Part shown: positions 1 to 59,595 of the stretch, one piece after another
Layout of the letters: each line of letters opens with the position of its first letter
Position numbering within the stretch: position 1 is the stretch's first letter
NCBI GenBank assembly: GCA_003220935.1
Contig: QHTT01000070.1
Span: 1-59,595 of the forward strand
Direction of reading: 5' to 3'
Source: Gemmatimonadota bacterium
Lineage (GTDB): Bacteria; Gemmatimonadota; Gemmatimonadetes; Gemmatimonadales; GWC2-71-9
DNA: 59,595 nt
Made by a program: the position numbers and the translations under genes
Notes under the pieces: model-generated
Seen by the model: the letters and a program-made list of their open reading frames with translations, nothing else
The model's database searches: none
What the model was told of the DNA's origin: nothing

Positions 1-53
1 ACGCGTACGGGCAGCGCCAGCGCGGCATCTCGCCGCACGGAGGCGCGTCGTGA
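1..53 (+). CDS. 3' end of an upstream gene (partial)
   Basis: The frame beginning at base 3 is open from the window edge and stops with TGA at 51-53. It overlaps the GTG start of purS as GTGA, the same coupling used elsewhere in this operon. Only 16 codons are visible, so the product cannot be named. A purine gene such as purC or purB would fit the context, but that is inference. Confidence 0.35.
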   Translation, partial: AYGQRQRGISPHGGAS

Positions 54-307
54 GCGACTACCGGGTGCAGGTGCGCGTCATGCCACGCGCCGCCCTACTC
101 GACCCCCAGGGCCAGGCGGTGGAGCACGCCCTGCACGCGCTGGGCTTCGGCGACGTCGCCCAGGTGCGCGTCGGCAAGCACCTGGTCCTCGAGGTGAAGG
201 CGGCGAGCCGCGAGGAAGCTCTCGCCCGGGCGCGTGCGATGTGCGACCGGCTGCTCGCCAACCCGGTCACCGAAGACTACGACCTCGGCGTGGAGGCAGC
301 CGGATGA
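50..307 (+). CDS. purS: Phosphoribosylformylglycinamidine synthase subunit PurS
   Basis: PurS is the small structural subunit that joins PurQ and PurL to form the FGAM synthase complex of de novo purine synthesis in the cytoplasm. The product is 85 aa, the usual PurS length. It opens with a beta strand (YRVQVRVMPRAALLDPQG), followed by a region typical of the family (VEHALHALGFGDVAQVRVGK). The start is GTG at 50, overlapping the upstream TGA. The stop overlaps the purQ ATG by 4 nt (304-307), so translation is probably coupled. The order purS-purQ-...-purL makes the call firm. Confidence 0.93.
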   Translation: MSDYRVQVRVMPRAALLDPQGQAVEHALHALGFGDVAQVRVGKHLVLEVKAASREEALARARAMCDRLLANPVTEDYDLGVEAAG

Positions 308-1020
308 AGCGCGTGGCGGTGATCGTCTTCCCCGGCTCGAACTGCGATGGCGACGCGCTGGCGGCCGCCCGGGAAGCCGGATCGGACGCGTACTATGTGT
401 GGCACCGCGAGACCGATCTGCAGCAGGCCGACTGCGTGATCCTCCCGGGAGGCTTCAGCTATGGCGACTATCTCCGCTCAGGCGCGATTGCGCGGTTCTC
501 ACCGGTCATGGCGGCGGTAGCCGCGCACGCGCGCGCCGGCGGCCCGGTGCTCGGCATCTGCAACGGGTTGCAGATTCTGTGCGAGGCGGGGCTGCTGCCG
601 GGCGGGCTGATGCGGAATGCGCGGCTCCGTTTTTTGTCGCGGCCCGCTTGGGTGCGCGTCGAGACGACGGACACCCCGTTCACCTGCCTGTACCAGCAAG
701 GCGACGTGCTCGAGATCCCGATTGCGCACGGCGATGGCCGCTACGTCGCCGACGAGCGCACGGCGGCGGAGCTCGAGGCGAGCGGCCGCGTCGTGTGGCG
801 CTACGTGCGCGACAACCCTAACGGCTCGATGCACGACATCGCCGGCGTGTGCAGCACCGGCCGCAACGTGGTGGGCATCATGCCGCACCCGGAGCGCCGC
901 AACGCAGCGGTCTTGGGCGGCCAAGATGGAGCCCGTGTCTTTCACGCGATGGAGGCTCGACATGCGACGCAGCACGCTGTGGATGTGCGCGCTGTTGGCG
1001 ACCGCCACCTCAGGGTGTAA
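304..1020 (+). CDS. purQ: FGAM synthase glutaminase subunit PurQ
   Basis: PurQ is a class I glutamine amidotransferase that supplies ammonia to PurL. The protein begins MKRVAVIVFPGSNCDGDAL, contains the nucleophile elbow GICNGLQ (catalytic Cys) and ends its core with the HPER motif of the catalytic His/Glu. The ATG at 304 overlaps purS by 4 nt; the same frame is open upstream, but no earlier start matches the family. At 238 aa it is slightly longer than usual. The last 20 or so residues after the family core overlap the signal peptide of the next gene in another frame (962-1020), which suggests the original stop was lost. Confidence 0.93.
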   Translation: MKRVAVIVFPGSNCDGDALAAAREAGSDAYYVWHRETDLQQADCVILPGGFSYGDYLRSGAIARFSPVMAAVAAHARAGGPVLGICNGLQILCEAGLLPGGLMRNARLRFLSRPAWVRVETTDTPFTCLYQQGDVLEIPIAHGDGRYVADERTAAELEASGRVVWRYVRDNPNGSMHDIAGVCSTGRNVVGIMPHPERRNAAVLGGQDGARVFHAMEARHATQHAVDVRAVGDRHLRV

Positions 1021-1552
1021 ACAGGTCAACGAGCAGTACGCGAAGATCAAGCAGCAGATCGAGCAAAAGCTCGCGGCACGCCGGGGTCGCACCGCGACGC
1101 CGCAGCCTGCGGTCCCTGCGCCAACGCCGCTGCCTCCAGAGCCGGCGCCGCCGAGCGGCGCCGAGCCGGCGGCCCAGCCGCCTGCCAAGCCGCCGCGCCG
1201 CCCCAGACAACTGCCGGAGCAGCCGCCGGCGACCCGCGATGTTCCGTACGACTCACCGGACACGGGCACCATCGCGCCGGGGATGGGCGAGAACGACATC
1301 TACGCGCTGTGGGGCCCGCCAGTGGCGGTGCGGCGCCAGGGAGAGTGGACGTATCTCTTTTTCCGTAACGCGTGCGAGTACACGTGCGGCACCGAGGATG
1401 TCGTCACGCTCCAGAACGGGCATGTGGTAGATGCCGTGCTCCGCTGGCCAGGCCACGGTTACAGCGGCCAGTCGTCCTCCCCCGTGGCGACGAAGCCGCA
1501 CTATACGCCGGGACGCGACAGCCTGAAGCTCAAACCCGACTCTGCGCCCTGA
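962..1552 (+). CDS. Putative lipoprotein, proline-rich
   Basis: This 196-aa protein starts MRRSTLWMCALLATATSGC, a short signal peptide with a lipobox-like SGC, so it is probably lipid-anchored. A Lys/Gln-rich helix (VNEQYAKIKQQIEQKLAARR) follows, then a Pro/Ala-rich linker at about residues 45-90. The C-terminal domain is compact and contains MGENDIYALWGPPVAVRRQG, which resembles SmpA/OmlA-type outer-membrane assembly lipoproteins, where a GMsxxdvxxxxGxP pattern is common. That similarity is only suggestive. The ATG at 962 lies inside purQ, giving a 59-nt out-of-frame overlap. It sits between purQ and purL, although nothing in it suggests a purine role. Confidence 0.75.
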   Translation: MRRSTLWMCALLATATSGCKQVNEQYAKIKQQIEQKLAARRGRTATPQPAVPAPTPLPPEPAPPSGAEPAAQPPAKPPRRPRQLPEQPPATRDVPYDSPDTGTIAPGMGENDIYALWGPPVAVRRQGEWTYLFFRNACEYTCGTEDVVTLQNGHVVDAVLRWPGHGYSGQSSSPVATKPHYTPGRDSLKLKPDSAP

Positions 1553-1557
1553 GAGCG

Positions 1558-1884
1558 ATGCCCGACAAGCCGAGCAAGAACGAGGACGAGTACTTCGCCA
1601 GGCGTGACGCCGAGCTGCTCCGCCAGCAGCGCGACGCAGCGCACCGCGCCGCGGTCGACGCCGAGCGCCGCTCCCATTACATGAAGTGCCCCAAGTGCGG
1701 CTACGACCTGATCAGTGGCGAGTGGCACGGCGTGCAGATCGATCAGTGCACGCATTGTCACGGCCTCTGGTTCGATGCGGGCGAGGCAGAAACCGTGCTC
1801 GCCCACCCTGAGCCATCCATGATGGCCCGCGTGTTCCGCGCGGTACTGCGCGGCGTTTCCGGCGCGAAGGCGTCCGACGCGTGA
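1558..1884 (+). CDS. Zinc-ribbon (zf-TFIIB-like) protein
   Basis: This small cytoplasmic protein (108 aa) has a basic, charged N-terminal helix followed by [15 protein letters not shown] and [17 protein letters not shown]. The two CxxC pairs, with the GLWFDxGE ending, are the hallmark of the zf-TFIIB family of bacterial zinc ribbons, whose function is mostly unknown. The ATG at 1558 is 5 nt after the lipoprotein stop, and the TGA overlaps the purL GTG by 4 nt. It is therefore translated within the pur operon, yet no known purine enzyme needs it. The ribbon lies at about residues 41-78. Confidence 0.8.
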
Positions 1885-4145
1885 CTCGGGCGGTCCCATT
1901 TCCGGGCGACCCGCCGATCACGCCGGAGCTGGTTCGCGACCATAATCTCACCGACCAGGAATACGGCCTGATCGAGGCGCTGCTCGGGCGCGCGCCCACG
2001 TTCGCCGAGCTCGGCGTCTTCTCCGCGCTGTGGAGCGAGCACTGCTCCTACAAGCATTCCCGGCCGATCCTCCAGACCTTCCCGACCGCCGGCCCGCAGG
2101 TGGTTCAGGGCCCCGGCGAGAACGCCGGCGTGCTGCGGCTGCCCGACGGCTGGGCGGTCGCGTTCAAGATCGAGTCGCACAATCACCCGTCCGCCGTCGA
2201 GCCGTACCAGGGGGCGGCGACCGGCGTGGGCGGCATTCTGCGCGACGTGTTCACGATGGGCGCCCGGCCAGTGGCGCTGCTCAACAGCCTGCGATTCGGC
2301 CCTCTGGAGGATGCGCGCAACCGCTATCTCCTCGCGGGCGTGGTGCGCGGCGTGGGCGACTACGGCAACTGCGTCGGCGTCCCCACGCTGGGCGGCGAGG
2401 TGGATTTCGGGCGGAGCTACAGCGGGAACCCGCTCGTCAACGCCATGTGCGTCGGGCTGCTTCGGGAGGCGGATCTGATCACAGCCGCGGCGCACGGTGT
2501 CGGCAACGTGCTCGTCGTGGTCGGCTCCAGCACCGGGCGCGACGGTATCCACGGCGCGTCGTTCGCGTCGGAGGAGCTCACCCACGCGAGCGAGCGGCGG
2601 CGGCCGCAAGTCCAGGTGGGCGACCCCTTCACCGAGAAGCTGCTCCTCGAGGCGAGCCTCGAGCTGATCGCCTCGGGCCACATCGTGGCGATCCAGGACA
2701 TGGGCGCGGCGGGCCTCACGTCGTCGTCGGCCGAGATGGCCGCGAAAGGCGGCGTGGGCGTCGAAATCGACCTGTCGCGGGTACCCACGCGCGAGCCGGG
2801 GATGACGCCGTACGAGATCCTGCTCTCCGAGTCGCAAGAGCGCATGCTGGTCGTCGCCAAGGCAGACCGGGTCGCGGATGTGCAGGCGATTGCGGCGAAG
2901 TGGGAGCTTACCGCCAAGCCGATCGGCCGCGTCACGGACGACGGCATGTATCGGGCGACGTGGAAAGAACAGGTGGTCGTAGAGATCCCGGGGCGGCGGT
3001 TGATCGACGATTGCCCCGTGTATCATCTGGAGGCTCGCGAAGACCCGGCGGTTGCGGAGCTCCGGCGCGGTACGCCGCATCCCGCATCTCGCATCCCGCA
3101 TCCCGCCGACGTCCTGCTCACACTACTCGACCATCCCGCTATCGCCTCCAAGCGCTGGGTGTACGAGCAGTACGACTCGACCGTCCAGGCGAGCACGGTG
3201 ATCGCGCCCGGCGGTGACGCCGGTGTGATCCGCGTGCGGGAGGCGGAGTTCGGCCTGGCCGTCACGACGGACGGCAATTCGCGCTACGTCGCGCTGGATC
3301 CGTACGAGGGCGGCAAAGCGGCGGTCGTCGAGGCCGCCCGCAACGTCGCGTGCACGGGCGGGCGCCCCCTGGGGATCACCGACTGTCTGAACTTCGGCAG
3401 CCCCGAGCGACCCAGCGTGTTGTACCAGTTCCGCGAGGCATGCCGGGGGATTGCGGACGCGTGCCGGGTGCTCGAGACGCCGGTCACGGGCGGCAACGTC
3501 TCCTTCTACAACGAAAGCCCGAGCGGCGCCGTCGATCCCACGCCGGTCATCGGGATGGTCGGGCTGCTCGCCCGAGCCGACCGCGCGGTACCGAGCCACG
3601 CGCGCTCGCCCGGCGACGTCGTTTTCGTCTTAGGGGAGACCCAGGCCGAGCTCGGCGGCTCCGTGTTGTGGGAGGCGTTGCACGGATTCGTGGGCGGCGT
3701 GCCGCCCCGCGTGGACCTGGCCGCCGAGCGGCGGCTCGTCGACTTCCTGGTCGCCGGCGCGGAGCGTGCCCTGTTTCGCTCTGCTCACGATTGCTCGCAG
3801 GGGGGGCTCGGCGTCGCACTCGCCGAGGTGGCGATGAGCGGCCCGTACGACGACACCGGGTTCGGTCTCGATGTTGATCTCACCACTTATGGCTTGCGCC
3901 TTGCGGCTCTCGAGCTGTTGTTCAGCGAGTCCCACGGCCGCGCCGTCGTCACCTGTCAGCCCGCGCGCGCCGCGGCCGTCGTGGCGCTGGCGCAGGAGCT
4001 CGGTGTGCTCGCGCACCGCGCCGGCACGGTGGGCGAGCGCGGCGGCGCCCTGCGGCTGCGGCTGCGCGACGCTCGCGTCGAGCACCCCGTGGACCGGCTG
4101 CGGGAGGTATATTTCTCGGGCCTAGCTCGTCGCATGGGAGACTGA
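1881..4145 (+). CDS. purL: FGAM synthase synthetase subunit PurL
   Basis: PurL uses ATP and PurQ-derived ammonia to convert FGAR to FGAM. At 754 aa it is the small type of PurL that works with separate PurS and PurQ. Recognisable family segments include [13 protein letters not shown] near the N-terminus, [36 protein letters not shown] sequence, and the second-half [11 protein letters not shown]. The start is GTG at 1881, overlapping the zinc-ribbon stop. A four-unit heptanucleotide array (3077-3104) has expanded the loop between the two halves, encoding HPASRIPHP in frame. purF follows after 7 nt. Confidence 0.96.
3077..3104 (+). repeat. Heptanucleotide array inside purL
   Basis: Four 7-nt units, GCATCCC, GCATCTC, GCATCCC and GCATCCC, run without interruption. 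They encode a Pro/His-rich loop between the two halves of PurL. The length of 28 nt is not a multiple of three, so the array must have been fixed together with compensating flanking bases. Confidence 0.85.
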
Positions 4146-4152
4146 CCGCAAC

Positions 4153-5559
4153 ATGTGCGGCATCATCGGTGTCACCGGCATTGCGGACGCGTCCCGCGTC
4201 GCCTATCTCGGTCTCTACAGCCTGCAGCACCGCGGCCAGGAGTCGTCGGGGATCGTGGCCGTGGACGGCGAGGGCGCGGCGCGCTCGCACCGCGGGATGG
4301 GCCTCGTCTCCGACGTGTTCGACGAGCAGGTGCTGAGCGAGCTCCCCGGAGATGTGGCGATCGGGCACACCCGCTACTCGACCGCCGGCACGTCGGTGCT
4401 GGCGAACGCACAGCCGATGCTGGCCCGCTACCGCGAAGGCCCGCTGGCGCTCGCGCACAACGGCAATCTCACTAACGCCGTGCAGCTCCGCTCGGATCTC
4501 GTGACCAAGGGCTCGATCTTCCAAAGCTCGTCGGACAGCGAGGTGCTCGTCCATCTGATCGCGCGCTCGGAAGCGCGCGAGCCGGAGGACCAGCTGCTGG
4601 ACGCCCTGGAGCGCGTCGAGGGCGCCTACTCGCTCGTAATCACCATCGGGCGCACGCTGTACGCGATCGTCGACCCCCGCGGCTTCCGGCCCCTCGTCCT
4701 CGGCCGGCTGGGGCGAGGGTGGGTCGTGGCGTCGGAGACCTGCGCGCTCGACATCACGGGGGCGACCCTGGTGCGTGAGCTCGAGCCCGGAGCGTTCATC
4801 CGGATTCACGGCGAGGAGCTGGACCCGCTCCCCACCCTGGCCGCGAAGCCGCACCGCCGTTGCGTGTTCGAGCTCGTGTATTTCTCGCGGCCGGATAGCA
4901 CGATCTTCCGTCGCTCGGTCGACGGCGTGCGGCGGGCGCTCGGACGCGAGCTCGCCCGCGAGCACCCGGCGCCCGGGGCAGACTGTGTGTTCTCAGTCCC
5001 CGATTCGTCCAACGCCATGGCGCTGGGATATTCGGAGGAGTCCGGGATCAAGCTCGAGCATGCGCTCATCCGGAACCACTATGTCGGCCGCACCTTCATC
5101 CACCCAGCCCAGGCGGGGCGGATGGCCAAGGTGAAGATCAAATTCAATCCGGTGCGGGAGGTGCTCGAGGGGAAGAAGGTGGTGGTCGTGGATGACTCGA
5201 TCGTGCGCGGCACCACGAGCAAGGCCCTGGTCCAGCTGATCCGGCATGCCGGCGCCGCAGAGGTGCACTTTCGCGTGGCCTCGCCGCCCATTACGGGGCC
5301 GTGCTATTACGGCATCGACACGCCGACGAAAAGCGAGCTGATCGCGTCCAGCCACGACGTCGAGCAGATCCGCGAACATTTGGGTGTGGACACGCTGGGT
5401 TACCTCTCCCTGGACGGGATGCTGCGCGCCGCGGCCGGCGCGGGCGATCCCGGCGAGTTCTGTCACGCCTGTTTCTCGGGCGACTACCCCACGGAGATCC
5501 CCGAGGACGATCTGGCAGGGGCGCGGAATGCCGCGCCGCTCCTCACGATCCCGGTCTGA
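4153..5559 (+). CDS. purF: Amidophosphoribosyltransferase
   Basis: PurF catalyses the first committed purine step, PRPP plus glutamine to phosphoribosylamine. The protein starts MCGIIGVTG; Cys2 becomes the N-terminal nucleophile of the Ntn glutaminase domain after Met removal. GLYSLQHRGQESSG, HTRYSTAG and AHNGNLTN are glutaminase signatures. The PRPP-binding loop VVVVDDSIVRGTTSKAL lies at about residues 340-356. Late Cys residues (FCHACFSGDYP) match the iron-sulfur or structural cysteines of the Bacillus-type enzyme. At 468 aa it is the normal length. ATG at 4153 is 7 nt downstream of purL. Confidence 0.96.
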   Translation: MCGIIGVTGIADASRVAYLGLYSLQHRGQESSGIVAVDGEGAARSHRGMGLVSDVFDEQVLSELPGDVAIGHTRYSTAGTSVLANAQPMLARYREGPLALAHNGNLTNAVQLRSDLVTKGSIFQSSSDSEVLVHLIARSEAREPEDQLLDALERVEGAYSLVITIGRTLYAIVDPRGFRPLVLGRLGRGWVVASETCALDITGATLVRELEPGAFIRIHGEELDPLPTLAAKPHRRCVFELVYFSRPDSTIFRRSVDGVRRALGRELAREHPAPGADCVFSVPDSSNAMALGYSEESGIKLEHALIRNHYVGRTFIHPAQAGRMAKVKIKFNPVREVLEGKKVVVVDDSIVRGTTSKALVQLIRHAGAAEVHFRVASPPITGPCYYGIDTPTKSELIASSHDVEQIREHLGVDTLGYLSLDGMLRAAAGAGDPGEFCHACFSGDYPTEIPEDDLAGARNAAPLLTIPV

Positions 5560-5566
5560 TGCCACC

Positions 5567-8166
5567 GTGCCGTCGCTCGAGCGCTGGGTCTATTTCTTCG
5601 GCTTGGGCCGGGCCGACGGCTCGGCGGCGATGCGGGACATCTTGGGCGGCAAAGGGGCGGGTCTGGCCGAGATGGCGAACCTGGGCCTCCCGGTCCCGCC
5701 CGGGTTCACTATCTCCGCCAAGCTGTGCCTCACCTACCTCGAGCAGGGTACCTTCCCTCCCCAGCTGCACGAAGAAGTCAGCCGCCACCTGAAGCAACTG
5801 GAGCACGCCACCAAGAAGCGATTCGGCGACCCCGCCAATCCGCTGCTCGTCTCGGTGCGCTCGGGCGCCGCCGTGTCGATGCCCGGGATGATGGAGACGA
5901 TTCTCAACCTCGGTCTGAACGACGACACAGTGCAGGGGCTAATCGCCGGATCGAAGAACCCCCGCTTCGCCTACGACTCCTACCGCCGCTTCGTGCAGAT
6001 GTATGGCGATGTCGTCTTCGATTTGGGCAAGCAGCCGTTCGAGGAGGTGCTGGAGGAGTTCAAGCGGCGCCGCAAGGTGACGCGCGACATCGACCTTCCT
6101 GCCGATGACCTGAAAGCGCTGGCGCAGGAGTTCAAGTCGATCATCCAGGCGAAGCGGGGCGCGCCGTTCCCCGAGGACCCGGCCGCCCAGCTCTGGGGCG
6201 CGATCGAAGCGGTCTTCAGGAGCTGGAACACGCGCCGGGCGGCGGACTACCGCAAGGTCCATGGCATCCCGGACGACCTGGCGCCTTCACGCGTGACTGC
6301 CGCACCGGCGAAAACGTGCTGAACGGAGACTTCCTCCTGAACGCGCAGGGCGAGGACGTCGTGTCGGGCGCCCGGACGCCCGAGCCGATCGCCAAGATGA
6401 AGCGCGGCGCGCTCGCCAAGGTGTACGGCGAGCTGGAGCGCATCGCGACCAAGCTGGAGCGACACTTCAAGGACGTGCAGGACATCGAGTTCACCTTCGA
6501 GCGCGGCAAGCTATACATGCTGCAGACCCGGCGCGCCCAGCGGACCGGTCTTGCCGCCGTGCGGATCTCCGTCGAGCTGGTGGACGAGCGACTGATCACG
6601 CCGGACGAAGCGGTGCAGCGCGTCCCGCCCCAGGACTTGGATCAGCTGTTCCACCCCATGGTGGACCCGGACGCGGCGGTGACCGTGGTGGCGAAGGGCC
6701 TGCCGGCATCGCCCGGCGCCGCGATCGGCGACGCGGTGTTCGACGCCGACGAGGCCGAAGCGTTGGCGAAGCAGGGCCGCAAGGTCATCCTGATCCGCCC
6801 CGAGACATCGCCGGAGGACTTCCACGGAATCGTGGCGGCGCAGGCGGTGCTCACGGCGCGCGGCGGCATGACCAGTCACGCGGCAGTGGTGGCGCGGGGC
6901 ATGGGCAAGACGTGCGTCGTCGGTGCGACGGACATCGAGGTCGATCCCCACGGCGGCCGGTTCCGGGCGAACGGCCGCGTGGTGAAAAAGGGGCAACTCA
7001 TCACCGTCGACGGGACGACCGGCCGGGTGATCCTGGGCGCGGCGAAGCTGGTCGAGCCCAAGATCGGCGCGCACTACGCGAAGCTGATGAGCTGGGCGGA
7101 CGAACGTCGCCGCCTGCGGGTACGGGCCAACGCGGACACGCCGCACGACGCCATCCGCGCGCGCGAGTTCGGCGCCGAGGGAATCGGGCTGTGCCGCACC
7201 GAACACATGTTCTTCGAGGGCGACCGCATCACGGCGATGCGCGAAATGATCGTCGCGCCGGACGAGCCGGGGCGGCGGCGCGCGCTCGCGAAGCTGCTCC
7301 CGATGCAGCGCGCCGACTTCGAGGGGATCTTCGAGGCGATGGCGGGCCACCCCGTCACGATCCGGCTGCTCGACCCGCCGCTCCACGAGTTCCTGCCGCA
7401 CGGCCGCGAGGAAGTCGCCGGGCTCGCGAAGGTGATGGGGCTCTCGGCGGCGGCGCTCGAGCGGCTGGTGGATTCGCTGGTCGAGGCGAACCCGATGCTG
7501 GGTCACCGCGGCTGCCGGCTCGGGATCACCTACCCGGAGATCACCGAGATGCAAGCCCGTGCCATCTTCGAGGCCGCGTGCCGCGTGGTGGCGCGCGGCA
7601 AGAAGGTGGTGGTTGAGGTGATGATCCCGCTGGTGGCGCACGTGGAGGAGCTCAAGCGCCAGGCGGAGATCGTGCGGCGGGTGGCCCAGGAGGTGTTCTC
7701 GGCCGAGGGGCGCGCCGTGCCCTACCTCGTGGGCACTATGATCGAGCTACCGCGCGCCGCGCTCACCGCCGACGAGATCGCCAAGGAAGCGGACTTCTTC
7801 TCGTTCGGCACCAACGACTTGACCCAGACTACCTTCGGCCTGTCGCGCGACGACGCCGGCCGGTTTCTACCGTTCTACGTGGAGCACGGCATTCTGCACG
7901 ACGATCCCTTCCAGGTGCTCGACCAGGAAGGGGTCGGCAAGCTCATCGAGATCGCGGTGCGGCTAGGGCGAGGCACGCGGAGCGACCTGAAGATCGGCAT
8001 CTGCGGCGAGCACGGCGGCGAGCCGCGCTCGGTGAAGTTCTGCCACCACGCGGGCATGAACTACGTGTCGTGCTCGCCGTTCCGCCTGCCCATCGCCCGG
8101 CTCGCGGCGGCCCAGGCCGCGCTCGAGGAGCAGGGCGTGATCAACCGGACGAAGGCGACCGTCTAG
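5567..8166 (+). pseudogene. ppdK: Pyruvate, phosphate dikinase, disrupted by an internal deletion
   Basis: PPDK interconverts pyruvate + ATP + Pi and PEP + AMP + PPi. The 5' part (GTG 5567, stop 6322) carries the ATP-grasp start (GGKGAGLAEMANLGLPVPPGF, in part) up to GIPDD. The family then expects about 24 residues like WGTAVNVQTMVFGN...SGTGVA before FTR. Here only 8 nt (6278-6285) separate the codons for PDD and FTRD, and the frame changes. The 3' part continues in another frame from 6286 (first possible start GTG 6316) to 8166. It has the swivelling His motif GGMTSHAAV, the PEP-site NDLTQTTFGLSRDD and the catalytic Cys in YVSCSPFR. About 64 nt appear to be missing. This is either a real lesion or an assembly error; the rest looks well conserved. 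Confidence 0.85.
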
Positions 8167-8219
8167 CGGGTACGAATCTTGCCCTTCCAGCCGGGCGACC
8201 CTCGCCGGAGCCGTGCGCC

Positions 8220-9127
8220 ATGAACGGACGGTTCGCCCTCGCGTGTCTTATCGTCACGCTGTCCACTGCGCTCACCCCCCGCGACGTCGTCGCTCAGCAC
8301 ATCGCCGAAGGCGGAGCCGGGCTCTACTTCGGAAGCACCTCAGGCTTGAACGGTCCGGTCCTCTTCGTTCGGCACCTCAAGCCGACCGGCCGAGGAACTG
8401 CGGTGGGGCTCCGACTCGAGTTCCGGGACGATGATGATGGTGGCGGCCGCTCGCAGGCGCTCGGGGCTGCCTTCGAGGCCGTCCTGCACGTCGACGGGTC
8501 CGGCGCATCGGTTTACGTTCCCCTGTCTGTGGGGCTCGAGGGCATCTCGACCTCAGACTACTTCTCGCCCCAATACCGGGACATTGCGTCGGGCATCTAC
8601 CCCCGTGCCTCGGCGGGCCTTGGGGTCGCCCTCGGCTCCGGGACGGTGCGAACGGCGCTCGAGCTGCACCGCACGTTCAGCACCTATGGGCACTTCACGG
8701 CCGTCACGCTCGGCGCCCGGTCGAGCCGCGACGGGAACCGGACTTCCGCGGCTACACCATCGCTTACCAGCAGCTCGCGGTCGGGCGCCGGGTGCAGGGA
8801 CTGCGTCTCAGCCTGGGCATCGATTTTCTGGACTTCCCGGCCTACAGCACGGGTCTGATCACCATGCTGGGCGGGGTCGGAGTGGACCTCGTCCGGACGC
8901 CGGGTGGGGCAGTCACGCTCCGCGCGGTCCCGCAAGGAGGGACTGCGATCTTCGTCGAAGGGCGCCAAGGTTACGCACGAGACCTGCTCGCGCAGCTCGG
9001 ACTCGAGGCGACGGTGCGGCTCGGCGGAGTGGGGCTTATGGCCGGTGCGGCAGGAACCGCGGGAACGGGCCCGGCCGGCGTGTTCACGGGCGTGCAGTAC
9101 CGGTTCGGTGCCGCAATGCGACTCTAG
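8220..9127 (+). pseudogene. Secreted protein of unknown function, single-base frameshift
   Basis: The gene begins with ATG 8220 and a clear signal peptide (MNGRFALACLIVTLSTAL...VVAQ). Gly-rich alternating strands follow, such as GLYFGSTSGLNGPVLFVRHL and SVYVPLSVGLEGI, which would suit an outer-membrane beta barrel. The first frame loses this character after about 8740, while the next frame continues smoothly (DFRGYTIAYQQLAVGRRVQ) and ends GVFTGVQYRFGAAMRL, a barrel-like C-terminus, at 9127. Restoring one G in the GG at 8740-8741 rejoins the frames. It may be a recent pseudogene or a sequencing error. No family was recognised. Confidence 0.65.
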
Positions 9128-9140
9128 CGGGGCGCTGAAC

Positions 9141-9187
9141 AGCAGATCCTTCGCGCCTGCGGCGCTCAGGATGACAGGCGCGCCGCC
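9141..9187 (+). repeat. Dispersed dyad repeat, copy 1
   Basis: This 47-bp element contains AGATCCTTCGCGCC and GGCGCTCAGGATGAC as imperfect inverted halves. It is 46/47 identical to copy 2 at 9943-9989, in the same orientation, and the pair brackets the YIP1 gene. On the minus strand it reads as the spurious peptide VILSAAGAKDL. Confidence 0.9.
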
Positions 9188-9202
9188 TACCAAGGCGACG
9201 GT

Positions 9203-9877
9203 CTAACGCCCGCCCCGCATGCCCGAAAGCACTCCGGTCACGAGCAGCGTGACCAACAGCTGCACGATGGCCGCGGTGTACGCTCCGCCCTTCGACGTCC
9301 TGTGCGTCACGGCGATGCCCGTCGCGGTCAGAAAGACCCCGTACAGCGAGAATGGATTGATGCCGCGGAGCAGAGCGAGCGTGAGGCCCTTGGCACCGGG
9401 AGCGAGCAGATCCAGGCCGAGCGCTGGCTGAAGATCCTCCACCCCGCCGATCGACTCGCTGCCACGCACGGTGAGCACGACGAGGCCGACGACCGTTAGC
9501 AGGATGTACGATATCGAGGCGTAGGTCGTGACGCTCAACAGCGTGGCGAACTTCGCCTCTCCCCCGACGACCGACACGAGCACCCAGAGCATCAAGGCGT
9601 TAACCGACAGGATCAGCGCGTACACGATGGGGGCGGCGATGATGCCGATCGAGGCGAAGCTCAGCGCGCGCTGCGCCGCCTCGGGTGGCATGTTCGGCAT
9701 CTGCGAGAACTGCGCGCTCAGCGCAGCCTTGGTATAAGGCAGCTGCATCACGCTGACCAGCACGATGATGATCGCGAGGGCGACGAACGGCGCGAGGAAG
9801 CGCGGCTTGTCCCGCACTCGCTCGAACACCGCCGCCGGCTCGAACAACACCCGCACGAGGTCGAGGACCGCGCCCAT
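9203..9877 (-). CDS. YIP1-family integral membrane protein
   Basis: The product (224 aa) starts MGAVLDLVRVLFEPAAVFERVRDKPRFLAPF, the usual N-terminal pattern of bacterial YIP1 proteins (a short amphipathic region before several helices). Hydrophobic segments follow at about residues 30-48, 75-100, 112-135, 165-185 and 195-215. The start at 9877 is chosen because GGGAGGG lies 4-10 nt upstream; the frame also has an ATG at 9931 but with no such site. Function in bacteria is unknown. The gene stands alone between two copies of a 47-bp direct repeat, so it may have moved as a unit. Confidence 0.75.
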   Translation of the reverse strand: MGAVLDLVRVLFEPAAVFERVRDKPRFLAPFVALAIIIVLVSVMQLPYTKAALSAQFSQMPNMPPEAAQRALSFASIGIIAAPIVYALILSVNALMLWVLVSVVGGEAKFATLLSVTTYASISYILLTVVGLVVLTVRGSESIGGVEDLQPALGLDLLAPGAKGLTLALLRGINPFSLYGVFLTATGIAVTHRTSKGGAYTAAIVQLLVTLLVTGVLSGMRGGR

Positions 9878-9942
9878 CACGCCCTCCCGCACGAAAGGTT
9901 CGCCTTCCCGGACGGCCGCAACGGCGCCCAATATACGGGAAA

Positions 9943-9989
9943 AGCAGATCCTTCGCGCCTGCGGCGCTCAGGCTGACAGGCGCGCCGCC
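9943..9989 (+). repeat. Dispersed dyad repeat, copy 2
   Basis: This is a direct repeat of 9141-9187 with one mismatch (CTGAC for ATGAC). It lies immediately upstream of the YIP1 gene, so that gene's promoter must lie within the repeat or in the 65 bp between them. A T/pyrimidine-rich stretch follows to 10036, in which nothing else is recognised. Confidence 0.9.
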
Positions 9990-10050
9990 TTCTTTAAGTA
10001 GTGGGGGTTTTTTCATTCTTTCTTCTCCTTCTCAGGGCGCTCCGCGTCTG

Positions 10051-11595
10051 TCACCTGCCTATCCGAAAGTTCACGGGAAACGTGATCAACACACGAACGG
10101 GCCGTCCGCGAAATCGTCCTCCGCGGATGCGCGCTTGCAGGACGGCGTTCCTGTCGGCCTGATCGAACCCGCGGTGGGGGCTCTGGACTACCTGCACCGA
10201 CGCTGGCTCAGCGCGCCCGGTCGTGTCGATGATGGCGCGCACCGTCACACGCCCTTGAATCCCTGCCAGGCGGAGCAAGTCGGGGTACTCGAGCGGTGGC
10301 CCCGACAGGAACACGGGCCGCTCGTCCACCATCGAGTCTCTGTTCGCAAAGTCTGCGCAGCCGCCCAAGGACCAGCGGCTGGTGTGGAACGCCGGCACCA
10401 GTCGGTCTACCACGGCGAGGCAGTCGCCATCGCCCGCCTCCCGAACGCCCGTGGCGTGGCCAATCACACTGTCCTGGGCATCGAATACGAACGCGATGGC
10501 CGCGCCCGGGAGCGGGCGCGCGAACACCTCCGGGTAGTACTGGTGCGCTAGGCGTCGCAAATTCCCAGGCCAGTACGCAGGCCAGTACGGAGGAGTCGTT
10601 GGTGCCCGGTGCTGCGTCGCGCCCCGTTCCAGTTCCATGACGGCTGACTGTTCACTCTCGGCTGTCGGCCCGACTGGCCGCGGGGCCTCGCACGCGGCGA
10701 GGATGGCAGCGGCCGCGAGCATGCTGGCTGCGGTCGCACCCGCCCAGCGCCAGCGTGGCAAGGCCGTCACCATGCGGCGGATCCGCCGCCCGAGAAACGA
10801 GGCCGGCTCGCTCAGCGCGGGCGCGCCGAGCGGCAGGCGGGCGGGGCGCTGTCCAACACGCAGTAACAACTCACCGTACGCCGGCGCGTCACCTTCGCGC
10901 GCGAGCACGCGGGCGTCGCAGTCCATCTCGACCGCCAGGCGAAGCCGCTGCGACAGCCACCAGAGCGCGAGATTCCATGGAGCCAGCACCAAGGCGGCAG
11001 TCCCGGCGGCCAGCAGCCAGGGATCCCGCGCCCGGACGTGCTCGTCCTCGTGCGCTAGCATGAGCCGCCGCTGTGTCTGTGTGAGGTTCAGCGCCCAGGC
11101 GGGGATGACGACCCGAGGCGGCCAGAGCCCCGCGACCGCGGGCCCGACGTCGTCGGCGAGGAGCACGGAGCGTCCATCCACGAGCGCGGTCCGCCAACGG
11201 CGCCGCAGCGCGACCAACCGGGCGGCCGCCGCCGCGAGCACGAGCAGCGCGGCGACGGATGATAGGCCCCATCCCCACCTCAGGACGCCGTCGAAGTCGC
11301 TCAACCTGAGCGCGCGTCCAGAGACGGGTGTAGAGGGAGCCGTTCCTTGGGGCAGCGCCGCTGCGGCTGCCGCCGCCGGGGCGCGCGTGGGCTCGGCGAG
11401 GGGCACGGGGATGACCCTGAAGGCCTGCGGTCGTACGGTCGCGGCGATCGGCAGGAAAAGCGTGCCGATCAACGCACCGCTCCACGCCCAACGGGTCGGC
11501 CGGCCGGCGAGGTAGAGCGCGCGTTCCGCCGCATACGCGGCGAGGGTGAGGGCCAAACCGATACCGATGCAGTACAGCATCCAGGCGGCGATCAT
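10051..11595 (-). CDS. M56 (BlaR1-like) metallopeptidase with C-terminal TonB-type domain
   Basis: A 514-aa membrane protease/sensor. N-terminal helices (about residues 5-55 and 108-128) precede the zinc motif HEDEH (182-186, HExxH form). The downstream Glu is probably in EMDCDARVLAR, as in M56 peptidases. After another membrane segment (about 285-302) there is a periplasmic region. It ends with a TonB_C-like domain (PLEYPDLLRLAGIQGRVTVR ... VQVVQSPHRGFDQADR). In BlaR1 and MecR1 the partner domain is a penicillin sensor; here that is replaced by the TonB-type domain. The start overlaps the blaI stop by 4 nt (ATGA), so the two are co-translated. The signal it senses is unknown. Confidence 0.85.
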   Translation of the reverse strand: MIAAWMLYCIGIGLALTLAAYAAERALYLAGRPTRWAWSGALIGTLFLPIAATVRPQAFRVIPVPLAEPTRAPAAAAAAALPQGTAPSTPVSGRALRLSDFDGVLRWGWGLSSVAALLVLAAAAARLVALRRRWRTALVDGRSVLLADDVGPAVAGLWPPRVVIPAWALNLTQTQRRLMLAHEDEHVRARDPWLLAAGTAALVLAPWNLALWWLSQRLRLAVEMDCDARVLAREGDAPAYGELLLRVGQRPARLPLGAPALSEPASFLGRRIRRMVTALPRWRWAGATAASMLAAAAILAACEAPRPVGPTAESEQSAVMELERGATQHRAPTTPPYWPAYWPGNLRRLAHQYYPEVFARPLPGAAIAFVFDAQDSVIGHATGVREAGDGDCLAVVDRLVPAFHTSRWSLGGCADFANRDSMVDERPVFLSGPPLEYPDLLRLAGIQGRVTVRAIIDTTGRAEPASVQVVQSPHRGFDQADRNAVLQARIRGGRFRGRPVRVLITFPVNFRIGR

Positions 11596-11966
11596 GGCTG
11601 CTTCTCCCGGAGCCGATCGGCCAGCAGCTTGCGCAGGCGGCGCAGCTCCTCGTCACTGAGATGCTTGTCGGAAACGAGCTGGGTCAAGAGCAGCTCGGGC
11701 GAGCCGTCGAACACCTTGTCCAAGAGGCGGCGCAGCGCGCTGCGACCGGCGGCCGCGCGCTTGACCAAGGGCCGGTAGCGGTGCGCCCGCCCCTCCCCGG
11801 TATGCGCCACGTGTCCCTTTTGCTCGAGGGTTCGCAGCACCGTAAGCACGGTGGTATACGCGAGGTCGTCGGGGAGCCGCTCCCGGACCTCCGCCACGGT
11901 GGCCGAGCCTAGGTTCCAGAGCACGCTCATCACGTCGAGCTCGCGGTCAGTGAAGGTGATGTGCAC
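11592..11966 (-). CDS. BlaI/MecI/CopY-family transcriptional repressor
   Basis: This 124-aa winged-helix repressor has the family hallmarks LTDRELDVMSVLW-like sequence (FTDRELDVMSVLWNLG) and a recognition helix in AYTTVLTVLRTLEQKGHV. The C-terminal half (SDEELRRLRKLLADRL) is the dimerisation helix. The partner M56 protease, encoded next with a 4-nt overlap, would cleave it to relieve repression, as in the bla and mec systems. Two dyads upstream look like its own operators. A GTG six bases upstream (11972) is an alternative start and is better spaced from the AGGAG site. Confidence 0.9.
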   Translation of the reverse strand: MHITFTDRELDVMSVLWNLGSATVAEVRERLPDDLAYTTVLTVLRTLEQKGHVAHTGEGRAHRYRPLVKRAAAGRSALRRLLDKVFDGSPELLLTQLVSDKHLSDEELRRLRKLLADRLREKQP

Positions 11967-11978
11967 GCGCTCTCCTAC

Positions 11979-12041
11979 CTACTATTGTTATAGTAGATAA
12001 CGGAGCTTCCCCCCGCGACTTGTCAACTATGTTTGTAGTAG
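11979..12041 (-). promoter_or_regulatory. blaI promoter with two BlaI-type operators
   Basis: Read on the minus strand, an 18-bp dyad CTACTAT-AACA-ATAGTAG (11979-11996) has perfect 7-bp arms. A second copy at 12024-12041 (CTACTACAAACATAGTTG) matches it at 14 of 18 positions. The second copy overlaps a perfect -35 box, TTGACA (12021-12026). The first lies over the -10/start region (TTATCT at 11995-12000, or CGTTAT with 18-bp spacing). Binding at either would block RNA polymerase. The centres are 45 bp apart. Confidence 0.75.
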
Positions 12042-12076
12042 TGAAACGGGCGAGGCGTGTGGCGGCAACGCAACGG

Positions 12077-12098
12077 GGGGAAAGGTGGGGCCCTTCCC
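12077..12098 (-). other. Possible hairpin downstream of ssrA
   Basis: On the minus strand GGGGAAGG can pair with CCTTTCCCC (one bulged base) about 34-55 nt after the tmRNA end. No U-run follows, so it is only a weak terminator candidate. Confidence 0.25.
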
Positions 12099-12131
12099 CT
12101 TCCCTCTCCCCCGGCAGTTGCCCGTCCTTTA

Positions 12132-12488
12132 TGGAGGCGCGGGGAATCGAACCCCGGTCCGAGAATGACTCCGATACAGCCACTACGTGCGTAGGCGAGG
12201 CTCTTTGAGTCTCGCTATCGCGGCGCCTCGCCGGCCACGGCAGCGACGAGCCCTTGGCAACTCTTACGCGACCCGTTCGGGCCCCAGGTCACGCCAGCCC
12301 GAATTTGCGATACGTGAGCGCCGCCTCAGGCGGGCTGCCACTCACGCAGGTGCGTGAAGCCGAAGCTTACGCAGCCAGTGCCAGGTTTGAATTGGCAGTT
12401 ATGAAATTTGCCAGTGGTTTTACCAGGTGACTGACAACCTGGGCACGCAGCCATATCCTCGCCAAACCCGTCGAAGCCTGTCGCCCCC
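12132..12488 (-). ncRNA. ssrA: Transfer-messenger RNA (tmRNA)
   Basis: tmRNA rescues stalled ribosomes by acting as both alanyl-tRNA and mRNA. The 5' end reads GGGGGCGACAGGCTTCGACG, the conserved tmRNA start. The 3' end has the T-arm GGTTCGATTCC and acceptor strand CGCCTCC plus discriminator A; the seven acceptor pairs form with one G-U. CCA is not encoded. The resume codon GCA is at 12409-12411, and the tag reads ANFITANSNLALAA followed by TAA at 12367-12369. The ALAA ending is the usual ClpXP/ClpAP degron. The length is 357 nt. A pseudoknot-rich region separates the tag from the tRNA half. Confidence 0.96.
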
Positions 12489-12505
12489 AACGTCCATCGA
12501 ACGGG

Positions 12506-12534
12506 AACCTAGCCGGCGGCGACCGCTTTTTCAA
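12506..12534 (-). promoter_or_regulatory. Candidate ssrA promoter
   Basis: TTGAAA (12529-12534) and TAGGTT (12506-12511) are separated by 17 bp. They lie in and just beyond the last codons of the diguanylate cyclase gene. Initiation about 7 nt downstream would give a short 5' leader before position 12488, to be trimmed by RNase P as for other tmRNAs. Confidence 0.5.
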
Positions 12535-14032
12535 CTCGATTCCGCCCGCCTTGCTTGGCGCGGTACAGCGCGGCGTCGGCCGCGCTGCGCAGGTTGGTGA
12601 TGTCGCGCACACTGTCCGGGTAGCCGGCGACGCCGCACGATAGCGCTAGGGCGTACGGCTGGCCGTCCCAGCGCCACACTGTCCCCTCCACGGAGCGACG
12701 GATGCGCTCGGCCACTTCGAGGCCGGACTCCAGCGGCGTGTGCGGCATCCACACCGCGAACTCCTCACCGCCGATGCGCGCCACCAGATCCTTGTCGCGG
12801 ATCGCCGCCTGCAGAATGGCCGCTACGTGTCGCAGCGCGGAGTCGCCGGCGGCGTGCCCGAGGCTGTCGTTCAGCGCCTTGAAGTGATCCAGGTCCGCGT
12901 AGATCAGGGTGGCAAGGGGTGCGTTGGGCCCGCCGTGCAGGGCGAGCCGGCGCTCGAACTCGCGCAGGTTGTTGAGGCCCGTGAGCGGATCGCTCACCGC
13001 CCGCTGCTCCGCTTCGTGCACCGCCCGCGCCGCGGCCAGCCGCGAGCCGAGCTCCGCGACGAGCCGCTGGATCTGCTCGGCCACCGGCGTCCCGGGCGGG
13101 AGCTGGGGTCCCGTCAGCACCAACGCCCCAACCACAAAATGGCCGTCGAACACGGGGTACGCCGTTCCCGCCCGGTCCTGGCGCCGGCGGTCGGGGAGTG
13201 CACTGCCGAAGATGTCCTCTGCGCCGCGCGTCACCACGGGCACGGCCGACTGCAGGGCGCGCATCACGGGTGCGTCGCTGGGGAGCACGAGGCCAGCGAG
13301 GCGACCGTCACCGGCGGTCGAGACCGCGACCACGCGGGCCGTGCCGGCCGCGGGGCCGGCGCCGTGGAGCACGATCGCCGCGCCGCGCTGCGAGAACTGC
13401 TGCGCGAGCTCGACGCCCGCCTTCGCGATCCCGTCGAGCGTCTTGGCGCCGCTGGCGATCGCCGCGAGCTGCTTGGCCACGAGCTGCCCCACCTGCTCGG
13501 CCGGCTCGTGCAGCTGCGCGAGGCGCAGGCTCGCCACCAGCCGACGCAGCTCCTCGGCCGCGGCGGCGGTGTTGTGGGGCGGGGCGTCCGGCTGGGCGAG
13601 CAGCACTCCGGCGCCGAATGGGAAATCCCCGACCGCGACGTAGGTGCCCTCCGGCTCGCGCGCCACGTGCGCCCGCCCGTCCACCGACGCCAGCTGCACG
13701 ATCGCCGCGCCCCGGCGCCGTGTGTCGCGGCTCACGTCGTCTCGCACCGTCACTTCCACATCGCCCTCCTCCAGCCCCACCACCCATCCCACCAGGGCGC
13801 CGTGCGCCCGGCGCAACAGGTCGATCGTGTGCGCGAAGTCCGACGGGCGGGTGGCGGGGCGCTCGGCCAGCCACACGCGCACCAGCGGAGCCAACGCGAG
13901 CCCCGTAGCGGCGAGGAAGCCGCCCGCGGCGGCGAGCAGCGCCCACAGATTCGCTTGCCACACGGACCAGACGACGGCGACGAGGCCGAGCACGGCGAGT
14001 CCGCGCCCGGCCCACGCACCCGCCCGTCTCAT
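12509..14032 (-). CDS. Diguanylate cyclase (GGDEF) with N-terminal membrane and GAF-like region
   Basis: The enzyme makes cyclic di-GMP from two GTP. Two hydrophobic segments at about residues 10-50 anchor it to the membrane. A GAF-like sensor region follows at about 180-335, then the GGDEF domain from SDPLTGLNNLREFE (347-360). The active-site motif is GGEEF (421-425), so it should be catalytically competent. RDKD at 412-415 is the RxxD inhibitory I-site at the correct five-residue distance, so product inhibition is expected. There is no EAL domain. The start overlaps the larB stop by 4 nt. Confidence 0.9.
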   Translation of the reverse strand: MRRAGAWAGRGLAVLGLVAVVWSVWQANLWALLAAAGGFLAATGLALAPLVRVWLAERPATRPSDFAHTIDLLRRAHGALVGWVVGLEEGDVEVTVRDDVSRDTRRRGAAIVQLASVDGRAHVAREPEGTYVAVGDFPFGAGVLLAQPDAPPHNTAAAAEELRRLVASLRLAQLHEPAEQVGQLVAKQLAAIASGAKTLDGIAKAGVELAQQFSQRGAAIVLHGAGPAAGTARVVAVSTAGDGRLAGLVLPSDAPVMRALQSAVPVVTRGAEDIFGSALPDRRRQDRAGTAYPVFDGHFVVGALVLTGPQLPPGTPVAEQIQRLVAELGSRLAAARAVHEAEQRAVSDPLTGLNNLREFERRLALHGGPNAPLATLIYADLDHFKALNDSLGHAAGDSALRHVAAILQAAIRDKDLVARIGGEEFAVWMPHTPLESGLEVAERIRRSVEGTVWRWDGQPYALALSCGVAGYPDSVRDITNLRSAADAALYRAKQGGRNRVEKAVAAG

Positions 14033-14715
14033 GCGTGGTTGATGCGGCTCGCGGCGGCGGCGGCGCCGAACCCGTTGTCGATGTTGACCACGGTGACACC
14101 CGAGGCGCAGGAGTTCAGCATGCCGAGCAGCGCCGCCACCCCGCCGAACGAGGCGCCGTAGCCGACGCTAGTCGGCACCGCGATCACGGGGACCGGGACC
14201 AGCCCGCCGACGACGCTCGGCAGCGCTCCTTCCATTCCCGCCACCACGATGATGACCGCCGCGCGGCGCAGTGCATCGGTCTGGGTGAGAATGCGGTGGA
14301 TCCCGGCCACGCCGACGTCGTTCAGCCGCTCCACCCGGTTGCGGAAGGCGCGCGCGGTCACTGCGGCCTCTTCGGCCACAGGAAGATCGCTCGTCCCCGC
14401 CGTCACCACGAGGATGACCCCCCGCCCCGTCGGCTCAGGCGCGGGCTCGGGCGCGAGGTAGACCGTCCTGCCGAGCTCGTTCACCTCCGCGCCTGCAAAT
14501 CGCGCGACGAGCGCCTGCCGGTGCGCCGGCTCCGCCCGGGTGGCGAGGAATTCGCCGCTCGCCGCCGCGAGCCGCTCGGCGATCCCAACCACCTGCTCGG
14601 TCGTCTTTCCCTGACACAGAATCACCTCCTGATGCCCCTGCGTGAAGGGCCGGAGGTGATCGATCGTCGCGAAGGGGAGGCGCTCGAACAGCTGCCCCAG
14701 CTCGTCCAGCTTCAC
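14029..14715 (-). CDS. larB: Nickel pincer cofactor biosynthesis protein LarB
   Basis: LarB is a PurE-like carboxylase/hydrolase that acts on nicotinic acid adenine dinucleotide in making the nickel-pincer nucleotide cofactor of lactate racemase and its relatives. The 228-aa protein contains GTSDLPVAEEA, VVAGMEGALPSVVGG, PTSVGYGASFGG and LNSCASGVTVVNIDNGFGAA, typical of LarB rather than PurE. larC and larE are not in this window. It is coupled by 4-nt overlaps both to dusB upstream and to the diguanylate cyclase downstream. Confidence 0.88.
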   Translation of the reverse strand: MKLDELGQLFERLPFATIDHLRPFTQGHQEVILCQGKTTEQVVGIAERLAAASGEFLATRAEPAHRQALVARFAGAEVNELGRTVYLAPEPAPEPTGRGVILVVTAGTSDLPVAEEAAVTARAFRNRVERLNDVGVAGIHRILTQTDALRRAAVIIVVAGMEGALPSVVGGLVPVPVIAVPTSVGYGASFGGVAALLGMLNSCASGVTVVNIDNGFGAAAAASRINHA

Positions 14716-15737
14716 GCCGCCCGCTCTACCGCCGTCGCTTCTAGATAGGCGGTGAAGATCGCTTCGGCCTGATGCATCGAGTCGATCTGGAAGAGACGCT
14801 CGCGCAACGCGGCGGCGCCCGGCACGCCCTTCGTGTACCAGCCGAAGTGCTTGCGGAACTCGAGCGCCGTCTTGCGCGTGTCGCCCTGCAGCCGCAGGGC
14901 GAGTCGTGCGTGCTCGAGCGCGGTTGCGAAGCGCTCCTCAGGAGTCGGGGCCGCCCGCTTGGGATGCCCCTCCAGCAGATCTCGCCCCTGGGCGAAGAGC
15001 CACGGGTTCCCGAACGCACCACGCGCGACCATGACGCCGGCGCAGCCGGTGTGCCGGCGCATGGCGAGAATGTCCTCCGGGGTGCTGACGTCGCCGTTAC
15101 CGATGACGGGAACGTCGAGCGCCTCGACCACGCGGGCGATCTCATCCCAATTGGCCTGCCCGGAGAACATCTGCGTGCGCGTGCGGGCATGCAGGGTGAG
15201 CGCCTGGGCACCCGCCTCGCGACAGCGCAGCGCGATGCCGACCGGATCGCGCTGCGCCTCGTCCCAGCCGCTGCGAATCTTGACCGTGACGGGTAGCTGC
15301 GTCGCGTTGCGCACCGCCCGAATGATTGCCTGCACGAGGCCGAGATCTTTGAGGCATCCCGACCCGCCGTTGTTCTTCACCACTTTCTTGACGGGACACC
15401 CGAAGTTGATGTCGATGAAGTCGGGCTCGCAAACCTCGGTCACCATCGCGGCGGCGCGCGCCATGACCGTGGCGTCCGCGCCATAGAGCTGGATCCCGAT
15501 CGGTCGCTCCGCGTCCTCGAAGCGCATGTCTTCCAAGAGGTGCTCAATGCCGCGCGCCACACCCACCGCGGAGATGAACTCGGACACGACGACGTCCGCC
15601 CCGAACCGACGGCACAACAGCCGGAACGGCGATTCCGAGACTCCCGACATCGGGGCCAGGAAGAGCGGAATCTCGTGCGCCACAGGGTACGGGAAGTGCA
15701 TGGCTGACAACGTAATGACGCGTTGCATATGAGGCAA
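14712..15737 (-). CDS. dusB: tRNA-dihydrouridine synthase, DusB type
   Basis: This FMN enzyme reduces uridines in the tRNA D-loop. Family signatures are LFLAPMSGVSESPFR, DINFGCPVKKVVKNNGGSGC (catalytic Cys in the GCP segment), VKIRSGWD, LHARTRTQMFSG and NGDVSTPEDI. The length, about 330-341 aa, suits DusB. Three starts are possible: TTG 15737, ATG 15728 and ATG 15701. The last gives MHFPYPVAHEIPLFLAPM, closest to family N-termini, but none has a convincing ribosome binding site. It is first in a dusB-larB-GGDEF chain and divergent from the EIIA gene. Confidence 0.9.
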   Translation of the reverse strand: MPHMQRVITLSAMHFPYPVAHEIPLFLAPMSGVSESPFRLLCRRFGADVVVSEFISAVGVARGIEHLLEDMRFEDAERPIGIQLYGADATVMARAAAMVTEVCEPDFIDINFGCPVKKVVKNNGGSGCLKDLGLVQAIIRAVRNATQLPVTVKIRSGWDEAQRDPVGIALRCREAGAQALTLHARTRTQMFSGQANWDEIARVVEALDVPVIGNGDVSTPEDILAMRRHTGCAGVMVARGAFGNPWLFAQGRDLLEGHPKRAAPTPEERFATALEHARLALRLQGDTRKTALEFRKHFGWYTKGVPGAAALRERLFQIDSMHQAEAIFTAYLEATAVERAA

Positions 15738-15783
15738 CCACTCATTAGGTTAGGCCGCCCTTTGCCACCTGGACGGAGCGACA

Positions 15784-16236
15784 GTGCGTCTACGGGAGTT
15801 CTTTTCGGAAGAGGCCATCAACCTGGACCTCGAGAGCGGCACGAAGGACGACGTGCTGAAGGAGCTCGTCGGGTTACTCAAGCTCGACGACAAGGCGGAG
15901 CAGACGCTCGTCAAGATGCTCAAGCGGCGCGAGACGCTCGGCTCGACGGGGATCGGCCAGAACATCGCCATCCCGCACTGCCGCGCCCTCGCCGTTAACC
16001 GGCTGCGCGTGGCATTCGGCCGGAAGCCGCAGGGGCTCGACTTCAACGCCATCGACGGCAAGCCGGTGCACTACTTCTTCCTGATCGTCGCGCCCCCGCT
16101 CGAAGTGTCCAATCAGTATCTGCCGGTGCTGGGCAAGATTGCCCAATTCGCGAAAGAGCCGGATGTGCCGGGGACGCTCGCGAAGCTGAGCTCGGCGCAG
16201 GAATTCTTGAAGCTGCTGGAGGACAAGAACATCTAG
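15784..16236 (+). CDS. PTS EIIA-Ntr-like protein (PtsN type)
   Basis: This 150-aa protein is a PTS fructose/mannitol-type EIIA domain, the form used in regulation (PtsN) as well as sugar uptake. The phosphorylatable His lies in GIGQNIAIPHCRA, preceded by the usual ETLGSTGI segment. No EIIB or EIIC domain is fused or adjacent, which favours a regulatory role. The start is GTG 15784 with GGACGGAG about 6 nt upstream. Only 46 bp separate it from the divergent dusB. Confidence 0.85.
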   Translation: MRLREFFSEEAINLDLESGTKDDVLKELVGLLKLDDKAEQTLVKMLKRRETLGSTGIGQNIAIPHCRALAVNRLRVAFGRKPQGLDFNAIDGKPVHYFFLIVAPPLEVSNQYLPVLGKIAQFAKEPDVPGTLAKLSSAQEFLKLLEDKNI

Positions 16237-16237
16237 A

Positions 16238-16265
16238 GGCGTTGCCGGGTAGGCGTTCCCGGTTA
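16238..16265 (+). repeat. Heptad array, left boundary of the four-helix-bundle gene
   Basis: The units GGCGTTG, CCGGGTA, GGCGTTC and CCGGTTA form two 14-nt periods of paired heptads directly after the EIIA gene stop. The first 11 bases (GGCGTTGCCGG, 16238-16248) recur as a perfect inverted copy twice on the other side of the gene (16714-16724 and 16736-16746). Confidence 0.8.
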
Positions 16266-16270
16266 AGGCG

Positions 16271-16299
16271 TTGACAGATGTTGCGCGGCGAAATGTAGT
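16271..16299 (+). promoter_or_regulatory. Promoter of the four-helix-bundle gene
   Basis: A perfect TTGACA (16271-16276) is followed by a 17-bp spacer and TGTAGT (16294-16299). This predicts a leader of about 48 nt before the GTG at 16354. Confidence 0.6.
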
Positions 16300-16353
16300 G
16301 CGGCTGCGGGTAAAGGGCGCCAATTCGGTAGCGATCCCGCCCAGATTCGTTCC

Positions 16354-16704
16354 GTGGGCGACTTCAGGAAACTTGTCGCATGGCAAGAAGCGAAACGACT
16401 CGCGGTCCTATCGCGCGATGCCGTCTCAACGCTTCCGCGCAACGAGTTGTTTGTACTCGGTGTGCAGTGGCGCCGCGCCGCCTACAGCGTCTCCCTCAAC
16501 ATTGCCGAGGGGGCGACTCAATCCAGCTCACGCCAGTTCCGGCGTTACCTCGAGATCGCGAAGGGGTCGCTTGATGAGTTGCAGGGGGTCCTAGAGCTCG
16601 CGGACGCACTGGGCTATGTGTCAGGAACCAGACTGACCGAGCTTCGCGAAGTTCGCACGCACTGCGCACGACTGGTCACGGCGCTGGCGCGAAGCATTTC
16701 GTAA
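16354..16704 (+). CDS. Four-helix-bundle protein (23S rRNA IVP / Avd-like family)
   Basis: This 116-aa protein has the typical pattern FRKLVAWQEAKRLAVLSRDA near its start, a central SLNIAEGATQSS turn and a final helix LREVRTHCARLVTALARS. The family forms pentameric helical bundles. It is found in 23S rRNA intervening sequences, as the accessory protein Avd of diversity-generating retroelements, and often alone with no known role. No reverse transcriptase or rRNA is nearby, so it is a stand-alone member. The GTG start has no clear ribosome binding site. Inverted repeats flank the gene, which hints at a mobile cassette. Confidence 0.85.
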   Translation: MGDFRKLVAWQEAKRLAVLSRDAVSTLPRNELFVLGVQWRRAAYSVSLNIAEGATQSSSRQFRRYLEIAKGSLDELQGVLELADALGYVSGTRLTELREVRTHCARLVTALARSIS

Positions 16705-16711
16705 ACGCAGT

Positions 16712-16747
16712 ATCCGGCAACGCCTGATCCGGCAACCGGCAACGCCT
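16712..16747 (-). repeat. Heptad array, right boundary of the four-helix-bundle gene
   Basis: The words ATCCGGC, AACGCCT, ATCCGGC, AACCGGC and AACGCCT follow one another with one extra base. The array contains CCGGCAACGCC twice (16714-16724, 16736-16746), the exact inverse of 16238-16248. The last unit runs into the guaA stop codon. Confidence 0.8.
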
Positions 16748-18299
16748 ATTCCCATTCGATCGTAGCGGGCGGCTTCGAGCTTACATCATACACCACCCGA
16801 TTCACGCCGCGCACCTCGTTGATGATCCGACTGCTCATCTTGGCCAGCACGTCCGGAGGGAAAGCGTACCAATCCGCCGTCATGCCGTCCCGGCTCGTGA
16901 CCGCCCGCAGCGCCACCACGTGATCGTAGGTGCGCCCGTCTCCCATCACCCCCACCGACCTGATCGGCAATAGCACCGCAAACGCCTGCCAGATCTGGTC
17001 GTACAGCCCCGCGGCGCGGATCTCCTCGACGTACGTCGCGTCCACCCGCCGCAGCAGGTCGAGCCGCTCCTCCGTCACCAGTCCGAGCACACGGATCGCG
17101 AGCCCCGGCCCCGGGAACGGATGCCGGCCCACGATCTCCTCGGGGAGCCCGAGCTCGCGCCCGACCTGCCGTACCTCGTCCTTGAACAGCTCGCGTAGCG
17201 GCTCGATGAGCTTCCAGGGGAGGTCGGGCCGCAGCCCGCCCACGTTGTGGTGCGTCTTGATGGTCACCGACGGCCCGCCGCGCGGGGACGCGGACTCGAT
17301 CACGTCGGGATAGAGCGTCCCCTGCACCAGGAACCCGACGTCGCCCGGCACGTGCCGCGCAGCGTCCTCGAAGACATCGATGAACGTGTGACCGATGCGG
17401 CGCCGCTTCTCCTCGGGGTCCTCGACGCCGCGCAGCTCCCCGAGGAAGCGCGCCCCCGCCTCGACCACGCGCAGGTCGAGGCCGAGGTGCGCCCGGAACG
17501 TCCGCTCGACCTGCTCCCGCTCGTTCAGCCGCAACAAGCCGTGGTCCACAAAGATGCACGTGAGGCGGTCGCCCATGGCCCGGTGTACCAGCGCCGCCGC
17601 CACCGCCGAATCCACGCCGCCGGAAAGCCCGCAGATCGCTCGCTGGGCGGGGCCCACGAGCTCGCGGATGCGCCGCACCTCCTGCTCGATGAAGTGGCCC
17701 GGCGTCCAATCGGGCGTGCAGCCACAGATTTCGAACAGGAAGTTATGGAGGATCTCACTGCCGCGCGGCGTGTGGGCCACTTCCGGATGGAACAGCACGC
17801 CGTAGACGGGCTGGGACTCGTGCTGCATCGCCGCCACCGGGGCGTTCGCGCTGGAGGCCGTCACGCGGAAGTGCGGCGGCGGCGCGTCGATCCTGTCGCC
17901 GTGACTCGCCCATACGGTGATGCAGCTGTGTGGCTCGAAGCCGGCGAACAGACCGGTCGCTTCGCGGATTGTGACCTCGGCACGACCGTACTCCCGCTCC
18001 CGCGACGGCCTCACCTTCCCGCCCGCCAGCTGCGCCACCAGCTGCATCCCGTAGCAGATGCCCAACACCGGGACGCCGAGGTTGAGGAGCGTCGGGTCCG
18101 CCGTGGGAGCGCCGGGATCGAACACCGAGCTCGGCCCGCCCGACAAAACGATCCCCTTTGCGTCGAACTTCCTGACGAACGCGAGGTCGGTGCCGCGGGC
18201 AGCCGGGTGGATCTCGCAGTAGACGTGGGCCTCCCGCACGCGGCGCGCGATCAGCTGCGTGAACTGCGAGCCGTAGTCGAGGATCAGGATCCGGTTCAC
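16746..18299 (-). CDS. guaA: GMP synthase (glutamine-hydrolysing)
   Basis: GuaA converts XMP to GMP. The N-terminal class I amidotransferase domain begins [20 protein letters not shown] and has the nucleophile motif [12 protein letters not shown] with the His/Glu pair in FHPEV. The ATP-pyrophosphatase domain has the PP-loop [11 protein letters not shown]. The dimerisation domain ends with KPPATIEWE, the family's near-universal C-terminus. GTG at 18299 gives 517 aa, the normal length; the same frame is open far upstream but that part is antisense-like. The start overlaps the lysA stop by 4 nt (GTGA). Confidence 0.96.
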
Positions 18300-19639
18300 G
18301 CGCCGCCGCTCCCTCCTCCCCCCCCCTGGTACCAGGTGGTGGGCTCGATCACCTCGCCGCGCAACAGGTCGTCGAGCGTCTCGCGCTGGCGCGCCACGTA
18401 GTAGCGGTCGCCCTCGACCAGGATCTCGGGCGGCCGCGGTCGCTGGTTGTACGTCGAGCTCATCACGAAGCCGTAGGCGCCGGTGCCGAGCACCGCGAGG
18501 TACTCCCCGGGCTCCACCGCCGGCAGCTTGCGGTCGAGCGCGAGGAAATCCCCCGACTCGCAGATGGGTCCGACGATGTTCACCAGCTCCTCCGGCCGAC
18601 CGCCGTCCTGGAGCGGAACGATCTCGTGGTGCGCGTTGTAATGGCTGGGCCGGACGAAGTCCGTCATTCCGGCGTCCACCACCACGAACTCTTTGCCGCC
18701 CGCGTGCTTGCGGTACAGCACCTTGGTGAGCAGCACCCCCGCGTTCGCCACGAGGTAGCGCCCCGGCTCGCACAGCAGCGCGAGCCCTGCCTGTTGGATG
18801 GGCGGTGCCACCGCGTCGGCAAACGCCCGCGCCGTGGGCGCCTTCTCGTTGTGATAGCGCACGCCGAGCCCACCGCCCACGTCGAGCGCCTCGATGGTAG
18901 CGATGCCGGACGCGCGCAACGCAGCCACGAGCTCGAGCAGCTTCACCGTGCCGCGGTGGTACGGCTCCACGTCCGTGATCTGGGAGCCCAAGTGCATGGC
19001 GAGACCGCGCAGCGCGAACAGCGGCTCCGCCGCGATGCGCTGCGCGACGGCTACGACCTCGTCGTACGGGACGCCGAACTTGGCGGTCTTCTCGCCGGTC
19101 TTGGTGTAGGGGTGCGTCTCGGTGGCGACATCGGGATTCACCCGAATGCCGACCCGCGCCAGCTTCTTGATCCTTCGAGCGACCGCGATCAGCGCGTCGA
19201 GCTCCGCCGGCGATTCTACGTTGAGAAAGCCGACGCCCGCGCGGATCGCTTCCTCGAGCTCGGGCGCCGTCTTCCCGACGCCCGAGAACACGATCGAGTC
19301 GGCGTCGAACCCCGCCGCCAGCGCGCGTCGCAGCTCGCCCACTGAGACGATGTCCGCGCCCGCCCCCAGGCTCTTGAGCACCTTGAGGACGCCGATGTTG
19401 CCGTTCGCCTTCACCGAATAGCAGATACGGTGCGGCACGTCCTTTAACGCGTCGTGCAGCGCGTGGTACTGCGCCCGGATCAGGTTGGCGCTGTACACGT
19501 ACGCTGGGGTGCCGACGCGCTGCGCGATGCCGCGCAGCAGCGCTGGGTCGAAGCCTAGTACGCCTGCGCCCACGGTACCAAAGATTGAGGTGGCAATCCG
19601 CGCAAAATAGCGGCGTGCCTGGCGGAACTGAACTCCCAT
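18296..19639 (-). CDS. lysA: Diaminopimelate decarboxylase
   Basis: LysA is a PLP enzyme that makes L-lysine from meso-diaminopimelate. The PLP lysine lies in [38 protein letters not shown] and CESGDFLA are family signatures, and the C-terminal barrel has [12 protein letters not shown]. The length is 447 aa with an N-terminal extension of about 25 residues relative to many homologues, so a start further in is possible. It is coupled to guaA by a 4-nt overlap. The ATG is only 16 bp from the divergent methyltransferase start. The C-terminus is Gly-rich. Confidence 0.94.
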
Positions 19640-19655
19640 ACTCCATAGTTCCCTG

Positions 19656-20480
19656 ATGGCCTATGACGCCGCGGCGATCGCCGCGTACTTCGATGCCCTC
19701 GGCCTCAGCGAATGGGAGCGCTTCGACCGCACCCTGGGGGATCGTGTATCCCTGGCGATGCACACAGCGCTCCTCGAGCGCTACGTCCGACCCCGGCACC
19801 GGATTCTTGAGGTCGGAGCCGGCCCGGGCCGTTTCACCGAACTGCTCCACGGCCTCGGGTCTCGTGTGGTCGTCGCCGATCTCTCGGCGAGGCAGCTCGA
19901 GTTGAATCGGGAGGCTGCGCGAGGACGAGGCTTTGCCTCCAGTGTCGAGGCCTGGCACCAGTTGGATATCTGCGACCTTGGGCCTTTCGACGCGACGAGC
20001 TTCGACGGCGTCGTGGCCTTCGGCGGACCCTTCAGCTATGTGTTCGAGCGTCGCGACACCGCGCTGGCGGAGTGCGTCCGCGTGCTTCGACCGGGCGGCT
20101 ACCTCCTGCTGAGTGTCATGTCATTGTGGGGGACGCTGCATCGCCACCGCGCGGCCGTCCGCGACATGCCCCGCGCCGCCATCCGCACGATCATCGCCAC
20201 GGGGGACTTGACCGCCGAGACGGATCCGACGTCCAAGCACTACTGTCACATGTACCGCGCGACGGAGCTCCGGACGTTCCTGAAGAAGGAGGGCCTCACT
20301 GTGGAGCACCTCTCAGCCTCGAGCGCGCTCACGACGGGCGTCGAAAACGAGTTCATCACGGCCCCGGAGCAGTGGGAGGCGTTACTCGAGTATGAGGCCG
20401 TCGCGTGTGTCGAGCCCGGGTATCTCGATGCCGGGACGCACCTGCTGGCTGCGGTGCGGCGGGATTCTCTGGCGGCCTAA
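19656..20480 (+). CDS. Class I SAM-dependent methyltransferase
   Basis: This 274-aa protein has a Rossmann-fold SAM site: motif [11 protein letters not shown] at residues 51-60, the acidic end of strand 2 in VVVADLS, motif IV near [15 protein letters not shown] and a post-[17 protein letters not shown]. The substrate cannot be told. It resembles small-molecule methyltransferases of the Methyltransf_11/25 type. There are no partner genes on this strand. With only 16 bp to the divergent lysA, its promoter probably lies inside lysA, or the mRNA is nearly leaderless. Confidence 0.85.
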
Positions 20481-20509
20481 CCCAACCGGAGATTGCGCAA
20501 CCGCGCCGA

Positions 20510-20728
20510 CTAGCGCTCTACAAATCTGAACCCGCCTGATGGCCGCGTGCGACGGTCCGCTCTTGCGCGCCGCTGGCTGCCAGATCTGCGATCCGCGCCG
20601 CTACGACGCTCGACCTGAACCGCGATCGCGTTACGCCGCCGGTCTCGGGTTATGCGTCGGCCGAAGTTCCGCCGCCGGTCCCCACCGCGTTGCGGAGGCA
20701 CCTGCCGTGGCGTAGTCTCGCTGCTCAT
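20510..20728 (-). CDS. Small Arg-rich protein, unknown
   Basis: The frame gives 72 aa from ATG 20728 (MSSETTPRQVPPQRGGDRRR). It is dominated by RR/DRR repeats such as VERRSGADRRSGSQRRARAD. Such DRR repeats occur at the N-termini of PilZ and response-regulator proteins, where they act as linkers, but no domain follows here. The codons look biased as in real genes, but arginine-rich frames arise by chance at this GC content. The start region contains a short GCGAGACTAC duplication. It could be a remnant of a longer signalling gene. Confidence 0.35.
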   Translation of the reverse strand: MSSETTPRQVPPQRGGDRRRNFGRRITRDRRRNAIAVQVERRSGADRRSGSQRRARADRRTRPSGGFRFVER

Positions 20729-20963
20729 GTTGTAGTCTCGCTCGCCATGCAAATGTTTCCCACCAGGCGGGGCAAGGGCGTGGCCCGCCCGGCACTTGTT
20801 TCGCTGCTGGCCCTGCATCCCCGGGGCCACGTCAGCGCCCCGGGCGGTCAAGCTATGGCCTTGCTGGAAACAGAGATGCCTTTCGACCCAACCTTCAGGT
20901 CAGTAACGTGCTCAAGGGGTGTTGCGGCACGTTGAACCAGTGAGGTGGCGCTAGCGTCGCTCT

Positions 20964-21359
20964 TCAGTCCTCAGTTGGGGCGGGACGGAGGGCGTCGCCA
21001 TCCTGGGGCGTAACCAGGGCGTCGGCCGGCTCGACGCCAAACATTTGATGACATCGTATGCACCACAGCTGCGCGGGCCAGCCCCGCAGCGGCACCCGGT
21101 CAGCGCAACTCGGGCAGACGGCATATGGAGCGAACGATGCTCGTGCGACGACTGTCCACTGGCTGGGGCGGGTTTTCGTGAGTTCGAGGCAGTGGTGTGG
21201 CTGGATCACTGCGCGGTCGCGCACCACCACGACCGTTTCCTCCGGACCGGCGCTGAGCACGGGATACCACGCGCCACGGCGAAGCGGGCATTTTACATCA
21301 ACCACCAAGCGGGCCCACCGTTCTACTGGAGGAGATCCCCGGCCTAGCCCTGCACCCAC
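20964..21359 (-). CDS. Small zinc-ribbon-like protein, unknown
   Basis: A 131-aa frame with two CxxC pairs, VCPSCADRVPLRGW and LWCIRCHQMFGVE, spaced as a zinc ribbon at about residues 81-109. A strand-rich region (EETVVVVRDRAVIQPHHCLEL) precedes it. A GTG at 21305 (VVDVKCPLRRGAWYP) is a plausible alternative start, since the first 17 residues look non-coding. There is no recognisable family. It lies in a 1-kb stretch between the methyltransferase and proS that carries only small, unassigned genes. Confidence 0.55.
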   Translation of the reverse strand: MGAGLGRGSPPVERWARLVVDVKCPLRRGAWYPVLSAGPEETVVVVRDRAVIQPHHCLELTKTRPSQWTVVARASFAPYAVCPSCADRVPLRGWPAQLWCIRCHQMFGVEPADALVTPQDGDALRPAPTED

Positions 21360-21499
21360 GGGACGCCTCGGCCCAACCTAGGGAAACTGCACGTTCTGCA
21401 CAGTCCATATTACGGACTCGTCCCCCTGCTTGGCAAGCAAGGTCACACTCCGGCGGTCTGTCGTTGAGTGGACACTCGTCCAATACAGCGTTGCGGAGC

Positions 21500-22993
21500 C
21501 TAGTACGCCTGCGCCCACACCGCCTCGGCGACACTCGGCTTGCCGCACCACATGCACAGCTTCGGCGTCTCCGGGGAACGGAACTCGGGATCGGGAAGGA
21601 CGCGCACCGTGGCTGCGGTCGCCTGCTTGATCTCAGCCTCGCAGTCGGGCGAGCCGCAGAACCCGCCGTAGGCGAACCCCCCGGGCTGTTTCATGAACTC
21701 GATGAACTGCGGCTTCGTGACGCCGCGGATCGAGTGTGCTTCGCGGCGGTCCTTTGCGGCCTTGAACAGGCTCGCCTGAATTTCGTCGAGCGCGAGGGCC
21801 GCCGACCGAGCCAGCCAGTCGAGGGGTGCCGGCGCCTTGCCACCGGTGCGCCGCGCGGTCATCACCTGTCCCGCTGCCACGTCGCGCGGCCCGATCTCGA
21901 GCCGCAGCGGAACGCCTTTCGCTTCCCACTCGAAGTACTTGGCGCCGGGCTTCATGTTCTCACGCAGATCGAGCTCGACCCGGATGCCGGCCTGGGCCAG
22001 CTCCGCCTTCACCTGACCCCCGACCCCGGACACCCGACCCCGTTCTTCTTCCGATTTCCAGATCGGCACGATCGCGACCTGCACCGGCGCCAGCCTGGGT
22101 GGGCAGACGAGGCCGTTGTCGTCGGAGTGGGTCATCACCAGCCCCCCGATCATCCGGGTCGACACCCCCCACGATGTGTTCCACGCGTATTCGAGGCCGC
22201 CGGCGGTGGTCTGATACTGCAGGTTGAACGCTTTGGCGAAGTTCTGCCCCAGATTGTGCGACGTCCCCGCCTGGAGCGACTTGTTGTCCTGCATCAGCGC
22301 TTCGAGGGCGTACGTCCGTAGCGCGCCGGCGAACTTCTCGCTCTCGGTCTTGCGACCGGTGATCACCGGCATGGCCATCCAGTCTTCCTGGAACTTGCGA
22401 TACACCCCGAGCATCTGGCGCGCCTCCGCCTCCGCCTCGGCCTCGGTGGCGTGCGCCGTGTGTCCTTCCTGCCACAAGAACTCCGTGGTCCGCAGAAACA
22501 GCCGGGTGCGAAACTCCCAGCGCACGATGTTACACCACTGGTTGATGAGTAGCGGCAGGTCGCGGTAGCTCTGGATCCACTTCGCGAACATCGCGTAGAT
22601 GATCGTCTCCGAGGTGGGCCGCACGACCAGGGGCTCCTCGAGCTTGGACTCGGGGTCCACTTCGATCGCGGCCGCACCTTCCCTCCCGGTCGCGCGCAAC
22701 CGCGTGTGGGTGACGAGCGCGACTTCCTTGGCGAACCCCTCGACGTGCTCGGCCTCCTTCGCGAGAAAGCTCTGCGGGATGAACAACGGGAAATAGGCGT
22801 TCTGGTGGCCGGTCGCCTTGAACATGGCGTCCAAAGCGCCCTGCATCAGCTCCCACACGCGGTAGCCGTGCGGCCGGATCACCATACAGCCGCGCACCGG
22901 CGAGTAATCCGCCAGCTCGGCCTGCATGATGACGTCGTTGTACCACTCGCTGAAGTCCTTGGCGCGGGGAGTGATCTTCTGGGCTTGGGCCAT
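21500..22993 (-). CDS. proS: Prolyl-tRNA synthetase, archaeal/eukaryotic-like (type 3)
   Basis: ProRS charges tRNA-Pro. At 497 aa it lacks the editing insertion of the E. coli type and has the C-terminal zinc-binding extension of the archaeal-like type (CGSPDCEAEIK ... LCMWCGKP). Class II motifs include VIRPHGYRVWELMQ, VRPTSETIIY, FLRTTEFLWQEGH and, for motif 3, GGLVMTHSDDNGLV. A four-unit heptad array (22015-22042) encodes GRVSGVGGQ in the loop before the anticodon-binding domain. The ATG shares one base with the hisS stop (TAATG), so the two synthetases are co-translated. Confidence 0.95.
   Translation of the reverse strand: MAQAQKITPRAKDFSEWYNDVIMQAELADYSPVRGCMVIRPHGYRVWELMQGALDAMFKATGHQNAYFPLFIPQSFLAKEAEHVEGFAKEVALVTHTRLRATGREGAAAIEVDPESKLEEPLVVRPTSETIIYAMFAKWIQSYRDLPLLINQWCNIVRWEFRTRLFLRTTEFLWQEGHTAHATEAEAEAEARQMLGVYRKFQEDWMAMPVITGRKTESEKFAGALRTYALEALMQDNKSLQAGTSHNLGQNFAKAFNLQYQTTAGGLEYAWNTSWGVSTRMIGGLVMTHSDDNGLVCPPRLAPVQVAIVPIWKSEEERGRVSGVGGQVKAELAQAGIRVELDLRENMKPGAKYFEWEAKGVPLRLEIGPRDVAAGQVMTARRTGGKAPAPLDWLARSAALALDEIQASLFKAAKDRREAHSIRGVTKPQFIEFMKQPGGFAYGGFCGSPDCEAEIKQATAATVRVLPDPEFRSPETPKLCMWCGKPSVAEAVWAQAY
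22015..22042 (+). repeat. Heptanucleotide array inside proS
   Basis: Four 7-nt units on the plus strand, GACCCCC, GACCCCG, GACACCC and GACCCCG, lie within a variable loop of proS. The unit length and copy number match the arrays at 3077-3104 and 57876-57903, but the unit sequence differs. Confidence 0.85.
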
Positions 22994-24279
22994 TACTGGA
23001 AGACACCCTTCCGGACTTTCGTCAACGCCACTTTGCGTTGTTTCCCCGTTTTCAAGTCCCGCACCACGGCGACCTTCGCCTTGCGCTCGTCCGGTCCGAT
23101 GATCACGGCACGGGAGGCCCCGCGCGCCGCCGCCAGCTCCAGCTGCTTGCGGATCGGCTGATTTCGGAGCGCGTACTCGACCGCGATCCCACGGTCCCGC
23201 AGCCCCGCAGCCAGCTGCAGCACGGGCGCAACGTCCTCGCCGCCCACCGCCACCAAAAAGGCGTCGAGTTGCCCCGACGCCTCGACTCGTTTCCGCTGCT
23301 CCGCCAGCAGCTCGCCCAGCACGACGTCTCCCATACCGAACCCGACGCAGGGGAGATCCACACCGGCGATCTCCCTGATCAGGTTGTCGTAGCGACCGCC
23401 CCCGCAGATCGCCCGCAGCTCTTTCCCCCTGTCGAACAGCTCGAAGACGATGCCCGTGTAGTAAGCGAGGCCGCGGACGATCGTGAGATCTACGGCTACG
23501 AACTCGCTGAGCCCCATCGTGCCGAGCGCTGCGATCACAGTCCGGAGCGACTCTCCCGCTTCGTCGCCGCCCTTCACCTTAGCGAGCGCTGCGCTCACGG
23601 TCTCGATGCTTCGGAGCTTCGCTACCTCGAACACAATGGTCGCTTCCCGCTGCCCGATTCCCACTTTCGACAGGATCTCCGCGAGCGCTTCTCCCGGCAC
23701 CCGCTCGCTCTTGTCGATCACCTCGAACGCGGTCGGCAGCTGGGCCTCCGTAAGGCCGCTGCCGAGCAGCAGGGTCCTCAGTACCCGCCTGTCGGAAACC
23801 CTGGCCTGGACATCCGTCGGCCCGAACCCGAAGGCGCGCATGATGTCGATCGTCGCGGCGATCAGCTCGGCGTCGGCGAGCGGGCCCGCCTCCCCGATGA
23901 TGTCCATGTTGAGCTGGAAGTGCTCCCGCAGGCGCCCTCGTTGCTGCCGCTCGTAGCGGAACAGCTGCGGGATCGAGAACCAGCGGATCGGCTTCTTCAA
24001 GGCCTGGGCACGTGCTCCCACCATGCGCGCCAGCGTCGGCGTCATCTCAGGGCGCAGCGCGACCTTCCGGCCCCCCTTGTCCTCGAAGGCGTACAGCTGT
24101 TGCACGATCTCCTCGCCACTCTTCTCCGTGTACAACTCCAGCGGCTCAAGCGGTGGCCCGTCGTACTCCTGGAAGCCGTAGCGGCGCGCCACCTCGCGCC
24201 AGGTGGCGAAGATCGAGTTCCGAAAAGCGAGTTCTTCAGGGTATGAGTCGCGGAAGCCTGGGAGGGCTTGTCCTTGCAT
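22993..24279 (-). CDS. hisS: Histidyl-tRNA synthetase
   Basis: HisRS charges tRNA-His. The 428-aa class II synthetase starts MQGQALPGFRDSYPEE. It has motif 1 around YGFQEYDGPPLEPLELY, motif 2 FRYERQQRGRLREHFQ, the histidine loops GLAYYTGIVFE and CGGGRYDNLI, and a C-terminal anticodon domain (residues about 330-428). ATG 24279 lies 9 nt after the folC stop. The gene sits in a long minus-strand run: accD, folC, hisS, proS. Confidence 0.95.
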   Translation of the reverse strand: MQGQALPGFRDSYPEELAFRNSIFATWREVARRYGFQEYDGPPLEPLELYTEKSGEEIVQQLYAFEDKGGRKVALRPEMTPTLARMVGARAQALKKPIRWFSIPQLFRYERQQRGRLREHFQLNMDIIGEAGPLADAELIAATIDIMRAFGFGPTDVQARVSDRRVLRTLLLGSGLTEAQLPTAFEVIDKSERVPGEALAEILSKVGIGQREATIVFEVAKLRSIETVSAALAKVKGGDEAGESLRTVIAALGTMGLSEFVAVDLTIVRGLAYYTGIVFELFDRGKELRAICGGGRYDNLIREIAGVDLPCVGFGMGDVVLGELLAEQRKRVEASGQLDAFLVAVGGEDVAPVLQLAAGLRDRGIAVEYALRNQPIRKQLELAAARGASRAVIIGPDERKAKVAVVRDLKTGKQRKVALTKVRKGVFQ

Positions 24280-24288
24280 CGCAACAAT

Positions 24289-25530
24289 TTAGGCGACCGG
24301 CGCAAAACCGGGCAAGCGGGCGAGCGCGTCGCCAACGGTATGAAACGAGCCGGTGACGATCACGGTCTCCGCGCCTTGTTGCACCAGCTCGAGGGCGCGC
24401 TCGAAGTCCGGCTCGAAGGCGAACCGTATCGGCCGCTCCAGCCCCTCCAATTGGATCACCAGCGCGAGCTCCTCCTCGAGGCGGCGCAGATTCCAGCGCC
24501 GCTGCTTGGGTGCCGTGGGGGGCACGGTGAACACGAACCCATCTGCCACTACCGCCAGCTCCCGAATCATGCCCAGGTAGTCCTTGTCCCCGAGCACGCC
24601 GAGCAAGACGTGAATCGGCGCGGGCGGGCCGACGTCTTGGAGCGTGTGCTTCAGGACGGTGGCCCCGTCGGGGTTGTGCGCCACGTCGAAGATCCACTTG
24701 CCGCGCACGTCGAACCGCCCCGGGATGTAGGCCTGGCTGAAGCTCTCCGGCCACTCCTCGCCCACCGGTCCGAAGGGAGCCGGGAGCGCATTCAGCGCCG
24801 CGAGCGCTACCCAGGCGTTGGTGTGCTGGTGCCGGCCCAGCAAGCCGAGCGGGCGTGTGGGCGGGGGGGGCCGGTCGGTGTCGACCAGGATGACGGGACT
24901 TCCTCCGCGCCGATCCGCCTCGGCCACCAGCACCCGGCGGACGTCCGGATCGCGCTCGCCCGTCACGAACGGGATGTTGGGCTTCGCGATGCCGGCCTTC
25001 TCCCGCGCGATGGATGCGAGATCGGTGCCCAGGTAGTCGGTGTGCTCGCGGGCGATCTTCGTGACTACAGTGACGAGCGGGGTGATGACATTGGTGCTAT
25101 CGAGCCGCCCGCCCAAGCCGACCTCGATCACCGCGATGTCCACTCCCCGCGCCGCGATGTCGGCGAAGGCGATCGCGGTCGTCGCCTCGAAGAAGCTCGC
25201 GTCCAACCGCTCGATGTGGGGCCGGAGGACGTTGGCCCACTCGGCGAACGCCTCCTCGCTGATCGGAAGGCCGTCCACCACGACGCGCTCCCGCACCGAG
25301 ACCAGGTGGGGCGACGTGTAGAGGCCCACGCGGAAGCCCCGTGCGTGTAGCTCCGCCGCGGCGAAGGCGCAGGTCGAGCCTTTGCCGTTGGTGCCGGCGA
25401 CATGAACCGATGGAAAGTGCCGCTCGGGATGCCCGAGCACGTCCAGGAGCCCCTCGGTCGGCCCGAGGCTCCACTTGATGCGGCTCCCTTGTCGCGCGAA
25501 GAGAAAGCGGCAGGCGTCCTCGAAGGACAA
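24289..25530 (-). CDS. folC: Folylpolyglutamate synthase / dihydrofolate synthase
   Basis: FolC adds glutamate to folates (and to dihydropteroate in bifunctional forms). The 413-aa Mur-ligase-like protein has the P-loop VAGTNGKGST, GLYTSPHLVSVRER, the omega-type EVGLGGRLDSTN and IFDVAHNPDGA in the C-terminal domain. A carbamylated-lysine site is expected near AREKAGIAKPN. The start is TTG at 25530, 5 nt after the accD stop. An 8-base G-run in the middle (about 24862) is a place to check for indels, although the frame is intact. Confidence 0.93.
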   Translation of the reverse strand: MSFEDACRFLFARQGSRIKWSLGPTEGLLDVLGHPERHFPSVHVAGTNGKGSTCAFAAAELHARGFRVGLYTSPHLVSVRERVVVDGLPISEEAFAEWANVLRPHIERLDASFFEATTAIAFADIAARGVDIAVIEVGLGGRLDSTNVITPLVTVVTKIAREHTDYLGTDLASIAREKAGIAKPNIPFVTGERDPDVRRVLVAEADRRGGSPVILVDTDRPPPPTRPLGLLGRHQHTNAWVALAALNALPAPFGPVGEEWPESFSQAYIPGRFDVRGKWIFDVAHNPDGATVLKHTLQDVGPPAPIHVLLGVLGDKDYLGMIRELAVVADGFVFTVPPTAPKQRRWNLRRLEEELALVIQLEGLERPIRFAFEPDFERALELVQQGAETVIVTGSFHTVGDALARLPGFAPVA

Positions 25531-25535
25531 CCGGC

Positions 25536-26402
25536 TCAGTCGGCCGCCTCCGCCGGGCGCCGGCCACCCATGTGCCGGAGCAGCTGGGCCGTGGTGTCGC
25601 GGAGCTCACTGCGCGGCACGACCGCGTCCACCATCCCGTGCTCGAGCAGGAACTCGGCGGTCTGGAATCCTGGCGGCAGGTCCTGCCCGATGGTCTGCTT
25701 GATCACGCGCGGACCCGCGAACCCGATCACTGCCCCCGGCTCGGCCAGGATGACGTCGCCCTGCATTGCATACGACGCGGACACGCCGCCGGTGGTCGGA
25801 TTCGTGAGGATCGAGACGAAGGGGATCCGGGCGGAGCGGAGCCGGGCGATTTCGACCGACGTCTTGGCCATCTGCATCAGGGAGAGGACACCCTCCTGCA
25901 TCCGGGCGCCCCCCGACGCCGAGACGATGATCAGGGGGAGGCGCTTCTCGGTGGAGCGCCGGGTCAGCCGGGCGATCTTCTCGCCCACCACCGATCCCAT
26001 CGAGCCTCCCATGAAGTTGAAGTCCATGATGGCGAGGTCGATCGGCATGCCGTCGAGCCGCGCGTACCCCGACCGAAGCGCCTCAAGCGGGCCGGCCTTC
26101 TTGGCGGCCACCTGGAGGCGCTCCTTGTAGCTCTCGAACTTGAGGGGATCGGTGGATTTGAGACCGGGGTCCAGTTCGTGCCAGGAGCCCTCGTCGACCA
26201 GGAGGTCAATGTATTCCTGGGCGCTGATGCGGCGGTGATGCCCGCAGTTGGGGCAGACATTGAGCGCGCGAATGAACCGGTCTTTGATGTCAATGTGACC
26301 GCACTCGTCGCATTTCTCCCAGGCGTCAGCCGGAATCTCCAGCTTGACCCGTTCCGACGTGCGCGGCTTGCGCTCTTTTTTGAACCAGGCCATTCGCGCC
26401 AT
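25536..26402 (-). CDS. accD: Acetyl-CoA carboxylase carboxyltransferase subunit beta
   Basis: AccD, with AccA, transfers CO2 from carboxybiotin to acetyl-CoA for fatty acid synthesis. The zinc ribbon CDECGHIDIKD...NVCPNCGHH is near the N-terminus. The crotonase-like core has DFNFMGGSMGSVVGEKI, SASGGARMQEG and NPTTGGVSASYA. The length is 288 aa, as expected. Met at 26402 or 26393 (MAWFKKERKPR) may be the start; the second is closer to the family. accA is not in the window. A dyad separates it from rodA upstream. Confidence 0.95.
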   Translation of the reverse strand: MARMAWFKKERKPRTSERVKLEIPADAWEKCDECGHIDIKDRFIRALNVCPNCGHHRRISAQEYIDLLVDEGSWHELDPGLKSTDPLKFESYKERLQVAAKKAGPLEALRSGYARLDGMPIDLAIMDFNFMGGSMGSVVGEKIARLTRRSTEKRLPLIIVSASGGARMQEGVLSLMQMAKTSVEIARLRSARIPFVSILTNPTTGGVSASYAMQGDVILAEPGAVIGFAGPRVIKQTIGQDLPPGFQTAEFLLEHGMVDAVVPRSELRDTTAQLLRHMGGRRPAEAAD

Positions 26403-26428
26403 AGGGGGGCTCTAGAAGGCGACAAATC

Positions 26429-26465
26429 TGGGATCGGGCCTGGGCGCGCGCCAGTCCTGATCCCA
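26429..26465. other. Nested dyad between rodA and accD
   Basis: The outer arms TGGGATC (26429-26435) and GATCCCA (26459-26465) enclose a self-complementary GGCGCGCGCC (26443-26452). On the minus strand the hairpin is followed by ATTTGT, not a T-run. It may attenuate transcription between the cell-shape genes and accD. Confidence 0.5.
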
Positions 26466-26475
26466 TAACTCGTTG

Positions 26476-27723
26476 TCACAATTCAGCGTAGCCGGACTGG
26501 CGGGAGTCCCAGGCCACCCGCAGCGCTATGCCGACCGCGAGCGAGCAGGCCAGCAGGAAGGACCCCCCGTACGAGAAGAACGGGAGCGGGATGCCGGTGA
26601 TGGGGAGGAGGTTCACCGTCATCCCCACGTTTTCGACGATGTGGGTGAACAGCATGCCGGCGATCCCGAACACGCACAGGCTGGAAAACGCGTCGGTGGC
26701 GCGCCGGGCGATCCGCAGCAGCATGAGGGTCAGGACCGCGAACAGCGCCAGCGCGATGACCACGCCCAGGAACCCGAGCTCCTCGCCCACCACGGGGAAG
26801 ATGAAGTCGGTGTGCTGGGCCGGAAGGAACGCGAGGCGCTTCTGGGGCCCCTGGGTGAACCCCTTGCCAAGGAAGCCGCCGGACCCGATGGCGATCTTCG
26901 ACTGGATCACGTGCCATCCGGTGGCGCGCGGGTCGACCTCGGGGTTCAGAAACGCGAGCAGCCGGTTCTGCTGGTAGGGTGCGAGCCGCCGCCAGAACGG
27001 CACGGCGACGATTCCCATGACGATGTTGGCCAGCATGACCGACAGGCCTTCCCACACGTACGGCCGCCACCACAGAAGCAGGGCGAACAGCAGAATGATC
27101 CAGGCGCCCCATGCTGCCGTGGAAAACGCCAGCGCCAGGCCGATGGCGGGCGAGCCGAACAGCAGCAGCAGCGACGCTTTGGTGCCCGCCCAGTACAGCA
27201 TGGCGAACAGTATCGCGATGAACACGATCGCACTCCCCAGATCCGGCTGGAGCACGACGAGGGCGAACGGCACGCCGACGATGATGCTGGGGTACACGAG
27301 GTCGCGCAACGTGGCCGGCGGCTCCCGGCGCTCGGCGAGCCACCGCGCCAGCATCAGAATCACCGCCAGCTTGGCGAGCTCGGCCGGCTGTCCCAAGCGT
27401 AGCCCGCCCAGCGTGATCCACGACTTCGAGCTCGCCGCCGTCCCGCCTCCCGTCCCTACCGCAAGCGTGAGCAACAGGACCAGCACGGCGATCGCGTAGG
27501 CGTACGGTGTGGCCCACTCGAGGAGTCGGGGCGACAGGCCAAACATGAGGAACGCCGCGATGGCGCCGACGGCGAGCCAGATCAGCTGCTTGTGCCAGAT
27601 CGTGGTGACGAACGTGGGCACGTCGGTCTGCCCGGCGGAGTACAGCGCGGCCAGCCCATAGGCGGCGAGCGCGACGACTACGCCGGCGAGCGGTCTATCG
27701 ATTTCGCGGAGTCGGGGTCGCAC
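26476..27723 (-). CDS. rodA: Peptidoglycan glycosyltransferase RodA
   Basis: RodA is the SEDS-family polymerase that, with PBP2, builds the lateral wall. The 415-aa protein has about ten membrane segments. It has the family motifs LGGLRLGQPAELAKLAVILM, QPDLGSAIVF, GFTQGPQKRLAFLPAQHTDF and a C-terminal FFSYGGSFLLAC. The GTG start (27723) lies within mrdA, giving a 29-nt overlap. It is last in the mreB-mreC-mreD-mrdA-rodA series, the classic elongasome order. Confidence 0.95.
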   Translation of the reverse strand: MRPRLREIDRPLAGVVVALAAYGLAALYSAGQTDVPTFVTTIWHKQLIWLAVGAIAAFLMFGLSPRLLEWATPYAYAIAVLVLLLTLAVGTGGGTAASSKSWITLGGLRLGQPAELAKLAVILMLARWLAERREPPATLRDLVYPSIIVGVPFALVVLQPDLGSAIVFIAILFAMLYWAGTKASLLLLFGSPAIGLALAFSTAAWGAWIILLFALLLWWRPYVWEGLSVMLANIVMGIVAVPFWRRLAPYQQNRLLAFLNPEVDPRATGWHVIQSKIAIGSGGFLGKGFTQGPQKRLAFLPAQHTDFIFPVVGEELGFLGVVIALALFAVLTLMLLRIARRATDAFSSLCVFGIAGMLFTHIVENVGMTVNLLPITGIPLPFFSYGGSFLLACSLAVGIALRVAWDSRQSGYAEL

Positions 27724-29608
27724 CGGTCGTATCCGTGCGGGTAGTGTCGGCGTGTGAGGTATCGGTGACGGTCGTGTCCTCGGTCGGCAGCCCCGGGAGG
27801 ATGGGCATCGGCCGCGGCGCTGTGTCGGTCGGGAGCACGATGCGCATGTGGGAGGCGATGGTCGTGTCCACGCCGAGGTAATGCCCGATCACCCGCGTGA
27901 CGAGCGGTGCGACGAAGGGCCCTTCGCGGGCGAATTCGATGATCGCGCCCGCGACGATTTCGGGCTTGTCGGCGGGTGCGAAGGCGATGAACCAGCCGTG
28001 CGCGGGCCCGTGCGGGTTCTGAGCGGTGCCCGTCTTTCCCGCGATCGTGATGGTGCCGCCGAAGCGGCCGGCGCCGCGCGCGGTACCGCGCTCGACCACG
28101 CTGATCATCGCCTGGCGGAGGCCGGCGAGTTGATCGGGGCTCAGCCCGAGCGTCACATCGGTGTTGGACGCGGGGTGTACCAGGAACGGTGCCCGCGCCC
28201 GGCCGTCGCTCGCGAGCATCTGGTAGAAGCGGACCATGTTGACGAGGGTCTGCGCGTTCTCGCCCTGCCCGATCGCGAGGTTCAGCGTCACTGCCGAAGT
28301 CCAACGGCGGGGGCCGTAGGCGCGGTCGTAGTACTCGGTCCCCGCGGGGAACTCCGGTGTGATCTCTCCGGGCAGGTCGACGCCGGTGCGCGTGTGGAAT
28401 CCGATCCGGTTGGCCTCTTCGAGCAGCGAGCTGAGGCCGATCTTGAGGCCGAGCTGGTAGAAATAGACGTCGCAGCTCTGGGCGATCGCGTCGGCAAGGG
28501 CCAAGTCGCCGTGCCCCTGCGCCGACCAGCAGCGAAAGAAGCGGGTGCCGTACTGCAGCCCCCCGCGGCAGGGGATCGGCATGTGACTGCGAAAGGTGAC
28601 GAGGCCCCGCTTCAGGGCGATCGCGGCCACAGCGAGCTTCCAGGTCGAGCCCGGCGGATAGCGAGCCTGAATCGAGCGGTCGAAGAGAGGGTGGCTCTCG
28701 CTCTCGTTGAGGCGACGCCAGGCGCCGGGATCGATGCCGCCGACGAAGGCGTTGGGATCGAAGCCGGGCGAGCTGTACAGCGCGAGGATCTCGCCTGTGT
28801 TGGGGTTGAGGGCGAGCAACGCGCCGCGCTGGCCGGCCGGAAAGATCTGCGCGACGTAGCGCTGAAGATCGAGATCGATCGTGGTCCGGAGCGGCTGGCC
28901 CGCCACCGGCAGCAGCGTCGACGCCGCGCCGGCTTCCCGTACCACGCGACCCAGGGCGCTGACCTCCACGAACCGCATGCCGTCTGCGCCCCGCAAGGAG
29001 TCGTCGTATTGGCGCTCGAGGCCATCCTTCCCCACGACCCCCCCCAGCCGCACGCCGGTGAAGCGCCGCTGCCCCCGCTCGGCCTCCGTCACTTCCCCCA
29101 CGTACCCGATGAGGTGTGCCACGAGGCTCGAATCCGGGTAGTGGCGTTTGGGCTCAGGTTGGATCAGCAGGCCGGGGAAGATGACCCGTCGCTCTTGGAG
29201 CGCCGACACCAGCTCGAACTTGGCGTTCGTGAGCACCGTCACCGGGAGATAGGGGGCCCGGCTGTGGCGCAGCAACACGCGCGTGAGCTCGGCGCTGTCG
29301 AGCTTGACGAGCGGCGCGAGGCGGCGCAGCGTGGCGCGCAGCGAGTCCTCGTCGCCCGGTAACAGGGACACCGTGTAGCCGGGCACGTTCTCGGCGAGCA
29401 CCTTGCCGTTGCGGTCCATGATCAGGCCGCGCGGGGCGGGCAGCGGGATCGGGCGCAAGCGGTTCAGCTCAGATTGGAGCCGGTACTTGCCGTGCTCGAG
29501 GATCTGGGTGCGGAAGAAAACGACCACGAACACGCCGATGACCAGCCATACGACGGCGCGCGCCACGCGCAGGCGTCGGTCCAGCAGGTGGGGATGGAAC
29601 GAGCTCAC
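27695..29608 (-). CDS. mrdA: Penicillin-binding protein 2 (transpeptidase)
   Basis: PBP2 cross-links peptidoglycan for cell elongation in partnership with RodA. A single N-terminal membrane helix (about residues 16-33) is followed by the dimerisation/pedestal domain (PAPRGLIMDRNGKVLAEN). The transpeptidase has STWK at 321-324 (active Ser), an SCD in place of SxN (AQSCDVYFYQLG) and KTGTAQ. The protein is 637 aa. Its C-terminal tail is Thr/Asp-rich (TEDTTVTDTSHADTTRTDTT) and probably disordered. It overlaps mreD by 4 nt and rodA by 29 nt. Confidence 0.95.
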   Translation of the reverse strand: MSSFHPHLLDRRLRVARAVVWLVIGVFVVVFFRTQILEHGKYRLQSELNRLRPIPLPAPRGLIMDRNGKVLAENVPGYTVSLLPGDEDSLRATLRRLAPLVKLDSAELTRVLLRHSRAPYLPVTVLTNAKFELVSALQERRVIFPGLLIQPEPKRHYPDSSLVAHLIGYVGEVTEAERGQRRFTGVRLGGVVGKDGLERQYDDSLRGADGMRFVEVSALGRVVREAGAASTLLPVAGQPLRTTIDLDLQRYVAQIFPAGQRGALLALNPNTGEILALYSSPGFDPNAFVGGIDPGAWRRLNESESHPLFDRSIQARYPPGSTWKLAVAAIALKRGLVTFRSHMPIPCRGGLQYGTRFFRCWSAQGHGDLALADAIAQSCDVYFYQLGLKIGLSSLLEEANRIGFHTRTGVDLPGEITPEFPAGTEYYDRAYGPRRWTSAVTLNLAIGQGENAQTLVNMVRFYQMLASDGRARAPFLVHPASNTDVTLGLSPDQLAGLRQAMISVVERGTARGAGRFGGTITIAGKTGTAQNPHGPAHGWFIAFAPADKPEIVAGAIIEFAREGPFVAPLVTRVIGHYLGVDTTIASHMRIVLPTDTAPRPMPILPGLPTEDTTVTDTSHADTTRTDTTGATPTPRNR

Positions 29609-30102
29609 GCCTCACCCAGCCGGATCGCGAGATGGCGCCCGAACAGCCACAGCACGAGCACGCCCGCCACGGCCGTGGTGGCGCTCTGGAGCGGCGACCA
29701 TACCAGCAGCTCCCACCCGAGCATCGTGCCCTTGAGCTTCCCTGAGGCGACCGCCACGACGAGGTTGCGGAGCCACGTGCCCGCGAAGAACAGGTAGCCG
29801 TTCACCCATACGTTCTCGGCGAAGAACACCGCCTTCCCCCAGGCGGAGAGATACCCGACGAGCGTGTGGGCGAGGGCGCCCGCGCCGAACGACGCCGGCG
29901 TCAGGGCATCCCGCAGCAGCCCGATCAGGAACCCTGCGCCCGCGCCGCGGCCGGGCTGCGCGCGGATCGAGTACATCAACAGCGCCAGCAGCAGGAAGTC
30001 GGGGCCCACCGGCCGGCCCCACAGGCGGACCGTGACCGCGAACTGCAGCACCACGAGCCCGACCAGGATGATGTAGAAGCGATACCGGTCGCTCCGCCTC
30101 AC
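29605..30102 (-). CDS. mreD: Rod-shape-determining protein MreD
   Basis: MreD is a small polytopic membrane protein of the elongasome. The 165-aa product has several hydrophobic helices (about residues 9-25, 34-50, 55-70, 95-112 and 136-155). It carries the weakly conserved GFLIGLLRDALTPASFGAGALAHTLVG typical of MreD (shown here as two adjoining parts, GFLIGLLRDALTP and ASFGAGALAHTLVG). The identification rests on this and on its place between mreC and mrdA. It overlaps both neighbours by 4 nt. Confidence 0.88.
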   Translation of the reverse strand: MRRSDRYRFYIILVGLVVLQFAVTVRLWGRPVGPDFLLLALLMYSIRAQPGRGAGAGFLIGLLRDALTPASFGAGALAHTLVGYLSAWGKAVFFAENVWVNGYLFFAGTWLRNLVVAVASGKLKGTMLGWELLVWSPLQSATTAVAGVLVLWLFGRHLAIRLGEA

Positions 30103-30950
30103 GGCGCCGGACTCCCCGATTCGAACAGCGAGCGCAGGTCGCTGCGGAGCGGTGGCCCGGTCAGGATCATCACGTGGGTTACGGCGGCCGGGTGCACCGC
30201 GGGCCGGACGAGATAAGTTCGCTCCCAGCCCGCGGCCTCGCCCGCCACGGCCACGACCGTGCCGATGGGAATACCCCGCGGCAGCACGCCGCCGAGGCCC
30301 GAGGTCAGGATGAGCGTCCCCTCCGGCACGAGCTGGCTGTAGGCGACTCCCTGCAGCTCGAGCAACCAGGCGCGTGGTCCCTCGCTGCCATGGGGGGCTA
30401 CAATGCCGTACACGCTCCCGTCAGCCGCCATGACGCTGGCGCGGAACTCGGGATGTGCCCAGCTGACGACCACGCTCGTTTGTGCGTCCACGCTGCTCAC
30501 GATCCCCACCAGGCCCTCCGGGCTCACCACCGCCGACAGCGGCTTCACGCCCTGCTTGCGCCCCGCCGCCACGAGAAAGGTGAGGGCGTTGGTCGGCTCC
30601 GCCTGGTGCAGCACCTCGGCGGGGACGTAGCCGGAGCCGAGGCGGGGCCCGAGCCCGAGCAGGCCGCGCAGCCGCTGGTTCTCGCTGCGCAGCTCTGCGA
30701 GAAACGTGGCGGCGAGCGCCGCTGAGTCGCGTTCCGCAACGACGGCGTCGTACCGCTCCAGCGAGGCGGACAGCCGCTCGGTCTGTTGCTGCAGCGCGAG
30801 CAGGGGGGCGAGCACCGTCTGCCGCAGCGCCCGCGCGAACGGGTCGCGCATCCGGTCGGGGAGGCCCATCGCGGCGATGGAGAGCAGGACGCACCCGATG
30901 AAGACGAGGGTGTCAGCCCGTGAGGCGTAGCGGTCCGCTCCGAGCGCCAT
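30099..30950 (-). CDS. mreC: Rod-shape-determining protein MreC
   Basis: MreC is a bitopic membrane protein that links the MreB cytoskeleton to the periplasmic wall machinery. The 283-aa product has one membrane helix (about residues 13-29), a coiled coil (about 45-95, LLALQQQTERLSASLERYDA and LRSENQRLRGLLGL) and a beta-rich periplasmic domain (GVKPLSAVVSPEGLVGIVSS, LEL..VAYSQLVPEGTLILTSGLGG). It starts with ATG 4 nt after mreB and overlaps mreD by 4 nt. Confidence 0.94.
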   Translation of the reverse strand: MALGADRYASRADTLVFIGCVLLSIAAMGLPDRMRDPFARALRQTVLAPLLALQQQTERLSASLERYDAVVAERDSAALAATFLAELRSENQRLRGLLGLGPRLGSGYVPAEVLHQAEPTNALTFLVAAGRKQGVKPLSAVVSPEGLVGIVSSVDAQTSVVVSWAHPEFRASVMAADGSVYGIVAPHGSEGPRAWLLELQGVAYSQLVPEGTLILTSGLGGVLPRGIPIGTVVAVAGEAAGWERTYLVRPAVHPAAVTHVMILTGPPLRSDLRSLFESGSPAP

Positions 30951-30954
30951 CGCC

Positions 30955-31998
30955 CTACGTGGTCAGAACGTTACGGTATTTCTCGGGATCGTCGAGGATC
31001 CGACCCGTCCCCCGCACGACACAGGTCATGGGATCTTCGTCGAGGTGGATCGGCAGGCCCGTCTCCTGCTGGAGCAGCACGTCGAGGCCGCGAATCAGCG
31101 CGCCGCCACCCGTCATCACGATGCCGCGGTCCACGATATCGCTGGCGAGCTCCGGGGGGGTGATCTCGAGCGCGCGCCGGACTGCGTCGACGATCTGCTG
31201 GATCGGCTCCTGCACGGCCTCGCGGATCTCACTCGAGTGCACGCGCACGATCTTGGGAATGCCGGAGACCAGGTCCCGGCCCTTCACCTCCATCTCGCGC
31301 TCCTCGCCCACGGGGGCCGCGGATCCGATCTGGATCTTGATCTGCTCCGCGGTGGGCTCGCCGATCAGGAGGTTGTAGTTCTTGCGCATGAACTGCACGA
31401 TCGCCTGATCCAGCTCGTCGCCACCGGTGCGGATCGAAGTGTCCGACACGATCCCCGAGAGCGCGATGACGGCAATCTCCGTGGTGCCCCCGCCGATGTC
31501 GATCACCATATTGCCGGTCGGCGTTTCGACCGGAAGGCCCACACCGATCGCCGCCGCCATCGGCTCGGCCACCATGTAGACTTCCTTCGCGCCCGCCGAC
31601 TGCGCCGAGTCTCGCACGGCGCGCTTCTCCACCTCGGTGATCCCTGAAGGGACGCACACGATCACCTTGGGCTTCACGCGGAACAGGTGGCGGTCGATGA
31701 TCGTCTTGAGGAAGAACCGCAGCATCTTCTCGGTGACGTCGAAGTCGGCGATCACGCCGTCCTTGAGCGGTCGCACCGCGAGGATCCCATCGGGGGTGCG
31801 GCCCAGCATGCGCTTCGCCTCGAGCCCGATCCCCTTGATCTTGCCGGTGGCTTTCTCGATCGCGACGACGGAGGGCTCGTTCAGGACGATCCCCTCGCCC
31901 TTGACGTAGATCAGGGTGTTGGCGGTGCCGAGATCGACGGCAATCTCATTTGCCGGGCTCCAGGCACCGAGCTTCCAATTCGGCCAGCGTAAGGGCAC
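30955..31998 (-). CDS. mreB: Actin-like rod-shape-determining protein MreB
   Basis: MreB polymerises beneath the membrane and directs lateral wall synthesis. The actin-fold motifs are clear: phosphate 1 [15 protein letters not shown], connect 1 [13 protein letters not shown], phosphate 2 [15 protein letters not shown] and adenosine [13 protein letters not shown]. The product is 347 aa, the normal length. The start is GTG 31998 ([15 protein letters not shown]), and this N-terminal amphipathic stretch probably contacts the membrane. It is the first gene of the five-gene cell-shape operon. Confidence 0.96.
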
Positions 31999-32044
31999 GA
32001 AGGTCGTCGAGTTGAAGTTGTTTGGCGGGCGCGAACGCGCCTCA

Positions 32045-32072
32045 AGCTAATGTAAAGCGTAACTTCAATCAA
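32045..32072 (-). promoter_or_regulatory. Candidate mreB operon promoter
   Basis: On the minus strand TTGATT (32067-32072) is separated by 16 bp from TTAGCT (32045-32050), which continues into TTAGCTTG. It would give a leader of about 40 nt. The -10 resembles the TTATCTTG seen before several other genes here. Confidence 0.45.
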
Positions 32073-32077
32073 GGCTG

Positions 32078-32317
32078 ATGCTTGACGCCCCTTACAGGCG
32101 CCGCTACCGTTCGCCCATGCGTCGCCCCCGTGCCGCTGAAGTCGCCGTGGTCAACCTGGCCGCGTGCGACCGCTGCGGCCTGTGCCTGCCCCTGTGCCCG
32201 CCCGAAGCGATCCACCTCGAATTCGACGACCTGGTGATAGACCGCGGGGCTTGCACCGGCTGTCGCAAGTGCGTCGCGCCTTGTCCGGTCGGCGCGCTCG
32301 CCATGGTCGATGCCTGA
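32078..32317 (+). CDS. Small 2[4Fe-4S] ferredoxin
   Basis: The protein has two CxxCxxCxxxCP motifs, CDRCGLCLPLCP and CTGCRKCVAPCP, typical of bacterial-type electron-carrier ferredoxins. From ATG 32078 it is 79 aa; from ATG 32117 (MRRPRAAEVAVVNLAAC) it is 66 aa, and the second start fits the family better. Its stop overlaps the start of the reductase gene by 8 nt. In Methanosarcina, a ferredoxin next to geranylgeranyl reductase supplies its electrons, so this is probably the dedicated donor for the next gene. Confidence 0.88.
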   Translation: MLDAPYRRRYRSPMRRPRAAEVAVVNLAACDRCGLCLPLCPPEAIHLEFDDLVIDRGACTGCRKCVAPCPVGALAMVDA

Positions 32318-33485
32318 CGTCGACATCTTGATCGTCGGCGCGGGTCCGGCCGGCTGTGTCGCTGCGGCCTGGGCGAAGCGCGCCGCGCCGGAGCTCGACG
32401 TGGTGGTGCTCGAGCGGGACCGGGCGGTGGGCACGCCGGTGCGCTGTGCCGAAGGCGTCGGCGACGCCGGGCTCCGCGAGTTCGCGAACCCCGAAGGCGC
32501 GCCTTGGGTGGCCCGCAAGATCTCCCGCGTCATCTTCATCGCGCCGAACGACTCCGAGGTGCGGGTCGCCGAGCGGGACGTGGGGTGGATCCTCGACCGC
32601 ACGCGGTTCGATGCCTTCCTCGCCGCGGAGGCCGGCGGGCTGGGCGCCGCCGTGCTGGTCGGCACCGAAGCCGCGGGGATGACGCCGGGTCCGCACGGAC
32701 GCTGGGACGTGCGCGTGCGCAGCGCGCGCGGCGAGACGACCTACCGGGCGAAGGTCGTGATCGGGGCGGACGGCGTGGAGGCGATGGTCGGCCGCTGGGC
32801 GGGCCTCGAGACCCGTGTCCCCGCGCGCGACATGGAGTCGTGCGCGCAGTACGTCGTCCGGGGAATCGACTTCGACCCGGACGCCATCTACTTGCAGTTC
32901 GGCCACGACATCGCACCGGGGGGATATGCCTGGGTCTTCCCCAAGGGCGTGGGAATCGCGAACGTGGGACTCGGGCTCGTGGCGCTCAAGAGCGACGGCC
33001 GCAACGCACGCGAGTATCTGGACGCTTGGCTGGCGCGCCGCTACCCGCGCGGCGCCTGCGCTGGCTACACGGTCGGTGGCGTGATCGTGCACACGACGGT
33101 CACGCAGACCTACACCGACGGCGTGCTGGTGGCGGGCGACGCCGCTCACATGATCAACCCCCTTTCCGGGGGCGGCATTGTGAACGCGATGAAGGCCGGG
33201 CGCCTCGCCGGCTGCACCGCCGCCGCGGCGATCCGCGCCGGGGACACGAGCGCGCGACGGCTCGCGGCGTACCACCACGCCTGGATGGAGCTGCTCGGCC
33301 TGGACCACCTCAAGTACTACCGCATCAAGCGGGCGCTTGAGGATCTGGACGACGAGTTCTTCAACGCGCTGGCGCGGACGGTGAACGCCATTCCCCAGGA
33401 GCGGCGCACGCTTGGCCGGATCTTCACGCACGCGCTGGTGAAACATCCGCAGCTCATTCCGGTGGCGGCGAGGTTTTTCATGTAA
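32310..33485 (+). CDS. Geranylgeranyl reductase-family flavoprotein
   Basis: This FAD enzyme family saturates isoprenoid chains (archaeal lipids, chlorophyll phytyl chains, menaquinone tails). The 391-aa protein has the dinucleotide motif [14 protein letters not shown], the family motif [11 protein letters not shown] with its conserved Cys, [17 protein letters not shown] (the YxWxFPxGxxxxNVG signature) and [15 protein letters not shown]. The overlapping ferredoxin gene suggests ferredoxin-driven reduction. In a bacterium with no other archaeal-lipid genes in view, a menaquinone chain (MenJ-like) or a carotenoid is the more likely substrate; that is inference. Confidence 0.88.
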
Positions 33486-33555
33486 CGCGGAAGTCGGAAC
33501 GCGGAATGCGGAACAGCCCCGACTGTTCCGCGTTCCCACTGCCGCGTTCCGCGTT
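33484..33555 (+). repeat. Inverted pair of heptad arrays (large hairpin)
   Basis: Four heptads on the plus strand (AACGCGG, AAGTCGG, AACGCGG, AATGCGG; 33484-33511) face four on the minus strand (33528-33555: AACGCGG, AACGCGG, CAGTGGG, AACGCGG). The centre has a perfect 9-bp stem, GCGGAACAG/CTGTTCCGC. The array starts within the stop codon of the reductase gene and ends 12 bp before fabI. There is no T-run. Confidence 0.85.
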
Positions 33556-33567
33556 GGGGAGGGGTGG

Positions 33568-34470
33568 ATGCTGAGCATCGATCTTCGAGGCAAGCGAGCC
33601 CTGGTCGCGGGCGTCGCTGATGATGGGGGGTACGGTTTCGCCATCGCCAAGGCGCTCGCCGAGGCCGGCGCCACGGTCTGCACCGGAACCTGGCCGCCTG
33701 CGTTGAACATCTTCTTGAACCTGCTCGAGCGGGGGAAGATGGACGAGGCGCGCCGCATGTCCGACGGCTCGCTGCTCACCTTCGAGAAGATCTATCCGCT
33801 CGACGCGGCGTACGACACGGCGGCGGACGCGCCCGACGACGTGCGGACGAACAAGCGGTACCGGGACGTCGGCGACTTCTCGATCACGGGGGTGGCCCAG
33901 CGCCTCACGCAGGACTTCGGGTCCCGGCCGCTCGACATCGTGATCCATTCGCTCGCCAACGGCCCCGAAGTGAAGAAGCCGCTGCTCGAGACGAGCCGCG
34001 GCGGCTACCTCACCGCCGTAAGCGTGAGCGCGTACTCCCTGGTGTCGATGGTTGCCCGGCTGGCGCCGCTGATGCGCCCGGGCGGATCGTTCCTGTCGCT
34101 CACCTACATGGCGAGCGAGCGGGTGGTGCCGGGTTACGGCGGTGGCATGTCGTCGGCCAAGGCGGCGCTCGAGAGCGATACCCGCACACTCGCCTTCGAG
34201 GCGGGCCGCCAGTACGGCGTGCGTGTGAACACCATCTCGGCGGGCCCGCTCGCCTCACGCGCCGCGAGCGCGATCGGCAAGATCGAGCGGATGGTCCAGT
34301 ACTACGCGGCCAACGCTCCCCTCACCGAGCCCCTCTCCGCCTGGGAGGTAGGCACGACCGCCGCGTTCCTCGCCAGCCCGCTCGGCAGCGGCATCACGGG
34401 GGCGACGGTCTACGTGGACAAGGGCTATCACTCGATGGGGATGGCAGTGGCGGGAGGCGAGGGGCTCTAG
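33568..34470 (+). CDS. fabI: Enoyl-ACP reductase, plant/apicomplexan-type FabI
   Basis: FabI reduces enoyl-ACP with NAD(P)H in the last step of each fatty acid elongation cycle. The 300-aa SDR protein has [22 protein letters not shown] at its start and the catalytic region [20 protein letters not shown], with the Tyr/Lys pair eight residues apart as in plant enzymes. It also has [17 protein letters not shown]. The insertion with [13 protein letters not shown] is characteristic of plant and Chlamydia-type enzymes and absent from E. coli FabI. It lies 12 bp after the hairpin; the stop is 6 bp from the convergent GH51 stop. Confidence 0.95.
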
Positions 34471-34476
34471 CCTCGG

Positions 34477-36132
34477 TCACCGGCCGATCGCGATCTCCAG
34501 CTTCGTCACGGACGCCGCGGGGAAGCGATACACGAACGGTGAAGCGCTCACGGCCACGCTCGCCGTGGCGGGCTCGACGCTCCGCGGGGCCTCGAACGTG
34601 TTGTGATCGTGGACGTCGCGGGCGGCGAGCGTCGTCGCCCGCACGGCGGTCACCGCCGCGCCCCGTACCGCGATCTCGGCGTCGCGCGGCTCGGTGAGGT
34701 GCGGGTTGGTGACGGTCAGCGTGAGCGCATCACGCTGCAGCGATGCCGAGCCGTTGAGCCCCCACAACGCACGCTCGCGTTGCTGCCCGTCGACCCAGCT
34801 CACGGGCGGCGCGGACGCCACCACGCGCACGGCTCGCGCGCCTTGGTGCGCCGCGTACAGCGCGAAGACGTGGTAGGTCGGCGTGACCAGGAACTTGTCT
34901 TCGTGGGCGAGGAACAATGACTGGATGCAGTTGATGAGCTGCGCGATGTTGGCCATCGCCACCTTATCGGCGTGACGATTGAAAGTGTCGAGCGTGAGGG
35001 CGGCGACCAGCGCATCGCGGATGGTCGACTGCTGCCCGAAGAGGTGCGTGGGATCCACGTTCGTCGTCATCTTGTGCCACGCGCCCCACTCGTCCACCAC
35101 CAGCTTCACCCGATGCTCGCGGTCGCTCTCCCCCATCACCTGCCACTGGGAAGTGATGAGCGACTCCATGCGGTTGGCACTGCTCAGCAGGTCGTACCAG
35201 GCCGGTTCGTCGAAGGCGAGGGCCTCACCGTTGGGGGCGCTGGAGTAATGGTGCAGCGCCCAGCCCCACATGCGATCGAAGCTGCGGCGCTCGGCCAGCT
35301 CGCGGAAGCACCGGCGCGTCCATTCCAGGTCTCCGCCGCTCGGACCGGACCCGATGAACGCGAGGTCGACGCCGTACGCCGGGACCGCCCAGGTGGCGAA
35401 GCGGCGGTACTCGGCGGCGTATTCCTCCGGCGTGAAGTTGCCGCCGCATCCCCAGGACTCGTTGCCGATCCCCCAGTACCGCACCGCGAACGGCTCCCGA
35501 TCGCCTCCGGCCGCGCGCTGCTGGGCCAAGGTCGTGCTGCCCGCGGGCGAGTTGCAGTACTCCACCCACGCCATGAAGACCCGAGCCGGGAGCGTGCGGA
35601 CGTTCACCGCGAGGTAGGGGGCGGCGCCGATGAGCCGGCAGAAGTGGATGAACTCGTGCGTGCCGAACTGGTTCGGCTCGGACTTGGCGGGCACGTCGCC
35701 CAGCGCTCGCAGGTGCGGGTCGTCGCCCCAGAAGTTGGTGCGGTGCGGGCGACGGTCCCGCGGGCCGATCCCATCCTGCCAGTCGTAGGAGTCTGCGAAA
35801 CAGCCGCCGGGCCAGCGCACTACGGCGGGATGGATCGGCCGCAACGCTTCGACCAGCGCCTGGCGGATCCCGCCGATATTCGGGACGCGGGAGCGCTCGC
35901 CCACCCACACGCCGTCGTAGACCACGCCGCCTAGGTGCTCGACGAAATGGCCGTACAGCTCGGGCGCGATCGTACCGATGGGCTCGTTTACGAGGACGTC
36001 GATGTGGGAGTCGGCAAGCCGGGCACGGCCGCCGCGCACCGCCCCACCGACCGGCCCCCAGCCAGGCGTCAGGACGCCGGCGCCGCCCGCGAGCACGGCG
36101 CCAACGAACTCGCGCCTGCCGATTGCCGTCAT
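34477..36132 (-). CDS. Alpha-L-arabinofuranosidase, GH51, Tat-exported
   Basis: The enzyme removes terminal alpha-L-arabinofuranose from arabinans, arabinoxylans or arabinogalactans. From ATG 36132 the product starts MTAIGRREFVGAVLAGGAG, a twin-arginine-like signal, so export is likely. GH51 signatures are APELYGHFVEHLGGVVYDGVW, VVRWPGGCFADSYDWQDGIG, the acid/base Glu in YWGIGNESWGCGG and the nucleophile Glu in KLVVDEWGAWH. A beta-sandwich domain closes the protein. The frame also opens at 36216 but without a signal peptide. It is divergent from the GH2 gene. Confidence 0.92.
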   Translation of the reverse strand: MTAIGRREFVGAVLAGGAGVLTPGWGPVGGAVRGGRARLADSHIDVLVNEPIGTIAPELYGHFVEHLGGVVYDGVWVGERSRVPNIGGIRQALVEALRPIHPAVVRWPGGCFADSYDWQDGIGPRDRRPHRTNFWGDDPHLRALGDVPAKSEPNQFGTHEFIHFCRLIGAAPYLAVNVRTLPARVFMAWVEYCNSPAGSTTLAQQRAAGGDREPFAVRYWGIGNESWGCGGNFTPEEYAAEYRRFATWAVPAYGVDLAFIGSGPSGGDLEWTRRCFRELAERRSFDRMWGWALHHYSSAPNGEALAFDEPAWYDLLSSANRMESLITSQWQVMGESDREHRVKLVVDEWGAWHKMTTNVDPTHLFGQQSTIRDALVAALTLDTFNRHADKVAMANIAQLINCIQSLFLAHEDKFLVTPTYHVFALYAAHQGARAVRVVASAPPVSWVDGQQRERALWGLNGSASLQRDALTLTVTNPHLTEPRDAEIAVRGAAVTAVRATTLAARDVHDHNTFEAPRSVEPATASVAVSASPFVYRFPAASVTKLEIAIGR

Positions 36133-36188
36133 GCCCGGAAGGAGAGGTAGGCGGTCACGCGCGAACCCTCGGTGATGGTCGGGTGGGG

Positions 36189-36230
36189 ACACTACAGGTG
36201 CTGGCTGCGCTGTCAAGCAGTGTTATCTTG
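36189..36230. promoter_or_regulatory. Divergent promoter region between GH51 and GH2
   Basis: On the minus strand TTGACA (36211-36216) and TAGTGT (36189-36194) are 16 bp apart and face GH51. On the plus strand TTATCTTG (36223-36230) lies 46 nt before the GH2 ATG and matches the word upstream of genes at 8220 and 54315. The two promoters nearly abut, so the two hydrolases may be co-regulated. Confidence 0.45.
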
Positions 36231-36276
36231 TCTGCTCCGGACGTCCTTCAGCTCTGTGCTTTCCGGACTCTCTGCC

Positions 36277-38739
36277 ATGCACCTCGTGCTGCGGCCTTCC
36301 CGACTTCTCCGATCACAGGCTCGCGTGACCGCTACCGTCTTGTTCGGCTTGCTCGGCCCGCGCGCCGCGGCGGCGCAGCGGAGCACGCTCGACTTTGATC
36401 GGGCGTGGCGGTTCCACCTGGGCGATGTGCCCGGGGCCCAGGAGGCCGGCTTCGACGACGCCGGCTGGCGGAGGCTGGACCTGCCGCACGACTGGAGCAT
36501 CGAGGGGGAGTTCAGCGACACCAACCCCGCCGGAGCCAACGGTGGGGCGCTGCCCGGCGGGGTGGGCTGGTACCGAAAGACCTTCTCCGTAGCCGAGCGG
36601 GACACGGGCCGCCTGGTGTTCGCCGAGTTCGACGGCGTCTACCGCAACAGCGAAGTGTGGATCAACGGGCATTACCTGGGAAAGCGCCCGTACGGGTACA
36701 GCTCCTTTCGGAACGAGCTGACACCGAACCTCCGCTACCGCCCAGCGACCAACGTGATCGCCGTGCGCGTAGACAACTCGCAACAGCCCAACTCGCGGTG
36801 GTACTCTGGCTCGGGCATCTACCGGCACGTCCGGTTGGTCACCACGGATCCGGTGCACGTCGACCAATGGGGCACATATGTCACGACGCCCGAGGTCACT
36901 GCGGCCTCGGCCCAAGTGACGATGCGGACGACCATCCGCAACGCGACGCAGGTCGACCAGCCGATCACGCTCCGGACGATCCTCTATGATGCCGCCGGCA
37001 AGCAGGTGGCGACGGCCGTATCCGAGGCCCGCGTGCCGCGCGACTCCATCACCGAGATCGCGCAGCACCTGGTCATCAGAAGCCCGACGCTCTGGTCCGT
37101 CGAGCGCCCGTACTTGTACCGGGCCGTTTCGCGGGTGATCTGCGGCGGCAGGTCGTGCGACGAGTACACCACGCCGGTCGGGGTGCGGACGTTTTCGTTC
37201 GACTCCGATCGGGGGTTCATCCTCAACGGCAAGCAGCTGAAAATCCGCGGTGTGTGCCTGCACCACGACCTCGGAGCCCTGGGCGCCGCGGTGAACACCC
37301 GTGCGCTCGAGCGACAGCTCCAGATCATGCGAGCGATGGGCGTCAACGCGATCCGCACCTCGCACAACCCGCCCGCTCCCGAGCTGCTCGACCTCACCGA
37401 CCGCATGGGCTTCATCGTGCTGGACGAGGCCTTCGACATGTGGAAGAAGGAGAAGACCAAATACGACTACCACCTGGACTGGGACGCATGGCACGTGCGC
37501 GACCTGTCCGACATGGTGCGGCGTGACCGCAATCATCCCAGCGTCTTCATGTGGAGCATCGGGAACGAGGTCATGGAGCAGTGGACCAATGACGACACCA
37601 CTGCGATTCCCATTGCTCGCGAGCTCGCCGGGATCGTGCGCCGCCTCGACCCTACCCGGCCCATTACGTCCGCGAACAACAACGGCAGTCCCGCAAACCC
37701 GCTGTTTCATGCCGGCGCCCTCGACCTGCTCGGCCACAACTACCACCACGAGGTCTGGCCGAAGCTTCCGACGCAGTTCCCGGGGGGGAAGTTCATCATC
37801 ACGGAGGCGATGTCGGCGCTCAACAGCCGCGGCTTCTACGAGCAGCCTTCCGACAGCGTAGCGAGCTACGCAACGCCGTACGTGAAGGACAGCGGACCTC
37901 AGCCAAACAAGAACTACCGGCTCTCGTCGTACGACGACCGGAAGGCATTCTGGGGCTCGCTGCACGAGGAATCGCTGCGCCTGTTCGAGCGATACCCATT
38001 CCTCTCGGGGATGTTCATCTGGTCCGGGATCGACTACCTGGGCGAGCCCACGCCATACGAATGGCCTGCGCGCAGCTCCTATTTCGGCGTTGTCGATCTG
38101 GCGGGTTTCCCAAAGGATCCTTTCTATCTGTACCAGAGCGAGTGGACGGCGCGGCCGATGCTGCACGTCTTCCCGCACTGGACCTGGACGCCCGGCGATA
38201 CCGTGGACGTGTGGGCCTACACCAACGGCGACGAGGTGGAGCTGTTCCTGAACGGCGCCTCGCTGGGCGCGCAGCGCAAGGCGCCTGACGTTTTCCACCT
38301 CATGTGGCGGGTCGCGTACACGCCGGGGACGCTGCGGGCAGTGGCGCGCAAGGCGGGGCGGGTGACGGCGACCCAGGTGGTGAGGACGGCCGGTGCGGCG
38401 GCGCGCATCGCGCTTGCGCCCGACCGCTCGGCCCTCCACGCCGACGGGAATGACCTGTCCTTCGTCACCGTGAGTGTGCTGGACCGCGCGGGCGTCGCGG
38501 TGCCGACGGCGGACCAGCTGGTACGGTTCCAGGTCAGCGGTGCTGCCCGGATCGCAGGCGTCGACAACGGCGACCAGATCAGCCATGCGCCGTTCCAAGC
38601 CGACCGCGTGCAGCTCTTCAACGGGAAGGCGCTGGTGATCGTGCGCGCGGGCGAGCGAGGGGGGACGGCTACGCTGACGGCCGAAGCCGAGGGACTGGAG
38701 TCAGCCAGGGTTCGCATCGAGCTCGGGGCGCGTCGCTGA
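36277..38739 (+). CDS. Secreted glycoside hydrolase family 2 (beta-galactosidase-like)
   Basis: This 820-aa protein starts [19 protein letters not shown] with a signal peptide ending near AAAAQ. A jelly-roll sugar-binding domain ([41 protein letters not shown]) precedes an Ig-like domain and the TIM barrel. The acid/base is Glu431 ([10 protein letters not shown]) and the nucleophile Glu510 (IITEAMSA). [14 protein letters not shown] closes the barrel. The C-terminus has the extra Ig-like domains common in the Bacteroides-type enzymes. The substrate is probably a beta-galactoside, although GH2 also includes beta-glucuronidases and others. galT follows after 20 nt. Confidence 0.9.
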
Positions 38740-38759
38740 AGGGGCGGCGTTCATCGGGC

Positions 38760-39788
38760 ATGGTCTGGGAGCAGCGGTGGCATCCGCTGCGGCGCGAGTG
38801 GGTCATCGTGTCTTCCCACCGCAACGAGCGGCCCTGGCAGGGTGAGCGCGTGGGCGAAGCGTCCCGCCCGCTGCCGCCGTATGCGGCGGACTGCTACCTG
38901 TGTCCGGGCAACGTGCGCAGCTCCGGACGGCGGAACGAGCGCTACACCGGCGTCTTCGTGTTCGACAACGACCACCCGTGCGTCGGCGCCGCAGCGTCCA
39001 CGCAGCTCGTGGCACCGGCGGGGATCTATCGGAATCGGCCTGCCAACGGATGTGCTCGCGTCGTCTGCTTCACGCCGCGGCACGACGTCACGCTCGCCCA
39101 ACTCAGCGAGTCGGAGATCCTCGGTTTGCTGGAGGTGCTGCAAGCGCAGTACCGCGAGCTCGGCGCGCGCGACGAGGTACGGCACGTGCTCGTGTTCGAG
39201 AACAAGGGCGAGGTCGTCGGCGTCAGTAACCCTCATCCGCACTGCCAGATCTACGCGACGAACTTCGTGTTCAGGACCATCGAGCTCGAGACGGAAGCGC
39301 AGACGGCATACCTGGCCGAGCACGGCCGGCCGCTCTTCCAGGATATCCTGGCTGCGGAGGAAGCGGACGGCCGGCGTCTCCTCGTCCGGGGCGACCAGGC
39401 GCTGTCATTCATCCCCTATTTCGCCCGCTACCCCTACGAGACGTTCGTGGCGCCGCGTGCCACGCGTCCCAGCTTGGCGCACCTGACACGCTCCGAGCTC
39501 GCGGATTTCACGGCCGTGCTGGGGGAGACCCTCATTCGGCTCGACAACCTGTGGCGCATCCCGTTCCCGTACGTCCTGGTGCTGCCCCAGGCGCCGACGG
39601 ACGCATCGCCTTATCCGGGGTTCCATTTTCACATCCAGATCCATCCGCCCCTGCGCAAGCCGGGCCTCCTCAAGTATCTCGCTGGGCCGGAGATCGCCGG
39701 CGGGAACTTCTTGAACGACACGGCGCCGGAGGATAAGGCCGCCGAGCTCCGGGCGGTCTCGAGCGTGCACTACACGCGAGAGCCCTGA
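38760..39788 (+). CDS. galT: Galactose-1-phosphate uridylyltransferase
   Basis: GalT exchanges UDP between glucose 1-phosphate and galactose 1-phosphate (Leloir pathway). The 342-aa protein begins with the family pattern [23 protein letters not shown]. It has zinc cysteines CYLC (45-48), the uridylylated histidine in [10 protein letters not shown] (HPH at 159-161) and a C-terminal [10 protein letters not shown]. It lies between the GH2 enzyme and a phosphatase/kinase pair. With an L-arabinokinase-like partner it might also act on L-arabinose 1-phosphate; that is speculation. Confidence 0.93.
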
Positions 39789-39789
39789 G

Positions 39790-40854
39790 ATGGCCGGCCC
39801 CGAGCGCCTGCTCGAGCCGATCCTCTCGATCCACGAGCGCATCCGCGCCGCCGCAGTGGATGCGTGCGCTCGGGCTGCGACGGAGCAGCTCGCGGCCGTG
39901 GCGGCTGATGCCCCCGACGTAGCGGGCGGCGACACGATTTACGCCATCGACCGGCTGGGCGAGGACAGCGTCGTGCAGGGCCTCACGGAGCTGGCCCGGG
40001 AGGAACCGCTGTGCCTGGTCGCCGAAGGGCTCCCTGGCGACTCGGTCGTGCTCCCGCCCGATGCGCGCGAGACGGATTGCCGCTGGCGCCTGCTGGTGGA
40101 CCCGATCGACGGCACGCGGGGCCTTATGTATCAGAAGCGGAGCGCCTGGATCCTTACCGGCGTGGCGCCGAACCGCGGTACCGCTACCCGGTTGCGCGAC
40201 ATCGTGCTCGCCGTCCAGACCGAGATCCCACTGGTCAAACAGCATCTTTCGGATCAGCTCTGGGCGCTGCGCGGCCAGGGGATGCAGGCGTGGCGCTACA
40301 ATCGACTGTCCGGCGCGCGGGAGCGCCTCGCGTTGCGACCCTCGGCAGCCGACACCATCGCTCATGGCTTCGCTACCATCGTGCGATTCTTCCCGGGGGC
40401 GCGGGACGTCTTGGCCGCCATCGACGATGAGGTCGTTCAGGCGCTGGTGGCGCCGGTGCCAGGGAGGGCCGCCTGCTTCGAAGACCAGTATGCGTCCACC
40501 GGCGGCGAGCTGTACGAGCTGATGGCCGGTCACGACCGCTGGGTGGCGGACCTGCGGCCACTCGTCCAGCCGGTTCGCGCCGCCCACGGCCTGCCCCCGG
40601 GTCTGTGCTGCCATCCTTACGACCTGTGCACGGCGCTCATCGCCGAGGAGGCGGGCGTGATCGTGACCGATCCCACCGGAGCACCAGTCGACGCCCCATT
40701 CAGCGTGACTGCCGACGTGGCGTGGGTCGGGTACGCCAATGCGCGGTTGCGAGCTGTGGTCGAGCCGGTCCTGCAAGGCGCGCTGCGGCGCCGGGGCTTG
40801 CTGCCCCCGGTGGGACCAACAGCAGATCCTTCGCGCCTTCGGCGCTCAGGATGA
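39790..40854 (+). CDS. Inositol monophosphatase-fold sugar phosphatase
   Basis: The 354-aa protein has the metal-binding motif LLVDPIDGTRGLMYQKRSAW (motif DPxDGT) and a preceding acidic EG (LVAEGLPGD), as in the IMPase/FBPase superfamily. The second signature, near the C-terminus, would be ALIAEEAGVIVTDPTGAP. It is longer than SuhB (about 270 aa), so the substrate may differ; a sugar phosphate would suit the galT/kinase context. ATG 39790 is one base after galT. The last 11 codons and the stop are contributed by a dispersed repeat (40821-40856), so its C-terminus may be recent. Confidence 0.8.
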   Translation: MAGPERLLEPILSIHERIRAAAVDACARAATEQLAAVAADAPDVAGGDTIYAIDRLGEDSVVQGLTELAREEPLCLVAEGLPGDSVVLPPDARETDCRWRLLVDPIDGTRGLMYQKRSAWILTGVAPNRGTATRLRDIVLAVQTEIPLVKQHLSDQLWALRGQGMQAWRYNRLSGARERLALRPSAADTIAHGFATIVRFFPGARDVLAAIDDEVVQALVAPVPGRAACFEDQYASTGGELYELMAGHDRWVADLRPLVQPVRAAHGLPPGLCCHPYDLCTALIAEEAGVIVTDPTGAPVDAPFSVTADVAWVGYANARLRAVVEPVLQGALRRRGLLPPVGPTADPSRLRRSG

Positions 40855-40856
40855 CA
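40821..40856 (+). repeat. Dispersed dyad repeat, copy 3
   Basis: AGCAGATCCTTCGCGCC, then TTC, then GGCGCTCAGGATGACA: the same element as at 9141 and 9943, with T for G in the loop. Its ATGA supplies the TGA stop (40852-40854) of the phosphatase gene. Confidence 0.9.
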
Positions 40857-40878
40857 CCTTCAAAGCGCCCTGCGGGTT

Positions 40879-40927
40879 GTCATCCTGAGCGAGCGCGCGG
40901 AACGCGCGCGAAGCGAAGGACATGATC
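40879..40927 (-). repeat. Dispersed dyad repeat, copy 4 (inverted)
   Basis: Starting GTCATCCTGAGCG and ending GCGAAGGACATGATC on the plus strand, this is the same element in inverse orientation, enlarged by an inner GCGCG/CGCGC stem. It faces copy 3 across 22 bp. Its end supplies the ATG (40922) of the sugar kinase gene. Confidence 0.85.
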
Positions 40928-42418
40928 CGGCTTCGCCGCCTCTCGGACGTTCGCGCCACGGGCGACCTCGTCTGGTTCCAGCGCGCGCTCGACCGGCTGC
41001 GAGCCCTGCGCCATGATGTGGATCCCCGGCTGCAGGGGTTCTTCTCTGATGCCTCACCCCTCTACATCGCCCGCGCGCCGGGGCGACTCGACGTCATGGG
41101 CGGAATCGCCGACTACAGCGGAGCCCGCGTCCTCGAGCTGCCGCTCGAGTGCTCGACCGCGGCGCTGCTGCAGCGCCAGGCCACGGCGCGTTGCGACCTG
41201 GCGACCCGCCGCGCGGGAGGGTGGCAGTTCTTCAGCGCTGACCTCCCGCCGCTCGTGGAGCGGGATGGGGCGCTCAGCACAGCGGCGGCACTGGCGGCCT
41301 GGTTCGCGGGACGCGAGTCCGACCGCTGGGCCAGTTACGTCATGGGCATCGTGCAGCTGTGCCTGCAGCGCGCCGTTCGAGAGGGGCGAGGCAGGACCCC
41401 GGGCCTGCGACTGCTCATCGACTCGACCGTGCCCGAAGGGAGAGGAGTCGCCTCGTCGGCGGCACTCGAAGTCGCGGCGGGAGCGGCTGTGGCCGCGAGC
41501 TTGGCAGATGACATGACGGAGACCGACCTGGCCGCGGCCTGCCAGGAGGTGGAGAACCACGTGGTCGGCGCGCCGTGCGGGATCATGGATCAGATAACCA
41601 GCGCCTGCGGCCGCCACGACCGGCTCCTCCGGTTGCGCTGCCAGCCGGGCACGATCGAGGGATACCTCGAGATCCCGGCAGGCTATCGGTTCTACGGCAT
41701 CGATTCCGGGGTCAGCCACGCGGTCTCGGGAGCCGACTATGAGACGGTTCGAACCGCAGCGTTCATGGGCTACCGGATGATTGCCGCCGCGGCCGGATTG
41801 CCGGTGCAGCGCGAGGGCGGTCGGCTGCGCATCGACGACCCGCGCTGGGGAGGCTATCTCGCCAACCTCACGGGGCCTGAGTGGGCGGCGCTCGCCAGGG
41901 GGCTACCGGAGGAGATAGCGGGGGGGGAGTTCCTGGAGCGCTACGGGGGCATTACCGATACCGTCACTGCAGTCCACTCCGAGCGCCGCTACCCAGTGCG
42001 GCCGGCCACGGGGCACCCGGTGCGCGAGCAAGCACGCGTGGACCGCGTTGCCGCGCTGCTCGGGGTGCTGGCGGACGAGCCGCAGGCGGCGGTCGAACTG
42101 GGACGTCTCATGTGCGACTCCCACAGGAGCTACGGCGCCTGCGGCCTCGGCAGCGACGGCACGGATCGACTCGTGGAGCTGGTCGCCGCCGAGGGGCCGG
42201 AGCGGGGACTGTTCGGCGCGAAGATCACGGGTGGAGGGAGCGGGGGCACCGTAGCCGTCTTCGGTAGGCGCGATGCGGCGGCGCTGGTGCGCGACGTGGC
42301 GGCCCGCTACGGCGCGGAGACCGGCCGCGAGACCGGCGTCTTCACGAGTTCCGGGCCGGGAGCGGCGGAGACCGGAGTCCTGCTGCTCGAGCCGGACGAT
42401 ATGAGCGGCGGCTATTGA
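40922..42418 (+). CDS. GHMP sugar-1-kinase, L-arabinokinase (ARA1)-like
   Basis: This 498-aa GHMP kinase phosphorylates a sugar at C1. Classical GalK has a substrate motif like GEHTDYN; here it is ARAPGRLDVMGGIADYSG (50-67), the form found in plant L-arabinokinase. Other ARA1-like segments are PEGRGVASSAALEVA (171-185, phosphate loop), ENHVVGAPCGIMDQITS (211-227), FYGIDSGVSHAVSGADY and KITGGGSGGTV. The N-terminal glycosyltransferase-like half of plant ARA1 is absent. Neighbouring GH51 and GH127 genes release L-arabinose, which supports L-arabinose as substrate; galactose remains possible because galT is adjacent. The purine-rich GAAGGA before ATG lies only one base away, too close for a good ribosome site. 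Confidence 0.85.
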   Translation: MIRLRRLSDVRATGDLVWFQRALDRLRALRHDVDPRLQGFFSDASPLYIARAPGRLDVMGGIADYSGARVLELPLECSTAALLQRQATARCDLATRRAGGWQFFSADLPPLVERDGALSTAAALAAWFAGRESDRWASYVMGIVQLCLQRAVREGRGRTPGLRLLIDSTVPEGRGVASSAALEVAAGAAVAASLADDMTETDLAAACQEVENHVVGAPCGIMDQITSACGRHDRLLRLRCQPGTIEGYLEIPAGYRFYGIDSGVSHAVSGADYETVRTAAFMGYRMIAAAAGLPVQREGGRLRIDDPRWGGYLANLTGPEWAALARGLPEEIAGGEFLERYGGITDTVTAVHSERRYPVRPATGHPVREQARVDRVAALLGVLADEPQAAVELGRLMCDSHRSYGACGLGSDGTDRLVELVAAEGPERGLFGAKITGGGSGGTVAVFGRRDAAALVRDVAARYGAETGRETGVFTSSGPGAAETGVLLLEPDDMSGGY

Positions 42419-42470
42419 CGTCAGACGTCAGATAGCGTGCTTCGCAATCTGATCTCTCATGTCTGACGTC
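42417..42470. repeat. Inverted heptad arrays between convergent genes
   Basis: Plus strand: GACGTCA, GACGTCA, GATAGCG (42417-42437). Minus strand: GACGTCA, GACATGA, GAGATCA, GATTGCG (42470 down to 42443). All units begin GA. Arms GACGTCAGA/TCTGACGTC are perfect. The array overlaps the kinase stop and the last codons of the deacetylase, and may serve as a two-way terminator although it lacks T-runs. Confidence 0.8.
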
Positions 42471-43278
42471 TCAGTCGCATCAGCCAGCTCGTTCCTACCG
42501 CGCACCGGTTAGCGGTGTGCGCGACGAATCGTCCCAGGGCACCGAGCCCGTCCTGCCGCAGCCCGAACGGGACGCTCCCGGCGTCCCACGTGTACACCGG
42601 CACCCGAGGCACACGCATCGCGCTTTCGTTGCCGTGCACTCCTCCAAAGCCCAGCTCGTAGCCCACCGCGCGCGCCAGCCGCTCGATGCGCTCGTCCGCC
42701 ACCCCAAACGGGTACGCGATCCCCCGCCCCGCGCTGGGTCCGAGCCGGCGCACGAGTGTCGCGCGTGAGCGCCCCAACTCGTCGGCCGCGCGGGCGTCGT
42801 CGAGCCAGGTGAGCCGCGCGTGCGACGCCGTGTGGGATGCGAAGTCGAACCCCCGAGCCCGCCACTGCTCGACAGCGCGCCAGTCCAGATGCGGAAGCCG
42901 GCGCCAGGTATAACGCATATCCCAGGTGTTGGTGGCGCCGACGTGGTCCGTGATCAGGAAGGTCGTGGCCGTGAAGCCGAGCTCGGCGAGCACGGGATAG
43001 GCGTGCTGGGCCAGGCTCGCATACCCGTCATCGAACGTCAGCAGGAAGGAGCGTTCGTTGCGGGAAGGTAGGGGCGCAGCATGCTGCGCCCCTACGCTAT
43101 CGGCAGCATTCGCCCCTGCAGGTGCCTGGTCTGCGAACTGAGCCAGCGTGAGCGTCTTCCAACCCGCATGCGCCAGCGCCGCCATCTGGTGTGCAAACAC
43201 CGTCCGGGCCACGCGCGTGACGCCCAGCTCGAGCGGCCCTCCGATGCGATGATAGCAGAGCACCGGACCGGGTCTCAC
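42457..43278 (-). CDS. Polysaccharide deacetylase (CE4/NodB)
   Basis: CE4 enzymes remove acetyl groups from N-acetylated or O-acetylated polysaccharides. The 273-aa protein has the metal motif LLTFDDGYASL (motif 1, Asp-Asp), SHTASH (motif 2, HxxSH) and YPFG (motif 3). No clear signal peptide is present (MRPGPVLCYHRIGG), so it may act on lipid-linked intermediates or an internal substrate. An in-frame insertion encoding VGAQHAAPLP comes from a 28-bp palindrome (43068-43095). The start overlaps the upstream kinase-like gene by 4 nt. The C-terminal RQT comes from the heptad array. Confidence 0.88.
   Translation of the reverse strand: MRPGPVLCYHRIGGPLELGVTRVARTVFAHQMAALAHAGWKTLTLAQFADQAPAGANAADSVGAQHAAPLPSRNERSFLLTFDDGYASLAQHAYPVLAELGFTATTFLITDHVGATNTWDMRYTWRRLPHLDWRAVEQWRARGFDFASHTASHARLTWLDDARAADELGRSRATLVRRLGPSAGRGIAYPFGVADERIERLARAVGYELGFGGVHGNESAMRVPRVPVYTWDAGSVPFGLRQDGLGALGRFVAHTANRCAVGTSWLMRLRRQT
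43068..43095. repeat. Perfect 28-bp palindrome inside the deacetylase gene
   Basis: The arms GTAGGGGCGCAGCA and TGCTGCGCCCCTAC are exact inverses with no spacer. The element lies in a loop ahead of the catalytic TFDDGY motif and keeps the frame by adding GAQHAAPL-type residues. It looks like a dispersed intergenic palindrome that has entered a gene. Confidence 0.9.
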
Positions 43279-44084
43279 ACCGTTTCCGAGTTCGGCCGGC
43301 TGACCTGCTCCAGCGCCGCGGCGGCGTCAGGCCACCGTTCGGCGGGCTCCGGTGTGAGACAGCGGCGTGCCAGCTCCGCCAGCCACGGCGGTAGCGAGCG
43401 CACTTCCTCGAGGGACTCCGCTTGTATCGTGGGGGGCTGGCCTGTGAGCATCTCGTGCAGCAGCACGCCGACCGCGAAAATGTCGTCACGCGGCCCGGTG
43501 GGCGCGCCACCGTTGCGCCGTTCGGGTGCGACGTATGCTGGTGCGCACAACGCCGCGTTGACGGCGCTCGCGATGCCGCTCGGCAAGGCGCGGGTGATGG
43601 CGTCCACGATCCCCGTGTCTGCGACCAGCACCCGCCGGCCAGCGAGCAACACGTTCTCCGGCTTCAGGTCGCCGTGGGGGATGCTCCCGCGGTGCGCGTG
43701 TGCCAGGGCGACGAGGACGTCGCGGAGAATGTCGACGGTCTGGCGTAGTGGCAGCTCGCCGTGGTTCGCCAGCCAGGCACGCAGAGTCGTGCCCTCGATG
43801 AACCGCCGCGTATGGTAGACGATCGAGCCGGCCCGACCCGCACCGCGGGGGGCCACGAGCTGCGCGTGTCCGAGTCGATCGGCGAGCAGCACCAGCTCGC
43901 GCTCGAACACCCGGGCGTCCATCGCAAGCGAGAGCTCGCCCGGCAACACCTTCACCAGCAACTCGGGATCGGTGAGCGGCCCCACGGCGACGAACAGGCG
44001 GCAGTTGCCGACGGGCCGCACTTCGCGCTCGACCCGATACATCGGGCCGAGCGCGTTTTCCAGCGCCGCGCGCAGCTCAGACAT
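43275..44084 (-). CDS. Ser/Thr protein kinase-like protein, degenerate N-lobe
   Basis: From ATG 44084 (MSELRAALENALGPMYRVE) the protein is 269 aa, a bare kinase domain. The catalytic loop HGDLKPENVLL is intact, and the metal loop is DTG rather than DFG (VLVADTGIVDA). The glycine-rich loop is replaced by VGNCRLFVAVGP, although a candidate ATP lysine is present (ELLVKVLPGE). APAYVAPERRNGG marks the activation segment end. It may be a weak kinase or pseudokinase. No membrane helix or sensor is fused. Its stop overlaps the CE4 deacetylase start by 4 nt, so the two are made together. Confidence 0.8.
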   Translation of the reverse strand: MSELRAALENALGPMYRVEREVRPVGNCRLFVAVGPLTDPELLVKVLPGELSLAMDARVFERELVLLADRLGHAQLVAPRGAGRAGSIVYHTRRFIEGTTLRAWLANHGELPLRQTVDILRDVLVALAHAHRGSIPHGDLKPENVLLAGRRVLVADTGIVDAITRALPSGIASAVNAALCAPAYVAPERRNGGAPTGPRDDIFAVGVLLHEMLTGQPPTIQAESLEEVRSLPPWLAELARRCLTPEPAERWPDAAAALEQVSRPNSETV

Positions 44085-44155
44085 GGGCCGCAACCTTGCG
44101 CGCGCGTCCGAGGGTGTCAAGCGACCGATCCCCTCGCGAGGGCGTCATGCCGTTG

Positions 44156-44557
44156 CTACGCGTGCGTGGCGCGAAGCTCCGTCCATTCAACCTGCCGGGC
44201 CTCGATGGTCTCGCGCACCTGGCGCTCGCGCGCGCTCAGCGCGGCCCCCCCCGTCTTCACTTCGACGAACACGACGCGCCGCAGCTGGCCCTCGTCTAGC
44301 CCGTCGAACACCACAAGGTCGACCGGCGTGCCGAGAAATCGCGCGTCCTTCGGGTTGAAATGAAAGTCGGGGAGGTATGGGACCAGCTGCTCATGCACCT
44401 TGCCGACGGTGACGGCGTGACTGCGCTGAATGGCGTCCTGCCGGATGGCGTCCGTATAGCGGGATTTCCAGGCTTGAACGTACAGTAGGGCCAGGAGCAC
44501 GCCGATGCCGACACCGATGATGAGCGCGACGAACGTGACGACCAGTTTCACGGTCAC
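44156..44557 (-). CDS. Membrane-anchored Holliday-junction-resolvase-like nuclease
   Basis: This 133-aa protein has an N-terminal membrane helix (about residues 4-27) and a short coiled region. The conserved block KVHEQLVPYLPDFHFNPKDARFLG (split here at PYLP) is followed by TPVDLVVFDGL and VVFVEVKTGG. This is the pattern of COG4741-type proteins related to archaeal Holliday junction resolvases, with the PD-(D/E)xK core as VDLVVF...EVKTG. The cellular role is unknown. The GTG start (44557) is poorly supported. It sits alone between two kinase genes. Confidence 0.8.
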   Translation of the reverse strand: MTVKLVVTFVALIIGVGIGVLLALLYVQAWKSRYTDAIRQDAIQRSHAVTVGKVHEQLVPYLPDFHFNPKDARFLGTPVDLVVFDGLDEGQLRRVVFVEVKTGGAALSARERQVRETIEARQVEWTELRATHA

Positions 44558-44606
44558 CTCACAGAGGGGTTTCAGCGACCATCGCCGTCCTACGGGGTTG
44601 TGGCCG

Positions 44607-46856
44607 CTACAGTCTCATTTTCCTGAGCAGCACGTCCAGACCGGGGTGCCCGCGTAGCGGATCCAGGATCGGATTCACCTTGAGATACGCCAGCCACCCA
44701 CGCCGCTCCTGGTAGGCTCGCTCGACCCAGTCAAGCGCCTGCGGCCACTGCTCCAGCCCCAGGTGCAGCATGGCGTAGGCGACCGGTGACACGTACCCCG
44801 TCCGTCGGAGCGCGTCGAGCTCCGCGAGCTGGTCTTCCGCTTCGGCCCGCCTGCCCGTGCGCGCGAGCACGTAGCCCAGCGTCGCGATCGTGTAAGGGCC
44901 GCTGCCGGGAAGCGCCATCGCCTCGCGGGTCGCCCGCTCCGCCTCGGCCCACTGCCCCTGCTGTGCGAGGGCAAGGGCGAGGAAGCGGTAGGTCTCAAAT
45001 GCGGTGGGATTCATCGCGAGCGCCCGGGAGAGGTGATAGCGCGCCTGATCGTAGCGCCGCGCGTAGTAGTAGGCGAACCCCATGCTGCGGCGGATCGAGA
45101 CCGAGGCGGGATCGAGCTCCAGCGCAGTGTGGCCGGCGACCAGTGCCTCGTCGAGCCGCCCCATCGCCGCGAGGAAGAACGCGAACCATTGGTGGGCGGT
45201 GGGATAGCGGGGGTCGAGCTCGATCGCCCGCTGGAATTCCCGTCCGGCTCCGTCCCAGTCCCAGTCGTAAATGAACAGCGCCCAGCCGAGCGAGGCATGA
45301 GCCTCCGCGACGGTCTCGTCCAACTCGAGCGCCTTGCGCGCGTACCCCTTGGCCCGAGCGAACCCGTCGGCCACCGCGACACTGCGGTAGTCCAGTTGCA
45401 GGGCGTACGAGTCCGAAAGGCCAGCGTACGCCGGGGCGTAGGCCGGATCTTCGGCGATCGCCTGCTCGAAACAGCGAATCGCCTCTGTGATATCCTCTTG
45501 CGTACGCTTGTTCCAGGCGTAGCGGCCCTTCAAGTACAGCCCGTAGGCAGCGAGGCTGCGGGTGTACCGCTTGGCGACGGGCGCGGCAGGAGCGGCGAGG
45601 TCGGCGAACGACGTCACCCGCAACGTGTCGACGATGGTGCGGGCGATCTCCTCCTGAATGGCGAACACGTCCGCGAAGGTACGGTCGTAGCGCTCCGACC
45701 AAAGCAGCTGCCCATCCTCGGTCGAGGTGAGCTGCGCCGTGATCCGCAGCCGCTCCCCCGAGCGACGCACCGTGCCCTCGAGCACCCAAGCGGCGCCGAG
45801 CAGGGCGCCGGTGGCGCGGACGTCCTGCGGCTTTCCCTTCAGCGCGAACACGGACGTGCGCGAGGCTACCCGCAGCCCCTCCACGCCTGCCAGGGCCGCG
45901 ATCAGCTCGTCCGTGATGCCGTCGCTCAGGTACTCGTTGTCCGGGTCCGGGCTTGCGTTGACGAAGGGGAGCACGGCGATGCAACGGGCGGCCGTCCACG
46001 AGACCGGACCACCCGGCGCTGAGCCCTGCCCTTGCAGCGCCGCGACGAACGCCCCGGCCGATGCGAAGCGGTCGGCCGGGTCCTTCGCGAGCGCCCGGCC
46101 GAGCGCCCGCTCGACGTGGGGCGGCACTTCCGGCCGGAGTGCGCGGAGGGGGCGGGGCGTTTCCGTGACCTGCTTTGCCATGGTGGCACGCGGCCCCGGG
46201 CCGAGTATCGGCGGCTCGCCCGCCAGCATCTCATACACGATGCAGCCGAGGCTGTAGACATCACTCGGGCTTCCCAGGTTCTGCTCTCCGGCCGCTTGCT
46301 CCGGGCTCATGTACTCAGGCGTGCCCAGCGTGAGGCCGACCTCGGTCACCGCGTCCCTCCCTGCCCCGCTCGCGGCGCGGGCGATGCCGAAGTCGGCGAG
46401 CACCGCGTGGCCGTCGGCGAACAGGATGTTCTCGGGTTTCACGTCGCGGTGGACGAAGCCCTCCCGGTGGGCATAGTCGAGCGCTGCCCCGACGTCGCGC
46501 GCGATGCGAATCGCCTCCGGCAGCGCGAGCCGGGGCTCACGCGCGAGCCGTTGGCGCAGCGAGCCCCCCGGCACATGGGGCATGACGTAGTACAGCAGGC
46601 CGCCTGCCTCGCCGGAATCGATGAGCGGTAGGATGTGCGGGTGGGTGAGGCGTGCGGCAATGCGGATCTCGCGCAGAAACCGCGCCGCGCCGAGGTGCGC
46701 CACGAGCTCCGCTTGCAACACCTTGATCGCGACCTTGCGACCGTGCTTCCGATCCTCCGCCAGATAGACGGCGGCCATCCCGCCCCGGGCGAGCTCACGC
46801 TCGATGCCGTAGCGGTCGGCGAGGGTGGAAGCGAGCGCGGCCGGCGTCTCCGCCAT
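44607..46856 (-). CDS. Ser/Thr protein kinase with TolB-like and TPR regions
   Basis: This 749-aa protein has an N-terminal kinase (residues about 16-275) with RELARGGMAAVYLAED (Gly loop), VAIKVL (ATP Lys), VHRDVKPENILF, LADFGIARA and GTPEYMSPEQAAG. It should be active. A second region from about 290 (IAVLPFVNASPDPDNEYLSD ... GLRVASRTSVF) matches the TolB-like N-terminal module seen in adenylate cyclase/TPR regulators. At least seven TPR-like repeats fill residues 430-740. There is no membrane helix, so it is probably cytoplasmic. This architecture is frequent in Gemmatimonadota. The target is unknown. Confidence 0.9.
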   Translation of the reverse strand: MAETPAALASTLADRYGIERELARGGMAAVYLAEDRKHGRKVAIKVLQAELVAHLGAARFLREIRIAARLTHPHILPLIDSGEAGGLLYYVMPHVPGGSLRQRLAREPRLALPEAIRIARDVGAALDYAHREGFVHRDVKPENILFADGHAVLADFGIARAASGAGRDAVTEVGLTLGTPEYMSPEQAAGEQNLGSPSDVYSLGCIVYEMLAGEPPILGPGPRATMAKQVTETPRPLRALRPEVPPHVERALGRALAKDPADRFASAGAFVAALQGQGSAPGGPVSWTAARCIAVLPFVNASPDPDNEYLSDGITDELIAALAGVEGLRVASRTSVFALKGKPQDVRATGALLGAAWVLEGTVRRSGERLRITAQLTSTEDGQLLWSERYDRTFADVFAIQEEIARTIVDTLRVTSFADLAAPAAPVAKRYTRSLAAYGLYLKGRYAWNKRTQEDITEAIRCFEQAIAEDPAYAPAYAGLSDSYALQLDYRSVAVADGFARAKGYARKALELDETVAEAHASLGWALFIYDWDWDGAGREFQRAIELDPRYPTAHQWFAFFLAAMGRLDEALVAGHTALELDPASVSIRRSMGFAYYYARRYDQARYHLSRALAMNPTAFETYRFLALALAQQGQWAEAERATREAMALPGSGPYTIATLGYVLARTGRRAEAEDQLAELDALRRTGYVSPVAYAMLHLGLEQWPQALDWVERAYQERRGWLAYLKVNPILDPLRGHPGLDVLLRKMRL

Positions 46857-46950
46857 CAGGCCCTGAATATGCCCGCGGCTGGCGTCTCTGGCGACCCTCG
46901 AGTCCCGCGACTATCGTGAAGATTCACCCTTCGAGGCAACGTTGCAGCGC

Positions 46951-48723
46951 ATGGGCGATCTCATCTCTCGCCGCGACTGGCTGGCGGCCGTGGCCGCGGC
47001 GGGCGCGGGGGCGGTGGTGGCACCGCAGTCCAGCGTCGGACCGGCTCCGGTGGGGCGCCCCGAGCCCCGTCCCATCCTGCCGCTCACGTCCACGAGCGAT
47101 GTGTTCTCGCCGAGTCATGGCCGGGCGTTCATGCGATTCAGCTTTGCCTTCCCCGAGCCGTCGGTCGAGTTCGAGGGCCACCGCTTCGGCTTTCTCGTGT
47201 TCACGCGGGAGAATGCCTACGGCCTCGACGCCAGTCGCATGACCGCTGAGCGCACGGCAGGTGGGTTGGAGATCCGCTGCACCGGCCTCGTATGGGCAGG
47301 GGGCCAGCAAACGGCCCCGGGTCGCGTGACCGCCCAGCTGCGGAAGGACGGCGACTTTCTCGAGTGGGATGTCACGGCAGAGATGGACCAGCCCATCAAG
47401 GCTGTCACTAGCGTGATCCGCGACGTGCCGCGCGGACAGGTTTCGGCGGCGGGGAACGAGCCATTCGATCCGCGCGACAACGAGCTGCTCTACGGCTATC
47501 CGTTCGGGGGCGGGGACCTGTTCGGCGGCAACACTGCCTGGAGTCTCTCGACGCCGCTCGTGATCGTGCAGCGCGCCGAGGGCGACTGCGTCTTTCTCTC
47601 GTCGCTCGACGATCGCGTCCGCGCCAAGCGCTTCTTCTTCCAGCCGGGCGAGCAGGCCTATCGCCTCGAGGCCGTGTTCGAGGCCGAAGGCTGGATCGAC
47701 CAGACCACGGTCCGAGTTCCCACCTGGCGCCTGGGCCGGAGCAAGACGCTGGACGACGCGGTGCAAGCGCACACCACCCACCTCGAGCACGCTTACCATC
47801 TCGAGCCGTGGGAGACCCGGCGCGACGCCCCGGACTGGCTGCGCCGTCTCGCGCTCGTCGTCGCGTTCCATGGCATGCACTACACCGGCTACGTGTTCAA
47901 CGACTACGCCCGCATGCTCGAGATTGCGCGGTGGGTGGCGACGCTCATCCCCCCGGACCGCGTGCTCCTCTTCCTACCAGCCTGGGACGGCCGCTATTAC
48001 TGGGATTATCCGCTGTACCGCGCTTCCGATCGCATGGGTGGCGAGGGGGGGCTGAAGCGCCTCATCCGGGAATCACAGCGCCTGGGTTACCGCGTGATGC
48101 CGATGTTCGGAGCCAACGCCGCCAATCGCCGCCAGCCGGTCTTCGCGCGGATGGCCGATGCGGCGACGCACAAGATCGACGCGGATCGCTTCGACGTGAA
48201 CTGGGTGGACTGGGACAACGACCGTCACCAGGAGGGCTGGTTGTCTTACATGAATCTCGGGGTCGCGTCGTGGCGCGACTGGCTTAGCGCGCGCATCGCT
48301 GATGTGATCGAACGCTATCACGTTGACGCGTACTTCCTCGACATCGCCGGCGGCTGGGTCAACAACCCCCAGGCCGATATGCACGAGGGAATGCGGCAGC
48401 TCGTGCACGAGCTCCGGGCCCGGTATCCGCAGGTCATGCCGTGCGGCGAGATGCATTACGACGCGCTGCTCGAGTTCATTCCGCTTTACCAGGTCGGCCT
48501 GGGGCGGGCAGCCCGCTACGCTCGCGCGTTCTCGCACTTGAGCCACGCGGCACCGGGGCTCGGCAGCTCGGGGGTGCATGAGTCCGGCTTCAGCCGCTTC
48601 CGGCACGAGACGCTGGGGCTCGCGCCTGGCACGATCCCTACCCTGACCGTGGTGGACGACACGTTCACCGGCCATCAGTCGATGATGGAGGCGGTGATCG
48701 CGCGGGCGAAGCAGCGGATGTGA
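46951..48723 (+). CDS. Tat-exported TIM-barrel hydrolase, family not assigned
   Basis: From ATG 46951 the product (590 aa) starts MGDLISRRDWLAAVAAAGAG, a twin-arginine signal. A beta-rich domain covers about residues 45-270. The second half looks like a glycosidase barrel: LALVVAFHGMHYTGYVFNDY, LLFLPAWDGRYYWDYPLY, YHVDAYFLDIAGGWVNNP (candidate catalytic Asp) and MPCGEMHYDALLEF (candidate Glu). It resembles the DUF6259-type putative glycosidases, but I could not place it firmly. It lies amid GH51, GH2, GH127 and GH130 genes, and is divergent from the TPR kinase and convergent with GH127. Confidence 0.7.
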   Translation: MGDLISRRDWLAAVAAAGAGAVVAPQSSVGPAPVGRPEPRPILPLTSTSDVFSPSHGRAFMRFSFAFPEPSVEFEGHRFGFLVFTRENAYGLDASRMTAERTAGGLEIRCTGLVWAGGQQTAPGRVTAQLRKDGDFLEWDVTAEMDQPIKAVTSVIRDVPRGQVSAAGNEPFDPRDNELLYGYPFGGGDLFGGNTAWSLSTPLVIVQRAEGDCVFLSSLDDRVRAKRFFFQPGEQAYRLEAVFEAEGWIDQTTVRVPTWRLGRSKTLDDAVQAHTTHLEHAYHLEPWETRRDAPDWLRRLALVVAFHGMHYTGYVFNDYARMLEIARWVATLIPPDRVLLFLPAWDGRYYWDYPLYRASDRMGGEGGLKRLIRESQRLGYRVMPMFGANAANRRQPVFARMADAATHKIDADRFDVNWVDWDNDRHQEGWLSYMNLGVASWRDWLSARIADVIERYHVDAYFLDIAGGWVNNPQADMHEGMRQLVHELRARYPQVMPCGEMHYDALLEFIPLYQVGLGRAARYARAFSHLSHAAPGLGSSGVHESGFSRFRHETLGLAPGTIPTLTVVDDTFTGHQSMMEAVIARAKQRM

Positions 48724-48737
48724 GAGGAGCCGGGACG

Positions 48738-51233
48738 CTAGCGCTCGGCGTCCCCGCGAATCAGCCGCAGCCCGAAGACGGTCGCGATCTGGCTCCCTGG
48801 CTTCGCTTGGAAGCGCACCGTCACCTTGCTCTTGCCACGGACTACGTCTTCGGGGAGGCGATACTCGAGATCGAAGAAACGATGCGGGTCGGTTAGGCCG
48901 AGCTGTTGGTTGCCGATGCTGCGGCCGTCCACCTGAATCTCGAAATCGGCCGGGGTGCCCCTCCGGTCGCCGCTGAAGTAGGTCGCAATGAGCACCATCG
49001 GATGTGCGGGATCCACCGACAGGTCGTAGGAGAACCACGTCCGGCCCCTGCGGCCCGGCCGGCCCAGCATTCGCTGTGGCACGGCGCCCTCGCCGGCCTG
49101 ATAATTGAATTGCCGCTCGAAGACGACCTCCCCGGGCTGCAGGTACACAACGGTAGCCGCTGCGAGTTTTCGTAGCCGTTCCGCCTCCGCTGCGTAGGCG
49201 CCCTTCTGCTGATCCCATTCGGTCGGCGTAAACAGGTCCCAGTACGTCGAGTACGTCCGGCGGTGCAGCCGGAAGAACGGTTGGAAGGCGACATCGTTCA
49301 GCTGGCCTCGGGCGTCGGGCTCGCGGCCCACGCCGTCGGTGCGGAAATGGCCGGGGGCGCCGGCGACAGGCTGCAACCAGGTCGCTACCGGATCTGCTGT
49401 CACGAACACCGGGACCTTCGGCGGCGCGGGCCGCTCCCCTTCCCCTCGGTGCCCGTCCGGCTCGGGCCCCAAGTCGCCCGCGAGCACCAGCGGGCCCCAC
49501 ATGAGCGACACGCGGTGCGGGTTGTCGGGCAGGGGCTCGAGGTGGAGCGCCTTGGGCAGCGCGACCTCCACCACGTCGCCGCTCCTCCACAAGCGCTTGA
49601 GTTTCACATACGAGCTTGCGTCGTACGGCGGGCGGCGGTACTGGCTCCGGCCGCTCTGATCGAAGCTGTCGGGCGCGGGCTCCTGACCCGGCGCCACGAC
49701 CGTCTGGCCGTTGAGCCTCACCCGGAATCCTTGGCCGGCCCAATAGGGACGGCGCAACGCCAGCGTGAATTGCTGCGGCGCCTCGAGGCGCAGCGCCAGC
49801 TTCGCAGTTTCCCCCTCGGGGAAGTCGGTTTCCATTGCCAGTTGCACGCCGGCCTTGGCCCAGGTGGCGCTGGAGGGCACGTACAAGTTCACCCAGAGCC
49901 GGCCGTCCGCCTCGTAATAGATCCCGTCGCCGTGCAGGGCGTGGCTTTCCATGCCGGTTCCCACGTCGCACGTGAAGTCCCGGAACATGTCCTGATACTC
50001 GTGCGTCACCGCCGGGCCCACCGGCACCATGTAGCACACCCGCCCGTCCTCGGGGTCGATCGACGCGAGGATGTGATTGAACAGCGCGCGCTCGTGGTAG
50101 TCGGCGTAGTGCGGGTCAGGCCAGAAGGAGAACAGCCGGCGCGTGAGCTTGAGCATGTTGTAGACGTTGCACGTCTCGGCGGTACGCCCGTCGATCCAGT
50201 CGCTCAGCTCGTCCGCCGGGCCGAAGTACTCGTCCTTGCCGTGGCCGCCGCTCGAGAAGCTGTGATGTTGCACCACGCGATCCCAGAAGAACCCGGCCGC
50301 GAGCAGGTCGGCCGGTGTGCCCGTGTAGAGGAAGCGGGCTGCCGAGCCGAGGATCTTGGGGATCTGCGTGTTGGCGTGCGTGCCGGCGAGGTCGTCCTCA
50401 TGGCGCTCGAGCGGCTCGAGGAACGCGCGGTGCTCGAACTTGTAGGAGAGCGCGAGCCAGCGCGCGTCGCCCGTGTCGGCGTACAGGTCGCACATCACCT
50501 CGTTCATGCCGCCGAACTCGGTGTTCAGCATGTGCTGTAACTGCGTGTCGTCGAGCCCGGAGAGGATGCGATCGGCCCAAGCGGCGAACTTGATCTCGAC
50601 CGCGAGCGCCGTGCGGTTCCCGGTGTGACGATACGCGTCGCGTAGCCCGGCGTACGTCTTGTGCAGTATGTACCAGGGGGACCACTCGCCGTTCAAGTCG
50701 AACGCGGCCGAGCGGATCTCACCCCGGGCCAGCTCGCCGAACGCTCTCCGGCCTCCTTTGAGCGCGCTCAGGTAGCCGTCCCCGTGGGCGTCCTGCACCT
50801 GTTTCAGCTCCCCCACGATGTAGTCCGCCCGCTGCTTGAACCGCGCGTCGCCGGTGGCGGCCCACATCAGGCTCACCGCCGAGAGGTGATGACCCGCGAT
50901 GTGACCGGTGAGGTTCCGGCCGTCTCCGTCCCAGCCGCCGTACGGCTCGGCCTTCGGCGGGAGGCCGGCGCGGTCCCGGTAGTACGCCAGCATCCGGTCG
51001 GGCTCGAGCGCGAGCAAGTAGCGGGCGTCCAGCTCCTGGGCGTGCTTGAGCGGTCCCGCCTGCAGCCGGACGGCGCTCAAGGGGAGCGGCCAGGCCTTGA
51101 CGACGTCGGATGCGCGGGCGCGGGGCGCTCGGGCCTCCGCTTCAACGAGCAGGGGTGAGTAGCCCAGCAGCGGTAGTGCCCCCGCTCCCGCGCCCAGACC
51201 GAGCTTGATGGCGTTGCGGCGCGACAGGGTCAT
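48738..51233 (-). CDS. Beta-L-arabinofuranosidase family GH127 (DUF1680), Tat-exported
   Basis: GH127 enzymes remove beta-L-arabinofuranose, as from plant extensins and rhamnogalacturonan II. ATG 51233 has GGAGG 8 nt upstream and gives MTLSRRNAIKLGLGAGAGAL, a twin-arginine signal; the frame is open further upstream but antisense-like. The 831-aa protein has NLTGHIAGHHLSAVSLMWAA, YILHKTYAGLRDAY, GGMNEVMCDLYADTGD, TAETCNVYNMLKLTRRLF (with the conserved Glu/Cys pair of the zinc-cysteine site) and a beta-sandwich C-terminus with an added malectin/CBM-like part. The symporter gene lies 11 nt upstream. Confidence 0.9.
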   Translation of the reverse strand: MTLSRRNAIKLGLGAGAGALPLLGYSPLLVEAEARAPRARASDVVKAWPLPLSAVRLQAGPLKHAQELDARYLLALEPDRMLAYYRDRAGLPPKAEPYGGWDGDGRNLTGHIAGHHLSAVSLMWAATGDARFKQRADYIVGELKQVQDAHGDGYLSALKGGRRAFGELARGEIRSAAFDLNGEWSPWYILHKTYAGLRDAYRHTGNRTALAVEIKFAAWADRILSGLDDTQLQHMLNTEFGGMNEVMCDLYADTGDARWLALSYKFEHRAFLEPLERHEDDLAGTHANTQIPKILGSAARFLYTGTPADLLAAGFFWDRVVQHHSFSSGGHGKDEYFGPADELSDWIDGRTAETCNVYNMLKLTRRLFSFWPDPHYADYHERALFNHILASIDPEDGRVCYMVPVGPAVTHEYQDMFRDFTCDVGTGMESHALHGDGIYYEADGRLWVNLYVPSSATWAKAGVQLAMETDFPEGETAKLALRLEAPQQFTLALRRPYWAGQGFRVRLNGQTVVAPGQEPAPDSFDQSGRSQYRRPPYDASSYVKLKRLWRSGDVVEVALPKALHLEPLPDNPHRVSLMWGPLVLAGDLGPEPDGHRGEGERPAPPKVPVFVTADPVATWLQPVAGAPGHFRTDGVGREPDARGQLNDVAFQPFFRLHRRTYSTYWDLFTPTEWDQQKGAYAAEAERLRKLAAATVVYLQPGEVVFERQFNYQAGEGAVPQRMLGRPGRRGRTWFSYDLSVDPAHPMVLIATYFSGDRRGTPADFEIQVDGRSIGNQQLGLTDPHRFFDLEYRLPEDVVRGKSKVTVRFQAKPGSQIATVFGLRLIRGDAER

Positions 51234-51244
51234 CGTCCCCCTCC

Positions 51245-52996
51245 TCAGCCTGTGAAGTACAGATAGGCGAGCAGGATAAGCCCGAGCACGATGCCCGAGT
51301 TGATCACGTCCCAGCGGTTCCAGCTCGCCCGCGACTGTTCGCGGCTTTCTGCCGTCACCGTGCCGAACGTCAGGTTGGTGACCTGCGCCGCCTCGGGCGC
51401 CGCCGTCGCAGAGCTCACGACGATCATCGTGAGACATGAGACGACGAAAATGAACAGGCTGTAGTACTGAAAATAGATGTTGTTGACGATCCAGAGAAAC
51501 GAGCCGGTCGGGTACCCCTGGGCGAAGCCCGCCATCCCGAGACTCACCGGCGTATCGACGGCGAGGCGGAAGGCCCCGAGCAGGAAGCCGACGATCAACG
51601 CGGCGAGGCAGCCTTTCGCGTTCAAGCGTTTGAACGTCACGCCTAGAAAGAACACGGCGAAGATCGGCGGTGCCAGATAGCCCTGGACGCCCTGCAGATA
51701 GTCGTACAACCCCTTCGAGCCCTGGATCACGGGGATCCACAGCAGACTGATGAGCACCATCGCGACGGTCGCCAGCCGGCCGACCCGGACGAGCTCGTGC
51801 TGGTTCGATTGTGGCTTCAGTCGCTGGTAGAAGTCGATCGTGAACAGCGTGGACGAGGCGTTGAACGCGCCCGCCAGCGAGCTCATCAGGGCCGCCAGCA
51901 GCCCGGCGACCACCATCCCGCGGATCCCCGCGGGCATGACAGTGGTGACCATGAGGGGGAAGGCGGCCTGCGCTACGTTGGGGATCGCGCGGCCGTCGGC
52001 GCCCACCATCATCGCGAGGCCCGGCGCCCGTCCCGTCTTCGCCAGGGCGAGGGCGATCATGCCCGGGATGATGAAAATGAACACGGGGAGGAGCTTCAAG
52101 AACGCGGCGCAGATCGATCCCCGCCGCGCCTCGCGCTCGTCCCGCGCCCCCAGCGCGCGTTGCACGATGTACTGGTCTGTGGTCCAGTACCACAGCCCGA
52201 TGATCGGGGCGCAGAACAGCATGCCGAGCCACGGGTAGTTGCCGTTGAAGTACCACGCGATCCGCGTGGGCTCCTTGACCGCGGCCCAAGTGCCGGTCAA
52301 GCCGTGGGGAACGAGCGGCTTCCACAAGTTGAACATGTCCGGATCGAGGACCGCCCGCAGCTCATGCCAGCCTCCGAGCGCCCTGAGGCCGAAGAGGGTG
52401 AGCAGCGCGGAGCCTGTCACCAGCAGTATCGTCTGCAGGGCGTCGGTGTACGCCACGGCACGCATCCCTCCCAGTACCGTGTAGAGCCCGGTCAGCAGCA
52501 CGACCGCCACCGATCCGATCCAGAAGCTGTTGAACGCTCCGATGCGCAGCTCGGGGAGCAGCACGCCGAACACGACCCCGCCCGCGAAGATGCCGACGGC
52601 GAGCTTGGTCAGCACGTAGGCCACGAGCGAGATGAGCGAGAGCACCGAGCGGGCCGCGGGGGAGAAGCGCCGCTCGAGGAACTCCGGCATGGTGAACACC
52701 ATGGTGCGGGCGTAAAACGGTACCATCACCCACCCGAGCACGAGGAGGCACCAAGCGTGCAGCTCGTAGTGCGCCAGCGCGACGCCGCTCGTCGCCCCGG
52801 CCCCGGCCAGGCCCACGAGATGCTCGGAGCCGATGTTGGACGCGAAGATCGACGCGCCCACGACGAACCAGCCGAGGTGGCGGCTCGCCAAGAAGTAGTC
52901 GTCGGCGGTGTCGCGGCGTCGTTTCAGGACCCAGGACGTGAGCGCCGCGATCGCGGCGAAGTAGCCTGCGACGATCAGCCAGTCCAGCGTGCTCAT
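51245..52996 (-). CDS. Sodium:solute symporter (SSS, sugar-type)
   Basis: This 583-aa protein has about 14 membrane helices. SSS/SGLT hallmarks are DDYFLASRHLGWFVVGASIFASNIGSEH (sodium site; in part ASIFASNIGSEHLVG), YTVLGGMRAVAYTDALQT and GLLAALMSSLAGAFNASSTLF. It resembles the SglT/YidK group that imports sugars with Na+. In an operon with GH127 (11-nt gap) and GH130 (36-nt gap), it is the likely importer of the released arabinose or other sugar. Start ATG 52996 (MSTLDWLIVAGYF). Confidence 0.92.
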   Translation of the reverse strand: MSTLDWLIVAGYFAAIAALTSWVLKRRRDTADDYFLASRHLGWFVVGASIFASNIGSEHLVGLAGAGATSGVALAHYELHAWCLLVLGWVMVPFYARTMVFTMPEFLERRFSPAARSVLSLISLVAYVLTKLAVGIFAGGVVFGVLLPELRIGAFNSFWIGSVAVVLLTGLYTVLGGMRAVAYTDALQTILLVTGSALLTLFGLRALGGWHELRAVLDPDMFNLWKPLVPHGLTGTWAAVKEPTRIAWYFNGNYPWLGMLFCAPIIGLWYWTTDQYIVQRALGARDEREARRGSICAAFLKLLPVFIFIIPGMIALALAKTGRAPGLAMMVGADGRAIPNVAQAAFPLMVTTVMPAGIRGMVVAGLLAALMSSLAGAFNASSTLFTIDFYQRLKPQSNQHELVRVGRLATVAMVLISLLWIPVIQGSKGLYDYLQGVQGYLAPPIFAVFFLGVTFKRLNAKGCLAALIVGFLLGAFRLAVDTPVSLGMAGFAQGYPTGSFLWIVNNIYFQYYSLFIFVVSCLTMIVVSSATAAPEAAQVTNLTFGTVTAESREQSRASWNRWDVINSGIVLGLILLAYLYFTG

Positions 52997-53032
52997 GCGT
53001 CTCCATTCGTGGTGGAAGGTCGCCCGTAGTCC

Positions 53033-54169
53033 CTAACGGGCACTCGTCCTGCGGTTCGGATCCCAGACTGCCACGCCGACCCGGGAGTCGGCCGTTCCGT
53101 AGTACAGGTACCAACGGCCATTGAACGGAACCAGCCCCTCAACGAACGTCGTTCCCTCGACGTACTGTCCAGTTCGCTCGTAGTCCTCACTCGGTTTGAT
53201 GAATGGCTCGTCCGAGCGCGCAATCAGCCTGAGCGGATTGCGCCGATCGTAGAGAGCCTGCCCGCCCGCGTAGATCCGCGGCGGAAGACCCGGATCCCCG
53301 TAGGCTCCGCTGTTTCCCGCATTGTAGATCACCAGAATGCCGTGCTCGGTCATGATGGCGGGCGGGCCCGCCTCTACCAACCAGGAGTCGAAGTACCCCG
53401 GGCGAGGAGACAGGACCTTCACCAGTTTTCCGTCGGTGTCTTCCAGCGGCGTCCAGTCTACGAGGTCGTCGGACGTCGCGATGAGAATGTCGGGGACGTT
53501 GAAGTACATCCAGTACTTGCCGTTCACCTTGGTCGCGATGACCCGGTTCCCCTGCACGCGGGTGAGGATCGCCCCGGATTTGGATTCCAGGTTGCGGTAC
53601 TTCCCCCCGGCGATCTTGGCGAATGCCGGACCATGCTTGGTCCAGGTGATGAGATCCCGAGAGGTCGCCACGGCGAGTCGGGGGATGTCGCGGTTCCACT
53701 GGGTGTAGGTGAGCACATAGGTGCGGTCCTCCATCTCGACGATGCGCGGATCCTCGACTCCCCCAGGCCACTCGAAGCTCGCCTGCGCGTCCTTGTCGGG
53801 GTACAGCACGGGCGCGCTGCCGCGTGTGAAGCGCAGGCCGTCCTGGCTCTCCGCCAGCCCGATCCGCGAAGTGTGACGGCCGATCTTCATCTCGCCCGAC
53901 GCGTCTTCGGCGCGGTACAGCACGTAGACCTTGCCGTCCTTCACCACGGCGGCCGGATTGAAGGTGGCGTACTCCTCCCAACGCACGCTGCTGTCACCGA
54001 GCGGCGAGCGGAATGTGGAGGTGGCTCTCGGCGTGATGGCCGGATTCACCAGTGCGGGCTTCACAAAGGGACCGAACATCCACTCGCGTCCCTGTCCGCG
54101 CGCTGGCTCGCCCGTCAAGCAGCTGAGGAGGGACGCCAGCGCCGCCAGCGCGGTATCGCTTCTCATCAT
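53033..54169 (-). CDS. Secreted GH130-like beta-propeller glycosidase/phosphorylase
   Basis: From ATG 54169 the product (378 aa) starts MMRSDTALAALASLLSCLTG, a signal peptide ending near ARGQ. It has the five-bladed propeller pattern of GH130/GH43-like enzymes: EEYATFNPAAVVKDGKVYVLYRAED (split at VVKDG), WPGGVEDPRIVEMEDRTYVL (with the EDPR motif) and WLVEAGPPAIMTEHGILVIYN. GH130 includes mannoside phosphorylases and hydrolases, and a secreted member is more likely a hydrolase. The mannose specificity is not established here. It heads the GH130-symporter-GH127 operon. Confidence 0.82.
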   Translation of the reverse strand: MMRSDTALAALASLLSCLTGEPARGQGREWMFGPFVKPALVNPAITPRATSTFRSPLGDSSVRWEEYATFNPAAVVKDGKVYVLYRAEDASGEMKIGRHTSRIGLAESQDGLRFTRGSAPVLYPDKDAQASFEWPGGVEDPRIVEMEDRTYVLTYTQWNRDIPRLAVATSRDLITWTKHGPAFAKIAGGKYRNLESKSGAILTRVQGNRVIATKVNGKYWMYFNVPDILIATSDDLVDWTPLEDTDGKLVKVLSPRPGYFDSWLVEAGPPAIMTEHGILVIYNAGNSGAYGDPGLPPRIYAGGQALYDRRNPLRLIARSDEPFIKPSEDYERTGQYVEGTTFVEGLVPFNGRWYLYYGTADSRVGVAVWDPNRRTSAR

Positions 54170-54314
54170 CGACCAAGGAATGCACGTGAGGTGTGAGGCG
54201 TTTCGGAACACGGACCCCGCTTAAGCTGCCGGCCGACGGCGCTCCCCGCAACCGCGGCCAGCGCCTCGGAGCCGCGCAGCTTATCTTGCCTACCCCGGCA
54301 TCCACGGAGCACAG

Positions 54315-55010
54315 ATGACCCGCCGTGCCTGGAGCCTTGCCCCGCTCATCGCCCTCGCGCTCGTCGGGTGCCGGCGCGGCGAGCGCCCGAGGGCCGCGAC
54401 GGGCCGCGCCGACTCGGCGACGGGCGCCAAACCCGACTTATCAAACCCCGCGAGCGCCGCCATGCGGCAGCGCGCACCGGGTACGTTCCGCGCCCGGTTC
54501 GAGACCCGCAAGGGCTCCTTCGTCATCGCAGTCCAGCGCGACTGGGCCCCGCTCGGCGCCGATCGGTTCTACAACCTCGTCAAGAGCGGCTACTTCGACG
54601 GCGCGCGCTTCTTCCGCGTGATCCCCGGATTCATGGCGCAGTTCGGCATCCACGGCGATCCGCAAGTGGCTGCGGCCTGGCGCGACGCCACGATTCCGGA
54701 CGACCCGGTGCGTCAACCCAATACCCGCGGTGCGGTGAGCTTTGCGACGGCGGGGCCCGGCACGCGTACCACGCAGCTCTTCATCAATTACGGCGACAAC
54801 AGCCAGCTCGACGGCATGGGATTCGCCCCGTTGGGCCAGGTCGTCGAGGGTATGGACGTTGTGGATGCGCTGTATGGGGGATACGGCGAGGGCGCCCCCC
54901 GCGGCCGTGGCCCCGATCAGGGCCGCATCCAGCTCGAGGGCAACGTGTACCTCGAGCGCGAGTTCCCCCGGCTCGATTACGTCAGAGTCGCGAGTATCGT
55001 CACGCCGTGA
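54315..55010 (+). CDS. Peptidyl-prolyl cis-trans isomerase, cyclophilin type, lipoprotein
   Basis: The enzyme speeds proline isomerisation in protein folding outside the cytoplasm. The lipobox LALVGC at about residues 14-19 marks lipid anchoring. A short linker leads to the cyclophilin domain (about 55-225), with RFYNLVKSGYFDGARFFRVIPGFMAQFG (in part FDGARFFRVIPGFMAQFG), GAVSFATAGPGTRTTQLFIN and FAPLGQVVEGMDVVD. The FFRVI and QLFIN segments hold the catalytic Arg and Gln. TTATCTTG occurs at 54281-54288. ppc follows after 13 nt. Confidence 0.92.
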   Translation: MTRRAWSLAPLIALALVGCRRGERPRAATGRADSATGAKPDLSNPASAAMRQRAPGTFRARFETRKGSFVIAVQRDWAPLGADRFYNLVKSGYFDGARFFRVIPGFMAQFGIHGDPQVAAAWRDATIPDDPVRQPNTRGAVSFATAGPGTRTTQLFINYGDNSQLDGMGFAPLGQVVEGMDVVDALYGGYGEGAPRGRGPDQGRIQLEGNVYLEREFPRLDYVRVASIVTP

Positions 55011-55023
55011 ACCGCTTCCTGCT

Positions 55024-57771
55024 ATGACGACGACGCACGTCGCTGCGGGCATTCCGCTGCCGCCGCCTGTCGCGCGACCCCAGGACGCGCCGCTCCGCCA
55101 GGACGTTCGCTGGCTCGCGGCGACGCTGGGCCGGGTGGTACGACGGCTGGCAGGTGAGGACACCTTCCGGGCGGTCGAGGACCTGCGCCGGGGCAGCCGC
55201 GCCCGACGCCTCGGCGTCCCGGGAGCGCCGGACCTGGACGCGCTGCTCGCGCACACCCGATCCCTCGCACCGGAGACGGCGCGGCTCACGGCACGCGCCT
55301 TTACGGTGTTCTTCATTCTGATAAACGCCGCGGAACAGGCCCATCGGGTGCGGCGATCGCGGCAGGACGACCTGGCGGCGGTGCAACGCGGATCGGTGCG
55401 CTGGTCGCTGCGACGCCTGCGCGAGGCCGGCCAGCGAGCCGAGGAAGTCGCGCGCGCCCTGGCAGCGGTGAAGGTCCGGCCGGTCCTCACCGCGCATCCC
55501 ACCGAATCCGCTCGACGCACCATCCTCGATCTTCAGTCGCGCCTCGCCGAGGGTCTGCTGGCGCGGGACGGCACCGCGGAGCCCCAGCGTCGCGCCATCG
55601 AGCGTCGTCTCGAGGGCGAGGTGGAGCTGCTCTGGCTCACCGAGGAGGTGCGGCGCGACCGGCCGTCGGTCATGGACGAGGTGGCGAATGCCCTCTGGTA
55701 CCTGGAGGACCGCCTGCTCGAGGCCGCGTCGCGCGTGCACGAACGACTCGCCCAGGCCTTCGAGGACGAGTTCGGCTGCGGACTCGCCCCGGTGACCCCA
55801 CTCACACTGGGGAGCTGGGTCGGGGGTGACCGGGACGGCAACCTGTTCGTCACGGCGGAGATCACGCTCGCCGCCGCGCGTAGCGCTCGTCGGGCGGTGT
55901 TGGGCCACTACGGGAGGGTGCTGGCCGACCTCGCGGCGCGGCTGTCCGTGTCCGAGCGGCTTGCCGCCGTCGCGCCCGAGCTGCTGGCTTCGCTCGAGCG
56001 TGACCGCGCGGAGCTGCCGGGCGTGTGGGAGCAGAATCGCCGCCGCAATGCCGACGAGCCCCTCCGTCTAAAAGTCAGCTTCATGCGGGCCCGGGTGGAG
56101 CGCGATCCGCCCGGTTACGGCTCGCCCGGGGAGCTGGAACGCGATCTGACGCTCGTCGCGGACGCGCTTGATGCGGTCGGTGCGGCGCACGCCAGGCGTA
56201 CTCTGGTGGAGCCGCTCCTGGCCCAGGTACGCGCCCACGGCTTCCACGGCTACCGCCTGGACGTGCGAGAGGACGCCGCCGTGCACACCCGGGCGCTCCA
56301 CGATCTCACCGCAGCGGTCGGCATGGGCGAGCTGGACGGCGCGGCCATCCGTCGGGAGCTCGCCGGCCGGCGTCCGCTGCACGCCCAGCACGTCGTCCTG
56401 GCGGAGCCGACGGATGAGGCGCTGCGGGTATTTCGGGCCATGCGGGCGATCCAAGACGAGATCGGGCAGGCCGCGGCCTCGACCTACATCGTCTCGCGCA
56501 CCCGGTCCGCCGACGACCTGCTACGCGTGCTGCTGCTGGCGCGTGAGGGAGGGCTCGTGGACCTGTCGCGCGAGCCCCCGCTCTCCCGCATCGACATCGT
56601 CCCGCTGTTCGAGACCCTCGAGGATCTGGAGCACGCGCCGCTCGTCGTGCGCTCGCTGCTCGACGACCCGATCTGGCAGCGGCACCTCACCGCCCGCGGG
56701 CGACACCAGGAGGTGATGCTCGGCTACTCTGATTCTGCCAAAGACGCGGGACTCTTCCCATCGGCGTGGGCCCTCTACCGCGTGCAGGAGGACGTCGCCC
56801 GAGCCTGCGCCGGGGCCGGGATCTCGTGGACGCTGTTCCACGGCCGCGGCGGCACCGTGGGCCGCGGGGGAGGCTCGCCGGTGGCGCGGGCGCTGGCCGC
56901 GCTTCCGCCGGGAACGGTGCACGGCGGGATCAAGATCACCGAGCAAGGTGAGATCGTGTCCCAGAACTTCGGCCTTTTGTCCATCGCCGAGCGCAGTCTC
57001 GAGCTGATGCTGAGCGGTGTGCTGGTGCATCGGTTCGAAGACTGGCGGGACGCCCTGGAGCCGGGGGAGGAAGCGCGGTTCCGGGAAATCATGGATCGAC
57101 TGGCGGCGGAGGCGTTGCCCCGCTACCGCGCGCTGGTCTACGGCAGCGGGGAGCTGTTCCGGCTCTTCCTCGACACGACTCCCATTCGGGAGCTCGCCGA
57201 CGTGCGCTTCGGGTCCCGGCCGGCCTACCGCGCGCTGGGGGAGGAAACGATGGAGGGAATCCGGGCGATCCCGTGGGTCTTCGGGTGGACCCAGACGCGG
57301 CTCATGCTCCCGGGATGGCTGGGCGTCGGCCCCGCCCTCGAGGCCGTCGCGAGCGAGGCCGGCGGGCTGGCCGTGTTGCGCCGCATGGCTCACGCCTGGC
57401 CGTTCTTCGACGACCTCCTCGCCAAGGTGGAGATGGTCTGCGCCAAGGCCGACATGGCGATCGCCCGGATGTACGTGCGCGAGCTGGGCGGCGACCTCAC
57501 CCTGTTCGACCACCTGGAAGACGAGTTCCGCCAGACAATCGCTGCGCTGCTTCGCGTCCGAGAGAGCGACTACCTGATGCGCGACAATCCCATGTTGCAG
57601 ACGGCGATCGGCCTCCGCAACCCGTACGTGGATCCGCTCTCGCTGCTCCAGGTGACCTTGTTGCGGCGCAAGCGCGATGGCGCCCCCGGCGACCCGGCTG
57701 CAGCGGCGGTGAGCGCCGGCCTCGCTTCCACCGTCAACGGCATCGCCCAGGGGTTGCGTAACACCGGCTAG
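55024..57771 (+). CDS. ppc: Phosphoenolpyruvate carboxylase
   Basis: PEPC adds bicarbonate to PEP to give oxaloacetate, replenishing the TCA cycle. The 915-aa product has all key motifs: VLTAHPTESARR (catalytic His), GSWVGGDRDGN, GYSDSAKDAGLFPSAWALY, the mobile loop FHGRGGTVGRGGGSP and the near-universal C-terminus RNTG. Start ATG 55024 (MTTTHVAAGIPLPPP); the same frame extends upstream through the cyclophilin gene but is antisense-like in composition. With PPDK disrupted in this window, the supply of PEP for this enzyme may depend on other routes. Confidence 0.96.
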   Translation: MTTTHVAAGIPLPPPVARPQDAPLRQDVRWLAATLGRVVRRLAGEDTFRAVEDLRRGSRARRLGVPGAPDLDALLAHTRSLAPETARLTARAFTVFFILINAAEQAHRVRRSRQDDLAAVQRGSVRWSLRRLREAGQRAEEVARALAAVKVRPVLTAHPTESARRTILDLQSRLAEGLLARDGTAEPQRRAIERRLEGEVELLWLTEEVRRDRPSVMDEVANALWYLEDRLLEAASRVHERLAQAFEDEFGCGLAPVTPLTLGSWVGGDRDGNLFVTAEITLAAARSARRAVLGHYGRVLADLAARLSVSERLAAVAPELLASLERDRAELPGVWEQNRRRNADEPLRLKVSFMRARVERDPPGYGSPGELERDLTLVADALDAVGAAHARRTLVEPLLAQVRAHGFHGYRLDVREDAAVHTRALHDLTAAVGMGELDGAAIRRELAGRRPLHAQHVVLAEPTDEALRVFRAMRAIQDEIGQAAASTYIVSRTRSADDLLRVLLLAREGGLVDLSREPPLSRIDIVPLFETLEDLEHAPLVVRSLLDDPIWQRHLTARGRHQEVMLGYSDSAKDAGLFPSAWALYRVQEDVARACAGAGISWTLFHGRGGTVGRGGGSPVARALAALPPGTVHGGIKITEQGEIVSQNFGLLSIAERSLELMLSGVLVHRFEDWRDALEPGEEARFREIMDRLAAEALPRYRALVYGSGELFRLFLDTTPIRELADVRFGSRPAYRALGEETMEGIRAIPWVFGWTQTRLMLPGWLGVGPALEAVASEAGGLAVLRRMAHAWPFFDDLLAKVEMVCAKADMAIARMYVRELGGDLTLFDHLEDEFRQTIAALLRVRESDYLMRDNPMLQTAIGLRNPYVDPLSLLQVTLLRRKRDGAPGDPAAAAVSAGLASTVNGIAQGLRNTG

Positions 57772-57805
57772 GGGTTGGAGACTTGGGCCTCGGGACTAGG
57801 GAGGA
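57771..57805 (+). repeat. Heptad-like array between ppc and the isomerase gene
   Basis: Five 7-nt words, GGGGTTG, GAGACTT, GGGCCTC, GGGACTA and GGGAGGA, fill the gap. The last word forms the GGAGGA ribosome binding site 7 nt before the next ATG. Less regular than the other arrays, so only tentatively grouped with them. Confidence 0.55.
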
Positions 57806-57812
57806 GTGAACG

Positions 57813-58670
57813 ATGACTAGGCGGCGCGATTTCATGAAAACGTTGGGTGCCGCGGCACTGGGCCACGCTCTGCGGCCCCGAGCCCCGAGCCCCGACCCCC
57901 GAGCCGTGCCTCGCAAGCTCAGTCGCATCGGGCTCGAGCTCTTCTCGGTGCGGGACGCGATGGCCCGGGACCCGGAGCGCACCCTCGCCGCCGTGCGCGC
58001 GAGCGGCTACACCGACGTCGAGCTGCTCTGGTCGTTTGGCAACTTCGGCCGCACGACCGAGCAGGTGCGCGCGGCGCTCGATAAGGAAGGACTGCGCGCG
58101 CCCTCGGCCCACTGCTCGCCGACCATCCTGTTCGTCGGATGGGACCGGAGCCTCGCCATCGCGCACCGGCTCGGGCACGAATTCTTAATCGTGCCATCCT
58201 TCACCCCGGACACGGCGCGCTCGCTCGACGACTGGCGGGAGTGGGCTGACCGCTTCAACGCCGCGGGCGCGGCCGCCCGGCGCGCCGGCATCTGGCTCGC
58301 GTTCCATAACGAGGCCGAGCACATGACTCCGATCGACGGTACGGTCCCCTACGACCTGTTCGTGCAGCGAACCGACCCGACTGTCGTCCGCCACCAGCTC
58401 GACGTCGGCAACATGGTAATGGGCGGCGGCGACCCGTTCGTCTACCTCGAGCGGTATCGCGACCGCTATTGGAGCTTTCATCTGAAGGACGTCGTCGCCG
58501 ACCACTCGCGGGACACCGAGCTCGGTACGGGAACGCTCGACTTCCGACGCCTGCTCGCGGCCGTGCCCGACATCGACCGCAAATTCTGCTACGTCGAGCA
58601 AGAGGGCGCGAAGGATTCGCTCGCCAGCGCGCGGCGGAACTGCGATTTTCTCACGAAGCTGGAGTTCTAG
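57813..58670 (+). CDS. Tat-exported sugar isomerase/epimerase-like TIM-barrel protein
   Basis: This 285-aa protein belongs to the xylose isomerase-like (AP endonuclease 2) barrel superfamily. It has a twin-arginine signal ([17 protein letters not shown]), a linker created by heptad repeats ([10 protein letters not shown]), then [42 protein letters not shown] and WSFHLKDV with likely metal ligands Glu/Asp/His. [11 protein letters not shown] holds the last Glu. The substrate is unknown. GGAGGA lies 7 nt upstream of ATG 57813. Its stop overlaps the convergent gene's stop (CTAG). Confidence 0.85.
57876..57903 (+). repeat. Heptanucleotide array inside the isomerase gene
   Basis: Four 7-nt units, CCCCGAG, CCCCGAG, CCCCGAC and CCCCGAG, lie between the Tat signal and the mature domain. 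They encode the Pro-rich RAPSPDPRA linker. Same length as in purL and proS. Confidence 0.85.
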
Positions 58671-59595
58671 GGCAACCGCCGCAGGTCGCTATTGCTGACG
58701 AACGCCACCCGCCGGCTGTCGGGCGACCAGGAAGGCACGTTGATCGTCCCCTGGCCGCCGTACACATAGGCGACCACGCGGACGTTGCTCGACCCGCCCC
58801 CGCCGGCGGGCATCAGGCGCAGGTAGACGTGCTTGTAGAACGGGTGGTCGTCGGGCGCGACGTCCTTCATGAATGACAGGAACACGATCCACTGGCCGTC
58901 CGGGGATATGTGCGGGAACCAATTGTTGTACTGGTCGCTCGTGACCTGCTCCGGGGCGCTGCCGTCGGCTCGCATCCGCCAAATCTGCATCGTCCCGCTG
59001 CGGACGGAGTTGAAGTAGATGTACTTCCCGTCGGGCGAGTACTCCGGCCCGTCATCCAACCCTGGTGCGCTCGTGAGCCGCGTCTCGTCCCCTCCGTCTA
59101 CAGCGATACGGTAGACGTCGAATTCCCCGCCCCGTTGTCCGGTGTAGACCAGAAACCTCCCGTCCGGCGACCAGCCGTGCAGGTATGACGGGCCCAACCT
59201 CGTGACCCGCCGCGGCGTCCCGCCCCCGACGGGTAAGGTGTACACGATTGACGCGTCGTGATCTTCTGAGCTGTGGTGGCTGATCCCGAGCGTTCGCCCG
59301 TCGAAAGACAGGACGTGGTCGTTGTTGTTACGGCTGGCGAACCCCGTGTTCACGGCGACCGGTCGCCGATCCGCGAGATCGAAGCGATACAGGAGGCCCT
59401 GGCTGTTGTAAATCAGCGCTTTGCCGTCCTTGGTCCAGTTGGGCGCCTGGATGGACTCGGGAGACCGGTACACGATCGTGCGGTCCCCGGTTGCGACTTC
59501 GAGGACTTCCAGATTGCTCCCGATATAGTCCTGGTACGGCACAAACCCGTCGCGCGCTGGCGCGGTGATCCGGACGTCGCGGAAGGTGGCGCGCT
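58667..59595 (-). CDS. TolB/WD40-like beta-propeller protein (5' end outside window)
   Basis: The visible 309 codons contain PD40-type propeller blades: [85 protein letters not shown] and [13 protein letters not shown]. Such blades occur in TolB and in many periplasmic proteins of this lineage. A GTG at 59542 is possible, but the frame is open to the window edge ([15 protein letters not shown]), so the gene probably starts beyond it. It is convergent with the isomerase gene, sharing the 4 bases CTAG. The function is not known. Confidence 0.82.

Follow-up and report, generated by a model that had tools for sequence, protein, structure and literature searches.

Which sugar is the substrate of a galactokinase-like protein that departs from GalK in its sugar-recognition motif and is encoded in one run with galT in a Gemmatimonadota bacterium? 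The window, by which we mean the whole stretch of 59,595 nucleotides analysed here, carries such a gene (Table 1), whose product the original prediction described as a free-standing L-arabinokinase-like kinase, likely to be annotated as galactokinase, that together with GalT could yield L-arabinose 1-phosphate and then UDP-L-arabinose in a salvage route known from plants. We find that the kinase belongs to a family whose genes are conserved next to those of GalT and a phosphatase, and we favour, with some reserve, a reading in which kinase, GalT, phosphatase, GalE and XylA/XylB would form a Leloir-type route from L-arabinose through D-xylose to xylulose 5-phosphate.

Table 1. Features of the window discussed in the text.
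Feature	Position	Strand	Basis or remark
alpha-L-arabinofuranosidase-like glycosidase (GH51 type), divergent	34477..36216	-	PF06964, 142.7 bits
GH2 beta-galactosidase (GalB type)	36172..38739	+	NF041463, 922.8 bits (cut-off 900); start probably downstream of 36172
GalT-family uridylyltransferase, trio subtype, 342 aa	38760..39788	+	HPH active site kept
GalT sugar loop KYLAGPE	39672..39692	+	alignment A2
putative sugar-1-phosphate phosphatase of the IMPase/FBPase superfamily, 354 aa	39790..40854	+	between galT and kinase
IMPase metal-binding motif DPIDGT of phosphatase	40099..40116	+	alignment A3
L-arabinokinase-family GHMP kinase (KIN), 498 aa	40922..42418	+	open reading frame from ATG
sugar-recognition motif ARAPGRLDVMGGIADYSG, kinase residues 50-67	41069..41122	+	alignment and motif survey
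conserved glycosidase-like protein	46942..48723	+	recurs near the trio in 4/38 loci
GH127 beta-L-arabinofuranosidase-family protein	48738..51074	-	PF07944, 369 bits
sodium:solute symporter	51245..52996	-	PF00474, 270 bits

The kinase gene is real, with at least 7950 matches at E ≤ 1e-10 among the 7997 candidates listed and 38 invariant columns in an alignment of its homologues (A1, with 36 rows, some of them partial and one, L026, with a short out-of-frame stretch at its beginning). All blocks that had been singled out in it (ARAPGRLDVMGGIADYSG, ENHVVGAPCGIMDQ, FYGIDSG and KITGGGSGGTV) are present. Pfam recognises only GHMP domains and the galactose-binding galactokinase signature PF10509, the latter at 23.3 bits and thus barely above the cut-off of 23.1; the two other GalK-like genes of the same genome, which share 33% and 30% identity with E. 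coli GalK, reach 77 and 71 bits with this signature. Five galactokinase models of NCBIfam match, and in all five the kinase stays far under the cut-off, as seen with TIGR00131 (122 bits, cut-off 226.65) and PRK05101 (132 bits, cut-off 499). The closest solved relative is a protein of likewise 498 residues, 'AbGHMP' (9ulx/9uly, E 1.2e-124), and human GALK1 is matched at E 5e-21; 9ulx was not among the results of either fold search, and no AbGHMP paper was found in the open-licence literature. The N-terminal, glycosyltransferase-like half of plant ARA1 is absent from the 498 residues, which comprise kinase domains only, so that the protein is a relative of the ARA1 kinase domain rather than of full-length ARA1 and is indeed free-standing. 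Among the best 120 matches listed, JGI names include galactokinase 14 times, as anticipated, but also L-arabinokinase 13 times; with these names and the AbGHMP structure in existence, the notion that such an enzyme is undescribed in this group of bacteria is partly outdated.

For the placement of the kinase we used a 50-row tree that takes in 26 of the 38 group-A kinases and leaves aside the GalK of L049 and L057. In this tree the GalK rows separate with 100/100 support, and a clade with 94/82 support unites the window kinase and bacterial group A with 12 ARA1-type proteins from plants or algae (the EukProt record P0202 being counted among them); the kinase did not group within bacterial GalK, and its predicted kinship with L-arabinokinases has thus held up. 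At the site of GEHTDYN in GalK it has GGIADYSG, and GGIADY is found in all 26 group-A bacterial rows and all 12 plant and algal rows, while GEHTDYN or GEHVDYN stands in six of the eight GalK rows, those six being the readable ones. Of the seven weaker matches to the kinase model among Gemmatimonadota, the three that were read (G005, G047 and G151) have the GalK motif. Residues G61 and I62 of the kinase align with E43 and H44 of human GALK1, which, in this numbering, we take to hold the C6 hydroxyl of galactose; the alignments show conservation of further residues that presumably line the GALK1 pocket (R, D, Y and the D of IMDQ). L-arabinopyranose is D-galactopyranose minus C6, and the change from GEH to GGI would therefore fit L-arabinose. 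Plain galactokinase was rejected as an identity because of the scores below cut-off in the NCBIfam models, the replaced motif and the position outside GalK in the tree; judged by its sequence, the kinase is a member of the already known L-arabinokinase family, not a GalK, and L-arabinose, phosphorylated at C1, is its predicted substrate. Taken alone, the motif change would suit any galacto-configured sugar that has no C6 hydroxyl, and the kinase and its partners might act on another C6-less or 6-deoxy sugar of this configuration, such as D-fucose; we consider this very improbable in view of the L-arabinofuranosidase families encoded close by, the linkage to XylA and XylB described below, and the plant members of the family, which are described as L-arabinokinases (PMC5897480, PMC12281597).

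Identity to the kinase part of five plant or algal records is 39-43% for the window kinase and 44-51% for three other group-A kinases; E. coli GalK reaches 25-33% over shorter stretches. The clade of plant and algal L-arabinokinases (records P0121-P0208, support 100/100) is nested within bacterial group A, and this nesting suggests a bacterial origin of the plant gene, the N-terminal half being a later addition. A second group of Acidobacteriota kinases, group B (L024, L088-L094), is 34-40% identical and has the motif GGNVDYTGG in six of eight members. Two of these, L093 (GGIADYSG) and L094 (GGVADHAG), formed long branches inside group A in a quick tree and were excluded from the 50-row tree. 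Neither galT nor the phosphatase nor XylA lies beside the kinase in any of the eight group-B loci, which we kept outside the 38 loci considered here and whose kinase probably has a different substrate.

The 'gal-type run' of the original prediction was correct in galT and the kinase and incomplete in that a third gene lies between them. Its product has both the fold of the IMPase superfamily and the metal-binding motif DPxDGT, with D104, P105, D107, G108 and T109 invariant in alignment A3. The three genes form a conserved trio: across the 38 loci (L052 being the same contig and coordinates as L007, L077 the same as L012, and G160 apparently the same as G122, each counted once), GalT is found in 32 and the phosphatase in 29. 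Three of the six loci in which GalT was not seen begin within the kinase at a contig end, and in L013, L080 and L081 GalT is present and the phosphatase not beside it; wherever 32 genomes are mentioned below, these are the ones with the kinase beside galT, the phosphatase being visible as well in 29. Among 150 Gemmatimonadota genomes the phosphatase is confined to the seven that also encode the kinase and was found in no genome of the other 143 (Fisher's test, 3e-12), and among Acidobacteriota the kinase occurs in 18 of 396 genomes, 11 of these being of group A. In two phyla, phosphatase and kinase are fused in frame (L025:3797-6355 from Myxococcales and L051:9046-11448 from Gemmatimonadota), an arrangement that invites a futile cycle unless L-arabinose 1-phosphate is spared by the phosphatase. 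Hydrolysis of D-xylose 1-phosphate is the reaction that we predict for this enzyme, solely from gene linkage.

The neighbouring galT is likewise genuine, as had been assumed: its product scores 255 bits with TIGR00209 (cut-off 102) and 307 bits with PRK11720 (under the cut-off of 448), and HPH of the active site is invariant across the GalT alignment A2. Its sugar loop follows a pattern of its own. In the 18 trio-type rows the loop reads K(Y/F/H)L(A/G)GPE and is altered in all of them; in the five canonical rows (L048, L049, L050 and L057, all of Gemmatimonadota, and E. coli) it reads KF(M/L)VG(Y/F)E and is altered in none. The trio-type rows have Y changed to P in all 18 cases and V to A in 17 and to G in one; at the position of F there is Y in 16, H in one and F in one, K and E are kept, and Q is not. 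The contacts of human GALT to Glc-1-P are K334, F335, V337, Y339, E340 and Q346 (PMC5081055), of which V337 and Y339 were located in the window loop via the E. coli row of A2. Two contact positions being changed, the sugar site is changed, which fits, without proving it, a different sugar.

These findings bear on the possibility that the trio belongs to a D-galactose Leloir pathway with an unusual kinase, its association with arabinosidases being incidental. A GalB-type beta-galactosidase gene sits directly upstream of galT in the same direction and the trio GalT is the only GalT found in this genome (assembly 85% complete), so that D-galactose may share these enzymes; GalE and GalM are found near the kinase in seven and nine of the 38 loci, respectively, and the PF10509 score does exceed its cut-off. 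Set against this are the fully supported position outside GalK, the replacement of GEH by GGI, the altered loop of GalT, and the presence of a phosphatase and XylA, which would have no role in galactose breakdown. Moreover, this genome has its separate GalK homologues, and other genomes keep galT-galK pairs apart from the trio. In G151 the trio and the pair are on different contigs, and L078:3-15285 contains two parallel systems, galK-galT with a transporter and GalM, and then GalE-kinase-phosphatase-GalT with GH43 and GH51, the galK-galT pair lying ~6 kb from the trio and galK being cut by the end of the stretch examined. Such separate pairs argue against a D-galactose role for the trio, and we regard it as unlikely.

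With regard to the favoured route from L-arabinose through D-xylose, what is observed is the identity of the genes and their families, their conserved linkage and co-occurrence, and two fusions; every substrate and the order of the steps are what we infer. The kinase would phosphorylate L-arabinopyranose at C1, and GalT would turn the resulting L-arabinose 1-phosphate into UDP-L-arabinose by exchange; a GalE-type epimerase would then invert C4 and give UDP-D-xylose, which GalT would trade against the next L-arabinose 1-phosphate, freeing D-xylose 1-phosphate. The phosphatase would release D-xylose from the latter, and XylA and XylB would carry it on to xylulose 5-phosphate. The classic Leloir pathway relies on phosphoglucomutase to recover its glucose 1-phosphate. 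Because xylose lacks a C6 that could accept the phosphate, a step of that type is impossible and a phosphatase necessary, and the need for a xylose 1-phosphate phosphatase would explain the conserved third gene. Bifunctional UDP-glucose/UDP-xylose 4-epimerases are known from plants (PMC5897480), and the kinase domain of ARA1, overexpressed alone in L-arabinose-fed plants, raises UDP-L-arabinopyranose (PMC12281597).

This model was fixed ahead of the search for XylA. Among the 150 Gemmatimonadota genomes, a XylA match (E ≤ 1e-20) was found in five of the seven with the trio versus six of the 143 others (Fisher's test, 1.5e-5), the matches of the trio genomes scoring 110-119 bits and thus under the model cut-off of 533. 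The two remaining trio genomes have a XylA that is truncated by a contig end and directly adjoins galT; such pieces were sought at trio loci only, not in the 143 others. Near the kinase, XylA is encoded in nine and XylB in six of the 38 loci, and XylA in none of the four loci that have a canonical galT-galK pair; at 0.5% per locus, the nine occurrences would arise by chance with a probability of 3e-13, a rough estimate that ignores relatedness. Two XylA, one XylB and three GalE from these loci were compared with NCBIfam, and the curated cut-offs were passed by XylA of L082 and L052, XylB of L052, and GalE of L082, L016 and L078.

XylA and XylB are divergent beside galT in L004, L005, L007, L014 and L056; in L004, L005, L014, L054 and L056 the divergent XylA is ~100 bp or less away from galT, and the gene order in L012 is kinase-GalT-XylB-XylA. 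Kinase, GalT and GalE occur together in L013, L016, L026, L078, L080, L082 and L085, with GalE immediately before GalT in both Dictyobacter loci (L016 and L026). GalE and XylA adjoin the trio in one and the same locus in L082 only, an Acidobacteriota locus with GalT-phosphatase-kinase-GalE-XylA in one direction, the gaps inside this enzyme block measuring -4 to 132 bp. The block follows, in the same direction, a sugar ABC transporter, of which the ATPase has AraG and the permease a ribose permease as best-scoring model, both below cut-off. Within the fetched stretch, 29 of the 38 loci have no XylA. Of the 23 genomes to which the first loci belong, 22 gave a XylA match, strong (E ≤ 1e-100) in 16; the remaining matches are weaker, are fragments or may stem from isomerases of another type. 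The genome of the window has XylA and XylB together on contig C50, this XylA being 82% identical to a linked one. As XylA lies apart from the trio here and in most loci, their association could stem from a common role in arabinoxylan use. In the genome G165, contigs C57 and C138 contain an identical XylA match of 37 residues, which is probably an assembly duplication. The window itself encodes, at 57813-58670, a xylose-isomerase-like TIM-barrel protein (PF01261, 72 bits), for which no homologue at E ≤ 1e-8 was found in the trio loci searched.

That XylA is not seen in the fetched stretch of 29 of the 38 loci also favours a salvage of the plant type, in which kinase and GalT would make UDP-L-arabinose (or UDP-xylose) for glycans, the phosphatase would limit toxic sugar phosphates, and XylA and XylB would be incidental companions through shared plant polymers. 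The homology to ARA1 and the glycosidases surrounding the trio agree with it, and accumulation of UDP-L-arabinose is described as toxic in plants (PMC12281597). However, the UDP-arabinopyranose mutase family PF03214 was not found in this genome (85% complete) nor in 20 of 21 genomes searched, no arabinosyltransferase family was found among 37 neighbourhood proteins scanned with Pfam, and XylA lies within the trio's own run in L082 and divergent near galT in L004, L005, L014, L054 and L056. The L-arabinose isomerase gene araA was found neither in this genome (85% complete) nor in any of the 32 genomes with the kinase beside galT, many of which are draft assemblies, so that L-arabinose would be without the known isomerase route; it is present in one of six group-A genomes without visible galT and in five of eight group-B genomes (the 32 genomes versus group B, Fisher's test, 8.5e-5, uncorrected for relatedness and incomplete assemblies). 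With araA in only five of the 143 non-trio genomes of Gemmatimonadota, the gene is rare across this phylum and its loss is uninformative within it. Salvage to UDP-L-arabinofuranose was rejected as the main reading because PF03214 was not found in this genome, and salvage in the wider sense appears rather doubtful to us. Of what had been proposed at the outset, L-arabinose 1-phosphate and then UDP-L-arabinose are kept as likely first products, and UDP-L-arabinose as the end product of a salvage is given up, PF03214 not having been found in this genome, in view also of the phosphatase and the xylose genes. The phosphatase-family third gene, and XylA, XylB, GalE and sugar transporters alongside it in some relatives, point instead to catabolism through xylose.

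The wider neighbourhood of the trio includes glycosidases. The GH51-type open reading frame scores 203 bits with ArfA of NCBIfam, under the cut-off of 625, and its assignment to GH51 is interpretive; the open reading frame of the GH127 protein extends to 52325, with a catalytic domain that starts near 51074. The conserved glycosidase-like protein has no Pfam or NCBIfam family match, recurs in L005, L051 and L056, and may represent an undescribed glycoside hydrolase family. The symporter has close homologues near the trio in L004, L006, L014 and L084, which makes five of the 38 loci with the window included; in L084 it directly precedes galT, and it is a candidate pentose transporter.

L-arabinose is among the main plant cell-wall sugars. 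We found no description of a bacterial L-arabinokinase or of a bacterial L-arabinose 1-phosphate uridylyltransferase in the open-licence literature, and, in the titles and abstract openings of the papers listed there, no earlier report of an arabinose-Leloir-UDP-xylose-xylose isomerase pathway and none that links L-arabinose, xylose 1-phosphate, UDP-arabinose and GalT in a pathway. That the route is widespread and undescribed, takes the place of AraBAD in five or more phyla (Gemmatimonadota, Acidobacteriota, Chloroflexota, Myxococcota and Abditibacteriota), and that plant ARA1 descends from the bacterial kinase, is a broader proposal that we have about equal grounds to accept and to doubt. If the model of the route is right, several poorly cultured phyla would use L-arabinose by a route invisible to present annotation, which often names the kinase 'galactokinase', calls the transferase 'galT' and treats the phosphatase as a generic relative of inositol monophosphatase, so that an organism without araA appears incapable of using L-arabinose. 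It would also mean a nucleotide-sugar route for pentose catabolism, a function for the conserved phosphatase and a hint at the origin of the plant arabinokinase.

Among known systems, AbGHMP is the closest solved relative of the window kinase and shares its sugar motif. With plant ARA1, and with the salvage by ARA1 and USP, the kinase has in common the motif GGIADYSG, the predicted reaction and the sequence similarity of the kinase part noted above. It differs in that ARA1 is described with an N-terminal glycosyltransferase-like domain (PMC12281597), that the plant system uses a UDP-sugar pyrophosphorylase where uridylyl transfer in the bacteria is probably due to GalT, and that a phosphatase and, at some loci, xylose genes are linked to the kinase, the bacterial system being likely catabolic. 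The Leloir pathway has the C1 kinase, GalT-type exchange and GalE-type C4 epimerisation that the proposed route would share with it, as well as the GalM seen near the kinase at some loci; it is distinguished from the proposed route by the arabinokinase-family kinase, the GalT with an altered sugar loop and the pentose predicted as its sugar in place of a hexose, by an IMPase-family phosphatase at the place of phosphoglucomutase, and by XylA and XylB downstream. From AraBAD, finally, the route differs in that no AraA was found in the 32 genomes with the kinase beside galT and that it would pass via nucleotide sugars and D-xylose, whereas, if the model holds, both take up L-arabinose as their sugar and arrive at xylulose 5-phosphate as their end product.
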